Shown: positions 1 to 64,000 of the stretch, piece after piece
Numbering within the stretch: the first letter of the stretch is position 1
How the letters are laid out: each line of letters opens with the position of its first letter
The notes under the pieces: model-generated
The model's input: the letters and a program-made list of their open reading frames with translations, nothing else
Database searches by the model: none
Told to the model about the DNA's origin: nothing
From: Arcobacter sp.
GTDB taxonomy: Bacteria > Campylobacterota > Campylobacteria > Campylobacterales > Arcobacteraceae
Assembly (NCBI GenBank): GCA_020048055.1
Contig: JAIFNA010000006.1
Coordinates: 62,001-126,000 of the forward strand
Direction of reading: 5' to 3'
Length of the DNA stretch: 64,000 bases
Program-made: the position numbers and the translations under genes

Positions 1-1
1 T

Positions 2-79
2 GGAAATGAATGTGCCTTATTGGCCGATACTGAAGGATTAACGGCACATGCTGAGTCTGTGAGGGTGAGATTAAGATAA
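2..79 (+). CDS. hisD: histidinol dehydrogenase, 3' end only
   Basis: The first bases continue an open frame from outside the window and end at TAA 77-79. The peptide contains ALLADTEGLTAHAESVRVRL, which matches the conserved C-terminus of HisD (a ...EGLTAH... segment followed by a basic helix). HisD catalyses the last two oxidations of histidine synthesis, from L-histidinol to L-histidine, with NAD. Only about 25 residues are visible, so the call rests on this tail alone. hisG is unlinked, at 56.3 kb, so the histidine genes are scattered. Confidence 0.72.
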   Translation, partial: GNECALLADTEGLTAHAESVRVRLR

Positions 80-140
80 TTTTAAAAGTTATCTAAAAGT
101 TGGAGTTGTTACACTTCACAAAAAATAAAAAAGGATTATG

Positions 141-437
141 ATGACAAATTATGAAGCACTATTTGAAGATGAAGATGATATTTTTGGAGGAACGCCAAAA
201 TCAAAATTTTGGGACATTGCAAATCAAGCAAGTGATGATTTAGTTAAAGATCAATTTGATAAAATTTTTGAAAAATTTGCAGTAATGGAGATCATGCTTA
301 GAAATCACTATCAAGATGAAGAGATACAAAAGATGATAAAAAGTTATCCTTTAGCAAATGAAGAGGAAATTGAACATCATAAAAAATCACTTTATATCGA
401 ATTTACTGGAGATATTGTTTGTAGGCTCGATAGTTAA
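141..437 (+). CDS. DUF2018 family small helical protein
   Basis: A small acidic, probably all-helical protein of about 98 residues. It shows the pattern of the DUF2018 family of Campylobacterota (Helicobacter HP0242 type): an N-terminal F-x-G-x-P-x-(S/D)-K-(F/W)-x-D-I segment (GGTPKSKFWDI), then long amphipathic helices. Family members form intertwined dimers; no biochemical role is established. Two consecutive ATG codons (138 and 141) are possible. AAGGA at 131-135 is better spaced for the second, so 141 was chosen. Its stop overlaps the crcB start by one base, suggesting co-translation. Confidence 0.7.
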   Translation: MTNYEALFEDEDDIFGGTPKSKFWDIANQASDDLVKDQFDKIFEKFAVMEIMLRNHYQDEEIQKMIKSYPLANEEEIEHHKKSLYIEFTGDIVCRLDS

Positions 438-823
438 TGAATTTTGTATGGCAAAATATTTTAGCCGTAGGAATTGGTGGATTTAGTGGAGCCGTGCTTA
501 GATTTTACATCAATGTGGTAGTTGGAAAAAACTTCCCATTTGATATACCACTAGCAACATTAAGTGTTAATGTTATTGGCGGTTTTCTTATTGGAATTTT
601 AACTGCTGTTTTTTTCCACTTCACCCCTGTTGAGTGGTTAAGATTATTTTTAATAACTGGCTTCTTAGGTGGACTTACAACATACTCAGCATTTGCAATT
701 GAGACATATTTTTTACTAAATTCATCTCCTTGGTTGGGTATTAGCAATATCGCTCTAAATCTATTTGGTAGTATTTTGGCGGTATTTTTTGGTTACAAAT
801 TGGTGTTGTATCTTTTAAGATAA
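437..823 (+). CDS. crcB: fluoride efflux channel CrcB/Fluc
   Basis: A 128-aa protein with four hydrophobic helices, the normal size for a Fluc dimer subunit. Signature motifs are present: GGFSGAVLRFYI near residue 15, N-x-x-G-(G)-F in helix 2 (VNVIGGFLIG) and GGLTTYSAFAIE around residue 78, which carries the Na+-site and Phe-box residues. It exports fluoride across the inner membrane as a dual-topology dimer. The start ATG overlaps the previous stop (TAATG) and there is no strong Shine-Dalgarno, so translational coupling is likely. I see no fluoride riboswitch upstream, which fits its place inside an operon. Confidence 0.93.
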   Translation: MNFVWQNILAVGIGGFSGAVLRFYINVVVGKNFPFDIPLATLSVNVIGGFLIGILTAVFFHFTPVEWLRLFLITGFLGGLTTYSAFAIETYFLLNSSPWLGISNIALNLFGSILAVFFGYKLVLYLLR

Positions 824-835
824 TTAAGATACAAT
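806..835 (+). promoter_or_regulatory. possible sigma70 promoter for tatA
   Basis: TTGTAT (806-811) and TACAAT (830-835) are separated by 18 bp and lie about 35 bp upstream of the tatA start. The match is modest and inferred from sequence only. Confidence 0.33.
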
Positions 836-869
836 CGAAACTTAAATTTTAAAATATTAGGAGAAAATT

Positions 870-1115
870 ATGATGCCAAGCGGAATGGAATTATTTGTAA
901 TAATCGCTGTTATTGTGTTACTTTTTGGAGGCAAAAAAATACCAGAACTTGCAAAAGGATTAGGACAAGGGATTAAAAACTTTAAAACAGCAGTTAAAGA
1001 TGATGAAACAACTGTTGCTTCTGCAACACCAACAACAAGTGAGAAAATTGAAGCTGATAAACCTCAAGTTGCAACTGAAGTTAAAACAAATACAACTGAA
1101 ACAAAAACTGTATAA
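870..1115 (+). CDS. tatA: twin-arginine translocase subunit TatA/E
   Basis: An 81-aa protein with one N-terminal transmembrane helix (about residues 5-22), then the invariant [20 protein letters not shown] amphipathic-helix motif and a polar Thr/Lys-rich tail. This is the normal TatA/E layout. TatA oligomerises in the inner membrane to let folded twin-arginine substrates cross, working with TatC (not in this window). AGGAG at 859-863 supports the start at 870. It lies 21 bp ahead of argS on the same strand. Confidence 0.93.
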
Positions 1116-1136
1116 AACGGATAAGACAACCATTTT

Positions 1137-2726
1137 ATGCACTTAGAAATTAAAAGACTCATAGAAAAAACAATAGGGCGGGAGATAGTTTTAGAAAAAC
1201 CTAAAGATATAACTTTAGGGCACTTTGCAACTCCTGCTGCATTCTCTTTGGCAAAAGAGGAGAAAAAGAATCCAATGGTAATAGCTGAGGAATTGGCTTT
1301 AAAATTTCAAGAATTTGATATTTTTGAAAGCGTAACTGCTATTAAAGGATTTTTGAACTTCAAATTATCAAATAAATATCTACTTGAAAGTATCGATAAA
1401 TCACTTTTGCTTGATCTTGATTTTGCAAAAGGTGAACAAAAAAATCAAAAAATACTCCTTGAATTTGTTAGCGCAAATCCAACAGGTCCACTTCATATTG
1501 GACATGCACGAGGTGCAGTTTTTGGTGATGCATTACTGAAAGTTGGAAGATATTTGGGTTATGATATAACTGCTGAATACTACATAAATGACGCAGGAAG
1601 TCAAATGGAGATGCTTGCAACATCTCTAAATCTAGCAGCTAGAGAACATATCCTAAAAGAAACAGTTGAATATCCTGAACAATTTTATAGAGGAGATTAT
1701 CTTTTTGATATTGCCTCTAAATGTGTAGAACTTTATGGGAAAGATATATTTGATGATGAAAATAAACGACAAGAATTGGCTCTTTTTGCAAAAGATGAGG
1801 TTATTAAACTTATAATCTCAGATTTAGCAGATTTAGGTGTTGTATTTGATAATTTTGTAAGTGAAAAATCACTCTATAAAGACTGGGATGAAACAAAAAA
1901 AACTTTAGAAAATAATCATTCGCTTTATGACAAAGATGACAAAACATATTTAAAATCAACAGTTTATGGTGACGATAGTGATAGAGTTGTAGTAAGAGAC
2001 AATGGAATTCCTACTTATTTGGCTGGGGATATAATCTACCATAAAAATAAATTTGAGAGAAACTTTGACAAATATATCAATATCTGGGGTGCTGACCACC
2101 ACGGATATATCACAAGAGTTAAAGCTGCTGTTTCATTTTTGGGCTTTGAATCATCAAATTTAGAGATTTTATTGTCACAAATGGTTGCACTTTTAAAAGG
2201 TGGTGAACCATATAAAATGTCTAAAAGAGCAGGTAATGTAATACTTATGAGTGAGATCACTGATGAGATTGGCGCTGATGCTTTAAGGTTTATTTTCCTT
2301 ACAAAAAAAAGTGATACACACCTTGAATTTGACATCGATGTGCTAAAAAATCAAGATAGCTCAAACCCTGTATTTTATATAAACTATGCACATGCAAGGA
2401 TAAATCAACTATTTAAAAAAGCTGATTTATCCCCTTGTGATGTCAAGGATGAATCTATTAGTGAAATAAATCAGGATGCAAAAGATTTAGTTTTTCAAGC
2501 ACTTTTGCTTCCAAGCATCCTTGATGAGGGGTTTGAAAGAAGAGATATGCAAAAAATTACAGACTACCTCCACTTGCTTAGTTCACTCGTGCATAAATTC
2601 TACAATGAACATAGAATTATAGGTGAGAAAAATGAAAAGCAATACCTAAAAGCACTATCATTTGTGGCTCTTAGTATTAGAGTTGGACTCAAAGTTTTAG
2701 GAATAACTGCAAAAGATGTGATGTAG
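1137..2726 (+). CDS. argS: arginyl-tRNA synthetase
   Basis: A 529-aa class I aminoacyl-tRNA synthetase charging tRNA-Arg. The N-terminal Add-1 domain comes first. The HIGH signature appears in NPTGPLHIGHARGAVFGD near residue 115-130, the KMSKS loop appears as YKMSKRAGN near residue 360, and the C-terminal helical anticodon-binding domain ends with the usual short hydrophobic tail (LKVLGITAKDVM). The length is normal for the campylobacterial form. It follows tatA closely and is followed at once by a short hairpin. Confidence 0.96.
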   Translation: MHLEIKRLIEKTIGREIVLEKPKDITLGHFATPAAFSLAKEEKKNPMVIAEELALKFQEFDIFESVTAIKGFLNFKLSNKYLLESIDKSLLLDLDFAKGEQKNQKILLEFVSANPTGPLHIGHARGAVFGDALLKVGRYLGYDITAEYYINDAGSQMEMLATSLNLAAREHILKETVEYPEQFYRGDYLFDIASKCVELYGKDIFDDENKRQELALFAKDEVIKLIISDLADLGVVFDNFVSEKSLYKDWDETKKTLENNHSLYDKDDKTYLKSTVYGDDSDRVVVRDNGIPTYLAGDIIYHKNKFERNFDKYINIWGADHHGYITRVKAAVSFLGFESSNLEILLSQMVALLKGGEPYKMSKRAGNVILMSEITDEIGADALRFIFLTKKSDTHLEFDIDVLKNQDSSNPVFYINYAHARINQLFKKADLSPCDVKDESISEINQDAKDLVFQALLLPSILDEGFERRDMQKITDYLHLLSSLVHKFYNEHRIIGEKNEKQYLKALSFVALSIRVGLKVLGITAKDVM

Positions 2727-2742
2727 GGAAGCTTAGCTTCCC
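2726..2742 (+). terminator. hairpin after argS
   Basis: GGGAAGC / GCTTCCC is a perfect 7-bp stem with a TTA loop, starting on the last base of the argS stop codon. The following sequence is only weakly T-rich, so it may be a transcript-end hairpin shared with the convergent gene and not a strong intrinsic terminator. Confidence 0.45.
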
Positions 2743-2752
2743 ACTCTATTGA

Positions 2753-3583
2753 TTAGCTTAGTCCTTTAAGAGCTTTTTTCATAAGCTCAATATGATAATT
2801 TTCTTGATAGTTTATAAACTCAAAAAAACGACTTAGCTCATCATCTTTAACTAGCATCGAGAGCTTTCTGCACTCCTCTTTTGCAATTTTCTCCTCTTCA
2901 ATCCCATCAAGTAAAAATTGCTTAATATCAAATCTTTTATATAACTCCTTAATAACAACCCGAGGAATTGCAAGTATCCCCATCAATGACAACATATTTC
3001 CAAATGATTTAAGATGAAATTGCGACTCATCTATCAAATCTTGATACACATTGTATTGTGTAATATTGTTTGTGTACTGCTGCATATAAGAGTAGATAAG
3101 GATAAGTTCGTACTCTTTATAAGTTTCCTCAAAAAGAAAAATAGTAAGCGCATCGATCGATTCTTTAGATAGTTCTTTGTTGTTGTAGATTCTTTTTTTA
3201 TTAAATGCAGTAATTCTTGTATTTTCACAATCGGTTAAATACTGATTTAGTTTAATAATAAAATAATACTCATCACTTATCATTCTGGCAAATAATTTAT
3301 CTTCAAGATTATAGTTTTTCATAACAAGCTGTATCTCGTTTATTAGATATGAAAAATACTCAAATGAAGTAGTTTTCTCTATCTCAATAGCATATCTATC
3401 ATAGTTATACTCATCATTTAAATCAACTATTTTATTGCTTAACCATTTTAAATGACGCCATTCAATCAAAGAAAACTCATATAATTCATTTTTTAATCTA
3501 TCATCTTCAATTGCAAAAGAGGTAAAAAGTATCTTTAACCATAGTTCATGCTTTATTTGATATATTTCATTTAGTTTCATCAT
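2753..3583 (-). CDS. predicted ferritin-like di-iron protein
   Basis: A 276-aa all-helical protein with repeated acidic/His metal-ligand patterns: EWRHLKW near residue 40, FEETYKEYE near 150, DESQFHLKSFG near 188 and YQENYHIELM near 264. Spaced E/D...E-x-x-H motifs are typical of ferritin-like di-iron bundles, here apparently two tandem bundles. The substrate is unknown; iron storage, peroxide reduction or hydroxylation are all possible. The start overlaps the upstream NifU-like gene by 17 bp, implying co-expression with an Fe-S scaffold. The fold call is an inference from motif spacing. Confidence 0.55.
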   Translation of the reverse strand: MMKLNEIYQIKHELWLKILFTSFAIEDDRLKNELYEFSLIEWRHLKWLSNKIVDLNDEYNYDRYAIEIEKTTSFEYFSYLINEIQLVMKNYNLEDKLFARMISDEYYFIIKLNQYLTDCENTRITAFNKKRIYNNKELSKESIDALTIFLFEETYKEYELILIYSYMQQYTNNITQYNVYQDLIDESQFHLKSFGNMLSLMGILAIPRVVIKELYKRFDIKQFLLDGIEEEKIAKEECRKLSMLVKDDELSRFFEFINYQENYHIELMKKALKGLS

Positions 3584-4052
3584 CTATCTCCATACGTAAA
3601 CCCTCACAAGAGTCATTTAAATCAAGCGAACACAAATCTTCAACACCACCATCGTCTTTACTTAATTTGTGCAACAATGATGCTTCAAATGCTTTTAAAA
3701 TCATCATAGAACAAGCTTTTTGCTTTGGTGGTGCATCTTGTAATTTTGCTTCCAATCTTTTAGCTGCATCTTTTGCATAAGCCAAACTCATCCCTTTTAT
3801 CATCTCACTAAATAAAGAACCTGCGATAACAGTATCTTGACAAGCATTACAACCGAATTTTATATCTTCAATAATATTTTCATTATCAAGCAATAGATAA
3901 ATAAGTGCAAATTCGCCAGTTTTTCTATCTATCCCCATTCCAACACAAGTTGGATTATCCATCTGTCCATAATTTTTAGGAGACATCATATGCTCTAAAA
4001 TTTCACTGGTAACCTCTTGAACCTGACTCTCATTTAATGTAGTATTTTCCAT
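3567..4052 (-). CDS. NifU/IscU-like Fe-S cluster scaffold
   Basis: A 161-aa protein with the IscU/NifU N-terminal fold signatures: HMMSPKNYGQMDNPTCVG, KFGCNACQDTVIAGSLFSEM and KACSMMILKAFEA. These carry the three scaffold cysteines near residues 37, 72 (with an extra Cys at 75) and 114. Such proteins assemble Fe-S clusters delivered by a cysteine desulfurase. It lacks the C-terminal Nfu domain of full NifU and ends in an acidic Cys-containing tail (DLCSLDLNDSCEGL). It is upstream of, and overlaps, the ferritin-like gene. An AAGGGGT Shine-Dalgarno precedes the start. Confidence 0.8.
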   Translation of the reverse strand: MENTTLNESQVQEVTSEILEHMMSPKNYGQMDNPTCVGMGIDRKTGEFALIYLLLDNENIIEDIKFGCNACQDTVIAGSLFSEMIKGMSLAYAKDAAKRLEAKLQDAPPKQKACSMMILKAFEASLLHKLSKDDGGVEDLCSLDLNDSCEGLRMEIDDETK

Positions 4053-4132
4053 TGATACCCCTTTTTAATACTGAATGATTTTATCTATTCTATCAAAAAA
4101 GATATGATTTGTTTTAAAATTTAATAAATTAA

Positions 4133-4165
4133 AAAAGCCCAAAAGAAAAATCTTTCGGGCTTTTA
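4133..4165 (-). terminator. intrinsic terminator downstream of typA
   Basis: An inverted repeat with AAAGCCC and GGGCTTT arms plus a short loop, flanked by A-tracts and T-tracts on both sides, lies just beyond the typA stop. It could act in either direction, but the only gene ending here is typA on the minus strand. Confidence 0.75.
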
Positions 4166-4182
4166 ATTTAAGAATCTAAATA

Positions 4183-5997
4183 TTAGTTGTTTTTTGAATT
4201 CTTTGCAGCTCTTTTTCTAGCACTTGGATCAAGTTCTCTTTTTCTAATTCTAATAGAAATAGGAGTAACTTCAACAAGTTCATCATCCTCAATCCACTCT
4301 AATGCAAGTTCTAGTGACATATCTCTTGGTGGAACAAGCTTAATTGCTTCATCTGCTCCACTACTTCTAACATTTGATTGTGCTTTACCTTTGATAACAT
4401 TTACATCAAGATCATTTTCTCTAGCATGCTCACCGATAACCATACCATCATATACTTTATCTTGTGGTTTTACAAACATTCCACCTCTATCTTGAAGATT
4501 AAAGATTGAATAAGCAGTAGCAACACCATTTTCCATAGAAACCAATGCACCATTTTTTCTACTAACAACTGTTCCAGAATATGGTCTAAATTCTAAGAAT
4601 GAGTGATTCATAACACCTTCACCTTTAGTGTCTGTTAAGAATTCATTTCTATATCCGATAAGCCCACGAGCTGGTATTTCAAACTCAACTCTAGTTTGGT
4701 CATTACCCATAGGTATCATGTTTACCATTACAGCTTTTCTTTTACCTAATGTTTCAATAACACCGCCAGAATATTCAGTTGGAATATCACAAACAAGATG
4801 CTCAAATGGCTCCATTTTTACGCCATTTTCAATTCTTGTAATAACTTGTGGTCTTGAAATTGAAAACTCATAACCTTCTCTTCTCATATTTTCAGCCAAA
4901 ATAGTAATTTGAAGCTCACCTCTTCCGTTTACCTCATAGCTTCCTTCCTCTTTTTGCTCATAACTCATAGCAATATTTGTATTCATCTCAGCCGCGAGTC
5001 TCTCTTGAAGTTTGTTTGAAGTTACAAATTTACCTTCAGTTCCAGCAAGTGGAGAGTTATTAACAGCAAATGTTACAGATAAAGTTGGCTCTTCAATGTG
5101 CATAGGGTCAAGTGGCATAGGATTTGCTGGATCACACAAACTATCTCCAACATCAATAGTTTCAAAACCAGCAACAGCTACGATATCACCGTGTCCTGCA
5201 GTTTTAATGTCCATTCTCTCTAACCCTTTAAATCCGATAAGTTTGCTTACTCTACCTTTAATTTTTTCGCCATCAGCTTTACATAAAACAACAGTTTCAC
5301 CCATAGAGATAGTTCCGTTGAATATCCTAGCGATTCCAATTTTTCCTATAAAGTTATCATAATCAAGTGTAAATACTTGAAGTTGAAGGCCATTGTCATC
5401 ACTTCCTGTTGGAACTGGAACTTCAGTTAATATTTTTTTGAATAATGGAGTTAAATCTTTGCTCTCGTCCTCAAGATTATCTTTAGCATAACCATCTCTA
5501 GCTGCTGCATATACAACTGGGAAATCTAGTTGCTCTTCAGTAGCGCCCATTTGAGCAAAAAGGTCAAATACTTCATCTACAACTCTATCTGGTTCTGCTG
5601 CTGGTTTGTCGATTTTATTTACAACAACAATTGGACGATGCCCAAGCTCTAGTGCTTTTTTAACAACAAATTTTGTTTGAGGCATAACACCCTCTTGAGC
5701 ATCAACAAGTAATAAAACAGAATCAACCATTTTTAAAACCCTCTCAACTTCTCCGCCAAAATCGGCGTGTCCTGGAGTATCAATAATGTTAATTCTTACA
5801 CCTTCATAGTCAATTGCTGTATTTTTAGAAAGAATTGTAATCCCTCTCTCTTTTTCGATAGCATTGCTATCCATCATTCTTTCACCTGCTTCAGTTCTCT
5901 CATCGAAAGTTCCCGATTGTTTTAAAAGCTCATCTACAAGTGTAGTTTTACCGTGGTCAACGTGTGCAATAACTGCTATATTTCTAATGTCTCTCAT
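4183..5997 (-). CDS. typA: ribosome-associated GTPase TypA/BipA
   Basis: A 604-aa translational GTPase. The N-terminal G domain shows [15 protein letters not shown] (P-loop, near residue 10), RGITILSKN (G2), [14 protein letters not shown] (G3) and VVNKIDKP (G4). Domains II, III and V follow, then the BipA-specific C-terminal domain ending in a basic tail. It binds the ribosome and supports 50S assembly and growth at low temperature or under stress. Length and motifs are normal. It is apparently monocistronic, bounded by a terminator downstream and an intergenic gap upstream. Confidence 0.96.
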
Positions 5998-6108
5998 GTT
6001 TTTTCTCTTATATTTGGATTTTAGCCTTGACTAATTTTCGCGGATTTTAGCCAAAAAAAGCTTTATTTGTTTTTAAGCTTATTTATTTTTGATTCATAAA
6101 CTAAAAAA

Positions 6109-6134
6109 GGTGGCTGGAGAATATCCAACCACCT
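6109..6134 (-). terminator. intrinsic terminator downstream of the peroxiredoxin gene
   Basis: GGTGGCTGGA and TCCAACCACC arms form a 10-position stem with one mismatch and a short loop. On the minus strand the stem is followed by a T-run. It lies 28 bp past the peroxiredoxin stop. Confidence 0.75.
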
Positions 6135-6161
6135 TTAAAAAAATCTATATTAAAATTAATA

Positions 6162-6758
6162 TTATAACTTTTCGCTATTTTTTGCTAAGTACTCAGCAAC
6201 ACCTTCAGTAGATGCTTTCATACCCTCATCACCTTTTGCCCAACCAGCAGGACAAACTTCACCGTGCTCTTCGTGGAAAATTAATGCATCAACCATTCTA
6301 ATCATCTCATCAATGTTTCTTCCAAGTGGTAAATCATTGATTACAGCATGTCTAACAACACCTTTTCCATCAATTAAAAAACTTCCTCTAAGAGCTACTG
6401 ATTCACCAAATAAAACATCATAATCTCTTGAAATTTGTTTATTTAAATCTGCAACAAGTGGGTATTTAACTCTTCCGATTCCACCGTTATTGATTGGGGT
6501 TTCTCTCCATGCAAAATGTGAAAATTGACTATCAACTGAAACACCAATTACATTAATTCCTCTTGAAGTAAAATCTTCAATTCTATGAGAAAATGCAATA
6601 ATTTCTGATGGGCAAACAAATGTAAAATCTAGTGGGTAGAAAAATAATACCGCACCATTTGTCCCTAAGTTTGACATTAAGTTGAAATTATCAACTATTG
6701 AACCGTCTGCAAGAACAGCTGTTGCTGTGAAATCTGGAGCTTGTTTTGTAACTAACAT
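6162..6758 (-). CDS. typical 2-Cys peroxiredoxin (AhpC/Tsa family)
   Basis: About 198 residues. The peroxidatic motif DFTFVCPSEIIAF is near residue 47, the R(G)SFLID segment near residue 125 and the resolving Cys in GEVCPAGW near residue 168. This is the typical 2-Cys Prx that reduces H2O2 and organic peroxides with thioredoxin or similar donors, and probably forms decamers. The open frame could extend 10 codons upstream, but AAGGA right before MLVTKQAPDF supports the start at 6758. The neighbouring rubrerythrin, ferritin and PerR-like genes suggest a peroxide-stress regulon. Confidence 0.95.
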   Translation of the reverse strand: MLVTKQAPDFTATAVLADGSIVDNFNLMSNLGTNGAVLFFYPLDFTFVCPSEIIAFSHRIEDFTSRGINVIGVSVDSQFSHFAWRETPINNGGIGRVKYPLVADLNKQISRDYDVLFGESVALRGSFLIDGKGVVRHAVINDLPLGRNIDEMIRMVDALIFHEEHGEVCPAGWAKGDEGMKASTEGVAEYLAKNSEKL

Positions 6759-6857
6759 TTTTATTCCTTTTTTATTTAAATTGTGCAAAATTTTACCTTT
6801 TAAAGTTTATATTAAAATTTCCTAAATAATAAATTTTTTCCTTTAAGTTAGGTTTTA

Positions 6858-7517
6858 TTAACCAGCTGTTATATCTTGATTTCTTTTTTTAAAGAACTCT
6901 TTGTCGACTTTACAAAGTGGGCAAGCAGTTGGTGGTTTTTTGCCTCTATGAACATGTCCACATACTTCACAAATCCACTCCTCATCATTTTCTGAAGCAA
7001 AAAAACCTTCCGCTTCAAGCGCATCTAAAAGCTCTCTGTATTCTTTTTCATGCTCCACTTCAACTTTTCCGATTGCTTTAAACATCCTTGCAATCTCTTT
7101 TAAATCTTCCTCTTTAGCTATCTCTTCAAACTCAGGATACATTATCTCGTGTTCGTATTTTTCACCTTCAGCTGCATAAACTAAATTTTTTGCCGTACTG
7201 TCAAATTCAAAATCATGCACAAGTTTATTGTAAGCCTTATACTCAGCCATTGCATGATATTTTTCATTATCTGCTGCTTCTTGTAAAAATCGTGCAATTT
7301 TATGATAACCCTCTTCAAAAGCAATATCTGCAAAAAATTCATATTTATTTCTCGCTTGAGATTCACCTGCAAATGCTTTCATTAAATTAACTGCAGTTAA
7401 ATTTGTAGTTACACACTCCATATGTTCTCCACAACAAACTAATTTTCCACCACCTACATTTTGTACTTCAACAACATTACCACATTTATTACACTTATAC
7501 GACTCATATTTTTTCAT
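6858..7517 (-). CDS. desulforubrerythrin
   Basis: A 219-aa three-domain protein. An N-terminal desulforedoxin-like centre (C-x-x-C near 9-12, then CC near 28-29) is followed by a rubrerythrin four-helix di-iron domain (GESQARNKYEFF, EAADNEKYHA and KVEVEHEKEY ligand motifs). A C-terminal rubredoxin-like C-x-x-C...C-x-x-C knuckle (CEVCGHVHRG...CPLCK) ends it. This architecture matches the Campylobacter jejuni desulforubrerythrin (Rrc/DRbr), an NADH-linked peroxidase. It lies 11 bp downstream of a ferritin-type gene on the same strand. AAAGGGA precedes the start. Confidence 0.93.
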   Translation of the reverse strand: MKKYESYKCNKCGNVVEVQNVGGGKLVCCGEHMECVTTNLTAVNLMKAFAGESQARNKYEFFADIAFEEGYHKIARFLQEAADNEKYHAMAEYKAYNKLVHDFEFDSTAKNLVYAAEGEKYEHEIMYPEFEEIAKEEDLKEIARMFKAIGKVEVEHEKEYRELLDALEAEGFFASENDEEWICEVCGHVHRGKKPPTACPLCKVDKEFFKKRNQDITAG

Positions 7518-7528
7518 TTTTTCCCTTT

Positions 7529-8044
7529 TTATCTTATGTTTTTTTTAATTTCTTCTATAAATTCTGTAATATCATCACACAACGACTGTAAATCCTCTTC
7601 ATGCTCAACTTCATCTGCTAGTATAGAACTAACTAAATCATAAGTAACTATATCTTTATTTCTAGTAATCTCAACAATTCCACTATAAGTTTTTATTGCG
7701 CACTGCTCACCTTTAATTGCATCATTTAAAATAGCTACCACATCAAAATCTTTTGGTGCATCATAACCGCAATTTGTGTATTTCATCCAATCATTTGGAT
7801 GCAATATTGGCGTTCCGCCCAATTGTATTATTCTATCAGCAATCATTGTAGCGTGTCTTAGCTCATCAGCTGCGTGTTGATTAAGCTCGGTTATCGCTGC
7901 ATCTTTCATAAGACCCTTTATAACTTTACTCTCTATAAAATATTGATAGTACGCTAGCCATTCATCAGCATAAGCCCTATTTAATAAAGTTATAACTTCC
8001 TCAACTTCAATACCTTTTATAATTGAATTTCCAACCCTTGCCAT
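7529..8044 (-). CDS. ferritin/bacterioferritin-like protein
   Basis: A 171-aa four-helix ferritin-like protein. Motifs are DEWLAYYQYF near residue 27, NQHAADELRHATMIADRI near 55-72, KGEQCAIKTYSGI near 111 and DEVEHEEDL near 148, giving the usual E...E-x-x-H pairs of a di-iron centre. It probably stores iron or protects DNA from it. Whether it is Dps-like, bacterioferritin-like or a simple ferritin is not settled; the spacing is nearest to bacterioferritin/ferritin-like families. It probably forms an operon with the desulforubrerythrin gene and is divergent from the Fur-family regulator. Confidence 0.82.
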   Translation of the reverse strand: MARVGNSIIKGIEVEEVITLLNRAYADEWLAYYQYFIESKVIKGLMKDAAITELNQHAADELRHATMIADRIIQLGGTPILHPNDWMKYTNCGYDAPKDFDVVAILNDAIKGEQCAIKTYSGIVEITRNKDIVTYDLVSSILADEVEHEEDLQSLCDDITEFIEEIKKNIR

Positions 8045-8178
8045 ATTAAACTCATTAAATATCTAAAGGATAATTTTTATCCATTAATGATTATAAGACT
8101 ATTAATCTTATTCAAATATAAATTCATTTTCTTAAGTAGGAATTATTATTCTTTGAAAAGAGGAGAAAAAATAATTTT

Positions 8179-8595
8179 ATGTATAATTCCAAAATGAATA
8201 CATACATGGAAACACTAAGACAATACAATTTAAAAGCCACACCTCAAAGGTTAGCCATTATAGACATTGTTAATAAGCATGGTCATATAAATATTGATAC
8301 ACTATATGAAGAGATAAAAAAACAATTCAATTCAATATCTCTAGCTACGATATATAAAAATATTAATACTATGACTGAAAACCAGCTTTTACTTGAGGTT
8401 AAATTGCCAAATTCAAAATCTGTATATGAAGTAACAAAAAGTAGGCATGCTCACTTAAGGTGTGAGCTTTGTGGTGATGTTCAAGACTTAACGATAGATT
8501 CAAATAGTTTATTTGTTGACATTTCAAACAAATACGATTTTAAAATAAACAACACAGATGTAATACTTTCTGGAATTTGTAAAGATTGTCAATAA
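8179..8595 (+). CDS. Fur-family regulator, probably PerR
   Basis: A 138-aa Fur-superfamily repressor. The N-terminal winged helix contains KATPQRLAIIDIV and SLATIYKNINTM. The C-terminal dimerisation and metal domain has RHAHLRCELCGDV and ends in GICKDC, giving the two C-x-x-C structural zinc pairs. The divergent placement next to ferritin, desulforubrerythrin and peroxiredoxin genes favours PerR over Fur or Zur, but key PerR sensing residues cannot be judged by eye. The AGGAG at 8161-8165 is 13 nt from the ATG, an unusually long gap, so a later start is possible (Met6, at 8194). Confidence 0.82.
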   Translation: MYNSKMNTYMETLRQYNLKATPQRLAIIDIVNKHGHINIDTLYEEIKKQFNSISLATIYKNINTMTENQLLLEVKLPNSKSVYEVTKSRHAHLRCELCGDVQDLTIDSNSLFVDISNKYDFKINNTDVILSGICKDCQ

Positions 8596-9669
8596 TCAGT
8601 TATTGTCGTGAATTAGAAAGAAATCACCGACCACAGAGTTATCAAGGTAACCACTCTTTGATAGTTCCAAAAGGATTTTTTTTATCTCTTCATATCTATA
8701 AGCGCCCCTATATCCTCTTTTTTCATTTAATGCACAAAATATTACACTTACGGATAAAATTCTATTTTTTAAACCCAACTCACTTCCTTCGAGTCTATCT
8801 GGATAGCCAGAGCCATCAACTCTCTCAAAAACACTAGATGCTAATTTTGCAATATCATCAAAACCAAATACCATTGAAAGTATTTGTTTTGTTTTATATG
8901 GGATAGATTTTAAAACTTCATACTCAAAGATATTTAGTGGCTCTGTTTTATCTAAAATATTTTGGTTAACCATCAAGATGCCAAGATTATAAAGATAACC
9001 GCAAACAATCATCCTTGAGGTATCTTTTTCATCAAAATTGTACAACTTACAACTTTTATCTAAAAGTTCTCCAATATCAACCGCATTCTCCCTTTTTGTA
9101 TATTTATAGATTATCGATGAGATATCTTTTGCAATACAAATCAAATCTTCATAGGAGATCTCAATTGTTTCATCACTTAAAAAATCAAGAATTAAAAAAG
9201 GTAGTCGATAATCATTAAGCAAATCAAACCAAAAGCTTTCTTTTTCCATAATAAACAACAAGTTTTCTTTGATAATTTCATCAATCAAGAGCTTCTCAAC
9301 CATTTCAATAAGCTCATATTTATTTATCACAAAAAAGTTTTCAAGATCCAAATTATTTTCTATAAAATTTGAAACCTCAAGTATAGATTTAAACTTCTCT
9401 TCTTCAAAAATCAATCTATTACAAAAAGGGAAAGATGAGATATTTTTTATTGTCCCTTGATGCTTATCTAGTAAAATAAAAGATAAAACATCACTCATTT
9501 GTGAAGGTGTAAAATCATTATAAAAAGCGATATTCAAAGCAACAAAAGCAACTCTTTTTGATGAATATGATGTATTGTAAATATTTTTTGGGATCACATT
9601 ATCTAAAGGGTGACTAAGCGCCAAAAGAAAATTATTTAAATTAAATTTTAGATGTGTCAATTTATTCAT
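8596..9669 (-). CDS. degenerate HD-GYP-type domain protein
   Basis: A 357-aa cytoplasmic protein. The C-terminal half keeps the GYP signature (FERVDGSGYPDRLEG near residue 290, then NRILSVSVIFCAL). The HD pair is missing: the expected H-D-x-x-K-x-G is replaced by CGYLYNLGILMV, and the H-E before DG-x-GYP is FE. It is therefore probably not an active c-di-GMP phosphodiesterase and may be a binding or scaffold protein. The N-terminal half is a helical region I do not recognise. The start overlaps the upstream ATPase gene by 4 bp, so the two are probably coupled. Confidence 0.72.
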   Translation of the reverse strand: MNKLTHLKFNLNNFLLALSHPLDNVIPKNIYNTSYSSKRVAFVALNIAFYNDFTPSQMSDVLSFILLDKHQGTIKNISSFPFCNRLIFEEEKFKSILEVSNFIENNLDLENFFVINKYELIEMVEKLLIDEIIKENLLFIMEKESFWFDLLNDYRLPFLILDFLSDETIEISYEDLICIAKDISSIIYKYTKRENAVDIGELLDKSCKLYNFDEKDTSRMIVCGYLYNLGILMVNQNILDKTEPLNIFEYEVLKSIPYKTKQILSMVFGFDDIAKLASSVFERVDGSGYPDRLEGSELGLKNRILSVSVIFCALNEKRGYRGAYRYEEIKKILLELSKSGYLDNSVVGDFFLIHDNN

Positions 9670-10970
9670 TTATTTAAAAGCTCCAAGTATGCATTTTTTG
9701 AAACTATCATATAGTTTCGTTTAAGTGTGGTTTTGAAGTTATTTGCCATCTCTTTTAATCTATTTTGATGAAAAATAGCAACCTCTTTATCTTCCCAAAC
9801 AATCATAATAAAAATAATTTGTTTGTTATCATAAGCTATAAAATCAATTATATTTCCATTATTATCCCACCATGAACCCATTTTAATTGGAGTAAATTTT
9901 AAATAAACTTCTGGATTTTTAAAAATCAAATCTTTTATAAATGAGCAATAAACTGGTGTTAATATATTGTTAACAACAGTTTCGTCGAGTTCTTTTAATA
10001 CTGGCTGATGCTTTTTTAATTCAAGATTTCCAATATTTGGATAAATATAACAAAACCAAAATTTTAAAAAATGATCATTTATGTGATATCGTCCATATTT
10101 TGAAAATATCTGCTCTTTAGAAAGCGGTAGTTCTTTTCTAATTATCATCAAATTTAAAAGCTTCTCCATGTATCTTGAAAGATATGTTGATTTTAGTTTT
10201 AGCTTGTTTGCAATGTCTCCAAGCTTATTGCTACCTGTTGCTATGGCATAAAGAATTGATGAAAATGTACCTATGTCATTAAGGTCTTTTTTAAGATACG
10301 CCAAACCATAGTCAAAAAAAGGACCTGATGGATTTAATGCCAACTGATAAATATTTTTTATAAAATCTATTTTCGTATTGTATGAAGATAAAATATAACT
10401 TGATGCCCCAAAGATTGAGTAGATATACATCTTATCGGTATCACCTAGCATTGTTCTATTTTTTATATATTCGAAAGAGAAATCTTCCATATAAAAAATA
10501 TTTGCCAATTTATCAATCTTTTTATTATTTACTTCTTCAAAAATAACAGACGATGCGACTATCAAACAAATTGATTTTTTTGAATAACTTTTATCCCAAA
10601 ATTTTAACAATTTACTCAAACAATCTTTATCAATTTTTTGTAATTCTTGAAAGTTATCAAAAATTATAATCAACTTTTCATCAATATTTTGTTCGTCAAG
10701 CAGTGTCAAAATCTTTTCAAATTTATCATAATAAGTGCTTGAATTTTGAATTTTGAATTTTTTATTTATAACACCTACAAAAGATGGGAAAATTATTGTT
10801 TCTATTGAACTTACAGATGAAAAATATATATAATTTTTCTTAACAATAAAGTCGCGTAAAAAAGTTGTTTTGCCACTTTGTGATCTTCCAAAGATAAAAT
10901 TAATTGTTGAATTTGGTGAATGATATGCTGAATTTAGCATTTTTAAGTCGTTTTGATTGATTGGTACCAT
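9666..10970 (-). CDS. archaeal-type P-loop ATPase with DUF234-like C-terminus
   Basis: A 434-aa STAND-like ATPase of the archaeal ATPase family. Walker A is FGRSQSGKTT near residue 28-36 and Walker B is LIIIFDNFQEL near 104-113. A winged-helix segment (IANKLKLKSTYLSRYMEKLL) follows, then the typical DUF234 stretch YHINDHFLKFWFCYIYPN near 300. A degraded PD-(D/E)XK-like region (GSWWDNNGNIIDFIAYD) near residue 380 fits the DUF234 layout. Such ATPases are widespread and of uncertain role, some in defence or toxin contexts. It is translationally coupled to the degenerate HD-GYP gene. Confidence 0.8.
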   Translation of the reverse strand: MVPINQNDLKMLNSAYHSPNSTINFIFGRSQSGKTTFLRDFIVKKNYIYFSSVSSIETIIFPSFVGVINKKFKIQNSSTYYDKFEKILTLLDEQNIDEKLIIIFDNFQELQKIDKDCLSKLLKFWDKSYSKKSICLIVASSVIFEEVNNKKIDKLANIFYMEDFSFEYIKNRTMLGDTDKMYIYSIFGASSYILSSYNTKIDFIKNIYQLALNPSGPFFDYGLAYLKKDLNDIGTFSSILYAIATGSNKLGDIANKLKLKSTYLSRYMEKLLNLMIIRKELPLSKEQIFSKYGRYHINDHFLKFWFCYIYPNIGNLELKKHQPVLKELDETVVNNILTPVYCSFIKDLIFKNPEVYLKFTPIKMGSWWDNNGNIIDFIAYDNKQIIFIMIVWEDKEVAIFHQNRLKEMANNFKTTLKRNYMIVSKNAYLELLNK

Positions 10971-11099
10971 AAAAAATTATACCTAATTAATTATTTAAAA
11001 TGTGATACAATAATTTCGATTTTACAGCAAACATAAAGAATAATCTTATTTTAAAAGATTACAGTTTGTTGCATTTAACAACAAAACTAAGGGGATATT

Positions 11100-12005
11100 T
11101 TGAAAAAAGTAACTATTGCATTTTTGATTTTGACTAGCTGTTTATTTGGAACAGATTTTGGAACACTCGCCACTGCTTCGCCAACTGGAAAATATTTTAA
11201 ATTAGGACAAGATATAAGTAGTATCTTAAAAAACTACAACATCTCGCTAAAACCTATAAATACCGGGGGAAGCTATGAAAATATGGACATTCTAAATGGT
11301 AGTTTTGTTGAAAATCAAAATACATTTTTCGCAATTGTTCAAAAAGACGTAATCTCTTACTATAACTACCTTCAGTATTCAAATAAAAATGTAGGAATTT
11401 TAGACAAAATTCCAGCTATTTTATCTTTAGGCATTGAGCAAATTCATCTTATTACTTTAGATAATACAAATTATGATTATGACAAAAGAAAAACATTTAA
11501 GGTTTGGTGTGGAGATGAAAACGGTGGGGCATGTGTAACTGCTAAATATATAGAAAAAGCGTATGATTTTAATTTTGTATATGTAAATGCAAAACAAGAG
11601 AATCGTTTTGAAAGACTCAAAGATGGAACAGTCGATATTGTTATCTCTGTTATTGAATCGCCAGCAGCTGATTTTGCTGACATTAAAGGATTTAAACTTA
11701 TAGATTTACCTACAAATTTTATTATGGAAGATATGTATACCCATAGTGTAATTACAAAAAAAGACTATCCTTGGATTAGTGAAGATATACACGCTTTTGC
11801 AGTGCCGAGAGTTTTGGTCACAAATTTATCTGATGAAAAGTACAATCCAATAATTTCAAACTTAACAAAAATACTTATTCTAAATCAACCATATATGGCA
11901 AAAACATTTGGTAATTATTGGGAAAAAATAGATTTTAGCTACACAAGTTTTAAAAAAATTTCACCACCTGCAAAAGAGGTAATTTCACAAAGCATAGCAA
12001 AATAA
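11100..12005 (+). CDS. TAXI-family TRAP transporter solute-binding protein
   Basis: A 301-aa secreted protein with a signal peptide (KKVTIAFLILTSCLFG) and the TAXI/NMT1-like opening FGTLATASPTGKYFKLGQDI. Family members bind small organic acids or amino acids in the periplasm for TRAP transporters. No TRAP membrane subunits lie beside it, so it may be an orphan receptor. TTG is the start codon, supported by AAGGGG at 11089-11094. It is followed by a strong bidirectional hairpin. Confidence 0.82.
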   Translation: MKKVTIAFLILTSCLFGTDFGTLATASPTGKYFKLGQDISSILKNYNISLKPINTGGSYENMDILNGSFVENQNTFFAIVQKDVISYYNYLQYSNKNVGILDKIPAILSLGIEQIHLITLDNTNYDYDKRKTFKVWCGDENGGACVTAKYIEKAYDFNFVYVNAKQENRFERLKDGTVDIVISVIESPAADFADIKGFKLIDLPTNFIMEDMYTHSVITKKDYPWISEDIHAFAVPRVLVTNLSDEKYNPIISNLTKILILNQPYMAKTFGNYWEKIDFSYTSFKKISPPAKEVISQSIAK

Positions 12006-12007
12006 TT

Positions 12008-12026
12008 AAAAGGCATATTGCCTTTT
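12008..12026 (+). terminator. bidirectional intrinsic terminator
   Basis: AAAAGGCA / TGCCTTTT form a perfect 8-bp stem with a TAT loop, with A and T tracts on both sides. It separates two convergent genes and overlaps the stop of the minus-strand porin-like gene. Confidence 0.75.
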
Positions 12027-12987
12027 AAAAACGATAGTTTAATCCAAAAGATAGATATTCTTGGACAAAGTCAATATCTTTTTGATATATCACTTTAGAT
12101 GCTATGTCGGTTGCTGGGTACTTAATTCCACTGTGATAATTTGAGAGATCGGTTTTTTTGTAGTAACTAGTTACAAATATAGAAAAATCTCTCCAATATG
12201 CTTCTGCGGTTAGTTTATAACCATATCCGAATCCCTTGAATTTACCATTAACGGGAGTTAGTTTGCTTTCTGTGCCGTCACTCTGTTTTGTAAATATTGA
12301 AATAACTGTGCCATTTGTATCATCAATGTATGTAGCACTTCCATTCTTATAACTATGTTGCTCATAAGATGCTATTGCCAAACCATAAAATCTAAACCAT
12401 GAAGAGAAATTTTGAGAAACTGCCACACCATAAAAATAATTTTCACCATTAAGTGCATTTTCCTTTACGTGATTGTATAGATTTTCACTAGATAGAATTA
12501 CTTTTTCTCTGTCAAGCTTTCTATAAACTAGTTGTGTCTTATTGACATCTTTTTCTGGACTAAAAGTCTCTATTTTAGTTGAAAGAGTATCTGATTTCTC
12601 GATTGTCAAAATATCATAAATTGTATATTTTTTAATATCTTGATTATAAACTCTGTCTCCATAATTCATATTTATTTTGCCGACCTCATAGCCAACAAAT
12701 TTTGTTTTTGAAGAACCAATGTATAGCTCTTTCTCTTCAAATTTATCTGGTGAACTAATATTGTTGATAGAGTAGTTTAACCCTATAATATCATTAAAAT
12801 TACCACTAATTTTGGCTTGAGTAAAATTGTACTGTTTCTCTAATTTTTCTGTATTTGTTGCATTAATATCCTTGAATAAATACTCATCAAAATGGTAATT
12901 TGATCTGCTTTCAAGTGTTATGTCCAAATAGTCCCCATACAAAAATGTAGATAAAAATATACCTACGCTAAGTAATATCTTTTTCAT
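12025..12987 (-). CDS. predicted outer-membrane beta-barrel protein
   Basis: A 320-aa protein with a signal peptide (KKILLSVGIFLSTFLYGDY). Amphipathic alternating strands run throughout, and the C-terminus ends SFGLNYRF. A terminal Phe after alternating hydrophobic residues is the BAM recognition signature. It is rich in Tyr, Ser and Asn and has no transmembrane helices after the signal. No family is recognised, so porin is only a guess. It is convergent with the TAXI gene and divergent from the M23 peptidase. Confidence 0.7.
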   Translation of the reverse strand: MKKILLSVGIFLSTFLYGDYLDITLESRSNYHFDEYLFKDINATNTEKLEKQYNFTQAKISGNFNDIIGLNYSINNISSPDKFEEKELYIGSSKTKFVGYEVGKINMNYGDRVYNQDIKKYTIYDILTIEKSDTLSTKIETFSPEKDVNKTQLVYRKLDREKVILSSENLYNHVKENALNGENYFYGVAVSQNFSSWFRFYGLAIASYEQHSYKNGSATYIDDTNGTVISIFTKQSDGTESKLTPVNGKFKGFGYGYKLTAEAYWRDFSIFVTSYYKKTDLSNYHSGIKYPATDIASKVIYQKDIDFVQEYLSFGLNYRF

Positions 12988-13063
12988 TTAAAGTCCTTTT
13001 GTTCTCGATTTTTAGTTTTGTGTTGATATGATAATATCAAATTAATCCCAAAAGGTGGCAATT

Positions 13064-13864
13064 TTGTTAAAGATTTTACTTCTTATATTTTTATACTTAT
13101 TTTCATTTGCCAAAGAGGGAGTGCAAACCTATGGTGAAGAGAAAAATGGTGAATTACAGATATATATGATAAATAATAATCCATACGATATCACCTTTAA
13201 ATACCTTGCAACATACGATAAACTTGTACCTGTTCAGTCTCTCCCAATTACTGATAGCATCAAAAGTAAAGGTACAAAACTGATTGCCAAATATATGATT
13301 TTTGATGAGCAATACATGCTAACAAATAATTACTCTTGGGTACTTGGTAATAAATACGCGATTCATGATGATAAGTATCTGTATAAACTTCCATACAAAG
13401 ATGGTGCTACTTATCAAGTAACACAAGGCTTTAATGGTTCTTTTAGTCACAATGGAGACTCACAATATGCGGTAGATTTTGGTATGGAAGAGGGTGCGGA
13501 AATTCACGCCAGTAGAGGCGGTGTTGTGGTTGATATTAAAAATAATGGTTTTAGAAATGGTGCAAATAAAATATTTGCTACTGATGCCAATCATATAACA
13601 ATTAAGCATGATGATGGAACATACGGAAAATATGTACATCTTAAGTTTGGTGGGGTGATGGTAAAAGTTGGAGATGCTGTTAAGCGTGGAGATTTTTTAG
13701 GTTACAGTGGAAATACTGGTTGGACAAATGGACCACATTTACATTTTGTTGTTTTTACGGGGAAAGATCACGCCAGTAGAAAATCGATACCTATTAAATT
13801 TATTTCAAGTGATGGAATTGTAGATGAACCAATTCGTGGAGTAAAATACACATCTGTTGAATAA
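13064..13864 (+). CDS. M23-family metallopeptidase (LytM-type)
   Basis: About 266 residues. An N-terminal signal peptide (LKILLLIFLYLFSFA) is followed by a beta-rich domain and a C-terminal peptidase M23/LytM domain. The zinc ligands are in FSHNGDSQYAVDFG (H and D near residues 136-145) and GPHLHFVVF near 226. It probably cleaves peptidoglycan cross-links or activates other hydrolases in the periplasm. The frame can start at GTG 13055, but AGGTGG at 13053-13058 is properly spaced for TTG 13064, which I chose. Confidence 0.88.
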   Translation: MLKILLLIFLYLFSFAKEGVQTYGEEKNGELQIYMINNNPYDITFKYLATYDKLVPVQSLPITDSIKSKGTKLIAKYMIFDEQYMLTNNYSWVLGNKYAIHDDKYLYKLPYKDGATYQVTQGFNGSFSHNGDSQYAVDFGMEEGAEIHASRGGVVVDIKNNGFRNGANKIFATDANHITIKHDDGTYGKYVHLKFGGVMVKVGDAVKRGDFLGYSGNTGWTNGPHLHFVVFTGKDHASRKSIPIKFISSDGIVDEPIRGVKYTSVE

Positions 13865-13869
13865 TTATC

Positions 13870-14265
13870 CTAGACTAGCTTGACAAATTTCATAATCTCT
13901 CCCCAATCTTTGGAAAAATTTTTTCTAACATAACTAATTTTGTGTGGAATATGACAATTGGTGCAATCTTGGTGAACAAAGCCATCATCTGTTTTAAATT
14001 CTCCACCAAATCTGCTATTTATAGCACAACTACTTTTAATTGCACTAAGTCTAAAAAGTGGGCAAGCACAAAGGTAACAATTTAGTTTTTCAACATCATG
14101 GCACTTTTTATTTTCTTTATACAGTGGGCAAAAATCTATTTCATTTTTTACCATATTATTAAAATCAAAATATTCAATAATTTCATTGTCACTTAAAAAA
14201 TGAAGTTTTTCGATTATTTTTTTATGTTTTAGTTGATGCTGATCAATCCAATATTCGTATGTCAT
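13870..14265 (-). CDS. conserved Cys-rich protein of unknown function
   Basis: A 131-aa soluble protein with nine cysteines in clustered pairs: FCPLYKENKKCHDVEKLNCY, LCACPLFRLSAIKSSCAIN and HQDCTNCHIPH. The regular pattern suggests zinc or Fe-S binding. QDCTNCHIPH contains C-x-x-C-H, the haem c attachment motif, but there is no signal peptide, so cytochrome c is unlikely. I do not recognise the function. It is convergent with the M23 gene, with a 5-bp gap. Confidence 0.65.
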   Translation of the reverse strand: MTYEYWIDQHQLKHKKIIEKLHFLSDNEIIEYFDFNNMVKNEIDFCPLYKENKKCHDVEKLNCYLCACPLFRLSAIKSSCAINSRFGGEFKTDDGFVHQDCTNCHIPHKISYVRKNFSKDWGEIMKFVKLV

Positions 14266-14348
14266 AAGAGACTATACTAAAATATTTTTAATAAGCACTA
14301 AATGAGTAATAGTATAAAATCCAAAATATTTATAAAACAAGGTTTCAA

Positions 14349-15176
14349 ATGATAAAAAAATGTTTATTTCCAGCTGCAGGCTATGGCACAAGGTTTTTAC
14401 CAGCAACAAAAGCTATTCCAAAAGAGATGTTGCCAGTCCTTACAAAACCACTTTTACAATATGGTGTTGAAGAAGCAATAGAAGCTGGTTGTGACACGAT
14501 GGCTATCGTAACAGGTCGAGGAAAAAGAGCAATCGAAGATCATTTTGATGTAAGTTATGAGCTAGAACATCAAATAAAAGGGACATCAAAAGAGCATTAT
14601 CTAAATGAGATAAGAAGCGTAATGGATAAGTGTACATTTAGCTATACAAGGCAAATAGAAATGAAAGGACTAGGGCATGCAATACTTACTGGTGAAACCT
14701 TAATTGGACATGAAAATAACTTTGCTGTTATCCTTGCAGATGATTTATGTGATAATCAAAAAGGTAAAACCGTACTAAATCAAATGGCTGAAATAAGTAA
14801 AAGATACCCAAATTGTTGCATTGTAGCTATCGAGGAGATTCCAAAAGAGGACACAAATAAATATGGAATTGTTGCTGGCAAGCTTATTGAAGAAAATCTA
14901 TACAAAATTGATACTATGGTTGAAAAGCCTTCTCCAAAAGATGCTCCAACAAACTTAGCCATTATAGGTAGATACATTTTGATTCCAGAAATTTTTGATA
15001 TTTTAAAAGATACCACTCCAGGAATTGGTGGAGAGATACAAATAACTGATGCATTACTAACATTAGCAAAAAAGGGAAAAGTATTAGCCTACAAATTTAG
15101 TGGTATTAGATTTGACTGTGGGAGTGTAGATGGGTTTGTTGAGGCTACAAATTATTTTTACAACAAACAAAAGTAA
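14349..15176 (+). CDS. galU: UTP-glucose-1-phosphate uridylyltransferase
   Basis: A 275-aa nucleotidyltransferase making UDP-glucose from UTP and glucose-1-phosphate for surface polysaccharides. The N-terminal KKCLFPAAGYGTRFLPATKA carries the G-x-G-x-R nucleotide loop and PKEML follows. FAVILADDLCD near residue 130 holds the metal-binding Asp. MVEKPSPKDAPTNLAIIGRY near 195 is also characteristic. The length is standard. AAGG lies upstream of the ATG. It abuts, tail to tail, the response regulator gene. Confidence 0.95.
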   Translation: MIKKCLFPAAGYGTRFLPATKAIPKEMLPVLTKPLLQYGVEEAIEAGCDTMAIVTGRGKRAIEDHFDVSYELEHQIKGTSKEHYLNEIRSVMDKCTFSYTRQIEMKGLGHAILTGETLIGHENNFAVILADDLCDNQKGKTVLNQMAEISKRYPNCCIVAIEEIPKEDTNKYGIVAGKLIEENLYKIDTMVEKPSPKDAPTNLAIIGRYILIPEIFDILKDTTPGIGGEIQITDALLTLAKKGKVLAYKFSGIRFDCGSVDGFVEATNYFYNKQK

Positions 15177-15827
15177 CTAATTCAATGTTGAAATTATGTA
15201 CCCCGTTGAATTGTGATTTTCAATAATATTGCAAGATATTTTTTTTCTAAGTTTTGCCACCAATTGTCTTACATGCCCATTTTTAAAAGTTTCACCCCAA
15301 ACATGATTTTCAATCTGCTCATTTGATACAGTATTATTTGCATTTTTAATAAGCATTTCTAAAAGCCTTAACTCTTTAGCCGTCAATCTGATTTCTTGTT
15401 CTTTATATATAAAAACTTTTTTTTCTGTATTATAAGCAGAATCTGGACAATGTTTAAACCTAATAATTCCAACTGGCAACTTTAATGTATGTTTGATTTT
15501 TGCAATAATTTCTCGTATATCAAAAGGTTTTTTAATATAATCAGCGCAACCAATATCATAAGCTTTAAGTATTGTCTTAATATCCAAATCCGCACTCATA
15601 ATAAATATATTTGCTTCACTATCAACTTTTTTAATTTGCTTAACTAGTTCTATACCATTTACATGTGGTAAATTTATATCAATCATAAATAAATCGTAAG
15701 AATTATTTATATTTTCAAAAGCTACTTTCCCATCACTAAAAGTTGTAACTTGGTAACCGATACTTGAAAAAGTTGTTGCTATTGCTTCATTTAATAATGT
15801 GTCATCTTCTACTAAAAATATTTTCAT
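15177..15827 (-). CDS. OmpR-family response regulator (orphan)
   Basis: A 216-aa two-domain regulator. The receiver domain has the acidic pocket at VEDD (residues 6-9), the phospho-acceptor Asp in DLFMIDINLPHVNG near residue 51-55, and the switch Lys in YIKKPFD near residue 101. A C-terminal winged helix contains RLTAKELRLLEMLI and VRQLVAKLRKKI. No histidine kinase is adjacent, so it is an orphan here. It sits between galU and ruvC, next to the origin. Its target genes cannot be told from the sequence. Confidence 0.9.
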   Translation of the reverse strand: MKIFLVEDDTLLNEAIATTFSSIGYQVTTFSDGKVAFENINNSYDLFMIDINLPHVNGIELVKQIKKVDSEANIFIMSADLDIKTILKAYDIGCADYIKKPFDIREIIAKIKHTLKLPVGIIRFKHCPDSAYNTEKKVFIYKEQEIRLTAKELRLLEMLIKNANNTVSNEQIENHVWGETFKNGHVRQLVAKLRKKISCNIIENHNSTGYIISTLN

Positions 15828-15937
15828 AAAAAATTATATCAATAAAATGTAATTTTCTTGTAGCTTTCTTGTAATATTTTTTTTAAAGTTTATTTTTTTT
15901 CCAAAATTCACTATTTTTTAATATATTGTTAATAAAT

Positions 15938-16405
15938 TTACTTGATTCTTTGACAGTGAGTAAGTCCTACTGCTATTGCATCTGTAACATCGAAAGGCTT
16001 AATCTCTTGTTTTAAATTTAATAATCTTTTAACCATAAATGAAACTTGCTCTTTTGTAGCTTTTCCATTTCCTGTCACTGCTTGTTTGACTTGCAAAGGT
16101 GTATATTCTGAAAAATTTCCGAAATCTTGCAAAAGTTTTAGTGTTATGGCGCCTCTAAATTGTGCTAATTTAATTACTGTTTTTGGATTAAATGCATAAA
16201 ACATATCTTCCATTGCAACTTCACTAATAACATGATTTTTCATAACCACATCAAGACCTTCTATAAATTCAACTATTTGTTCTTGTAAAATTCTAGATTT
16301 CATTTTAATAAGACCAGCTTCAACTAATTTTGGTTTTTTATTTACAACCTCCAAAATACAATATCCACAATTTATAGTGCCAGGATCAATGCTTAATACT
16401 TTCAT
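15938..16405 (-). CDS. ruvC: Holliday junction resolvase RuvC
   Basis: About 155 residues. The opening [18 protein letters not shown] carries the first catalytic Asp. [19 protein letters not shown] near residue 67 holds the second acidic residue, and [12 protein letters not shown] near the end holds the last acidic pair. RuvC resolves Holliday junctions with RuvAB. The open frame extends 13 codons further upstream, but family alignment puts the start at 16405. A TATAAT on the minus strand lies only a few bases ahead of this start, so the message may have almost no leader. It is divergent from dnaA across oriC1. Confidence 0.92.
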
Positions 16406-16453
16406 AAAAATCATTATAACAAAAAGAGTGAATAAAATTGCCATTTTAAAACT

Positions 16454-16493
16454 CTTTTCACCAATTCACAAATAGTTATTCACATATTTCACC
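16454..16493. other. oriC1: DnaA-box cluster upstream of dnaA
   Basis: Four TTCAC-core sequences lie in 40 bp: CTTTTCACC (16454-16462), CAATTCACA (16462-16470), TTATTCACA (16476-16484) and ATTTCACC (to 16493), all in one orientation. Campylobacterota DnaA boxes share a TTCAC core, and bipartite origins flanking dnaA are documented in this phylum. With the second cluster after dnaA this fits a bipartite oriC. The boundary of the unwinding element is not assigned. Confidence 0.75.
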
Positions 16494-16515
16494 AATAATT
16501 TAAATTATTTTAAGA

Positions 16516-16521
16516 TATAAT
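16516..16521 (+). promoter_or_regulatory. -10 element of the dnaA promoter
   Basis: A perfect TATAAT lies 30 bp upstream of the dnaA TTG start, just after the DnaA-box cluster. No clear -35 is seen, as is usual in this phylum. The nearby boxes suggest DnaA autoregulation. Confidence 0.45.
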
Positions 16522-16551
16522 AAAAAACATTTTAAAAGAGGATTTAGTAAC

Positions 16552-17871
16552 TTGTTAAAAATAAATATAAATATTATCGAAGAGTTAAAAAAAGAAGTTT
16601 CAACTTCAGATTATACAAAATTTATAAAACAACTTATTTTTAAAAAATCTATCTCTAGCGACGAATTACTTATATTTGAAGCACCAAATAGATTTATAGC
16701 AACATACATCAAAACAAAATTTACTAACATTATTCAAGATATATACTTCAACCAAACATCAGTAAGACCATCTATTGAGATACTGATTATTGGAGAAAGA
16801 AGAAGATCAAAAAAAGATATTATAAGTGAACAATCAGCAACAAATACACCTGAAAATACTATTTTAAATCAATCATATACATTTGAATCATTTGTCGTTG
16901 GAAGCTCAAATCAAATGGCTTACAATGCAAGTAAAGCAGTAGCTGGCAATTTAGGGAAACAATACAATCCACTATTTATTTATGGGGGGACAGGATTAGG
17001 TAAAACACATTTACTTCAAGCAATAGGAAATCATGCAATCGAAAATAACAAAGTTGTAATTTATGTAACTATTGAACAATTTATGAATGACTTTACTTTT
17101 AGTTTAAAAAACAAAAATATGGAGCACTTTAGAAATAAATATAGAAAATGTGACTTACTTTTAATAGATGATATTCAATTTTTAAGCGGAAAAGAGGAAA
17201 CACAAAAAGAGTTTTTCCATACTTTCAATGAGCTTCATACAGCAAATAAACAAATTATTCTCACTTCAGACAAACTTCCATCACAAATAGCAGGACTTGA
17301 AGAAAGACTGAAAAGTAGATTCGAATGGGGTTTAACTACAGATATACAACTTCCTGAACTTGAAACAAAAATAGCTATTGTTGAAAAGAAAAGTGAACTT
17401 AATGGAATTCATCTTTCAAAAGAAATTATAAATTACATAGCAACATCACTTGATAGTTCAATCAGAGAAATCGAAGGATTACTAATAAAGATAAATGCTA
17501 GTGCAGATTTACTTGGACAAAAAATTGATATGGATTTAGTAAGAAATTTACTTAAAGATCAAGTTAAAGAGAAAAAAAATAATATTAAATTGCCAAATAT
17601 CATAGAAGTGATTTCAGCAGAACTAAATATAAAACCAAGTGATTTAAAATCATCTAAAAGAACTGCAAATATAGTAAATGCAAGGAGAATTGTAATTTAT
17701 CTAGCAAGAGAATTAACCCATAACTCTATGCCAGATATTGCAAAATTTTTGGGTATGAAAGATCATTCAAGCGTTTCAAAAAACATATCTAAAGCAAATG
17801 AATTACTTGAAACTGATGAAAACTTTAGATTAAATCTTGAAAATCTAAAAAATAAAATAATTACAAAATAA
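16552..17871 (+). CDS. dnaA: chromosomal replication initiator DnaA
   Basis: A 439-aa initiator ATPase. Domain I is N-terminal. The AAA+ domain opens with the family motif YTFESFVVGSSNQMAYNA near residue 105, with Walker A GGTGLGKTH near 145 and Walker B LLLIDDIQFL near 205. The C-terminal helix-turn-helix carries the DnaA signature DHSSVSKNISKA near residue 403. It binds the flanking TTCAC boxes and unwinds oriC. TTG start with AAAGAGGA upstream. Two ruvC-dnaA and dnaA-dnaN gaps carry the origin parts. Confidence 0.98.
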   Translation: MLKININIIEELKKEVSTSDYTKFIKQLIFKKSISSDELLIFEAPNRFIATYIKTKFTNIIQDIYFNQTSVRPSIEILIIGERRRSKKDIISEQSATNTPENTILNQSYTFESFVVGSSNQMAYNASKAVAGNLGKQYNPLFIYGGTGLGKTHLLQAIGNHAIENNKVVIYVTIEQFMNDFTFSLKNKNMEHFRNKYRKCDLLLIDDIQFLSGKEETQKEFFHTFNELHTANKQIILTSDKLPSQIAGLEERLKSRFEWGLTTDIQLPELETKIAIVEKKSELNGIHLSKEIINYIATSLDSSIREIEGLLIKINASADLLGQKIDMDLVRNLLKDQVKEKKNNIKLPNIIEVISAELNIKPSDLKSSKRTANIVNARRIVIYLARELTHNSMPDIAKFLGMKDHSSVSKNISKANELLETDENFRLNLENLKNKIITK

Positions 17872-17888
17872 TGGAGTTAGTTAAATTA

Positions 17889-17977
17889 TGTGAATAGATG
17901 TGAATAAAATAAGAAATTATTTCATCACTAAAATACTGATTAAATAGTCTTTTAAAGATTGTTTTCATCTATTCACA
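17889..17977. other. oriC2: DnaA boxes in the dnaA-dnaN gap
   Basis: TGTGAATAG (17889-17897) and TGTGAATAA (17899-17907) sit in tandem, with an opposing CTATTCACA at 17969-17977. All carry the TTCAC core. The intervening AT-rich stretch (about 17908-17968) is a candidate unwinding element. In characterised Campylobacterota origins the main unwinding site lies in this gap; assigning it here is an inference. Confidence 0.75.
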
Positions 17978-18025
17978 TGCTCTACTATAACTACTAATTT
18001 TAATTAAAATATAAAAAGGACAAAC

Positions 18026-19090
18026 ATGAAATTTAGCACAAACAAAGGGAAATTTGAAACAGTTATCGCATCAATGCAACCTTTTTTAGAAAAGAAAGAT
18101 TTAAGCGCAATTACTTCTCATATATATATTGAAGTAATAGATAATAAATTAACAATCAAATCAACAGATTATGAGATGGGATTAGAAGCTTCAATTGATG
18201 AGATTAATGTAAAAGAAGATGGAAAAGCAACTGTAAATGGAAGTAATCTTTTAAATATTATTAGAAGATTAAAAAATGAAGATATTAATTTTGAAGTAAT
18301 AGATAATAACCTTCAAATAAAACAAAATAAAACTTCATTTAAACTTCCAATGTATGATGCAAATGAATATCCAAGTTTTCCTAATATGGAAAAACTTCAA
18401 ATAATAGACATTAATATATTAAATTTTATTAGTTCAATAAAAAATATAACTCCAGCAATAGACAATAATAATCCAAAATTTGAATTAAATGGTGCATTAA
18501 TTGATATTAAAGAAGATAAAATAAATTTTGTATCAACCGATACAAGAAGATTGGCTGTTAGTAAAATTGAAAATATAAATAATAAACCAAATCAAATGTT
18601 GGTACCAAAAAAAGCAATCATTGAGATACAAAAATTATTTTTTGACAATTGTGAAATAAAATACGATGATGTAAATTTAGTAGTAAAAAATAAAAACTAT
18701 ACTTTTTTTACCAAATTAATAAACGGTAAATTTCCAGATTATTCAAGAATTCTTCCTAACAATCTAAAAATAAATATAAAATTAAATAGAAATTTATTTA
18801 TAGATGCAATTAAATTAATAACATCATTAAAACCAAATATAAAATTAACTTTTATGAATTCAGGGATAATCTTAGAAAGTTTAGATGAAGATAGTGAAGC
18901 AAAAACTCAAATTGAAGAAAACTTAGAAATTACAGAACCATTTTATTTTGCAGTAAACAGTAAATATTTATTGGATTTTTTAAGTACATCAAGTCATGAA
19001 AAATTTGAAATTGGATTTAATGAAACAAAATTACCTTTTGCATTAAAAGATAATAATTTCACAACAATCATAATGCCAGTAATATTATAA
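18026..19090 (+). CDS. dnaN: DNA polymerase III beta sliding clamp
   Basis: A 354-aa protein with the three-domain clamp layout. Diagnostic stretches are TDYEMGLEASI near residue 53, FVSTDTRRLAVSK near residue 175 and the C-terminal INSKY-like AVNSKYLLDFL followed by the conserved TTIIMPV(I)L ending. It forms the ring that tethers replicative polymerase. AAAAGGA lies ahead of the ATG. It sits in the standard dnaA-dnaN-gyrB order. Confidence 0.97.
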   Translation: MKFSTNKGKFETVIASMQPFLEKKDLSAITSHIYIEVIDNKLTIKSTDYEMGLEASIDEINVKEDGKATVNGSNLLNIIRRLKNEDINFEVIDNNLQIKQNKTSFKLPMYDANEYPSFPNMEKLQIIDINILNFISSIKNITPAIDNNNPKFELNGALIDIKEDKINFVSTDTRRLAVSKIENINNKPNQMLVPKKAIIEIQKLFFDNCEIKYDDVNLVVKNKNYTFFTKLINGKFPDYSRILPNNLKINIKLNRNLFIDAIKLITSLKPNIKLTFMNSGIILESLDEDSEAKTQIEENLEITEPFYFAVNSKYLLDFLSTSSHEKFEIGFNETKLPFALKDNNFTTIIMPVIL

Positions 19091-19111
19091 AAAAGTAAAT
19101 TAGGAAACTAA

Positions 19112-23312
<4,201 letters not shown>

Positions 23313-23313
23313 A

Positions 23314-23368
23314 AAATGATAATGGACAAGATAAATTGATAATAGGTTCATTAAAATTTGATAATGAG
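23314..23368. promoter_or_regulatory. three TnsB/TniA-type binding repeats in the left end
   Basis: The core TGATAAT, preceded by an A/T-rich triplet, occurs three times: AAATGATAATGG (23314-23325), AATTGATAATAGG (23334-23346) and ATTTGATAATGAG (23356-23368). Tight clustering within about 70 bp resembles the right end of Tn7. Segment 23349-23367 is a perfect 19-nt inverted match to 39498-39516 in the other end. Transposase binding is inferred. Confidence 0.8.
23336..23365 (+). promoter_or_regulatory. possible outward-cargo promoter inside the left end
   Basis: TTGATA (23336-23341) and GATAAT (23360-23365), 18 bp apart, point into the TnsE-like/herA/nurA operon, whose ATG follows at 23381. 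Both hexamers lie within the putative TnsB sites 2 and 3, so transposase binding could repress it. Readthrough from mnmG is an alternative source of transcription. Confidence 0.35.
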
Positions 23369-23380
23369 ATAGAAATCTAA

Positions 23381-25090
23381 ATGGCAAAATCAAAAAGTAT
23401 CATTCCAGAGTTTATGTCAAATAATCCAAATGATACTTTTAAATTTCTTTTACCTCTTAGATTAAAGCTAGATTTTGAGAATTATGGCAATAGTCATTTT
23501 GAAGTTGTAGTAAAGAATATGGATAAAAATGAAGTATTCTTATATGAAATGGCTCCTGAACTTTTATTTACTCATTATGCCCTTGAGAAGCCTTTTATTA
23601 ATGGTAAAAAAGCAAAATTTCATAATAATAAACATATAGATGAATATAATTTTACAATTGATACGAGTAACCTAACAGAAAATTCAACTCTTAAATTATC
23701 AGAATTACTTAGTGAAAAAAATATTGTATCTTTGGTGGGTTGGAAAAGAACATATTTACAAAAAGCAAATAACATTAATTGTTACTATTTTAAGCAAAAT
23801 AATCTCAAAATCATTATTCCTTACTATGCAGTTGCAGTTTATTATTACTATAGGTTCTCAGAGCTTAGAGAGGCTGTATTAAATTGTAACTTAGAAGATT
23901 TATATAGCAGCTGCTTATGTGATAGAGATGATGCTTCAATTGTATTAAAAAATCCCAGAAGTGATGAAGATGCAGCATTTATTCATAGGTTTGCATGTCA
24001 AGAAGTTGCACACAAAGCTTTTGATGATATAGGAAAATATGTAAATACTTATCTAAAGTATATGAAAGAGAAATATCCAAATGAATCGATAGAATCAATT
24101 CCAATAAAGGCAAAGTTTCCTGTAAAAGAAGAATTTAGAATTGATACAAGAGCAACAAGATTTATTAATGAAGAAACTGGAGAGATATTTTATTTTGTCC
24201 ATGAAATTATCAATGATTATTCAGATATTGGTTTTACAAAATTTACAAAGATACTAGAAAATAACAAAATTGACCCAATTATAGACTTTGATAAATTACC
24301 AAAGGTAGATAAAACTGACCCAAATAATACAACTGAAATATTAAAAGTTGTACATGCTTCAAAAAAATATACCCAAAAAAGTATTCAAAAAAATCGAAAA
24401 AACAGTTGCGGAAGTTTGAAAAATATAGATATATCTCGAATGGAAGTTACAAAAGATGAAATTAAAAAGATTTTAACGATTTATCAAGAGAGTTTTTCTG
24501 ATGAAGAAGTGGACCAAAGTTTAACTGATTCCTCTGGTAATGGTGATAAAAAGGTAAGAAAAGTTGTAGTTTCAAGTAGTTTTGAGAAAGAACAAAAAGT
24601 AACTACACCACCAGAAAATGTATATAATTTCGATGAGTTTAATCAATATATGAATTATCTAAAACAGCAGTCTGTAATCGAAAACTTTCAATTAAATGAA
24701 GTACAGAAATTGCCAGAAATTGTTATAGATGCTGATATAAATAAAATAAATCCGAAATGCATTATACAAGGAAGGCTACGGCAATATATCACGGCGACAT
24801 TTAAGTATAATGGTTTTTATGTGGGATTGTTAGAGTTAGAAAATGCTGAAAATGTATCCGTAAGTACCTGGGTAATTGTTTCAAATAAGGTAGTAAATCA
24901 AACTATGTTTGATAGGTTTATCAGTAAATATTTAGAAGAAAATCTTGACATTCAAAGCATGAAAGCTAGGTATGAGCACAATGATATTAGATTTAAATTT
25001 ACTACTAAGAATCATGAAAAAACTAATAATTTGCAGCAAACTGATTTGTCTAAGTGGTTTGTGGGATTGTCGGGGAAAATTAAAATTTAA
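23381..25090 (+). CDS. HerA/NurA-associated protein, possibly TnsE-like
   Basis: A 569-aa soluble protein without transmembrane segments or obvious catalytic motifs. From memory its layout loosely resembles Tn7 TnsE: a beta-rich N-terminal part, a segment with an I-I-P-Y helix region (NLKIIIPYYAVAVYYYYRF near residue 145), an F-V-H-E-I strand near 265, a charged linker (about 310-430), then a compact C-terminal domain with LPEI and YNGFYVGLLELENAENVS near residue 480. TnsE binds DNA ends and the beta clamp during Tn7 targeting. No alignment was run, so identity is tentative. It is first in a tight operon with herA and nurA, starts 12 bp inside the last TnsB-like repeat, and lacks a clear Shine-Dalgarno. 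Confidence 0.45.
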   Translation: MAKSKSIIPEFMSNNPNDTFKFLLPLRLKLDFENYGNSHFEVVVKNMDKNEVFLYEMAPELLFTHYALEKPFINGKKAKFHNNKHIDEYNFTIDTSNLTENSTLKLSELLSEKNIVSLVGWKRTYLQKANNINCYYFKQNNLKIIIPYYAVAVYYYYRFSELREAVLNCNLEDLYSSCLCDRDDASIVLKNPRSDEDAAFIHRFACQEVAHKAFDDIGKYVNTYLKYMKEKYPNESIESIPIKAKFPVKEEFRIDTRATRFINEETGEIFYFVHEIINDYSDIGFTKFTKILENNKIDPIIDFDKLPKVDKTDPNNTTEILKVVHASKKYTQKSIQKNRKNSCGSLKNIDISRMEVTKDEIKKILTIYQESFSDEEVDQSLTDSSGNGDKKVRKVVVSSSFEKEQKVTTPPENVYNFDEFNQYMNYLKQQSVIENFQLNEVQKLPEIVIDADINKINPKCIIQGRLRQYITATFKYNGFYVGLLELENAENVSVSTWVIVSNKVVNQTMFDRFISKYLEENLDIQSMKARYEHNDIRFKFTTKNHEKTNNLQQTDLSKWFVGLSGKIKI

Positions 25091-25110
25091 TATAAATGGG
25101 AGTAGTTTTT

Positions 25111-27216
25111 ATGGCATTAGATACAATAGAAAAACAATTGGCAAAACAAAATGAGTTAAGTAGTTTAATAAGTAACATTGATAAATTACATGTAGGATAT
25201 GTAATTATAATGCAATATGATTCTGTTAATATTTTAACTAATGATTTTTTTAAAGAAGAAGCAGGTGGTTTACCCCAAAATAGTTTTTTATTGGCTACAG
25301 CATTTGACCCTAATAACTTTAAAAATTCTAAAGACCTTGACCAAATGGTTTTATTACTTCGTGTTCAAGGTTCACATAAATTACCTCAAGATGATATTAA
25401 CCTAAATACAATCATTGAACATTTTCAAGGGCTTGAAGATATTGTGCCAGCTGATAGTAGAGATGGTATTGAACAAATTACACATTCAATTTTACAATTT
25501 GGTGGATTAAGCTGTAATATCTTAGGGTGTTTTTATTTAGATGAACATAATAGACTATGTTTAGGAGCGGATATAGAGGATTTTCAATCGGTTGCACACC
25601 TAAGAGTGTATAAACCATCTAATGAAGCTCTATCAACAATAGTTAATTTTATTGATCCACTTAAACTTCATAATATGGAATCTTCCGCAATAAAAATGGG
25701 ATTTGATAAAATGCCTCAAGCATTTGAAATAGGAACAGTCAGGTATACGTCAACCAATAGAATACAAAAACGTGAACAGACAGATAAAGTAATTGTTAAA
25801 ATACAGCCAACAGATTTTTTAAGTAGAAGAACTGCTGTATTGGGAATGACTAGAACAGGTAAATCGAATACAATCAAAACTACCGTGTCTGCAGTAGCCC
25901 ATGCAGCCATAAAGTCTAATTTAAATATTGGACAATTGATTTTTGATTTAAATGGAGAGTATGCTAATGCTACAGGACAAGACGATGGTTCTTCAATTGC
26001 AGATGTGTTTGCAGATAATGTAGTAAGGTATAGAGGATTCCCAAAAGATGGTTTTGAGGATTTAAGAGATAATTTTTATAAATCATTAGTAGCTGGATTA
26101 AATATGCTACAAAGTGTACTTAGTGAAGATGGATTTAATAATGGCCAAGATATGCAAAATCTAATCAATATGAGTCTTGATGAACCAGACTTAGTTGAGA
26201 AGTCTGAGCACTTAAGATGGCAAAAACGTGCTGCAATGTATAAATGTTTATTATTTAAATCTAAGTTTGAATTTAATCCGGAAGATAATTTTATTAAGTT
26301 TGTAGTAGGTGAACAAATTTTTAGACAGATGTATGATGCTTTATTGTTAAATGAAGATAAACCAGAAACTAAAATCAAAATTGAATTAAGAATCAAAAAA
26401 GCACAGGAAAATTTCAATGACCCAAATAAAGGACTAAGCCTTAAAGATATGACTACCTTTTTTGAGTATGTACGTGAAGCCGATAGAAGTACTAGAGCTA
26501 ATCAAAAGAAAAATAAAGAGTTGATAACAGGATTAGTATCTTCTAGTGGTAATAGTTGGCTAGAACCAGTTGATAAATCATTGTTAAATTTATTAGTTAG
26601 TGAAGCAGAAAGTGGAGGCTATATACGTTCTACTGGTACAATAGGAAAATTTAAAGTTTTCCATTCGAAAGTAGGGAGTGATAATATTCCAAGAGATGTA
26701 TATAGCCATTTGAAAAGTGGGAAAATTGTTATTTTAGATTTATCAGTAGGTGATCAAAAAGTAAAAGAAAGAATTTCCAAGCAAATAGCAATATATTTAT
26801 TATCTCAAGCATCAGAAAATGTAAATAGTGGAAAAGATCCTATTCAAATAGTAACATATATAGAAGAAGCACATAACTTAATTGGTAAGAAATCGGATTT
26901 AACAGAGATATGGCCAAGAATAGCAAAAGAAGGTGCAAAATTTGGAATTGCTTTAGTCTATGCAACACAAGAGCCATCATCTGTTCATCCAAATATAATG
27001 GCCAATACTGAAAATTTTTTTATTACGCATTTGAATAACGATGACGAATTAAGAGCATTGTCGAAGTATTATGATTTTGCAGATTTTACTGCTTCATTAA
27101 AAAAAGCGCAAGATGTTGGTTTTGCAAGGATTAAAACTTTATCATCTCCATATGTTGTTCCTACTCAAATATTAAAATTTGAGCCACAGAAGTTAAAAGA
27201 AATTATTTTGAGATAG
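25111..27216 (+). CDS. herA: HerA-type hexameric DNA translocase ATPase
   Basis: About 701 residues. An N-terminal HAS-barrel-like region (FEIGTVRYTS... near 205) leads into a FtsK/HerA ATPase domain. Walker A is AVLGMTRTGKSNTIK near residue 245-252, Walker B is VTYIEEAHNLIGK near 583-595, and the HerA sensor region is YATQEPSSVHPNIMANTENFF. HerA pumps DNA and works with NurA nuclease in end resection (archaea) and in several bacterial anti-phage systems. ATG 25096 is possible, but GGGAG at 25098-25102 supports ATG 25111. Only a few bases separate it from the genes on both sides. Confidence 0.88.
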   Translation: MALDTIEKQLAKQNELSSLISNIDKLHVGYVIIMQYDSVNILTNDFFKEEAGGLPQNSFLLATAFDPNNFKNSKDLDQMVLLLRVQGSHKLPQDDINLNTIIEHFQGLEDIVPADSRDGIEQITHSILQFGGLSCNILGCFYLDEHNRLCLGADIEDFQSVAHLRVYKPSNEALSTIVNFIDPLKLHNMESSAIKMGFDKMPQAFEIGTVRYTSTNRIQKREQTDKVIVKIQPTDFLSRRTAVLGMTRTGKSNTIKTTVSAVAHAAIKSNLNIGQLIFDLNGEYANATGQDDGSSIADVFADNVVRYRGFPKDGFEDLRDNFYKSLVAGLNMLQSVLSEDGFNNGQDMQNLINMSLDEPDLVEKSEHLRWQKRAAMYKCLLFKSKFEFNPEDNFIKFVVGEQIFRQMYDALLLNEDKPETKIKIELRIKKAQENFNDPNKGLSLKDMTTFFEYVREADRSTRANQKKNKELITGLVSSSGNSWLEPVDKSLLNLLVSEAESGGYIRSTGTIGKFKVFHSKVGSDNIPRDVYSHLKSGKIVILDLSVGDQKVKERISKQIAIYLLSQASENVNSGKDPIQIVTYIEEAHNLIGKKSDLTEIWPRIAKEGAKFGIALVYATQEPSSVHPNIMANTENFFITHLNNDDELRALSKYYDFADFTASLKKAQDVGFARIKTLSSPYVVPTQILKFEPQKLKEIILR

Positions 27217-27224
27217 GATAATAT

Positions 27225-28646
27225 ATGGCATTTAAAAATGAATCCGCTAGTAAACATGGGCATTCTAATATTACTTCCAATCCAGATGTTAAAAAGTTTC
27301 TCGAAAGATGTCCAGATGTAGAAGTACCAACCAAGAAAGATTTAGAGGAGCATATTAAAAAGTTTTACAAAGTTGATGATTTTCATGCAGAACTTCCTAA
27401 ATTGCTTTTGGCCATAGATTGTTCTTTTTATGAGTCTTTTGTTGATGAAGAATATCCCAGTAGACAAGTTGGATATATAAAGATAAGCTCTGTTTTATTA
27501 AATATGGAAAAGTATTTAGATATAGGAAATACTCAAAGTAAATATATCAATCCCAGAGAAATTGCTCGATTACAAAAAGAAATTGATACTATTAGTTTAG
27601 CTCTGCCTGGTGCCTATGTTAGACTACCTGAATGTGATACAGTTACTGAAACTTTTAGAAAAACATTATTGGATTATTTAAAAGGGGAGACAACTAGATT
27701 AAATGGAAAAACATTATTTGATACTCTAGTTGTTTTAATAGAATATTTAGGTCGAATAAAAACAGATCAGGAAGGAGTTAAGCATATTATATTTTCTAAG
27801 TGTGCAGTCAATAATTGTCAGGAACAAGCTAAGGCAAAAGGTTTTAAAATTTATTTGGATATAGATTCAGGAATTGGAATTTGTCCTATTTGTAATTGTA
27901 ACAATTATGCTTCAGATGTTTTAAGAATTTTCGAAGAATTTTCTGAGACAGATAGCAATGTTCAGGCTGATAGTCGAATTATGAGTTTTTTAGAGCATTT
28001 ATTAGCAGTTCATTATATATATTATTTATGGAAAAATGATTTTAATCTATTATCTAAAATGTGTGTGTTTTTAGATGGACCATTAGCTATATTTGGTCCA
28101 AGTGCTGTATTTAGAAAGGCAATTATGTTATTGATAAATGATGTTAGAGAGTATGCTAAAAAACTTGGGTTTGAAGAGCCATTAATAATGGGATTGTCTA
28201 AGACAGGACGAGTTTATGAACATTTTCTAGCAGCAGATAGAATTTCTAAAGATTTTATTCAAAAAGGAACATTTTTTATGATTAGTGATGAATATCGATA
28301 TAGATTTATTGATTCAGCCCAAAAAGATCATAAAAAAAATCATGGTGAAGGCACTTATTACGGTCAGGATATCTTTATTAAAACTAAAAAAGGTGGAAAA
28401 TTTGTTGTTAGTTTAGCTTATCCTTTTAAAGATAAAGGAGAAGGTTTTCAAACAAGAAAATTAGAAGTAGATAAGTATACAAAGTTAGCGCATGCAATAA
28501 CTGTGATTCAAGAGTTAGAAGCAGATTTATACGATAATTCTGTTGTTCCATTAGTATTAGCTCATAAACATACATCAATTAGCTTAAAACCTGGAGGGAA
28601 AGTTTTAGATATTCTTACAACTGAGGCATTTAAAAAGACGAAATAA
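27225..28646 (+). CDS. nurA: NurA-type nuclease with an inserted Cys cluster
   Basis: A 473-aa protein with the NurA layout. The N-terminal metal motif is LLLAIDCSFYES (Asp65), the middle VFLDGPLAIFGPSAV motif is near residue 283 and MGLSKTGRVYEHF near 325. A C-terminal DLYDNSVVPLVLAHKHTSIS segment resembles the last NurA block. NurA is an RNase H-like, Mn-dependent DNA nuclease that works with HerA. Between the first and middle motifs sits an unusual C-x4-C...C-x2-C-x-C cluster (Cys193, 198, 220, 223, 225), probably a zinc knuckle for DNA or partner binding. AGGA precedes the ATG. It is last in the operon and convergent, 4 bp from the methyltransferase. Confidence 0.78.
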   Translation: MAFKNESASKHGHSNITSNPDVKKFLERCPDVEVPTKKDLEEHIKKFYKVDDFHAELPKLLLAIDCSFYESFVDEEYPSRQVGYIKISSVLLNMEKYLDIGNTQSKYINPREIARLQKEIDTISLALPGAYVRLPECDTVTETFRKTLLDYLKGETTRLNGKTLFDTLVVLIEYLGRIKTDQEGVKHIIFSKCAVNNCQEQAKAKGFKIYLDIDSGIGICPICNCNNYASDVLRIFEEFSETDSNVQADSRIMSFLEHLLAVHYIYYLWKNDFNLLSKMCVFLDGPLAIFGPSAVFRKAIMLLINDVREYAKKLGFEEPLIMGLSKTGRVYEHFLAADRISKDFIQKGTFFMISDEYRYRFIDSAQKDHKKNHGEGTYYGQDIFIKTKKGGKFVVSLAYPFKDKGEGFQTRKLEVDKYTKLAHAITVIQELEADLYDNSVVPLVLAHKHTSISLKPGGKVLDILTTEAFKKTK

Positions 28647-28650
28647 TAAG

Positions 28651-29490
28651 CTATATTTTTAGGGAGTTAAGATTTAAATTACTGGCAATAAATTCTTTTT
28701 TTAATATTCTTTCTTTATTTGCGGACATTGTATATCTTATATTAAAGAAGCCATAATTAGAAAAATCTTTATATAAATTGCTTATTGGTGGTTCATAATC
28801 GTAACTTAGTAACCAATGAGTGTTAAGATGGTATATAAAGTTTTTAAGTTTAATATGGTCATCATCCAGAAAATAAAAATTATAAAGATCTTTTGCCTTG
28901 TTTACATAAGGAGGATCAAAATAGATAAAAGATTCATTGTTAATATGATGTTGATATTTATTTAAAATTTCACTGTAATCACCTTCTTCAATAAAAAGTA
29001 TTCTTTCTTTATATTTTGCTAGTACTCCAATTGTATTTATTAAAGTATTTTTATTAAATCGACAGTCTATTTTATAGTTAGAAATTTGTTTTTGTCCTCC
29101 AATTGGACCAGCTTTTAAAATACCAGAGAAACAAGTTCTATTTAAAAATAAACATTTTAAAGCTTTACTTCTTATTGTTTTAGGGTTATGATTTTTGTAA
29201 TACTGCCAAGTGTCTAGCGTAACATCTATTTTTTTTATTTTTTTTATTAACCATTCGCTATCAAAAAAAACTGTTTTCCAGAATGAAGCTAGAAGAGGAT
29301 CTTTTTCAATTAAAGCAATTTTTTCAGTCAAATTATTTTGTAGCATCAATAATGAAACACTTGCTCCTCCAGCAAATGGTTCAATAAATAATTTTGATTT
29401 AATATTATTTTTATCAAGTATATTTTTAAATGTTTCACAAAATTTTTGTTTAGATCCAGGGTATCTTAACGGGCTTTTTACTATTTTCAT
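28651..29490 (-). CDS. DNA N6-adenine methyltransferase (D12 class, Dam-like)
   Basis: A 279-aa D12-class enzyme. Motif I region is LFIEPFAGGASVSLLML near residue 35-50, the N-terminal substrate motif is SPLRYPGSKQKF near 6-17, and the catalytic DPPY is at 192-195 (FIYFDPPYVNKAK). It methylates adenine in a short DNA target, often GATC, but specificity cannot be read here. No restriction endonuclease is adjacent, so it is either an orphan or marks self DNA for a neighbouring cargo system. A TATAAT lies a few bases upstream of its ATG on the minus strand. It is tail to tail with nurA. Confidence 0.9.
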   Translation of the reverse strand: MKIVKSPLRYPGSKQKFCETFKNILDKNNIKSKLFIEPFAGGASVSLLMLQNNLTEKIALIEKDPLLASFWKTVFFDSEWLIKKIKKIDVTLDTWQYYKNHNPKTIRSKALKCLFLNRTCFSGILKAGPIGGQKQISNYKIDCRFNKNTLINTIGVLAKYKERILFIEEGDYSEILNKYQHHINNESFIYFDPPYVNKAKDLYNFYFLDDDHIKLKNFIYHLNTHWLLSYDYEPPISNLYKDFSNYGFFNIRYTMSANKERILKKEFIASNLNLNSLKI

Positions 29491-29544
29491 AATTTGATTA
29501 TAGTGTAAAAAAGAATTTTTGGCCAGAGCTATTTTAAGTTTTGG

Positions 29545-32109
29545 TTAATCAAAACTAATCTTTAATTGTTTATTTTTTTCTTTTTTTTCATTTATCTTTA
29601 ATTCAAAATTATTGAATGAGCCTTCTCTCTCATTTTCTAAATACACTTCTAGTTTCAATCCATCATTAATTTCTATTTCCAGTAAATTAGTTTTCCATTT
29701 ATTAAGCGATATAGGGATAGTTATTCTTGCAATATGTCTTTGATTGTCAAATAATTTTTGTGTATCTTTATATTTATTAGTCATTCGTTTTTTAGGTATA
29801 GCACTATATTTTATTTCTTTAATTTTATTGTCTAAGTTAGTAAATAAATTAGTGGTTTCTTTCTCTTCGGGAGCATTTGGCAAAGGATTTTCTGTATCTA
29901 ATAATATTTTACCTTCCAAAAAACTTCCAACTTTAGAACGTTTTTTATTTTGTCTTTCTATTAAAGCTTCTTTTTCTATATTTAAATGGTATAGTATTGA
30001 ATCAATTATTTCACTTACGTCTGCTAATTCTGATAAAAGTTCATCTTCTTCAGCTGAATCAAATACTTCAAATGCTTCTTCTATTAATTTATCTTTTAAA
30101 GCTAAAACGATGGATTCTTTTTCTAATTGTACAATATTTACAACTTCTCCACCTTCTTCAATGAATTCTGGTATTTTATCTCTTACTAGTTTATTATATG
30201 CTTGTTTATCTTCAAACTCATCAAAAGGGTGATATATTTCTACTTGTGCACCAGTTTTTGCCAATTGGTAAAATGCATGAGAAAGAACACTTCCTTCAAG
30301 TAAAATAACTGCATCTATTTTTTTCGCCAAAAAACCTATCTTTTCAAGTATATTCTTATCTCTCAGCAAATTATCTTCCATAGGTTGTATATGAATTCTT
30401 TTAACTTTAAGTGGGTTTTCCTCTACTTCTTTTTCAAGCTGTACTAATTGTTCTAGAGTATTAATTGTAAATGATTTATCAAAAGAAGTTTTTCTCCTAG
30501 ATTTTTTTGAAGTTGATACAAGGTTGATATCAAATTCTTCATGATGCCAAGGTAAGATTTGATTTGTACATATTTCTTTTGGTACATCAATAAACCACAT
30601 TATACTTAATGGTTTATTTACATCATTTGCAATTATTTTTGATTGTAAAGCAATTTCTTTGAGCCATATTGAATTCTCAGGAATAGTTAGCTTCCAATCA
30701 AAAGGAGCTTGTAATTCTTTCGTATTCCATTTCCCTTGATTATCTGAAGTTACAAAATATTTTTTATAACTTTTTTTAAATTCAACTAAATAATTATCAA
30801 CATTTGTATTTATTAATGTTGATTTTGTGTCAATAACATATTTGTCATGAGAATTATAATACAACCCTTCTGGTAATCCCCATAGTGCTTCAATCATTAC
30901 TTTTCTATTACTTGGATCAGCATAAGCAAATGCTGAAGAAGTAGCAGGAATAAAATTATGAAAAAGAAAAGCTATATCTATATTATCATCTAATATTTTA
31001 TCTATAAAATCATTTGCATTTTTTATTAACCAACTTTTTACACTATCAATATTTCTAAATTCTTCTCTTGGTAATAGTTGTTTTTCTTTTCGAGTAGTAT
31101 TTATATCTATTCTAATCATTAAAGGGTTTTTTATTAATTCTTGTAAATCATTTTCTAAACTACTACTAAATTGACTATTAGTTATTTCTTTTAGAGTAAT
31201 TTTATCTTCAAGTATGTATAGAGGAGCAATTGGTAAATTTAACTTTTTGTATATAAATAAGTTATTAACTTTTGAATATTTTCTAGCATGTTCTTGTGTT
31301 AATAGTTGTAATATTGACGGGGTGAAGTTATTTAAAAAATTATACTCCAATGATACTTTAGTAGGATCTATCCCTATCAAGTCATATTCTTCATCAGCTT
31401 GAACTATATATATAAAGTATCCATCCCAAACCCATTCATAATGAATTCTTAATTTATTATGACTAGCCCATGTTGCAGGTATTTTTAAAACTTCTTTAAT
31501 TGAGTTTTTTGATGAACAAATAAGTTTACAATTTAAATATTCATTAAAATTAATTTCTTCTCTCCATGTTCTCAGTGGAATTTTAAAATGTTTATTGTCT
31601 GGTTTTAATTCATCTTCAAATTCTCCTACCCAGTCTCTTTTGTGTTCACTCATTCTTCTTTCATTAGATAAATGTCCAAAACTAGAGTTGGCCAAAATAT
31701 GTTTTTGGATAATTAATGGCATGGAATCATTAGTATCTGTTTTGAATCTAAGAAAATAGTTTTCAAGTAAAATTTCTAAATTATCAATTGAGCCACAAAT
31801 TGAAAATAGCTGTCCCCTTTCTAATAAGCCTTCATTTGAAGATGATGATCTTATAATAATATTTTCATTTTCATCAAAAATACTAAGTATAGAATCTTTT
31901 ATAATTGATTGCCATTTTTTAAGCTCTGAAATACCAGATTTTGTAAAGTCTGAAGATATAACAATAAACGGTAAAGTCCAATTAAAAGGAATAGATGATA
32001 AACCATAAGCTTTTTCTCCCACCAAATCAATTGTAATTTTAGAAGGAGATATCGTTTTTAAACCTTTTTGATTAACAAAGTTTATTTTATTAATTGGTAA
32101 AAATGGCAT
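29545..32109 (-). CDS. PEP/pyruvate-binding ATP-grasp - phosphohistidine swivel - MazG-like fusion protein
   Basis: An 854-aa multidomain protein. Residues about 25-150 resemble the N-terminal ATP-grasp part of PEP synthase/PPDK (VGEKAYGLSSIP, IIIRSSSSNEGLLERG). Residues about 380-430 carry FHNFIPATSSAFAYADPS and IEALWGLPEGLYYNSHDKYV, like the second half of that fold. Residues about 598-625 (DAVILLEGSVLSHAFYQLAK) match the swivelling domain, with His611 as likely phospho-carrier. Residues about 638-720 (NKLVRDKIPEFIEEGGE, LIEEAFEV, ELADVSEIIDSIL) are a MazG-like nucleotide pyrophosphohydrolase with its acidic ligands. The last 110 residues are unassigned. It is downstream of the membrane and HIT genes; a nucleotide-linked phosphotransfer role is inferred. 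Confidence 0.72.
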   Translation of the reverse strand: MPFLPINKINFVNQKGLKTISPSKITIDLVGEKAYGLSSIPFNWTLPFIVISSDFTKSGISELKKWQSIIKDSILSIFDENENIIIRSSSSNEGLLERGQLFSICGSIDNLEILLENYFLRFKTDTNDSMPLIIQKHILANSSFGHLSNERRMSEHKRDWVGEFEDELKPDNKHFKIPLRTWREEINFNEYLNCKLICSSKNSIKEVLKIPATWASHNKLRIHYEWVWDGYFIYIVQADEEYDLIGIDPTKVSLEYNFLNNFTPSILQLLTQEHARKYSKVNNLFIYKKLNLPIAPLYILEDKITLKEITNSQFSSSLENDLQELIKNPLMIRIDINTTRKEKQLLPREEFRNIDSVKSWLIKNANDFIDKILDDNIDIAFLFHNFIPATSSAFAYADPSNRKVMIEALWGLPEGLYYNSHDKYVIDTKSTLINTNVDNYLVEFKKSYKKYFVTSDNQGKWNTKELQAPFDWKLTIPENSIWLKEIALQSKIIANDVNKPLSIMWFIDVPKEICTNQILPWHHEEFDINLVSTSKKSRRKTSFDKSFTINTLEQLVQLEKEVEENPLKVKRIHIQPMEDNLLRDKNILEKIGFLAKKIDAVILLEGSVLSHAFYQLAKTGAQVEIYHPFDEFEDKQAYNKLVRDKIPEFIEEGGEVVNIVQLEKESIVLALKDKLIEEAFEVFDSAEEDELLSELADVSEIIDSILYHLNIEKEALIERQNKKRSKVGSFLEGKILLDTENPLPNAPEEKETTNLFTNLDNKIKEIKYSAIPKKRMTNKYKDTQKLFDNQRHIARITIPISLNKWKTNLLEIEINDGLKLEVYLENEREGSFNNFELKINEKKEKNKQLKISFD

Positions 32110-32114
32110 TTAAT

Positions 32115-32660
32115 TTAGCTCTTATTATTATTATTTGTTCCAAAAATTACGTTTGCAATTTCATACATTTTACCTACAGCTTCATCTGCAAAGTATCCGG
32201 AAAGGAAACCTATAGATATTATGGTTGTACCATTTAGTATTTTCCCTGTATTTATAAAACTTGCTTCAATAAGTATTCCTACCATTAATGCAATAATTGC
32301 AGAAATTATAGGTGACATTAGTCTCCAAATTCTTCTATCTTGATTCCACCACCCTCTAGCAACAACTCTATAAAAATATTTCATCCCAAATGTTAATCCG
32401 CCTAACATTCCAGATAGAGCAAAATAAAGGTATTTTTTTGCTTGTAATTGTAATGGTTCAGGTATACATAAAATATGAAATATTGAACCTGTCCATGTAC
32501 ACAAGAGTAACCCTAAACAGATTACAACTAAAGAAATTAAAAAAGCAGTTTCTTGCCAAATTTCTTTTTTTATCAAATCATCATATCTACTTTTTACATT
32601 ATCTCTCGCTCTACCGTCTGTATTATCTATATCAACTTTTTCTGAAATATTGTTTGACAA
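32115..32660 (-). CDS. four-helix membrane protein of the HIT/PEP-binding operon
   Basis: A 181-aa protein with a charged cytoplasmic-looking N-terminus of about 40 residues and four predicted transmembrane segments: about 38-56 (TAFLISLVVICLGLLL), 78-96 (LYFALSGMLGGLTFGM), 115-132 (ISAIIALMVGILIEA) and 143-160 (TTIISIGFLSGYFADEA). A conserved-looking WWNQDRRIWRLMSP loop links helices 2 and 3. I do not recognise the family. It lies 5 bp upstream of the fusion gene and 12 bp downstream of the HIT gene, so the three are very likely one unit. It could be a membrane effector or anchor; that is speculation. Confidence 0.65.
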   Translation of the reverse strand: MSNNISEKVDIDNTDGRARDNVKSRYDDLIKKEIWQETAFLISLVVICLGLLLCTWTGSIFHILCIPEPLQLQAKKYLYFALSGMLGGLTFGMKYFYRVVARGWWNQDRRIWRLMSPIISAIIALMVGILIEASFINTGKILNGTTIISIGFLSGYFADEAVGKMYEIANVIFGTNNNNKS

Positions 32661-32672
32661 TTTATTTCCTTA

Positions 32673-33287
32673 TTATGCGGATAGTTTTAAGTTTTTAATA
32701 GTTTTTATACTATTTTCTATAAATTGAAATTCTTTATAATTTGATTTTTCAAATTTTCCATAATAATCAGCAATTAGTTTTCTAAAAAATTGAGAAACTG
32801 GAAAATCTAATATTGATAAATAACCTTGAGAATTATCCCACTTATTATTTAATTCAGTATAAAATAGATATTCCTTATGTTTAGAAAAATTATTTATATC
32901 AGATGGGCGACACTCTGTCCAATTTAAATTAGAATGTTCAAGTTTATTAATCAAACTTTTAGGAAATGGCACTAAATGTAAATGAGCATGGTCCGTTCCG
33001 CAACCAGTAGGAGAGCCTTCCTTGTTTGTACCATGTTCAAATGCAATTACTTTCCCATACTTTTGTTCCATAACTGGTAATATATTATTTACGAATTCTT
33101 TTAAATCATCCTGTTGATAAAAGTCTTTCATAGATAGTGTATGATTTTTAGGGATTATTAATAACCATCCTTCAATAATTGATCCCAGAGATGAGATGGC
33201 AAAGAACTTATCATTTTCAAAAATTGGCTTGTCAATTTCTCCATAAGCATAGGATTTCTGAAGTATATTACAAAATCTACATTCCAT
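32673..33287 (-). CDS. HIT-family nucleotide hydrolase/transferase
   Basis: A 204-aa HIT protein. It opens with a CRFCNI motif like many Fhit/HinT-branch proteins, has GWLLIIPKNHTLSM near residue 40-53, and the complete histidine triad DHAHLHLVPF with His100, His102 and His104. HIT enzymes cleave or transfer nucleoside monophosphates from phosphoramidates, dinucleoside polyphosphates or adenylylated adducts. The C-terminal 90 residues are longer than in minimal HinT. It is the first gene of the putative HIT / membrane / PEP-binding-MazG operon and begins 58 bp after tniQ, so it may be read from the tns promoter. Confidence 0.88.
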   Translation of the reverse strand: MECRFCNILQKSYAYGEIDKPIFENDKFFAISSLGSIIEGWLLIIPKNHTLSMKDFYQQDDLKEFVNNILPVMEQKYGKVIAFEHGTNKEGSPTGCGTDHAHLHLVPFPKSLINKLEHSNLNWTECRPSDINNFSKHKEYLFYTELNNKWDNSQGYLSILDFPVSQFFRKLIADYYGKFEKSNYKEFQFIENSIKTIKNLKLSA

Positions 33288-33345
33288 ATAGTTATCCTTA
33301 TTAAATTTATAGTTCCAATTATATCTTACATTGTCTCAAAATATG

Positions 33346-34527
33346 CTACCTAAAAATATTAAACTTTAATGAATGGTAAATTTTAGAAAATCTCTTATTG
33401 ATAGTATAATGACATCCAACAATGCGAGCTACATTTTCTTTATTAACTATTTGACCTATCTTTTCTAAGTATTTAATAGCTCCTAAAACTTCACTTTCAC
33501 TAATTTCTCTACCAGTAGTGTTATGCGGTGGTACTAAACTATCTACTAAATTTTTATACCAAAAAGGGATATCTTTAAAACTATGAGCAAGTTCTCGATG
33601 AGTTAAATGGTTCTCTTTTGCAAAATTTATAAAGTTATTTGGATAATTTTGAAATAGATGATATACCATAGCTGTTAGAAAAAAGCTTTTATAAATCGGA
33701 AGAGCTTTTTTTGAATCATAATTATCACTTCTTTTGCAAAGTTTTTTATAGTTTTTAAGTAGTGGAAATTTATCAAGTTTTAGCTTCTCTTTTCTATCAA
33801 GTAACCACGATAATCTTGTAAAACTTTCAAATACAAAAAGTGAATTTATTTTTTGTTTATTGATAAGAAAATAGCCTTTTTCAAGTCCTGTTTCAAACCA
33901 TTTTATAGCTTTTAGTCCATAATAAAAATGTGATGTGAGTGGATAAGTTAGAGTTAGTCTTAAATCTCTACCGCATTTACTACAATAGCAGATTTCATCA
34001 ACATCTTTGAGCTTTGATAGAGTAATCTTTTCATGACAGCAACCACATCTATCTGTTAGAAATATTTTATGTTTTGGGCAGGCATTATAGAAAAAGTATC
34101 GCCACTTTTTTCTAAAGTAAGGAATTTCATCTTCTGCTAAACATTTTGGACAGAACATCAATCCATAATGTGTTCTTTTGTCCACTAATTTTCGTATTTG
34201 TTTGGGTGGATATAGACAATTATTACAAGTAAAGAGATGCCCCTCTTCACTTCTAAGTGACATTTTTAAAATATTTAGCCTATCAAAACCACTTTTTATT
34301 GTCAAAGCATCAAGTAATTTTTCATCATATTTAAAATCAATATCTTTTGAACTAATGCAGTTCCCCTCTCGTTTTACAAATAAAGTTAAAAAATCAGATA
34401 GTTTTCTCTTGTGTACAAGTGCAGTTCTTGTAAGCCAAGAGCTTAATAATTCATCTTTCAATGGTTTTGGAATAATCAAAAAGAAATAATCTTGAACCCA
34501 ATTTTTATTTCTTCTTTGTTTTTTCAT
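33346..34527 (-). CDS. tniQ: TniQ/TnsD-family target-selection protein
   Basis: A 393-aa TniQ-type protein. The N-terminal PKPLKDELLSSWLTRTAL segment is the TniQ opening. Zinc-binding pairs follow: CNNCLYPPKQIRKL, MFCPKCLAED, the ACPKHKIFLTDRCGCCHEKI block and CYCSKCGRDL (about residues 97-185). A helix-turn-helix rich C-terminus should read the attachment site. In Tn7 relatives this protein binds the end of the target gene and recruits TniB/TnsC; here the expected target is the 3' end of mnmG. It follows tniB with a 1-nt gap. No CRISPR effector is present, so direct DNA recognition is expected. Confidence 0.9.
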   Translation of the reverse strand: MKKQRRNKNWVQDYFFLIIPKPLKDELLSSWLTRTALVHKRKLSDFLTLFVKREGNCISSKDIDFKYDEKLLDALTIKSGFDRLNILKMSLRSEEGHLFTCNNCLYPPKQIRKLVDKRTHYGLMFCPKCLAEDEIPYFRKKWRYFFYNACPKHKIFLTDRCGCCHEKITLSKLKDVDEICYCSKCGRDLRLTLTYPLTSHFYYGLKAIKWFETGLEKGYFLINKQKINSLFVFESFTRLSWLLDRKEKLKLDKFPLLKNYKKLCKRSDNYDSKKALPIYKSFFLTAMVYHLFQNYPNNFINFAKENHLTHRELAHSFKDIPFWYKNLVDSLVPPHNTTGREISESEVLGAIKYLEKIGQIVNKENVARIVGCHYTINKRFSKIYHSLKFNIFR

Positions 34528-34528
34528 T

Positions 34529-35398
34529 TCATAGTTTTGGCAGATACACTATATCGTCAACAACAATTTTTTCTCTTTTAGATTTTATAGCAGCTACAGC
34601 AGCTTTTTTTACAAGATTGACTGTTTTACCAATAAGCCCTTCGGATTGATAGTAAAGAGCATTTATAATTTCAGGATCATCTGCCATATTTGAAGCAATT
34701 TTAAGAGGCAAACATCTTTCATAGGTAGCCACGAATGATCTAAATTTTCTATCATTATTCCATCTTGGAAGCTCGATGGATGGAAATCTTGTATTTGTTT
34801 CACTTCCAATCGAAAGAGCAGAATGTGCTTCTCTCGTACCAGCTAGGATTATTGTTAGAGACAATCTATTACTAAGTTGTTTTAAATCATTGATAAAAGT
34901 TCGTTGTTTGTTGAGATTTCCTGTTAGAGCATTATGAATCTCATCAATTAAAATCATCCTTGTACCTAATTTATTCAAGTAATGCTCACAAAGTTTTACT
35001 TTTTCAAGGATTTTATCTGTTGATTTATGAGGTACCATCAGTTCATTTAAAATCAAACTGTACAATCTTCCTTCATCAGGTATGGTTGGTGCTTGAAAAT
35101 AAATAATTGGTATTTCATACACTATCTCTGTTTCTTTATCGATATATTCTAAATTTGTTTTATGTAAATCATACATTTTTTTTAAAATAGCCGTTTTACC
35201 ATTATTTGAATCACCATATATCAATAATCCCTCATGTCTCATTTGAGGTGGGTCATCAAATTTATCTTCTAGCAGTTCAATAAGTTTTACAGCAGCTCCA
35301 TATCCAAGCCAATGGTCTTTTTTGCAGTATAAAATTCTTTCTTCATCACTTTTAAGGAGAAATTCTTCTGCTTCTGGTGTTAAATTTATTGTACTCAT
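34529..35398 (-). CDS. tniB: TniB/TnsC-family AAA+ transposition regulator
   Basis: A 289-aa AAA+ ATPase. Walker A is LLIYGDSNNGKTAILKKM (62-69), Walker B is RMILIDEIHNALTG near residue 142-152 and the sensor segment is LTIILAGTREAHSAL. Such proteins polymerise on DNA with ATP, link the target selector TniQ to the transposase TniA, and impose target immunity. The length is that of the shorter TniB type, not of Tn7 TnsC (about 555 aa). It lies between tniA and tniQ, all on the minus strand. Confidence 0.93.
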   Translation of the reverse strand: MSTINLTPEAEEFLLKSDEERILYCKKDHWLGYGAAVKLIELLEDKFDDPPQMRHEGLLIYGDSNNGKTAILKKMYDLHKTNLEYIDKETEIVYEIPIIYFQAPTIPDEGRLYSLILNELMVPHKSTDKILEKVKLCEHYLNKLGTRMILIDEIHNALTGNLNKQRTFINDLKQLSNRLSLTIILAGTREAHSALSIGSETNTRFPSIELPRWNNDRKFRSFVATYERCLPLKIASNMADDPEIINALYYQSEGLIGKTVNLVKKAAVAAIKSKREKIVVDDIVYLPKL

Positions 35399-35407
35399 GA
35401 GTTTACC

Positions 35408-37291
35408 TTAGCCAATTGGATAATATTCATAGCCATCGTCCTCATCTTCATCTAAATTTAGAGAAATATTTTGTAGGTTATTTTTAATCGGATGGCGAGT
35501 TAAAAGTTCGGTTTCTCTCTCAAGAGATTTGTTCAGATGCTTTTTTGAGCTTTGATTTCGTCTGATTGACTTCTTCTCTAATTTAGTTGTTTGCACAAGT
35601 TGATGTAACCTTTCATAAGCCTCAAAAATATCATGAGGTTCCAATTCTCTACCTGTGACAAGTTTTTTAGCTTCTGCTATTGATTTTCTAAGTTCACTAA
35701 CATTGATAGCAGGCTTTCTAATATCTGCATATGGGACAGTTATATAATCTTTAATATCTTCGTCATATACATATATTTTACTAATATCCCTTGGGTCTCT
35801 TCTGCAAATTACATTATTTACAATATTTGGATTGAGCCTTTTGTATTGGGCTGGTATTATCCATTTTCTCAAATTCTCAGAAAAATAAGTTATATAATCG
35901 ATTGTAATCCCATTTTTTTGAACACTTCTTTCAATGGATGGTAACAATGCCATTCTTAATTTCAAGGTATCAGCAGGTACCACGGGTAGAAATGGAATGG
36001 CATTATCTCCCACACCTAAAATACCTTGATATAATTTTTCTTCTGGTGTCATACCAAGTGAACCGTGAACGGTTTTGTGATAAATATTTACTACAAAATC
36101 TAAGAACCATCTTTCAAGTTCATCTATTGTCATCGTAGCATTACCTTCTGAATCATAAGTTCCTTTTTGCAAAATGCTTGAGAAAGTTGAACCTGGCAAT
36201 TGATGCACATTTTGCATACAAGTTTTAATAACTCTCTCCACATGTCCACCAAATTCAGGACGAGCAACGGGACGATATTCATCAGAAATCCTAAATTCTT
36301 GACAAAAGTTATGAAGACTATTGCTGCGGAACTCTTTTGCATTGTCCATATGAATTACTCGTGGAAGACCATAAACAGGGTATTCCCCACCAATATTGTG
36401 TCTTTTCAATAGATCATCTTTTGGAAGTATCGCATTAAGCAAACATTGTCCAACACTAAAAAAACTAGGAGCTTCTAAAGTAATATAAAAACCGTAAATC
36501 ATTCTGCTAAAGACATCAATAGCAACGGTGATATAAGGTCGCCCTATACTTTCCCTTGAGTTTTCATCTACTACGATAACATCAACTTTTGTGTGGTCAA
36601 TTTGGATTACATCCAAAGGCATTTTTACTTCTGGAAATCGATTTGGTGTTCCTCTTGTATCTCTTACACTCAAGCCTTTTCTATACTTTGCAATGATTTT
36701 TGGATTAATATTTTGTATTCTATTTCGGATAGTATTTATGTTTGGTGCCTTCAAACCTGCATTTTTACATTTTCCTTCGATTTTCATATAGATGGTTGAC
36801 AAAGGATATTGCTGTTTGTCTAAATAAAATTCTTCTATCACTGAATCAATAATAGCATCTACAGCTTCATCGAGACGGCTTTTCCCCTTGCCTCCACAAT
36901 GTTCTCTTTTTGTTGCTAATGAGCTTGTTGTGCCATATTCTTCATAAGTACTAAGCCATCGATAAATGGTTGCTATCCCTTTTTTATGTTTTTTAGCAAT
37001 CTTTTTTACATGATCTGCAGTACGATTTTTAATCTCAAGCAGTGGTTCAATTATCTTAAATCGTTCCTCGGCTTTTGTGAAATCTTTTTCACTCGTTTCA
37101 ACCAATGTTTTTGAAGATAGTTTAGAGTTTTTGACCTCTCTGATGATGTCATTTACTTTGAATATTTTTTCACTAAATGGTGCTACTATTTGTTTCGCTA
37201 AAACTTCGTCTAAGGCTGGATATCCTTTGATGATATATTCTTTATCATCAAAAATAATTTTTGAATTAATATCAAGTTTAACGATGCTCAT
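35408..37291 (-). CDS. tniA: TniA/TnsB-family DDE transposase
   Basis: A 627-aa transposase of the Mu/TnsB/TniA group. N-terminal helix-turn-helix domains include KKIAKKHKKGIATIYRWLS near residue 95-113. The RNase H-like core has Asp232 (VIQIDHTKVD), Asp316 (RVIHMDNAKEF) and Glu352 (FGGHVERVIKT), a complete DDE triad. A Mu-type beta-barrel and a charged C-terminal tail follow. It recognises the TGATAAT-type end repeats and joins 3' ends to the target. It starts 14 bp inside the 3' end of tnsA, so translation is coupled. Confidence 0.95.
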   Translation of the reverse strand: MSIVKLDINSKIIFDDKEYIIKGYPALDEVLAKQIVAPFSEKIFKVNDIIREVKNSKLSSKTLVETSEKDFTKAEERFKIIEPLLEIKNRTADHVKKIAKKHKKGIATIYRWLSTYEEYGTTSSLATKREHCGGKGKSRLDEAVDAIIDSVIEEFYLDKQQYPLSTIYMKIEGKCKNAGLKAPNINTIRNRIQNINPKIIAKYRKGLSVRDTRGTPNRFPEVKMPLDVIQIDHTKVDVIVVDENSRESIGRPYITVAIDVFSRMIYGFYITLEAPSFFSVGQCLLNAILPKDDLLKRHNIGGEYPVYGLPRVIHMDNAKEFRSNSLHNFCQEFRISDEYRPVARPEFGGHVERVIKTCMQNVHQLPGSTFSSILQKGTYDSEGNATMTIDELERWFLDFVVNIYHKTVHGSLGMTPEEKLYQGILGVGDNAIPFLPVVPADTLKLRMALLPSIERSVQKNGITIDYITYFSENLRKWIIPAQYKRLNPNIVNNVICRRDPRDISKIYVYDEDIKDYITVPYADIRKPAINVSELRKSIAEAKKLVTGRELEPHDIFEAYERLHQLVQTTKLEKKSIRRNQSSKKHLNKSLERETELLTRHPIKNNLQNISLNLDEDEDDGYEYYPIG

Positions 37292-37948
37292 AATTTAACT
37301 CCACTATTGAATTCATTGTCAATTTTTCTTTGTGTAAATCAGTTTTTAGAAGATTATGTGCAACCATTGACCAGATGGTGTTGGCAACTAAGGTATATTC
37401 TGTTGGAGATTGTGTGATGCTTTGCATTAAATCATTTGCACTTATCTTTTGAGTTGCGATTTTAGTTTTAATTATTGGCTCATATTTTGCAAGAGTTTGT
37501 GGATAGAGTCTGTATCTGTATAAAAAATCTATGTTTGAGATATAAATCTTAGAAAAAAGTATTTCTGTAAAGACAACAAAATCCAAATCTAGTTTATTGG
37601 TAGATTCTCGCACAGCAGCAAACTTCTTCTCAAAATATTCTTTCTCTTGCTCTAAGTCATGGATATATTTTACTTCAACGATAGAGTCTTTTACTTTGGA
37701 AGTTGGTGCTCTATGGATATAGCAATCAGCACTATAAATTTTGTTTTTACCATTAAAAAGATCTCAATTTGAGGTTGTTCTTGATATAAAATCACTTCAT
37801 CATCAAATTCTAGGGTCAAAAATAGTTCTTTTTCAAGTATTGAGTTAAACGCGATTGACTTATTATTTTTGATGCTTGGAAAATGTCCAGTAACTGAACG
37901 ATAGTTTTTTTTGATTTTTCTTTGGGTGAATTCTATGGGAGCATTCAT
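37278..37948 (-). pseudogene. tnsA: TnsA-family endonuclease, interrupted by a 1-nt frameshift
   Basis: The first 65 or so codons (from ATG 37948) carry the TnsA N-terminal pattern GHFPSIKNNKSIAFNSILEK...LEFDDEV with YQEQP. The frame then breaks at a five-base T run on the coding strand (A-run 37755-37759 on plus). Shifting frame there gives NGKNKIYSADCYIHRAP and VEVKYIHDLEQEKEYF, i.e. the remaining Asp and (E/Q)-x-K nuclease elements, and continues to stop at 37278. The rebuilt protein would be about 223 aa. One missing T in the run explains it. TnsA cuts transposon 5' ends; without it transposition becomes replicative. Programmed frameshifting or a sequencing error are alternatives. Confidence 0.85.
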
Positions 37949-38090
37949 TGATTTTAACCATATTTAATTTTATAAAATTGTACAAAAAGAATACTTTTAA
38001 ATAAAGATTAAAATATTTCTTCGTATTATTAACTTATATTAAATATTTAAGAAAAATTTACTATTTTTTATTTAAATCACAGAAAATAGG

Positions 38091-38096
38091 TATAAT
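38091..38096 (+). promoter_or_regulatory. -10 element upstream of the DUF3800 gene
   Basis: TATAAT preceded by GG lies 32 bp ahead of the DUF3800 ATG, in a 180-bp AT-rich gap between divergent tnsA and DUF3800 genes. AGGAAAA just before the ATG is the likely ribosome site. No convincing -35 is seen. Confidence 0.42.
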
Positions 38097-38128
38097 AAAA
38101 ATTGACTTTTTAGACATAGGAAAAATTA

Positions 38129-39265
38129 ATGGAATCAAAAGTAATACCAATTTATTGTGATGAATCAGGTTTTACAGGAGAGAATTTACTACATGATGAA
38201 CAGACAATTTTTTCATATGCTTCGATATCTTGTGATGAAACAGAAGCAGAAGAATTTGTAAAATATATACTCGGAAAATATAAAATACAGACAACAGAAC
38301 TTAAAGGGACTAACTTACTAACACAAAAAAGCGGTAAAGGTAAAGAAGCTATTTTAGAGGTTTTAAGACATTTTAATGGGAAATATAAGGTATCTATACA
38401 TAATAAGAAATTCGCTTTAGCTTGTAAATTTTTTGAGTATATTTTTGAACCAGTTATAGCAAGTTCAAGTACCTTATTCTATAAAAATGACTTTCATTTA
38501 TTTATAGCAAATTTCCTATACATGCTTTTTAGTGTAAACGACCTAAATGCTGAACAAATATTTGAAAAATTTGAGAAATCTATTCGAACTAAACAATTTA
38601 ATAAACTAGAAGCTTTATTTAGTGAATTACAAAATAATCACAATAATTTTATTACACCCATGATAGTAGATTTTATTAAAATTCATTATAAAATCATTAA
38701 AGACGAAATTGAGAACTTACCTAAATGGACATTAGATTTAACAACAGCTTCTCTATACATATTATTAGCTCATTGGAATAAAGACAACAATTATTCTTTA
38801 CAAGTTTTTTGCGATAGTTCAAAACCTTTAGAATATGATAAAACATTCTTTGATTGTTTCATTGGAGGAAATGAAAAAGTATATAGTCCATATATTAAAA
38901 CTACTATTCCTCTTACTTTTAATTTACTAGAGGGAATAAATATGGTTGATTCAAAAACAAGCTATGCAATACAAATTGCTGATATTATATCCGTAGCATA
39001 TGCTTATGCATTTAAGAATGATGATGATTTTTCAAAACAAGTTCAAGGAATTGGAAAAAAATTTTATATAGAAGGAAATATTTTTCCAGATTTTGATTAT
39101 CTTAAATTTGAAAAAAGTTCTGTTCAATTAAATATCATGATATTAAAGGAACTACATTTTAGAAGCAAAAATAAAATTCCTTTATTATCAAACTTTCAAG
39201 AGACAATAAGAGAGATGAATATTCAATTAGTTCTCCAACAATTCATAATAGCCCAAAAAAATTGA
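38129..39265 (+). CDS. DUF3800 protein (RNase H-like fold, putative nuclease)
   Basis: A 378-aa protein with the DUF3800 signature IPIYCDESGFTGENLL at residues 7-22 (Asp11-Glu12). A C-terminal acidic block, VDSKTSYAIQIADIISVAYAYAFKN near residue 275-300, carries the second conserved Asp (ADI). Families with this YxDESG...Q-x-A-D pattern are predicted RNase H-like enzymes and are common in defence islands and mobile elements; activity is mostly untested. It sits alone between tnsA and the right end, on the opposite strand to the tns genes. It reads toward the transposon end, with over 250 bp of spacer. Confidence 0.8.
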   Translation: MESKVIPIYCDESGFTGENLLHDEQTIFSYASISCDETEAEEFVKYILGKYKIQTTELKGTNLLTQKSGKGKEAILEVLRHFNGKYKVSIHNKKFALACKFFEYIFEPVIASSSTLFYKNDFHLFIANFLYMLFSVNDLNAEQIFEKFEKSIRTKQFNKLEALFSELQNNHNNFITPMIVDFIKIHYKIIKDEIENLPKWTLDLTTASLYILLAHWNKDNNYSLQVFCDSSKPLEYDKTFFDCFIGGNEKVYSPYIKTTIPLTFNLLEGINMVDSKTSYAIQIADIISVAYAYAFKNDDDFSKQVQGIGKKFYIEGNIFPDFDYLKFEKSSVQLNIMILKELHFRSKNKIPLLSNFQETIREMNIQLVLQQFIIAQKN

Positions 39266-39369
39266 AAAATTTGTTCTAGATTTTTATTCTCTTAGAGAAG
39301 AAGATGAGCAAAAAATACGAAAATTTTCTCCTTGAATGACTTTATATTATGACATATAAATATAATTAT

Positions 39370-39509
39370 CCAGTATTATCATTATTTAATAGATCATTAT
39401 CAATATTTTACATATTTATTTAAACTTTTAAGATTGGTATATTTAACATGAAATACTGTAAAATCCAAAGAAATTAAGGGATTTCATGCTTAAAATATCA
39501 TTATCAAAT
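39370..39509. promoter_or_regulatory. three TnsB/TniA-type binding repeats in the right end
   Basis: ATTATCAtt-type cores, the reverse complement of the left-end repeats, occur at about 39374-39386, 39392-39404 and 39497-39509. One is at the tip and two are about 100-130 bp inside. This spaced arrangement resembles the left end of Tn7, in contrast to the dense mnmG-side end. Confidence 0.75.
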
Positions 39510-39525
39510 TTTAATGTATCTTACA
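39499..39525. repeat. right terminal inverted repeat
   Basis: Starts CATTATCA and ends GTATCTTACA. Its reverse complement matches the left tip (23298-23324) at 23 of 27 positions. The adjoining 39498-39516 is a perfect 19-nt inverted copy of 23349-23367. Confidence 0.93.
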
Positions 39526-39530
39526 TGAGA
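39526..39530. repeat. target-site duplication, right copy (TGAGA)
   Basis: TGAGA follows the right transposon tip directly and equals 23293-23297. Confidence 0.93.
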
Positions 39531-39542
39531 ACGAAGAAATAG
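39531..39542 (+). other. displaced native 3' end of mnmG
   Basis: ACG AAG AAA TAG, read in frame after ...ATG AGA from the duplicated TGAGA, gives the original MnmG ending R-T-K-K-stop. It is now separated from mnmG by the 16.2-kb element and is untranslated. Confidence 0.85.
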
Positions 39543-39610
39543 TAATTTATGAGGTAAGAAGTTCTCATTCAGGAGAGTGGAACGATAAAAAATAAAGGAC
39601 AAATTCAATA

Positions 39611-40300
39611 ATGGAACAATTTGAATATCTTAGTCAAGAAATAATTAATAAAGAACAAAAAAGTAATTATATAAAACTTGAAAGCATATTGACTAATATT
39701 ATTAGAAATATTAAATCGACCACACAATTTGATTTTAATAGACTAGAAGCAGTAAAAGCTTTAAATGTTGTGAAAAGTTTTTCGACTACATACAATTTGA
39801 AAAAAATTAATCTTGATAAACTACCTAAAGAAAGAAGTGAATATATTGAAAGATTAACAAATTATTTGGAAGAAATATTACTAGATGATGATATTAATAT
39901 GTATGTTGATTTATTTGTAAAAACAACCGAAGGAAAACTTTCAGACAAAGAATATGAAGAAATTCAAAATATGATACAAAATATAAAACAAACTGTCAAT
40001 AAATCAACTACACTTGACGTAAAATTAAGACAAATGATATTGGATAAAATAAATGAGTTAATATCAACACTTGATCAATCATTAACAAAAATAGAAAAAG
40101 CAAAATTTATTGTAAATGAAATTAATGGAATGATTAAAGCTACTCATGATGATGTATTAAAACCGATTGCAGAAACATTTACAAATATAATAAATAAATT
40201 AAATCCACTTAAAAAAGAAAATAAACAAATTGAACATAAAGAAGATATTGTAGATGTTGAAGTCACAATTATAAATCAAATTGAAGATAAATCGGAATAG
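39611..40300 (+). CDS. unrecognised helical/coiled-coil protein
   Basis: A 229-aa cytoplasmic protein, almost wholly charged and helical with Ile/Leu/Lys/Glu heptad-like patterns. No transmembrane segment, Cys, or known catalytic motif is visible. The C-terminal 30 residues are very acidic and polar (KKENKQIEHKEDIVDVEV). AAAGGAC precedes the ATG. It lies just outside the transposon, right after the displaced mnmG stop, and before a repeat region and ccdAB, so it belongs to a small accessory patch. I cannot assign a function. Confidence 0.55.
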   Translation: MEQFEYLSQEIINKEQKSNYIKLESILTNIIRNIKSTTQFDFNRLEAVKALNVVKSFSTTYNLKKINLDKLPKERSEYIERLTNYLEEILLDDDINMYVDLFVKTTEGKLSDKEYEEIQNMIQNIKQTVNKSTTLDVKLRQMILDKINELISTLDQSLTKIEKAKFIVNEINGMIKATHDDVLKPIAETFTNIINKLNPLKKENKQIEHKEDIVDVEVTIINQIEDKSE

Positions 40301-40322
40301 TAAATAATTTTTCTCCTTCGTT

Positions 40323-40496
40323 TGTATACAAAAATACAAATAACTAAAGAAGTTTAAATTACGACACAAACTGTAAAATATTTTCACTCGTTCCCATCGT
40401 TTCTCCTTGTTCCCATCGTCTTTTCGTTGGGAATGCATACAAACACACAAATAACCAACAAAGTTAAAATTACGACACAAACTGCAAAATATTTTT
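40323..40496. repeat. imperfect 62-bp direct repeat pair with a TTCCCATCGT spacer
   Basis: Segments 40323-40384 and 40434-40496 are near-copies sharing ATTACGACACAAACTG and AAAATATTTT, with scattered substitutions. The spacer holds TTCCCATCGT twice (40391-40400, 40410-40419) and the opposed GTTGGGAA (40426-40433). The repeats create a chance minus-strand frame of about 93 codons whose peptide is internally repeated (CRNFNF / CRNLNF). It looks like a dispersed intergenic repeat; the origin is unknown. Confidence 0.7.
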
Positions 40497-40572
40497 ATTG
40501 ACGCTGATTTTCCCTTAACAGATAATATTTATGATAAAATTCAACATCAATTATGCACATAAGGAATACACG

Positions 40573-40818
40573 ATGACAATGCTATATGATAAATCACTTA
40601 GAAAAAAAGCGACAAATGTAAGTATAAATAGTGAGCTTTTAGAAAAAGCAAAACAACATAAAATCAATCTTTCTAGCACTTTGGAAAAAAGTCTTGAAAT
40701 ACTCCTTTTGGAAAAAGAAAAAGAAAATTGGAAATTAAATAATCAAAATGCTTTAGATGACTACAATACAAGAGTTCTACAAACTGGTGTATTTAGCGAT
40801 AATATAAGAAGTTTTTAA
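40573..40818 (+). CDS. ccdA: CcdA-type antitoxin
   Basis: An 81-aa protein with the CcdA/ribbon-helix-helix opening (ATNVSINSELLEKAKQHKINLS), which binds operator DNA. An acidic, flexible C-terminus (WKLNNQNALDDYNTRVLQTGVF) should wrap the toxin. The frame extends 14 codons upstream, but AAGGA at 40561-40565 supports the ATG at 40573. The stop overlaps the toxin start by one base, the usual coupling for toxin-antitoxin pairs. It probably autorepresses with CcdB. Confidence 0.88.
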   Translation: MTMLYDKSLRKKATNVSINSELLEKAKQHKINLSSTLEKSLEILLLEKEKENWKLNNQNALDDYNTRVLQTGVFSDNIRSF

Positions 40819-41123
40819 TGGCACAATTTGATGTTTACACAAATACAAGCAAAGAGACAAATGATGAAATACCATATCTTCTTGATATTCAAAACGATAT
40901 TTTAAAAAGTTTAAATACAAGAGTTGTAGTACCCTTAGTAAAAAATCAAAAAACAATTACTCACTTGACTCCGAGCTTTACAATTGAAGACACCGAAGTT
41001 GTAATGTTTACTATGCAACTTGCTGGGATACCATCTTCCGTGCTTGGTGATAAAATTTGCAACTTAAAAGAAAAAAGAACTGAAATTTTAAATGCTATAG
41101 ATTTTATGATTAGTGGGTTTTAA
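40818..41123 (+). CDS. ccdB: CcdB-type gyrase-targeting toxin
   Basis: A 101-aa toxin matching CcdB along its length: AQFDVYTNT opening, LLDIQNDILKSLNTRVVVPL, MFTMQLAGIPSSVLG and the C-terminal NAIDFMISGF. CcdB traps the GyrA subunit of gyrase on cleaved DNA. The F-plasmid protein ends WGI; here the Trp is replaced (SGF), as in the Vibrio fischeri CcdB type, which ends ITGI as I recall. It sits 20 kb from gyrB on the chromosome, so addiction or stabilisation of this patch is plausible. Confidence 0.88.
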   Translation: MAQFDVYTNTSKETNDEIPYLLDIQNDILKSLNTRVVVPLVKNQKTITHLTPSFTIEDTEVVMFTMQLAGIPSSVLGDKICNLKEKRTEILNAIDFMISGF

Positions 41124-41254
41124 AATATTCAAGAACTTATAAGAGTTATCTGCTTCCAAAATCAATGTTTTTAGATAATCTCCAAAATGAGATTAACCAT
41201 ACAATTAGAAGAGAACAGTTAAAATTCAGTATCTTTTTAAAAGGCAATCCGTGA
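41114..41254 (+). pseudogene. 3' remnant of an unidentified gene
   Basis: An open frame of about 46 codons without a start runs from the ccdB 3' end to TGA 41252-41254, overlapping the next gene's GTG start (GTGA). The peptide looks protein-like (YLLPKSMFLDNLQNEINHTI, then REQLKFSIFLKGNP). Its 4-bp overlap with the next gene suggests the real 3' end of an operon neighbour that lost its 5' part when ccdAB arrived. I do not recognise the family. Confidence 0.42.
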
Positions 41255-41538
41255 GTGATAAACAAACAATCAAAATAGAAAATGTAAAATGTGGTGGTTG
41301 TGCAAACACTCTCAAAAAGGCTCTTTTTGAGGAGTTTGGGGAAGTGGAAGTCAATCTTGAAGTTATGCCACGAGAGATAACTTTGAAGATAGAAGAAAAC
41401 CAAATTGAAAGCTTAAAAACAAAGCTTAAAGCTCTTGGGTATCCTTTTTCATCAGAAGAACTAAATACAATTGAAAAAATAACAACAATAGCAAAGAGTT
41501 TCGTTTCTTGTGCTATTGGAAAGATGGATAATAAATGA
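41251..41538 (+). CDS. heavy-metal-associated (HMA) domain protein
   Basis: A 95-aa protein with one HMA fold. KIENVKCGGCANTLKKAL carries a C-x-x-C pair like the metal site M-x-C-x-x-C of copper chaperones, but without the Met and with GG between the Cys. The C-terminal 30 residues add a helix. It probably binds a soft metal and passes it on, but no P-type ATPase is adjacent. GTG start overlapping an upstream remnant. Its 3' end overlaps the next gene by 4 bp. Confidence 0.8.
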   Translation: MSDKQTIKIENVKCGGCANTLKKALFEEFGEVEVNLEVMPREITLKIEENQIESLKTKLKALGYPFSSEELNTIEKITTIAKSFVSCAIGKMDNK

Positions 41539-42371
41539 ATATATATATTTACGCAAGAAGTGGACACAATTTTGGCTTAGAAAACATAAGAAGATGCTCA
41601 GCAATCTACAAAAGATTAGCCCATCTTGACCCGCTTTTAGCAACAGCAGATTATAGAGCAGCTAGTTTTGCCAAAAGTGAACTGGGAGTTAAAAAAGGTT
41701 TAGGTGTCGATATCATAGGAAATCTTCCACACATGATGAGACGAAAAGATATTTTGATATTTGATTCGTTTGAGCCTAGTGAAACTATGAGAATCTATAT
41801 GAAAGATTTTTGTGAGATTTTACTTGAGGTGGGAGTTGATATCCCTTATGACATCATCGATGATACATATTTTACAAAAACAAAAACAATTAATGAAAAA
41901 GGCTTTTTTTTCGCAGATGATGATTATGAAGCGGAGATGCTTGAGCTTACAAAGGATTGTAAAAATAGTGATATTCCAATATTGCTTGGACACTACTTCT
42001 TCCTTGGGAGTGAAGATAAATTGGCTCCATTTTTTAGTGAAATTTATGAAGATGAGGATTATGAGAAGTTTATAAAAGGGACAAAATATCTCCTTACATC
42101 TTCAGTTCATAGTGCATTGGAATCTTTGGCGAGTGGGAATAATCCTGTATTTTTCAAAAGAAATATCAAACATTACAAAGGGGAATTGCACCTTTTAGAA
42201 AAGTATGAAATACCACAAATAGATGGTAAAAATCTTGATGAAATGATGGTGAATTTTGAACAAGTTATAGCAAATTATCCAAAAACTTGTGAAATTGAAA
42301 AAATAGATACAAGTGAAATCATAAAAAATATTGAAGATACTATGAAAAAATTTGAGGATATCTATCAATAA
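41535..42371 (+). CDS. conserved protein, possibly GT-B glycosyltransferase-like
   Basis: A 278-aa soluble protein. The N-terminus (NIYIYARSGHNFGLENIRRC) resembles a Rossmann strand with a Gly-rich turn. KYLLTSSVHSALESLASGNNPVFFKR near residue 180-205 resembles the donor-binding part of GT-B enzymes (a sugar-nucleotide S-x-x-E-x-x-A-x-G pattern). I do not recognise the family with confidence; sugar transfer is a guess. It is coupled by 4-bp and 1-bp overlaps to the HMA gene and the MORN-repeat gene. Confidence 0.45.
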   Translation: MNIYIYARSGHNFGLENIRRCSAIYKRLAHLDPLLATADYRAASFAKSELGVKKGLGVDIIGNLPHMMRRKDILIFDSFEPSETMRIYMKDFCEILLEVGVDIPYDIIDDTYFTKTKTINEKGFFFADDDYEAEMLELTKDCKNSDIPILLGHYFFLGSEDKLAPFFSEIYEDEDYEKFIKGTKYLLTSSVHSALESLASGNNPVFFKRNIKHYKGELHLLEKYEIPQIDGKNLDEMMVNFEQVIANYPKTCEIEKIDTSEIIKNIEDTMKKFEDIYQ

Positions 42372-43675
42372 TGAAGTATTTATCTTTTATTTTTGCTATT
42401 GCCACTTCGCTTTACAGTGCGAATGTTATGACATTTTATAATGAAGACGAGTTGAACACAAACAAAAATGTAAACAAAAAAATCAAACTAGTAAATACTT
42501 ACTATAATACAGGAGAGCTCCAAACAAAGCTACTTTATGACGAAGAACAAGCTTTCGGAATAAAAACTACTTTTTTAAAAAATGGTTTGATTATCACCGA
42601 AGAGCCTTATGTAAATAATCAGCTTGAAGGTGTTAGGAAAATTTTTTATACAAATGGAAAGATAAGGTTAGAGACAGAATTTGTAAAAAACAATAAACAT
42701 GGCAAACAAACAGGATATTTCGATACTGGTGAAGTTAGAACAATTGAGAGTTATAGAGCAAATCAACTTTCAGGAGTATCACAAAGCTTTTATCTTGATG
42801 GAAAAGTGAAAATAAATACACCTTACCTTGATGGGAAAAAACATGGTACCGAGATAGAGTATTTTGGAAATGGACTTAAAAAACAAGAGGTTGACTATAA
42901 ATTTGGAACTATTAATGGAGTTAAAAAAGAATTTTATACAACTGGTGAATTGTTTAGCAGATTGCAATTTGTAAATAATATTCAAGAGGGAAAATCTATT
43001 TATTATGAAAAAAATGGTCTCGTTAAAAATGAAATTTTTTATAAAGGTGGATTAATCTTTAATTCAGGGGAAGTTTTGACTAAAACAGATAAGAAAAAGT
43101 TAGGGGTAAAAACAGAAGCCAAGTACGACAAAAAAGGTGCAAAGGAAGAGGAGATTCAATTTATTGATGGGAAGAAAAATGGAATGCTTAAGAAATTTTA
43201 CCCAAATGGAGATGTAAGGGAGGAAGTTTATTTTAAAGATGGTTTAGAAGAGGGGGTAAAAAATATTTACTACAAAAATGGTAATCTAAAATCAACAGAG
43301 CCTTACACTAAAGGAAAAGTAAGTGGAATTGTAGCTGTGTATTCGCTTGATAAAACAATTTATAGTAGAGCTAATTATGTAAATAATAAACTAGATGGAA
43401 TAAAGTCAATTTTTTATACAAATGGAACAGTACAAGAGAATAGCACCTACAAAAATGGAAAACTTAACGGTTTAACTCAAATATATTATAAAGATGGTAA
43501 CCTGAAAGAGAAAGTAGATTATCTTGAAGATATGAAAGATGGAAAACAAATTGCTTATCATAATAATGGAAAGATGAAGAGTTTGACAACTTTTGTCGAA
43601 GATAAAGAGGTCGGATTGAAACAGTTTTTCGATACCGATGGAAAGTTGATAAAAGAGGTTATGGTTAATCCATAA
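42371..43675 (+). CDS. MORN-variant repeat protein (YwqK-like)
   Basis: A 434-aa protein with a signal peptide (KYLSFIFAIATSLYSAN). About 15 tandem repeats of roughly 23 residues follow, of the form G-x-x-x-x-F/Y-Y-x-x-G-x-(L/V)-x-x-x-x-x-Y (for example GVRKIFYTNGKIRLETEF). These are MORN-variant/YwqK-type repeats, usually in secreted or periplasmic proteins of unknown role. The frequent label toxin-antitoxin YwqK antitoxin is poorly founded. The start codon overlaps the preceding stop, so co-translation is likely. Confidence 0.8.
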   Translation: MKYLSFIFAIATSLYSANVMTFYNEDELNTNKNVNKKIKLVNTYYNTGELQTKLLYDEEQAFGIKTTFLKNGLIITEEPYVNNQLEGVRKIFYTNGKIRLETEFVKNNKHGKQTGYFDTGEVRTIESYRANQLSGVSQSFYLDGKVKINTPYLDGKKHGTEIEYFGNGLKKQEVDYKFGTINGVKKEFYTTGELFSRLQFVNNIQEGKSIYYEKNGLVKNEIFYKGGLIFNSGEVLTKTDKKKLGVKTEAKYDKKGAKEEEIQFIDGKKNGMLKKFYPNGDVREEVYFKDGLEEGVKNIYYKNGNLKSTEPYTKGKVSGIVAVYSLDKTIYSRANYVNNKLDGIKSIFYTNGTVQENSTYKNGKLNGLTQIYYKDGNLKEKVDYLEDMKDGKQIAYHNNGKMKSLTTFVEDKEVGLKQFFDTDGKLIKEVMVNP

Positions 43676-43690
43676 ATTAAGGGAACAAAT

Positions 43691-44230
43691 ATGGAATTTT
43701 ACAGATTAGAGCATGACAAAAAAGAAAATATAAATAAATTATTATTGGAAATTTCTAATAGATTTGGTGGTAAAAATAATTTTTTACAAATTATTGAAAC
43801 AATGAGAAGGGAAAAAGAAAACCCACTTTTAAATAAAAGTAATGTTTATCACTACACAAATTGTAAAATTAATTGGCAAAAATCTATCCACAAAGAGTCT
43901 TTAAGTGCACTATTTTATGCGGTTAAAAAAGAGGAAAAAGATGGAAATATTCTAAAAAATCTTTCACCAAAAGACTTTAAAATAACTATCAATATGGTAA
44001 AAGCTTTACGAAATTTAGAGTTCGTTTTGACACCTAAGAACGATACAGTTACCGCTTTTTCATTTCCATTGTTTGATGAAGTTGGTGATGATGATGCAAA
44101 AATCGGGATTATTTTTAAGGCTTTCTTTTTTTATCCAGTAGAGTATGTGAAAAAAGCTTTAAGTTATGAAATAAGAGTCAAATTAGACAATAGTAACGAT
44201 TCCTTCGTTGATAGTGATATTACCAAGTAA
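43691..44230 (+). CDS. conserved hypothetical protein
   Basis: A 179-aa soluble protein with no recognised domain. It mixes helical N-terminal segments (KKENINKLLLEISNRFGG) with a beta-rich C-terminal half (LEFVLTPKNDTVTAFSFPLF, AFFFYPVEYVKKALSYEIRV). AAGGG precedes the ATG. Its 3' end overlaps that of the convergent dprA by 48 bp, unusually long for convergent genes. Either it extends truly into dprA, or the end was altered in this lineage. Confidence 0.5.
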   Translation: MEFYRLEHDKKENINKLLLEISNRFGGKNNFLQIIETMRREKENPLLNKSNVYHYTNCKINWQKSIHKESLSALFYAVKKEEKDGNILKNLSPKDFKITINMVKALRNLEFVLTPKNDTVTAFSFPLFDEVGDDDAKIGIIFKAFFFYPVEYVKKALSYEIRVKLDNSNDSFVDSDITK

Positions 44231-44956
44231 TTCATATTCAAATACTTTTGAACCATAGAGGTTTACAGCTTCTTCATAGGTTGGATTCGATTTGCAAAAA
44301 TCTAAAAATTCATCATTTTGAATATTTACCTCTTGTATAAAACCAAGATTTGTTAAAAATTCGTCAATATCAAAGATAGCACTAGCAAAACCCATTTTTA
44401 CAAGTTGATTTGTCCCATCGCTTTCGTTGATTCTGTGTGGTAAAACAAATATCTTTTTACCCATCTTTAGAGCAAATTCGGCACTTCTAAGGCTTCCACT
44501 TAAAAGATCAGCTTGAGTTATAATCAGAACCTCACCAAGGGCAACTACAAGCTCATTTCTTTGTACAAAAGTATAGGCTTTAGCGTTTGTATTATTTTCG
44601 TATGTACTTAAACACAGGGCATTTTTTTCTATATCAGTGATTAGATTTTTGTTTATTGCAGGATATCTTATATCTAAGCCATTCGCCATAACAGCAATTG
44701 TATTGGGCAAACTATTTTGATGAGCTATTGCATCAACTCCCATAGCTCCGCCACTTACAATAACAGCATCAAAAGAGGATAATCTTTTTGCAAGTTCACT
44801 TGTAAATAGTTTGGTATATTGTGATGGTTTGCGTGTCCCGACTATCGATATTTTTCGTTTATTTAAAAGTTCCGCATTACCAATAAAATATATATTTTGT
44901 GGATATCTTTTCATGCTCTCTAGCTCTTTGATATGAAAATCTATTGTGCTGATCAT
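44183..44956 (-). CDS. dprA: DNA-processing protein DprA (Rossmann core)
   Basis: A 257-aa DprA/Smf protein. The Rossmann core shows ISIVGTRKPSQYTKLFTSEL near residue 35, VIVSGGAMGVDAIAHQNSL near 66-84, VMANGLDIRYPAINKNL near 88-105 and VITQADLLSGSLRSAEFAL near 145. It loads RecA on incoming single-stranded DNA in natural transformation. The normal extra SAM and winged-helix domains are missing or minimal, as in other Campylobacterota. It overlaps the upstream deacetylase-like gene by 4 bp (ATGA). Confidence 0.92.
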   Translation of the reverse strand: MISTIDFHIKELESMKRYPQNIYFIGNAELLNKRKISIVGTRKPSQYTKLFTSELAKRLSSFDAVIVSGGAMGVDAIAHQNSLPNTIAVMANGLDIRYPAINKNLITDIEKNALCLSTYENNTNAKAYTFVQRNELVVALGEVLIITQADLLSGSLRSAEFALKMGKKIFVLPHRINESDGTNQLVKMGFASAIFDIDEFLTNLGFIQEVNIQNDEFLDFCKSNPTYEEAVNLYGSKVFEYELLGNITINEGIVTIV

Positions 44957-46164
44957 ATTTTATCTACTAGTACTACATTGACTCCATTAAGTAGCTCTTT
45001 TGATTCTTTAAGAGTTTGTAGTGTTATTTTGTGAGGATGTCCTATTGCTATCGCGGCACCTGTTTTTTTTGCTATTTTTACCGCTTGTTTTAGTTGTTCA
45101 CTTACTGTTTGTTTTGTTTGGTAATTATCTAAGAATATATTTCTTGCTATATATCTAAATCCATATTTTTGCGTATATTTTTTTGCTACGGTCTTTGGCG
45201 TTGTTCTACTGTCTATAAAAATAAAATTGTACTTTTTAAGTATTTGAATCAACCTATCCATCGAAGCTTCATCTTCGGTGAATTTGCTTCCTGTGTGGTT
45301 GTTTATATATTTTGTATTTGGATACCACTCTCTTATTTGTTTTATACGATTTTCTATTGTTTCAATGCTATCTCCAACATGGAGTGTGTTTGACTCTTCA
45401 TTACTGCGATTTGAAGCTTCTAGTGGTAGATGAACCATATGTGAAGTGAAATTAATGGCTATTTTTGCAGAATCTTTGTGTCCAGAAGTTGGCGGCATAA
45501 ATGCCATAGTTACTGGAAATCCTATATTTTGAATTTTTTCCACTTGCTCTTTTGTTGTAACATCATCTATTATTATGGCTATTATTGGATTTTTTACATT
45601 GGATATTTCATCTTTTTTTGATTCTTTTATGGGGGTTAATTTATCTTTTATCTCAATTTTTTCTTGTTTTTTATTTTCTTCTTTTTTTATTTCTGGTTTT
45701 TTTTCTGTTTTTTGTATACTTTCTTTTTTGATCGTTTCTGGTTCTTTTTGTTTTGTATTTTTATCTAAACTTTTTGTTTTATTTTCATCTTTTTTTGGCT
45801 CATCGTTTAGTATATTTGATCTCTCTAGTGCTTGTTTTATATCTTTTGCATAATCTATATCATCAGTTTGATTTTTTGTTTTTTGGTTGTTTGTATTTGT
45901 AGGTTTTTCATCATCGACATATTCAATTTCTAGCTCTTTTGTTTTCTCTTCATACTTGCTATGCTCATCTTGTTCTGTTTGGATTTGTGTATTTTTATGA
46001 TTGTTTTGCGGTATATTTTTTGTAGTTTCAGTTTTGTCAAAAACAAATATCTTTATAAGCACGGCGATAAGAATTACAGATAAAGCTATTATTAAAGCAT
46101 TAATATAAAATAATTTCGATTTTCGATTTTTATTAGGTCTTCTTCCTCTTTTTTTTGTTGACAA
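44953..46164 (-). CDS. divergent polysaccharide deacetylase (DUF610/YibQ-like)
   Basis: A 403-aa membrane-anchored protein. A basic N-terminus and one transmembrane helix (about 22-45) precede a long Lys/Glu/Gln-rich linker (about 55-185). The catalytic-like domain follows: NPIIAIIIDDVTTKEQVEKI (Asp pair), MVHLPLEASN, YINNHTGSKFTED and FIDSRTTPKTVA, then AIAIGHPHKITL. This is the divergent polysaccharide deacetylase family, carbohydrate esterase 4-like, acting in the periplasm on an unknown glycan. It is coupled to dprA. Confidence 0.85.
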   Translation of the reverse strand: MSTKKRGRRPNKNRKSKLFYINALIIALSVILIAVLIKIFVFDKTETTKNIPQNNHKNTQIQTEQDEHSKYEEKTKELEIEYVDDEKPTNTNNQKTKNQTDDIDYAKDIKQALERSNILNDEPKKDENKTKSLDKNTKQKEPETIKKESIQKTEKKPEIKKEENKKQEKIEIKDKLTPIKESKKDEISNVKNPIIAIIIDDVTTKEQVEKIQNIGFPVTMAFMPPTSGHKDSAKIAINFTSHMVHLPLEASNRSNEESNTLHVGDSIETIENRIKQIREWYPNTKYINNHTGSKFTEDEASMDRLIQILKKYNFIFIDSRTTPKTVAKKYTQKYGFRYIARNIFLDNYQTKQTVSEQLKQAVKIAKKTGAAIAIGHPHKITLQTLKESKELLNGVNVVLVDKI

Positions 46165-46189
46165 TATTAAATCTTTTTGTGGAGTATTT

Positions 46190-46207
46190 AGCAGGGGATA
46201 CCCTGCT
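46190..46207 (-). terminator. hairpin downstream of ilvC
   Basis: AGCAGGG / CCCTGCT is a perfect 7-bp stem with a GATA loop, 6 bp past the ilvC stop. The downstream T-run is weak, so termination strength is uncertain. Confidence 0.5.
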
Positions 46208-46212
46208 ATGTT

Positions 46213-47274
<1,062 letters not shown>

Positions 47275-47296
47275 CTAATTTTAATTTAGAGGTAAC

Positions 47297-49354
47297 CTAA
47301 ATCGAGTCTTTTTTGGGCACACTAACTCTAAAGCAAGCTCCATTGTATGTTATCCCATCAACTGTTATTGTTTGATTTGTAACACTAATGCTCCCTTGCA
47401 TATTTTTTTCGACAATATCTTTTGACATATAAAGTCCTATGCCAGTACCTTGGGATTGGTGTTTGGTTGTGAAATATGGATCAAATATTTTCTCTAAAAT
47501 ATGTGGTGGGATTCCGCCAGCATTGTCTTGAAACGAGATAATATTTTCATTTTCATTTGATTGTGTTGATACATAAACTCCTTTAAATTGTGGATTATTT
47601 TCTATAATAGCATCTCTTGCATTGTTTAATATATTTAAAAATGCCTGAGATAGCTCACTAGGCATACCATGTGAAAACATAGGTTCATTACTTATAGATA
47701 ATTTAATATCTATGTTGTTGTCTTTGTACGTCGCATTTGTTATAGAAAGTGAATTTTTAAGGACATCTCTCATATCAAAATCAATTTGTTCTTTGTCTTT
47801 TTTAAAAAATCCCCTAAAATCTTCAATTGTTTGCGTTAAAAATTGAACATAATGTTTTATATCTGTGTATGATTTTTTTATATCCTCGTTTGATGCAATA
47901 CCAATTTCCATTTGTAGCTCAATTCCAGAAGCAGTAGAACTTATCGCACTTAGTGGTTGTCTCCATTGGTGGGCAATATTCCCTATCATCTCACCAAGGG
48001 CAGCATATCTTGATTGTTGAATCATTTGTTTATCTTTTTCTCTGTTTTTTTCAAGCTCGTCGTGGATTTTTTCCTCTAGTCCATTGTTCAAGTCTTGTAA
48101 TTCTTTTGTTTTTAGGGCGATAATATTTTCAAGATTGTTGTTGAGTTCGGCTAGTTGTTTTTGAGAATTTACCTCATTTGTGATGTCATTTAGAACAACT
48201 ACAATTATAAATTTATCATCATATCCTAAGTATTTTTTGTTTGCTACTATTGAAAAATGGTGGTACGCTTCACCACTATTTAGTATCACTTTAAAATTTT
48301 TATCTTTTTGGTTTAGCATATAATTTAGCCATGTTTCACCATCATATTCTTTTTTATTGATATATGAATCATCGGGTACATCTGTCTCAAAAAGATCACA
48401 AATACAGTCATATTTGCTTTTAAATTGTTCGATTGAGTCAAGAAAAGTAAAGAAGTTTGCAATGGCATCATTGGCATCTATCATATGGGTACCATCACTA
48501 ACAATGACCATATTTTCTTGCCCGTTTAGTATCGCTTTTACGGAACGCTCTTTAAGCCCAAGTTCTTTATTTGCTTCGGCTAATTGCTGATTTTCTTTAT
48601 TTATAATTCTACTTATCCAGTATCCAAATAGAGTTGTAACTAAGATAACGCTAAATATTAATAGCAACTTAATTTTGAGGTATTTTTCTTGTTTACTTAA
48701 TATCTCTTCTTTGATATTTTTGAGCTCTATATCGCCTTCATAAAGCAATCTTTTAATATTTTCACCCATTCTATTGAAAAATGCTGGAGTTGTTTTGTAG
48801 TATCTTGTGAGTTCGAGATTTGCTTCTGCCAAATCTTTGTAATTTTGATCACTTAGATGTTCATTTCTGTGCTCTAATATCTCATTTAATTTGCTTAAAA
48901 TTTCAGTTAATTCGATAAGTTTTGGTCGTATGTCTATAACTTCTAGGGATATTTTTTGATCACTAATATTTGGATTGTAATTTATTTGTGTTTCAATTGA
49001 GCTTTTCCCTAATATGTTTAGTTCAATTTTTCTTTTTAGAACGCCACCATGTTCTAGTATGTATAGTGAATCGTTTATATTTTGAATTAAGGTATTTATT
49101 TTATCAGCAACTATTGATCTTGATTTTGCTGAAGTTGTAAGTGAAAGCTCAAAAAATAAAGCTTTAAGCCCTTGAATATCCTCGGAGACAAACTCCCCAA
49201 TTTTGATTTTTCTCTCATAGTTTTGTGTTTTTTTATTTAGGTCATCAATCAGCGATGAGAATACTTGATTTACTGTAAAAAGGGATAAAAATCCAAATAC
49301 GAACAATAAAACAAGAATATGCAATTTAGTAGAAGTTCTGAGATTTTGTAACAT
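47297..49354 (-). CDS. membrane sensor histidine kinase (PAS, HisKA, HATPase)
   Basis: A 685-aa kinase. Two transmembrane helices (about 12-30 and 228-247) flank a helical periplasmic sensor domain of about 195 residues. Then come a PAS-like region (about 270-400), a coiled coil and the H-box [20 protein letters not shown] near residue 455. The ATPase domain has [35 protein letters not shown] and [14 protein letters not shown]. The HQWRQP H-box type is common in this phylum. It starts 5 bp after a solute-binding protein gene, so the two may form one sensing unit. No response regulator is adjacent. Confidence 0.9.
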
Positions 49355-49359
49355 TTTTC

Positions 49360-50121
49360 TTATCTAAATCCATATCTTTTCATAATCATTGCACCATCTT
49401 TTGATGATGCGTAATTGACAAATTTTTTTGCCAAATCTTGATTTTTTGAAAAAGATAATGTTGTCAACACTAGGTTTTGTTTGGGTGCATATTTTTCTGG
49501 TATGTTAATCATTGTAATATGATTTAAGCTCTCAATGGTTTCACCACTAGCTTTCCAATTTATTGTCATATCGATCTCTGGTTTTAAAAGACTCGCATTT
49601 AAGCTTCTTGAATCTGTTCCAATCTCAAGTGCCGCATCAAAAGCTCGGTTGAAAAAATTTTCATCTTTATAGCTTATAATCAATGCCTTTGTAGCTTTCC
49701 CTATGCTCCCACTATCTGGATTACACAAAACTACACCAATTTTTGGATTAATTAAGCTTTCAAGGTTTTTAATTTTTTTTGGATTTCCTTTTTTAACGAA
49801 AATTGCTGCTTGATTGAATCCCACATAAGCTTCAGTTTTAAAAAAACCATCTTTTTTGTACTCTTTGATATATTTATCAAGTCCTGGAAGATATAAATCC
49901 CCAGTTTTTGATAATTTCAAAGAGTCATAAAGGTCTTCTGAGCCACCTTGAATAATCTTTACAGTGCAGTTATTGTTTTTTTCAAACTGACTCGCAATTA
50001 ATTGCATCGGTTTTACCATTGTTATCCCACAGTAAAATAAGAGTTGTGGTTTATCCGCACCAAGTAAAGATGAACAAAATAGTAAAGCTACAATAGCTGA
50101 TTTTAAAACTGAATTAAACAT
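49360..50121 (-). CDS. periplasmic solute-binding protein, ModA-like
   Basis: A 253-aa secreted protein with signal peptide (NSVLKSAIVALLFCSSLLGAD). YCGITMVKPMQLIASQFEK, GGSEDLYDSLKLSKTGDLYLPG and NPDSGSIGKATKAL match type II binding proteins of the ModA/WtpA-like group for molybdate or other oxyanions. No ABC permease or ATPase is nearby. It is immediately upstream of a histidine kinase, so it may present its ligand to that kinase instead of a transporter. Confidence 0.78.
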   Translation of the reverse strand: MFNSVLKSAIVALLFCSSLLGADKPQLLFYCGITMVKPMQLIASQFEKNNNCTVKIIQGGSEDLYDSLKLSKTGDLYLPGLDKYIKEYKKDGFFKTEAYVGFNQAAIFVKKGNPKKIKNLESLINPKIGVVLCNPDSGSIGKATKALIISYKDENFFNRAFDAALEIGTDSRSLNASLLKPEIDMTINWKASGETIESLNHITMINIPEKYAPKQNLVLTTLSFSKNQDLAKKFVNYASSKDGAMIMKRYGFR

Positions 50122-50207
50122 AACAAATCCTTTTTAATTGGTAATATTAGGTATCATCTCACAAAAACAATTAAAACCATTTAAAATTGAAAGGGGAGCC
50201 TCACTTG

Positions 50208-51998
50208 ATGAGAAGTAATGATGAAAAAATTAAAGCCAATATAGATTTAATAAAATCTTTTGACGGGGAGATTTTGTCTTTTGAAAACGGTGAGTATAAA
50301 ATAAATAAAAAATACAAATTAGGACATATTGAGGTTGGTAATGATTTATTTTATTTATCAAGCGAAGGAGAATCCAAAAATACTTTAGTGGAGAAAGTGG
50401 ATTTGCTTGGGGCTAATGAGGGAGATTTTGTTATTGCTCGTGTTATTTTTAATCCTCGTGGAAAATTAAAAGTTAAGGTTGTTTTTATTGTAGAAAAAAG
50501 TAGAAATAAAACTTTAGTTGCCTATAAAAACAAAGATTTTATCTCTATAAAAAATGGAAATAAACTTGATGGAAAGATTATCAAAAATCCAAAAAACGGT
50601 GATATTTATTTGTTAGAAAATAGTTCATATGAATTTTTTGGCAATTTGGACAATCCAAAGATTGATGAGAAGATTTCACTCTATTTGTTTAAAGAAGATT
50701 ATAGACTTGATAATTATGAAACTAAAGTTAGTTCCAAAGAGATAGCTTTGGGTAAAAGAATTGATTTGACGGGGCTTAGTTTTTGTACAATTGATCCAGT
50801 TGGTGCAAAAGATCACGATGATGCTATATATTATGATTATAAAAATGAAACTTTGTATGTTGCAATTGCAGATGTTAGCCATTATATTAAAGAGGGGAGT
50901 GAGCTTGATATTGAGGCTAGAAAACGAGCCTTTTCTGTTTATTTTCCATCTTATGTATTGCCAATGCTACCTTTTGTTTTGAGTAGTGATTTATGCTCTT
51001 TGAAACCAAATGAAAAAAGATATGCTTTTGTTTGCAAAATAAAGCTTGACAGTAAAAAATTAGAACTAAAAGGAAGCGAATTTTTTGAAGCATTGATTGA
51101 ATCAAAAAATAACTTTAGTTATGAAGTCATAGATGATAAGATAGAAAAAAATGAACTGCCAAATGAACTTTTAGAACTACTTTTATTAACAAAAGGACTT
51201 AGAGAAAAACGATTGGAGCATGGTTATAACTTTAGAAATGAAGAGTTTAAAATGTATCTAAATAATAGCGGTGAACTAAATAATATTGAAGCATCTAAAA
51301 GTACATTTTCCCATCAACTTGTTGAGGAGTGTATGTTGCTTGCTAATCAAGAAGCGGCTAAAAAAATAGGCAATGTTGGAATTTTTAGAATTCATGAAGA
51401 GCCAGATATTAAAAAAATTGATAAGTTGATCGAGGAGCTAGCATCAATTGGGTTAAATGTGAAAAAGAAAAAAAATATCCATACTACAATTTCATATATT
51501 CAAAAAGAAGCGGAGAGGTTTTTTTTAGAAAAAGAGGTTGATAAGATGATTATCAAAGCTCAACAACAAGCAAAATATAGTAACCATTTAGGTGACCATT
51601 TTGGACTTGGATTTAGCCATTATAGTCACTTCACTTCACCAATTAGGAGATATTCTGATTTGACTCTTCATAGAATATTAAAAGGGGATAAAATCCCAAA
51701 AGATATTGAGCAAATTTGTGAAGAGATAAGCAATACAGAAAGACAAATAGCAAAAATGGTTTGGGACTTAGAAGGTAGAAAATATGCTAGGTGGGCTATT
51801 AAAAATTTAAATATAGAGTTTAAAGGGAATATTTGCGATGTTGGCGATATTATTTATGGTGAATTAATAGATGTTATGGCTGGCTTGAAATTTGAAATAA
51901 AAAACTACAAAGGGGAAAAGTTATACAATAAAATAAATATTATTTTAACTGAGGTTGATTTAATTTCTAAAAAAATATTTGGACAAATAGTTAGATGA
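50208..51998 (+). CDS. rnr: RNase R / RNase II family exoribonuclease
   Basis: About 596 residues. The RNB catalytic domain has TGLSFCTIDPVGAKDHDDAIYYD near residue 197-220 (four metal-binding Asp) and HFGLGFSHYSHFTSPIRRYSDLTLHR near residue 465-490. It degrades RNA 3' to 5'. It is shorter than E. coli RNase R (about 813 aa): N-terminal cold-shock repeats are reduced and the C-terminal S1 domain is short, as in other Campylobacterota. A TTG at 50187 is in frame, but AAGGGGAG at 50191-50198 supports ATG 50208. It overlaps the next gene by 4 bp. Confidence 0.92.
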   Translation: MRSNDEKIKANIDLIKSFDGEILSFENGEYKINKKYKLGHIEVGNDLFYLSSEGESKNTLVEKVDLLGANEGDFVIARVIFNPRGKLKVKVVFIVEKSRNKTLVAYKNKDFISIKNGNKLDGKIIKNPKNGDIYLLENSSYEFFGNLDNPKIDEKISLYLFKEDYRLDNYETKVSSKEIALGKRIDLTGLSFCTIDPVGAKDHDDAIYYDYKNETLYVAIADVSHYIKEGSELDIEARKRAFSVYFPSYVLPMLPFVLSSDLCSLKPNEKRYAFVCKIKLDSKKLELKGSEFFEALIESKNNFSYEVIDDKIEKNELPNELLELLLLTKGLREKRLEHGYNFRNEEFKMYLNNSGELNNIEASKSTFSHQLVEECMLLANQEAAKKIGNVGIFRIHEEPDIKKIDKLIEELASIGLNVKKKKNIHTTISYIQKEAERFFLEKEVDKMIIKAQQQAKYSNHLGDHFGLGFSHYSHFTSPIRRYSDLTLHRILKGDKIPKDIEQICEEISNTERQIAKMVWDLEGRKYARWAIKNLNIEFKGNICDVGDIIYGELIDVMAGLKFEIKNYKGEKLYNKINIILTEVDLISKKIFGQIVR

Positions 51999-53308
51999 AA
52001 AAATCTCTTATATCTTTACTTTTTTTACTTTTTTCCATTAATGCAATCTTTATGTATGGTTTTGATCAGCAAAATATTGATCAATTAAGGGGAGTAAATA
52101 TAATTTTGGTTGGAGCAATTATAGTACTGTGCGCGATACTGATATATTCAATAAAAATATTTAATAAAGATAAGTTAGAACTAAAGAGACTTAAACTGAT
52201 AGCTGAAAATAGTGACAATGTTGTAATGATAACTGATAGGGTTCAAAAAGTTAAATATGTAAATCAAGCTTTTGTGGATACTACTGGTTTTCCAAAAGAG
52301 GAAATCATCGGAAGAAATCCTAAAGTTGTACAATCTGGTCAAAATGCTCCTAGTCTATATAAAAATCTAAATGAAACTATTTATGCTAAAAAAAAGTGGA
52401 ATGGAACGTTTATAAATAAAACAAAAAATGGTTCGGCGCAATATGAAAAAGCTACGATTATTCCTTTGCTTGATGATAGTGGTGAAATTGTTGAATTTAT
52501 AGGGTTGAAATACGATATAACCAAAGAGCTCTATTCTGAACACTTAATTAAAGAGAAAGAGCAAAAAATATTTAATCACGCAAAAATGGCTAGTATGGGC
52601 GAATTATTACACAATATTGCACATCATTGGAGACAGCCTTTATCACTTATTTCTACGGTTGCAACAAGTATAGAGCTTCAGCAAGAGATGAATATGTTAA
52701 CGCCTCAAAAGCTTACAAAAGGGATGGAGGATATTAATAAATCAGTTCAGAACCTTTCAAAAATAATTGAGGATTTCGCTAATTTTTTTCAAACAAATAA
52801 ATCAAAAGAGTATTGCTCTATCAAAGATATAGTTCAGAGATCAGTTAATATTTTGGGTATGTATTTTAGTAATAATAAAATAGTTTTTGATATTGATGAT
52901 ATTGTTGATGTAAATCTTTATTGTTATGATAGTGAACTAATTCAGGCAATTCTGAACATCTTAACAAACGCAAAAGATGCAGTTGAATTTAAAGACGATA
53001 AAGTGATTAGAATTAGAACCGTTGAGAATTTATTGAGCGTTGAGGTTATTATTGAAGATAGTGGTGGCGGTATTTTGGAAGGTGTTGAAAAAAATATGTA
53101 TGAGCCATATTTTACAACTAAACATAAATCAAAAGGGACAGGAATGGGTCTTTATAATTCATATAATATAGTTGTAAATAGATTAGATGGAGATCTAATT
53201 GGAATTAACGGTCAATTCGAGTACAACAATAAAAAATATTTTGGTGCTAAATTTACTATATCAATTCCTAAAAATAGTGTAGCCAATACGGATAAAGCTG
53301 ATGTATAA
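51995..53308 (+). CDS. PAS-domain sensor histidine kinase
   Basis: A 437-aa kinase. Two N-terminal transmembrane helices (about 5-20 and 32-52) leave a very short periplasmic loop. A PAS domain (NSDNVVMITDRVQKVKYVNQ, IGRNPKVVQSGQ) with PAC follows at about 65-185. The H-box is MGELLHNIAHHWRQPLSLIS near residue 203, and ATPase motifs NILTNAKDAVEF, EDSGGGI and GTGMGLYNSYNIV end it. The sensor is probably the cytoplasmic PAS domain. It lies between rnr and holA with short overlaps at both ends and has no adjacent regulator. Confidence 0.9.
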   Translation: MKKSLISLLFLLFSINAIFMYGFDQQNIDQLRGVNIILVGAIIVLCAILIYSIKIFNKDKLELKRLKLIAENSDNVVMITDRVQKVKYVNQAFVDTTGFPKEEIIGRNPKVVQSGQNAPSLYKNLNETIYAKKKWNGTFINKTKNGSAQYEKATIIPLLDDSGEIVEFIGLKYDITKELYSEHLIKEKEQKIFNHAKMASMGELLHNIAHHWRQPLSLISTVATSIELQQEMNMLTPQKLTKGMEDINKSVQNLSKIIEDFANFFQTNKSKEYCSIKDIVQRSVNILGMYFSNNKIVFDIDDIVDVNLYCYDSELIQAILNILTNAKDAVEFKDDKVIRIRTVENLLSVEVIIEDSGGGILEGVEKNMYEPYFTTKHKSKGTGMGLYNSYNIVVNRLDGDLIGINGQFEYNNKKYFGAKFTISIPKNSVANTDKADV

Positions 53309-54272
53309 AAACGAGTTTGATAAAGAGTTTAAAAAAGGTCTAACTTATGATAGCTACTTTTTTTATGGTGCTGAAAATTATCTGATTGAAAATTATGGTG
53401 ATAAAGTTGCCAGAACTCTAGCAAATGGCGAGGATATAAGTAAGCTCTATTTTGATGACTTTAATATTGAGTCTACAATCGATTTATTATCTCAAAGTTC
53501 ACTTTTTAGCACAACCAATATAGTATTGGTAAAAATCAATAAAAAAGTCCCCAAAAAAGAGCTTGATAAATTAGTTGAGATGGCATTTAAAAATGGTGAT
53601 AGTAAAATTATTTTTTGTTGTTTTGGAGATGGTGATTTTAAAAGTATGGAGGGTAGTTTTACAAAAAAAACCAATAGCGTTTTTGTTAGGTTTTATCCAC
53701 TTGAAGAACATGAAGCAAAACAAATTTTAAGTGAAAAAAGTAAAGAATTGGGGCTAGAAATAGCGCAGCATGATTTGGAATTTTTGTATACAATGCATCA
53801 AAAAGATTTGGGACTAGCAATTTGTGACCTATCTAAGCTGGCAATTTTAGATGAGCCAATAACATCAAAAACTATCAATCTTCAATGTTTTGGTTTAGGA
53901 AATGTAAATATTGATGAGTTTATGGAGAAACTACTTTTGGGAAAAAATGTAAATAAAGATATTTATGATTTACTCGAAGAGGGGGTTGATGAGAACGCTT
54001 TAGTGTATAGAATTTCAAGTTTTGTCAATCAACTTTTTATGATAAATAGTTACCTTAAAATTTATGGGAGTCTTAATATTTTAGATATTTGGGGCTACCA
54101 ATTACCACAAAAAATTGCCAATAAACAAGCCGCACTTGCAATAAGATTTCAACAAAATGATTTTTTACAAATGCTTAGTTTTCTCCAAGAGCTAGAATTG
54201 GAGCTTAAGAGCGGAAAGCTTATCAGTATAAACAGCTATTTTCAAGCACGACTTAGAATATTTCAAAAATAA
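53301..54272 (+). CDS. holA: DNA polymerase III delta subunit
   Basis: A 323-aa protein with the HolA layout. SYFFYGAENYLIENYGDKV near residue 13 resembles the opening of clamp-loader delta subunits. A central LLSQSSLFSTTNIVLVKIN precedes the AAA-like fold, and a C-terminal collar holds FVNQLFMINSYLKIYG and LRIFQK. It opens the beta clamp in the clamp loader. Sequence conservation is low in this family, so synteny with rnr and rpsF is part of the call. It overlaps the kinase gene by 8 bp. Confidence 0.82.
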   Translation: MYKNEFDKEFKKGLTYDSYFFYGAENYLIENYGDKVARTLANGEDISKLYFDDFNIESTIDLLSQSSLFSTTNIVLVKINKKVPKKELDKLVEMAFKNGDSKIIFCCFGDGDFKSMEGSFTKKTNSVFVRFYPLEEHEAKQILSEKSKELGLEIAQHDLEFLYTMHQKDLGLAICDLSKLAILDEPITSKTINLQCFGLGNVNIDEFMEKLLLGKNVNKDIYDLLEEGVDENALVYRISSFVNQLFMINSYLKIYGSLNILDIWGYQLPQKIANKQAALAIRFQQNDFLQMLSFLQELELELKSGKLISINSYFQARLRIFQK

Positions 54273-54387
54273 TCTTTGTATAAGCTTATTGTTATATCTG
54301 TTTGGCTAAAATCCACCTCCAAAAAACCTTGCTGGGACGATTTTATGCAAATAAAAAAGTTTTGGCTAAATCCAAAAGGAGAAATTG

Positions 54388-54744
54388 ATGGCTAGAATTA
54401 GACATTATGAGACTATGTTTATAGTTAAAACAACTTTAACAGAAGAGGAGATTAAAAATCAAATCGACACTGTTAAAGCGAACATTGAGAAAAATGGTGG
54501 GACAATAGTATCTGTTGACAATATGGGAAATAGAGAATTGGCTTATGAAATTGAAAAACAAAAAAGAGGTTATTACTATGTAATTTACTTCCAAGCTCCA
54601 TCTGAGTCAATCATTGAACTTGAGAGAAATTATAGAGTTAATGAGAGTATCTTAAAGTTTATGTTTATTAAATTTGAAGGTAAAAACGAGATTGCTGAGT
54701 GGACTAAAATGAGTTCAGAAGCTGCAAAAAAAGAGCAAAAATAG
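54388..54744 (+). CDS. rpsF: 30S ribosomal protein S6
   Basis: A 118-aa protein with the S6 opening ARIRHYETMFIVKTTLTEEE, the conserved MGNRELAYEIEKQKRGYYYV near residue 51 and LERNYRVNESILKFM near 77. It pairs with S18 on the platform of the 30S subunit. An in-frame TTG precedes the ATG; AAAAGGA at 54374-54380 supports ATG 54388. It heads the rpsF-ssb-rpsR operon. The 115-bp leader holds GTTTGGCTAAA-type repeats but I cannot prove an S6:S18 leader structure. Confidence 0.97.
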   Translation: MARIRHYETMFIVKTTLTEEEIKNQIDTVKANIEKNGGTIVSVDNMGNRELAYEIEKQKRGYYYVIYFQAPSESIIELERNYRVNESILKFMFIKFEGKNEIAEWTKMSSEAAKKEQK

Positions 54745-54780
54745 GTTACTAAGTAAATCTTAGATTATTAAAGGACTATT

Positions 54781-55269
54781 ATGTATAACAAATTGATTGT
54801 AATCGGTAACTTAACAAGAGATATTGAGCTTAAATATATTCCAAGTGGAGCAGCTATTGCACGAGGCGCAATAGCAACTTCACACAAATATAAAACTCAA
54901 GATGGTAGCCAAAAAGAGGAAGTTTGTTTTTTAGACTTCAATGTTTTTGGAAAACCTGCTGAAATTATCAATCAATATGTAAAAAAAGGCTCAAAAGTTA
55001 TGCTTGAAGGTCGATTAGTTTTTGAACAATGGACTGATAAAGATGGTGGAAATAGAAGCAGACACACCCTTAGAGTTGAGGAGTTTAAATTCTTAGATTC
55101 TAAAGGAAGCACTGGCTCTGATGATAGCTATCAAGCACCAAGACAAGTTGAACAATACAATAATAAACCCTCATATAATGCTGGACAAGGTGGTATGAAA
55201 TCTCAACCCTATGAAGAGAGAGTACCAGAAATAAACATCGACATCGATGATGACGAAATTCCATTTTAG
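54781..55269 (+). CDS. ssb: single-stranded DNA-binding protein
   Basis: A 162-aa SSB. The OB fold runs over residues 1-108 ([55 protein letters not shown]). A Gly/Gln/Pro-rich linker follows, and the acidic C-terminal tip [10 protein letters not shown] recruits partner proteins. AAAGGAC precedes the ATG. It sits in the classical position between rpsF and rpsR. Confidence 0.97.
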
Positions 55270-55283
55270 AAAAGGATTGTAAT

Positions 55284-55544
55284 ATGGCTGAAAAAAGAAA
55301 ATTCTCAAAAAAATTCTGTAAATATAGTGCTATGAAAATAGAAAATATTGATTATAAAAATATGGAGTTATTAAAAATATCTCTAAGTGAAAGAGGAAAA
55401 ATTATGCCTCGAAGACTTACTGGTACTTCTAAAAGACACCAAGAGCTTGTAGAATTAGCTATCAAAAGAGCTAGACATATGGCATTAATCCCTTATGTTG
55501 TAAATACAAAACAATTAACAGGTCCTGCATACTCTGCAAGATAA
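55284..55544 (+). CDS. rpsR: 30S ribosomal protein S18
   Basis: An 86-aa basic protein with the S18 core [20 protein letters not shown] and the very conserved [20 protein letters not shown], then [10 protein letters not shown]. It binds 16S rRNA and S6. AAAAGGA lies ahead of the ATG. It is the last gene of the operon and is followed by a strong intrinsic terminator. Confidence 0.97.
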
Positions 55545-55562
55545 TCTTTCAAGATTTTTATC

Positions 55563-55594
55563 AAAAAGGTTAGAGATTTTCTCTAGCCTTTTTT
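55563..55594 (+). terminator. intrinsic terminator of rpsF-ssb-rpsR
   Basis: AAAAGGTTAGAG / CTCTAGCCTTTT arms form a long stem with one G-T pair and a five-base loop, followed directly by a run of seven T. It lies 19 bp past the rpsR stop. Confidence 0.85.
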
Positions 55595-55638
55595 TATTTG
55601 TTTTGATGTTACTAAAATAGCAAATTATAATTAGCTAA

Positions 55639-56337
55639 CTATCTTTTTTGGCAAATAAATATAAGTTTATCTGCTTTTTCGTCACTGTGAAGGTGGAAGT
55701 TTATTATTTGTTTTACATCAAATCCATATTTATCTAATTGCTTTTTAATCATATTTTTTTCATGGAAATGTTGAGTGATAAAATCTTCCTCTTTTGCAAA
55801 AGTTCCATCATTATTTTTTGTAAATAAAACAATATTTGTTTTTAAAATCTTTGCATTAAAAACAGCATCAATTGCAATAAATTTATCTTCAAGATTGATA
55901 TTTAAAGAGCCATCGGCTACATCTTCAAAGCCATACAAAGTGTTTACATCAAAGATAAAATAACCATCTTGCAGGAGTAACTTATGGGTGTTTTGTATAA
56001 AAACTTCTAGCGTTTTTTTATCCATATAGTTTAATACATCAAAAACAGCAGTAGCACAATCAAACTTTTTTTCAATCAAGTCAATATCAATACACTCAGC
56101 TTGTAAATCTTTTTGTTTGCATATTTCAATTTGTGCACTACTTAAATCTGTGCCAAATGTTATTATTCCCATCTCTTGTAGTTGAAGTAAAAACTCACCT
56201 TGACCACAACCAATATCAATAGCATTTTTTACATTAAGCTCTTCACATATTTTTAAAAATGCATCGTAAAGTTCATCTATCTCATCTTGAAAATCAAGAT
56301 ATGGCTCTATTTTTGAATACAGATTAAGTGAGTTCAA
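55639..56337 (-). CDS. class I SAM-dependent methyltransferase
   Basis: A 232-aa methyltransferase. Motif I is AIDIGCGQGEFLLQLQEMG near residue 40-55, and TFGTDLSSAQIEICKQKDLQ is the acidic loop binding the SAM ribose. CATAVFDVLNYMDKK follows as motif II/III. The substrate is unknown; small molecules are more likely than DNA, as no N/DPPY motif occurs. The start overlaps hisG by 14 bp, so it belongs to the hisG-coaX operon by position. Confidence 0.85.
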   Translation of the reverse strand: MNSLNLYSKIEPYLDFQDEIDELYDAFLKICEELNVKNAIDIGCGQGEFLLQLQEMGIITFGTDLSSAQIEICKQKDLQAECIDIDLIEKKFDCATAVFDVLNYMDKKTLEVFIQNTHKLLLQDGYFIFDVNTLYGFEDVADGSLNINLEDKFIAIDAVFNAKILKTNIVLFTKNNDGTFAKEEDFITQHFHEKNMIKKQLDKYGFDVKQIINFHLHSDEKADKLIFICQKR

Positions 56338-56929
56338 GCTTTTCCTTTAGTTCTAAAATAGCACTTTGCTTGCTATAAAATGAGTTTTTATTTGCTATTA
56401 AGTGAGCCGAAGTCAACATAATTGTATCTCCAACTTCAAGACCATTTTGTTTCATAGTCTCACCAGTTTCAACAATATCAACAATACAATCACTAAGTCC
56501 AACTAACGGTGCCAATTCTATTGAGCCATATAATTGGACAAGTTCAACGGCCATTGCTTTGCTTTCAAAGAATTTTTTTGCAATAGTTGTGTGTTTTGTG
56601 GCTACTTTTATTGATGATCTATTCCAGTCAATTGAATCTCCAGCTTTTAATCCAATGGCAACCTTGCATTTACCAATCTCTAAATCAAGAAGCTTTAGGA
56701 GGTCATATTCCTTCTCCTCTAATACATCAAGACCAACAACGCCAAGATCAGCCGAACCATACATTACATATGTTGGAACATCTTGATTTCTCACATTTAA
56801 AAATGTAAAACCAGCTTTTTTTAAAATCAGTTTTCTGTCTTCAAATTCAAATTTTTCACCAAAAGCTTTTTCAAATTTTTCTAGTGTTTGTTCTGCAATT
56901 CTCCCCTTTGGAAGTGCTATCGTTATCAT
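56324..56929 (-). CDS. hisG: ATP phosphoribosyltransferase, short form
   Basis: A 201-aa enzyme for the first step of histidine synthesis (ATP + PRPP). ITIALPKGRIAEQTLEKFE opens the protein. YVMYGSADLGVVGLDVLEE near residue 55-72 and LSDCIVDIVETGETMKQNGL near 145-164 form the PRPP region. The length is that of the short form lacking the C-terminal regulatory domain, which needs HisZ as partner; hisZ is not in this window. It overlaps coaX by 4 bp. Confidence 0.95.
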   Translation of the reverse strand: MITIALPKGRIAEQTLEKFEKAFGEKFEFEDRKLILKKAGFTFLNVRNQDVPTYVMYGSADLGVVGLDVLEEKEYDLLKLLDLEIGKCKVAIGLKAGDSIDWNRSSIKVATKHTTIAKKFFESKAMAVELVQLYGSIELAPLVGLSDCIVDIVETGETMKQNGLEVGDTIMLTSAHLIANKNSFYSKQSAILELKEKLELT

Positions 56930-57570
56930 TTTTGCTCCTCTATTATTTGTTTCATATTTTCAAAAATTAATCTCTTTTTGTATTCAAAATTTGTGAAATA
57001 TTGATGGAAATATTTACTTGTTTCCCCTGTTATAATTAGTTTTTTATTGTATTTTTGTTGATATTCTATGATTGGTAAAGTAACCATTTTTATTATCCCA
57101 TAACTTATCGCTTCATCTGTATTTTTTGGCAATTCGTCTATATTCAGATTTTGTTTAAAATTAAAGTTTAGTTTATTTGAAATTGCTTTGTAACTAGTAA
57201 TTAAACTGTCAAATCCAGTAAGTATAAACCCACCTTGATGGATATAGTTTTCAACCAAATCAACAGTAATCGCACTTCCGAAATCAACAACTATACCATC
57301 TTGTAAAAATTTTGAAGCTACTTTTCTGTCAATACCGAGTCTATTTGAATATGTTGTCTGAAATTTTAAATCAATTCCCAAATCTATACTGTTTGGAAAT
57401 CTTTTTTTAAAAGTCTTTTTGGCGTCATCATTTACGCTAATAAAATAGATTGACTTATTTTCAAAACAAGAACCTTCAAGTTTTTCTAAGTTATCATTTA
57501 TTGAGATTTTAAAGTCATCATTATCTATTAAAAAATGAAATGTACTATTTCCAATATCACACAAAATCAT
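56926..57570 (-). CDS. coaX: type III pantothenate kinase
   Basis: About 214 residues. The opening MILCDIGNSTFHFL carries the phosphate-binding D-x-G-N(S/T) motif. RLGIDRKVAS near residue 85 and IVVDFGSAITVDLVE near 99 are the typical CoaX motifs, and GGFILTGFDSL follows. It phosphorylates pantothenate, the first step of CoA synthesis. The frame extends 8 codons further upstream, but the family start fits ATG 57570. It overlaps the previous gene by 14 bp. Confidence 0.92.
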   Translation of the reverse strand: MILCDIGNSTFHFLIDNDDFKISINDNLEKLEGSCFENKSIYFISVNDDAKKTFKKRFPNSIDLGIDLKFQTTYSNRLGIDRKVASKFLQDGIVVDFGSAITVDLVENYIHQGGFILTGFDSLITSYKAISNKLNFNFKQNLNIDELPKNTDEAISYGIIKMVTLPIIEYQQKYNKKLIITGETSKYFHQYFTNFEYKKRLIFENMKQIIEEQK

Positions 57571-57889
57571 TGTATATTTTCCAATTGTTTTCATTTAAAT
57601 ATGTTTTTGATTTTGAGCATATTTCATTTTTTATTATCAATAGATTGTGTTTAAAATTATGCTGTTCAAGGTTGGCTAATTTATCTTTTAAGATATTTAG
57701 TATTTCTGCATCTTTTAAGATAAATCTACTTTTTTGCATAACTATAAAAATACTAATATAGTGTTTTTTAGTATCACAGCCACAATAGATATCAATTTGT
57801 TTTTTTGTATTTAAAAGTTCTTTTTTTATCACTTTAAAATCAGAAAACAAAAATCCATTTTCTCTTAAAAACTCAGTTATCTCTTTCAT
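57557..57889 (-). CDS. conserved hypothetical protein
   Basis: A 110-aa soluble protein of mixed alpha/beta character (ITEFLRENGFLFSDFKVIKK, then IDIYCGCDTKKHYISIFIVM). No domain is recognised. It starts directly after the lipoprotein stop and overlaps coaX by 14 bp, so it is an operon member. A role near coaX or the envelope pair cannot be deduced. Confidence 0.6.
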   Translation of the reverse strand: MKEITEFLRENGFLFSDFKVIKKELLNTKKQIDIYCGCDTKKHYISIFIVMQKSRFILKDAEILNILKDKLANLEQHNFKHNLLIIKNEICSKSKTYLNENNWKIYNDFV

Positions 57890-58879
57890 TTAGTCAAATT
57901 GTAGCAGTTTGTTTTCAAAGTAGATTTTATTTTTTGATACAAAAACTTTTTCATCTTCATAAAATGGGAAACTATCAACAACACTATTTTTGAAATCATT
58001 TGAAAGTTTTATGATATATCCACCAGATTCCAAAAGGAAAATATTTTTCTCTTTATCTAATGCAATTGCATGAAATTTAGCAAATTTGAATTTTGTTTGG
58101 CTGATGATATTTAAATCAAAATCTAGTTTTAAAACTGACCCGTCAATTAGAGCTAAGTAAATAAAATCTTCATCTACAAAATAATTTTGTATTAACATAT
58201 CTTTTGAGTTAAATTTCCCTTTATTTAAAGAAATTATCTTGTTGCCTGTTCCGCCAACCAAAACATCACCTACTGTTTGAAGTAGTGTTACATTTTTAAT
58301 TTCACTTTGTAAATCAATTGATAAGGTTCGTGTTATTTTGAGTGTTTCGTTTTCCACTATAACTATTTTTCCATCAAGTGTTGGAAATAGCGTTATTTTG
58401 TTTAAAATTACAGGCATCGCAAATTTTGTATCGTTTACGAATGAGTTTTCAAGATACTCTTTTAATTTAAATTTATTCTCTTTGATATCCCAAATACCAA
58501 ATGAATTATCACTAAATGTAAGCGCAAGAAGATTCTCTTTTTTAGCCGCACCTATTGCATTTGAACTAAAATTAATAGTTTGGTTTGTATCGCTTAGAAA
58601 GATATTCCCATTTTTGTCACCACTAATAATTGTGCTGTTGTTACTGTTTATATATTCATACCCATCTTTGAGTTTAAAAGATGAGAGACCAAAATTATTT
58701 ATTATTCTGTTATCTCTTGTTGTTGCGCCACTACTATTTATGGATTTTATATAGCTTGGTAGAGTTATAGTTTCTTTGTTTAATTCAAACGATTGCGTAT
58801 CTTTTGGATTGTAATATTGTTTACTTGAACAACCTGAAAATATCGCTAAAACAAAAGCAAAATATATAATTGATTTCAT
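57890..58879 (-). CDS. beta-propeller-like lipoprotein, possibly BamB-like
   Basis: A 329-aa protein with a lipoprotein signal (YFAFVLAIFSGCSSKQY; lipobox F-S-G-C at about residue 17). Repeated beta-blade-like segments follow, such as TIISGDKNGNIFLSDTNQ, ALTFSDNSFGIWDIKENK and FIYLALIDGSVLKLDFD. These resemble WD40/PQQ-type propellers as in BamB, the outer-membrane assembly lipoprotein. Its pairing with a YfgM-like gene upstream parallels the yfgM-bamB order in E. coli, which strengthens the guess. No alignment was made. Confidence 0.6.
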   Translation of the reverse strand: MKSIIYFAFVLAIFSGCSSKQYYNPKDTQSFELNKETITLPSYIKSINSSGATTRDNRIINNFGLSSFKLKDGYEYINSNNSTIISGDKNGNIFLSDTNQTINFSSNAIGAAKKENLLALTFSDNSFGIWDIKENKFKLKEYLENSFVNDTKFAMPVILNKITLFPTLDGKIVIVENETLKITRTLSIDLQSEIKNVTLLQTVGDVLVGGTGNKIISLNKGKFNSKDMLIQNYFVDEDFIYLALIDGSVLKLDFDLNIISQTKFKFAKFHAIALDKEKNIFLLESGGYIIKLSNDFKNSVVDSFPFYEDEKVFVSKNKIYFENKLLQFD

Positions 58880-58883
58880 TTAT

Positions 58884-59459
58884 TTACTTTGTTAATAAAA
58901 AATGTTGAAGCATATCACTTAGTGGTTCAACTCTACTTTTGGAATCAATTTTTGCAATTGTCTCTTTTGCTTTTTTATAATCTTCTTTTTCGATTAAGAT
59001 AAGAGTTTTGCTTATGACTGCAAAATCTTTTAGTAAAAAATCTTGCTTTAAAATCATATTGTCAAGTGCTTTGATATCACCATCTTTTACAGCTTTATTG
59101 TATAAAGCAATATCCTCTAAATATTCAACACCAGTTGCGTTTGTTTTTTCTTTTGAGATTTGAAATAGCGCGATGTTGTATAGTTTTTCATTTGTCTCTT
59201 TTAGTTCATTTAGTGCTGCTTTGTCATCTTTATTGGCTAGTATTTTATTGTATGCTTCGTTTGATGCAAGTAGATTTTTATCATCAATATAGCTTTTTGC
59301 AATAAAAAACGTAATTGCCAAAATAGCTGCGATTATAGCTCCAAAAATAACTATTTTATATTTTCTGTAAAATTTTTCGATCTTAAAAAAGTTTTCAAAG
59401 AATTGTTCTTGCGTTGAAATCTCCTCTTTGATTGATGATATATTTTCTTTTAAACTCAT
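58884..59459 (-). CDS. YfgM-like tetratricopeptide membrane protein
   Basis: A 191-aa protein with a cytoplasmic N-terminus, one transmembrane helix (about 35-52, KIVIFGAIIAAILAITFFIA) and a periplasmic helical domain. The opening helix EQFFENFFKIEKFYRKYK and the helix repeats (ASNEAYNKILANKDDKAALN, YNIALFQISKEKTNATGVEY) resemble the YfgM/TPR-21 family, which assists outer-membrane protein biogenesis. It is 4 bp upstream of the propeller-like lipoprotein gene. Confidence 0.65.
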   Translation of the reverse strand: MSLKENISSIKEEISTQEQFFENFFKIEKFYRKYKIVIFGAIIAAILAITFFIAKSYIDDKNLLASNEAYNKILANKDDKAALNELKETNEKLYNIALFQISKEKTNATGVEYLEDIALYNKAVKDGDIKALDNMILKQDFLLKDFAVISKTLILIEKEDYKKAKETIAKIDSKSRVEPLSDMLQHFLLTK

Positions 59460-59625
59460 GGTGTAGATTCCTTAATTTTTTGTTTCTATTTTGTTTAGTT
59501 TATTGCTCATTTGCTTGTTAGGGTAGCGATTTTAACCAAAAATTTATAAAATATTACTTTTATTAAAATTTGGTTAAAATTCAAACCTTAAAAATGGTCA
59601 AAATTGAAATATTTAAAGGTTGCAA

Positions 59626-61017
59626 GTGAAAATGGATAGAATTATTTTTTTAACGCTTTTTATAGTGTTTGGATTTATGTTTGGACTTGATGAAAAACCA
59701 AAGATTAAAACAGATGAGAATAAAACAGCACCCTCAAGACAAGAATCCCTAGCAAAACTTATGGCGGTAATATCATCTGTTGAAAAATATTATGTTGATG
59801 ATGTTAAGCTCGATGGAATTGTAAATAAAGCTATTTCTGGACTTATGAGTGAGCTCGATGCTCATAGTTCATATATGGATCAAAAGTCATTTAAGGCACT
59901 AAATGAAAGTATGGATGGCGAATTTGAAGGACTTGGCATTGTGATTGAAATGAAAGATGGAGCTTTGACTGTTATTTCACCTATCGATGATACGCCAGCT
60001 TTTAAAGCAGGTGTAAAATCTGGGGATATTATTTTAAAAATTAATGATAAGGCAACTTTAAAAATGACAATAGATGAAGCTGTTTCACTTATGAAGGGTA
60101 AAAAAGGGACTCCTGTTGAGATTACTGTTGTTAGAAAAGGGGAGCCAAAGCCTATAAAAATTGGTATGTTAAGGGGTGTGATAAAGGTTAAATCTGTAAG
60201 CGCAAAAACTTATGAAAGTGGAATTTTGTACATTAGAATTGCATCGTTTGACAATAATGTGGCTGAGTTATTGGGCGGATTTATAAAAGAACACAAAGCA
60301 ACAACAAAAGGTATTGTTTTAGATCTTAGAAACAATCCAGGTGGCTCTTTAGAGCAATCTGTTATGACTGTTGATATGTTTGTTGATGATGGTGTTATAG
60401 TTTCCCAAAAAGGGAAAATAAAATCTGAAGATAGTTCATATTCGGCTACAAAAAGTGCGACCCTTACAAAAGTACCAATGGTAATTTTGGTAAATGGTGG
60501 AAGTGCAAGTGCAAGTGAAATTGTTAGTGGAGCATTACAAGATTTTAAAAGAGCTGTAATTGTTGGAGAGGAAACTTTTGGAAAAGGTTCAGTTCAAATG
60601 CTTATGCCAATTAAAAATGATAAAAGTGAAGCTATAAAATTAACAATTGCAAAATATTATCTCCCGAGCGGGCGAACAATACAAGCAAAAGGTGTTACAC
60701 CTGATATTAAAGTATCATTTTCAAAGTCACAAAATGGAAACGAAGATAGAGTAACAATTAAAGAGAGAGATTTGAAGAGACATCTTGAAAACGAGTTAGA
60801 AAAAACAGAGCCTTCAAAAAATAATGAACCAAAAATTATAGATATGCCAAAAAAAGATACAAAAGATATAAAAGAGCGAGATGAAGATGAAGAGTTAAAT
60901 GAGAGAACTTTGATGGATGGGAAGAAAAAAACTATAACTGATGAGGATTTGCAAAAAGATAACCAACTAAAATCTGGGATCGATATTTTAAAATCTCTGA
61001 TTTTAATGGGAAAATAA
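59626..61017 (+). CDS. ctpA: S41-family C-terminal processing protease
   Basis: About 463 residues. A signal/anchor ([16 protein letters not shown]) precedes the PDZ domain ([20 protein letters not shown], about 100-180) and the S41 protease core. [20 protein letters not shown] carries the catalytic Ser near residue 300, and [11 protein letters not shown] holds the catalytic Lys near 325. A charged C-terminal tail follows. It trims periplasmic proteins. TTG 59620, GTG 59626 and ATG 59632 are all in frame; AAAGG at 59615-59619 best suits GTG 59626. Confidence 0.92.
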
Positions 61018-61039
61018 AATAAATTTAAAGAGGGGAATT

Positions 61040-61753
61040 ATGATGGAAAAAACAGAGCTATTATATGAAGGGAAAGCAAAAAAGATTTGGAAAACTAGCG
61101 ATACAAATCTTTTAATTTCAGAATTCAAAGATGATTTAACAGCATTTAATGGTGGACTAAAGTCAAGCGAAGAGGGTAAAGGCGCATTAAATAATAAAAT
61201 CTCAACAGAACTTTTTAAACTTCTTAATGAAAAAGGGGTTCAAACACATTTTGTAGAGATGCTAGATGATAACCATATGCTTCATAAAGCTTGTGAAGTA
61301 ATTTTAATAGAAGTTATTGTTAGAAATATAGCAACTGGAAGTCTCTCTAAAAATTTAGGGATTGAACATGGTACAGTTTTGCCATTTACACTCGTAGAGT
61401 TTGATTATAAAAATGATGCTTTGGGGGACCCAAAATTAAATGATCAACATTGTTTGATTTTAAATCTTGTTAAAAATGAAGATGAGCTTTATGAGATAAG
61501 AAGAATGGCAAGAAAAATAAATGATATTTTAAAACCATACTTTTTTGAAAAAGGTTTGAAGCTTGTTGATTTTAAACTTGAGTTTGGAAGAGATAAAAAT
61601 GGAGCAATCATCTTGATCGATGAGATAAGTCCAGATAATTGTAGATTTTGGGATATTGAATCTGGGGAATCTTTGGATAAGGATAGATTCAGACAAGGTA
61701 AAGGTGGGCTAAAAGTAGCTTATGAAAATGTTTTAAATAGAATACTGGGGTAA
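61040..61753 (+). CDS. purC: SAICAR synthetase
   Basis: A 237-aa enzyme of purine synthesis (CAIR + Asp + ATP). [14 protein letters not shown] opens it and [10 protein letters not shown] follows. [15 protein letters not shown] near residue 92 and [16 protein letters not shown] near 191 are the diagnostic motifs. Two ATG codons in a row (61040, 61043) are possible; AGAGGGG lies upstream. It leads the purC-purS-purQ cluster. Confidence 0.97.
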
Positions 61754-61757
61754 TAAA

Positions 61758-62003
61758 ATGAAAGCAATCGTAAATATAGGTCTTAAAAAAGGTGTACTTG
61801 ATAGTGGTGGAAAAGCGACTCACCATACTCTTCAAACTATTGGCTTTGGTGAATTAGTTTCAGATGTTAGGGTTGGTAAACAAATTACTATGGAATTAAA
61901 TACAAACAATAAAGATGAAGCTATGGCTGAAGTTACAAAGATGTGTAAAGATTTGTTGGCAAATACTGTTATTGAAGATTATGAAATTATTTTAGAGGCT
62001 TAA
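61758..62003 (+). CDS. purS: phosphoribosylformylglycinamidine synthase subunit PurS
   Basis: An 81-aa subunit (KAIVNIGLKKGVLDSGGKAT, then HHTLQTIGFGELVSDVRVGK). It bridges PurQ and PurL in the small-type FGAM synthase. It lies 4 bp after purC and 3 bp before purQ, an evident operon. PurL is not in the window. Confidence 0.95.
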   Translation: MKAIVNIGLKKGVLDSGGKATHHTLQTIGFGELVSDVRVGKQITMELNTNNKDEAMAEVTKMCKDLLANTVIEDYEIILEA

Positions 62004-62006
62004 AAG

Positions 62007-62678
62007 ATGCATGTAGTAGTTTTACAATTTCCAGGGACAAACTGTGAATATGATACAAAATATGCATTTGAAAAATTAGGAGCTAAAGTTTCAATTGTTT
62101 GGCATGAGGAAACTTCAATCCCGAGCGACACAACTTTAGTGATATTGCCTGGTGGATTTTCTTATGGGGATTACTTAAGAAGCGGAGCTTTAGCAAAACA
62201 CGCACATATAATGGATGCTGTAAAAACTTACGCAGACAATGGTGGAAATGTGCTTGGTATTTGTAATGGATTTCAAATTTTAACTGAAACTGGACTTTTG
62301 CCAGGGGCTTTAAAAAGAAATGACAATTTACATTTTATCTCAAAACATCATCACATAAAAGTTGTTAATAACAACAATAAATTTTTACAAGAATTACAAA
62401 TTGGAGATGTTTTAAATATCCCAGTTGCTCACCATGATGGAAATTTCTATATTGATGAATTAGGACTTGGTGAACTTAAAGCAAATGGACAAATTTTACT
62501 TCAATATTGTGATGTTAACGGAAACAATCAAGTTTTAAATGGAAGCATTGAGCAAATAGCAGGAATCTGTAACAAAAACAAAAATGTTTTTGGTCTTATG
62601 CCTCATCCTGAAAGAGCAATGGAGATGTTGCTTGGATGTGATGATGGGATTAAAATGCTTCAGGGCTTTTTGAAATAA
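62007..62678 (+). CDS. purQ: phosphoribosylformylglycinamidine synthase subunit PurQ (glutaminase)
   Basis: A 223-aa class I glutamine amidotransferase. VVLQFPGTNCEYDTKYAFE opens it. LPGGFSYGDYLRSGALA near residue 48, the nucleophile Cys in NVLGICNGFQILTETGL near 85, and GLMPHPERAMEMLLG near 196-210 (catalytic His and Glu) are all present. It supplies ammonia to PurL. It ends the purCSQ cluster. Confidence 0.97.
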   Translation: MHVVVLQFPGTNCEYDTKYAFEKLGAKVSIVWHEETSIPSDTTLVILPGGFSYGDYLRSGALAKHAHIMDAVKTYADNGGNVLGICNGFQILTETGLLPGALKRNDNLHFISKHHHIKVVNNNNKFLQELQIGDVLNIPVAHHDGNFYIDELGLGELKANGQILLQYCDVNGNNQVLNGSIEQIAGICNKNKNVFGLMPHPERAMEMLLGCDDGIKMLQGFLK

Positions 62679-62692
62679 TCGGCAAATAAAAT

Positions 62693-63844
62693 ATGATAAA
62701 AAATTTCTTATTTATTTTTAGCTTTTTAATTGCACTTTTTTTAACACCACTTTATTGTGCTGATGAAACTAGTGCTAAGCCTGATGTTGAAGCACTTTTT
62801 TCAACACAATCTGCACCAAGCACAACCACAACTTCAGAACAAACTTCAAAAGTTTTGTACGCAAAATATATATCATACCCTAGTGAAGTAAGAAGCAAAG
62901 AGAGATTTGAAGTTAAGATGGAAGCTAGTGTTTTGATGCCAAAAGATAGTGTATTTTCATTGTTTACCGACATTCCAGACACGCCAGAGTTAGAAAAAAT
63001 GACCGACGAAATTGTTTGGTATAAAAAAAGTGATGGCAAATATGAAGCAACGCTTACATTTAAGTCAAAAAACAAAGAGTTTAAATTTCCAATTATTGGA
63101 CTTTCTATTCTTGATGCAAATAATGCAACAATCGATAAGACGCTACTTGTTCTTGATAACATAAAATTTAAAAGTTTATCCACAAGTAAAGAGTTTTATA
63201 CAAATGTTACTGCCTCTACATTAAGTGTTAAAAATCTCAAAATTAAACAATATAGCAACAGTGAGCTTCTTTGTTCAATGGAGATACATGGAACAGGGAG
63301 TAATTTGGGTGAGTTTAGAATTCCAAAATATTCAAACCAAGGGAGAAAAGAGTTAATTAAACGAAATGGTGAAGAGGTGCTTTATTATTTTGTAATTATC
63401 CCAATTGAGACACCAATTTTAAGATTTGATTATTTTAATTCTATGCAGCAAACTGTTGTAACTGCTGAAATCCCTATTATTTTAGAGGAAGATTTGGTAA
63501 GCACACAAACAGGACTTAATCCAAATGAAGGAAATATGGACTTTTATAAGCAAATATTTTTTGCATTTATTGCGACAACTTTTTTTATGATTTATTATTA
63601 TAGAAAAAATAAAATTTATCTGTTTATTGCTGTAATTTCATCTTTGATCTTAATTAATATGTTGATGCCAAATGGAAATACAACACTTAAAAAAGATGAA
63701 AAAGTATATATCTTGCCAACATCGAATTCAACAGTGTTTAAAGTTATAGCAGAAGAAGAGGAAGTTGAAGTATTGTTATCAAGAGATGGATTTAAAAAGG
63801 TATTGTTTAAAAATAATAATATCGGTTGGGTAAAAAGTGAGTAA
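62693..63844 (+). CDS. membrane protein with C-terminal SH3-like domain
   Basis: A 383-aa envelope protein. Signal peptide (NFLFIFSFLIALFLTPLYCAD), a large periplasmic beta-rich region (about 50-275), two adjacent hydrophobic segments (about 285-303 and 307-325), then a short bacterial SH3-like domain (EKVYILPTSNSTVFKVIAEE, ending IGWVKSE). SH3-like folds of this type often bind cell wall peptides. The middle region loosely recalls BatD-type oxygen-tolerance proteins, but no von Willebrand neighbours occur here. It ends overlapping the plsC-like start. Confidence 0.6.
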   Translation: MIKNFLFIFSFLIALFLTPLYCADETSAKPDVEALFSTQSAPSTTTTSEQTSKVLYAKYISYPSEVRSKERFEVKMEASVLMPKDSVFSLFTDIPDTPELEKMTDEIVWYKKSDGKYEATLTFKSKNKEFKFPIIGLSILDANNATIDKTLLVLDNIKFKSLSTSKEFYTNVTASTLSVKNLKIKQYSNSELLCSMEIHGTGSNLGEFRIPKYSNQGRKELIKRNGEEVLYYFVIIPIETPILRFDYFNSMQQTVVTAEIPIILEEDLVSTQTGLNPNEGNMDFYKQIFFAFIATTFFMIYYYRKNKIYLFIAVISSLILINMLMPNGNTTLKKDEKVYILPTSNSTVFKVIAEEEEVEVLLSRDGFKKVLFKNNNIGWVKSE

Positions 63845-64000
63845 ATTAAGAGGTATACTTATCCTGATGCAATTTGGAATTACAGTTTCAATAACTATAA
63901 TTTTGATGTATTTGTTTAACGGCAAAAATAGAACCGTAAGACAATTTTGGGCGAAAATGCAACTTAAACTTATGGGTGCAAATATAATCTCAAATGGTCA
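63837..64000 (+). CDS. plsC: 1-acyl-sn-glycerol-3-phosphate acyltransferase, 5' part
   Basis: An open frame from GTG 63837 overlaps the previous stop by 8 bp and runs off the window. The visible 54 residues include one hydrophobic helix (RGILILMQFGITVSITIILM) and the typical lead-in FWAKMQLKLMGANIISNG of PlsC-type acyltransferases. The H-x4-D catalytic motif lies beyond the edge, so the call is by N-terminal pattern only. Confidence 0.6.
   Translation, partial: MSKLRGILILMQFGITVSITIILMYLFNGKNRTVRQFWAKMQLKLMGANIISNG

Follow-up and report, generated by a model that had tools for sequence, protein, structure and literature searches.

The locus studied here, in an Arcobacter sp. genome, raises the question of whether three neighbouring genes, coding for a TnsE-resembling protein, a HerA-type translocase and a NurA-type nuclease, make up a single three-gene system, as the original prediction had it, or whether they belong to different parts of a mobile element. 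We analysed a stretch of 64,000 nucleotides, hereafter called the window, in which the three predicted open reading frames (ORFs) were found complete between positions 23381 and 28646:

23381-25090, + strand, TnsE-family target selector, element core gene (569 aa)
25096-27216, + strand, HerA-type hexameric translocase, cargo (706 aa; conserved start at 25111)
27225-28646, + strand, NurA-family nuclease, cargo (473 aa)

The homologues of all three products are conserved over their full length, indicating that these are not chance ORFs. The HerA and NurA identities proposed for the second and third genes were borne out. The HerA product has the Walker motifs of a HerA/FtsK ATPase (Walker A, GMTRTGKS), it matches the Pfam DUF87 family with 47 bits, and its sequence matches in the PDB include HerA and TdpA. 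The NurA product gave no Pfam match on its own and nothing relevant in a sequence search of the PDB; five of the nine aligned members of its family match the NurA domain PF09376 (best 6e-22), and Asp65 and Asp284, which correspond to the metal-binding aspartates of such a domain, are invariant in the family alignment. Structure prediction of NurA from 3 sequences yielded a poor model (pLDDT 48), which was left out of the analysis.

The first gene required other means. The comparison with the Pfam TnsE_C profile (PF18623) that had been suggested for its product gave a match over the full domain (positions 2-141 of 145, E 6e-4), but the score of 20.1 bits lies below the curated cut-off of 26.7. 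Since a plain HMM search with TnsE_C matched only one of 11 family members, below the cut-off, a fold search was used instead. When the TnsE alignment served as query for a profile search of PDB sequences, no TnsE came up. The alignment-based AlphaFold model was confident for the C-terminal domain only (residues 416-569), the N-terminal two-thirds being poorly modelled. The top seven Foldseek matches of this model were all C-terminal domains of TnsE (5d17, E 1.9e-4), the first unrelated match appearing at 0.55. Using VIA-align, the C-terminal domain was superimposed on 9d5l_A with a Z score of 14.1 (145 residues, 3.2 A) and on 5d17_A with 13.3, the next match reaching 7.3. A bridge in sequence is provided by L138, a distant homologue from another Campylobacterota element, which exceeds the TnsE_C cut-off (28.9 versus 26.7 bits). 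On the strength of the modelled fold and of this bridge we accept the 569-aa protein as a relative of TnsE, from a lineage that has diverged too far to reach the Pfam cut-off; the lack of any TnsE relation, named beforehand as an outcome that would undo the proposal, is thus contradicted by the fold search. Residues 84-282 showed weak OB fold matches (Z 4-7) in a low-confidence part of the model, which would agree with the report of two PriB-like domains in TnsE (PMC10293859). No TnsE was found in plasmid and viral collections. A Campylobacterota-type TnsE (49%) was seen on L096, a contig binned as 'uncultured Bacilli' and probably misbinned.

The predicted location at a transposon edge was confirmed, as the TnsE gene starts 83 bp inside the end of an element with the following features:

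21441-23312, + strand, mnmG, the target gene (Pfam GIDA/MnmG, junctions), whose last codons and stop now come from the transposon end
23293-23297, target-site duplication TGAGA on the mnmG side
23298-39525, Tn7-like transposon of 16,228 bp in the last codons of mnmG
23298-23370, + strand, transposon end on the mnmG side, carrying three TnsB-type direct repeats (beginning at 23313, 23333 and 23355), kept upstream in all relatives
23393-23440, + strand, inverted repeat AAAAGTATCATT...AATGATACTTTT in the first TnsE codons, kept in relatives and relics
29545-33287, - strand, further cargo (854-aa protein, 181-aa membrane protein, HIT-domain protein)
33346-34527, - strand, TniQ, presumed selector of the mnmG site (Pfam TniQ, 3.8e-20)
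34529-35398, - strand, TnsC, a TniB-type AAA ATPase (Pfam TniB, 6.5e-52)
35408-37291, - strand, TnsB transposase (PADLOC TnsB, 1.1e-45; Pfam Mu-transpos_C and rve)
37290-37948, - strand, TnsA with one frameshift (two overlapping frames)
38129-39265, + strand, DUF3800 cargo gene between tnsA and the far end
39365-39525, - strand, far transposon end with inverted TnsB-type repeats (39500, 39396 and 39375)
39526-39530, target-site duplication TGAGA on the far side, after which comes the displaced tail of mnmG, ACGAAGAAATAG (compared with the empty sites L043 and L044)

The TGAGA on both sides, the displaced mnmG tail and the empty mnmG sites of the same genus (ATGAGAACAAAAAAATAA and ATGAGAGCTAAGAAATAG) together delimit a 16,228-bp element inside the last mnmG codons. 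Its termini are TGTAAGAAACA at 23298 and the near-inverse TGTATCTTACA ending at 39525, and the direct repeats, of the form AAATTTGATAATGxxA, are located after the mnmG stop. Several TnsB-type repeats, TGT/ACA termini and a 5-bp duplication, as expected of Tn7-like ends, are therefore all present. As a result of the insertion the C-terminus of MnmG reads ..MRCKKQ* instead of ..MRTKK*. Corresponding ends with 5-bp duplications were found in four more genomes (G087, TATTT; G085, ATATT; G048, TAAAA; G046, TACAA), and the insertion point in the relatives is fixed at 29-30 bp past a conserved mnmG codon.

The gene content is likewise that of a Tn7-like transposon, with a TnsB-type DDE transposase, a TnsC-type ATPase and TniQ. 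TnsE lies at the mnmG end, TniQ, TnsC, TnsB and TnsA are arranged inward from the opposite end, and the cargo lies between them. An intact TnsA of about 222 aa is encoded at the equivalent place in relatives. Given its frameshifted tnsA, the window copy may no longer be mobile by cut and paste, and if the frameshift is real and not an assembly error, replicative transposition may be the only mode left to it.

Several further observations were made on this group of elements. In the 854-aa cargo protein, which belongs to no Pfam family, the stretch NKLVRDKIPEFIEEGG was read as MazG-like, and the cargo block at 29545-33287 may be another defence module. In G085 and G048 (L027/L091 and L023/L086) newer mnmG insertions, one of them of a divergent type, sit directly before the end of an older element, from which it follows that the mnmG site has been used repeatedly. 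Several genomes hold the first 34-55 TnsE codons alone (L015, L016, L017, L018, L019 and L021), mostly just behind mnmG; these short pieces, all ending near the same place, are relics of old element ends. The second TnsE relic of G034 sits beyond a newer element. In the inverted repeat at 23393-23440, compared over 19 relatives and relics, 96% of the cells are paired and two pairs are changed on both sides; 9 of 500 shuffles scored as high, and the fold z is only -1.4. This repeat may act as an operator, form a hairpin or belong to the transposon end. At dprA in Campylobacterota we saw a second lineage of elements with TnsE, more distantly related (L129, L132, L134, L135, L136 and L137), with TnsE abutting an N-terminal dprA fragment; L135 and L137 also have a full-length dprA near the TnsE gene.

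Within this element, the gene unit that had been proposed holds as far as the HerA-NurA pair is concerned, but TnsE is not part of it and an adjoining third member had been omitted:

28651-29490, - strand, D12-class N6-adenine DNA methylase, convergent (Pfam; motif DPPY)

Judging from gene neighbourhoods, the actual cassette is HerA-NurA with this convergent methylase, at 25111-29490. A DNA methylase directly adjoins HerA-NurA in 19 of 25 NurA loci (seven of D12 type, the others N6/N4), no neighbouring methylase being seen in the other six, and these 25 loci are not all independent, as two IMG/VR contigs look near-identical. A modification enzyme is thus linked to the nuclease in these 19 loci, in the manner of a restriction-modification system. 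A Vibrio prophage (HerA 47%, NurA 36%, methylase 34%) and IMG/VR contigs show the layout with a convergent D12 methylase again; two of these contigs start at NurA, so that HerA falls outside the view. The N6/N4 version was found on a haloarchaeal plasmid and on a Deferribacter megaplasmid. None of these prophage, contig, plasmid and megaplasmid loci contains TnsE, and similar HerA-NurA-methylase trios without TnsE are present in many other Campylobacterota. Looking for the predicted trio outside Tn7-like elements, as had been suggested, led to HerA-NurA with a methylase in prophages, in plasmids and in other genomes, mostly without TnsE.

From this gene content, and by analogy, the cassette is probably a defence cargo of restriction type. 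A more specific proposal, to which we give an even chance, is that it represents a distinct kind of restriction system, where unmethylated DNA would be destroyed by a ring translocase together with an end-resecting nuclease, not by a site-specific endonuclease, and which would have been spread across bacteria and archaea by Tn7-like transposons, prophages and plasmids. A limited literature search found no paper on HerA-NurA with a methylase as a defence, which does not prove absence. The alternative with the best standing is that the cassette helps to maintain or repair a plasmid or prophage, with a methylase that protects the element and a nuclease that processes the element's own DNA. Its presence on several mobile elements and the role of HerA-NurA as a repair pair in archaea are compatible with this, but coupling to a modification enzyme, here of varying class (D12 or N6/N4), is the pattern of self-marking restriction, and AbiTii is a neighbour of the cassette in a Nostoc plasmid. 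We consider maintenance or repair rather unlikely.

The proposal that the three genes form one machine, in which TnsE would sense DNA ends or replication forks and hand the DNA to the HerA-NurA translocase-nuclease, draws on their arrangement. In the window they are adjacent, on the same strand and tightly spaced, HerA beginning 5 bp past the TnsE stop (20 bp if the conserved start is used), so that TnsE and HerA may be on one shared transcript; they are adjacent in G105 too. Close copies of HerA-NurA were found in only two of these elements, next to TnsE each time. Against one machine, HerA neighbours TnsE in just two of the 32 TnsE loci with a readable next gene, namely the window and G105, and TnsE neighbours NurA in just two of the 25 NurA loci. 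The other 23 NurA loci lack a TnsE neighbour, and the absence of the first gene from related HerA-NurA loci had been named in advance as evidence against the system. Furthermore, the window and G105 share 80% identity in HerA and 78% in NurA, compared with 45% in TnsE and 64% in TnsB, and the DNA block common to both (25111-29487, 75% over 4,413 bp) extends from HerA through the methylase and excludes TnsE, pointing to a block transferred without it. TnsE tracks TnsB and TnsC instead: its pairwise identities correlate with those of TnsB (r 0.91), TnsC (r 0.93) and TniQ (r 0.82; 171 pairs), and the HerA-NurA label is scattered on the TnsE tree, where three changes are needed. Among 397 Campylobacterota genomes, 40 had TnsE matches (relics included) and 15 had solid NurA matches, with 3 having both, an overlap no greater than expected by chance (3/40 versus 12/357, p 0.18). 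In view of the neighbourhood counts, the block comparison, the tree and the co-occurrence, the idea of TnsE-HerA-NurA as one system is abandoned, and one machine appears very improbable.

The position of TnsE supports another part of the original prediction, a targeting module for the transposon itself, which fits the TnsE gene directly behind mnmG and tracking the core genes. This position is found in 20 of the 22 loci of the window's TnsE lineage, and elements carrying TnsE homologues have tnsABC-tniQ inward from the far end and cargo that differs from one element to another. As far as sequence comparison can tell, TnsE is a core gene of the element, HerA-NurA-methylase is exchangeable cargo, and the adjacency of TnsE to HerA-NurA is an accident of cargo position. 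It is hardly credible that HerA-NurA aids the transposon, for instance through end resection at the donor or target site, and is selected for by the element: archaeal HerA-NurA does resect DNA ends, and TnsE of Tn7 prefers replication and break-repair structures (PMC11406308), but nearly all relatives of the element have the same core without HerA-NurA, and prophages and plasmids that have no Tns genes carry the cassette.

Overall, we consider it highly probable that the locus is a Tn7-like mnmG element with TnsE as a second target selector and HerA-NurA-methylase as a restriction-like cargo. TniQ would recognise the conserved mnmG coding sequence and direct the safe insertion into the chromosome, and the element end would restore codons and a stop to mnmG. 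In Tn7, the choice of the chromosomal site falls to TniQ/TnsD, and that of replicating or conjugating DNA to TnsE (PMC11406308); by analogy, TnsE would here provide a second route, with replicating DNA, for example conjugating plasmids, as the target. Two elements of the window lineage with the same end type, G499 and a second copy in G289, lie away from mnmG, which fits such a second targeting route; target duplications of these two copies were searched for and not found, one match being judged spurious. The methylase would mark the host genome as self, and a HerA hexamer would pump unmarked incoming DNA into NurA, which would degrade it.

With respect to known systems, the element is a cleanly bounded Tn7-like transposon of Campylobacterota with mnmG as its target site. 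This site is not named in the main texts of Tn7 surveys including PMC10293859, and a limited literature search found no paper on TnsE with mnmG. An element layout in which TnsE is remote is already known from the comM-targeting Tn6022 family, which has TnsA, TnsB, TnsC and TniQ together with an opposite-strand TnsE at the other end, a long way from these core genes (PMC10293859). Unlike Tn6022, the window element targets the 3' end of mnmG and not comM, has no TnsF-like gene beside TniQ, and completes the frame of its target gene instead of breaking it. With Tn7 of Escherichia coli it has in common that it inserts site-specifically at a conserved gene's 3' end, the 5-bp duplication and the fold of the TnsE C-terminal domain; it differs in that tnsE and tnsABCD do not form a single operon, that its TnsC is of the TniB type and that it is inserted among the final codons of its target gene.

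The cassette resembles the archaeal and bacterial HerA-NurA end-resection pair in its families and in the order HerA then NurA, whereas the window pair is coupled to a DNA methylase, on a mobile element, and does not lie beside Mre11-Rad50. The best solved-structure match of the window HerA by sequence is TdpA (8wet, 2e-23); in contrast to TdpA and other HerA-based defence proteins, its modification partner is a DNA methylase, and the neighbourhood showed no phosphorothioate genes. With 264.6 bits, the D12 methylase fits the PD-Lambda-5_B model of PD-Lambda-5, a compact prophage RM+Abi system according to its authors (PMC9519451), but no PD-Lambda-5_A partner was detected and HerA-NurA stands in its place. 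The defence question thus moves from the TnsE-HerA-NurA trio to a recurring and testable HerA-NurA-methylase cassette, which is a more interesting lead than the layout of the element that carries it.
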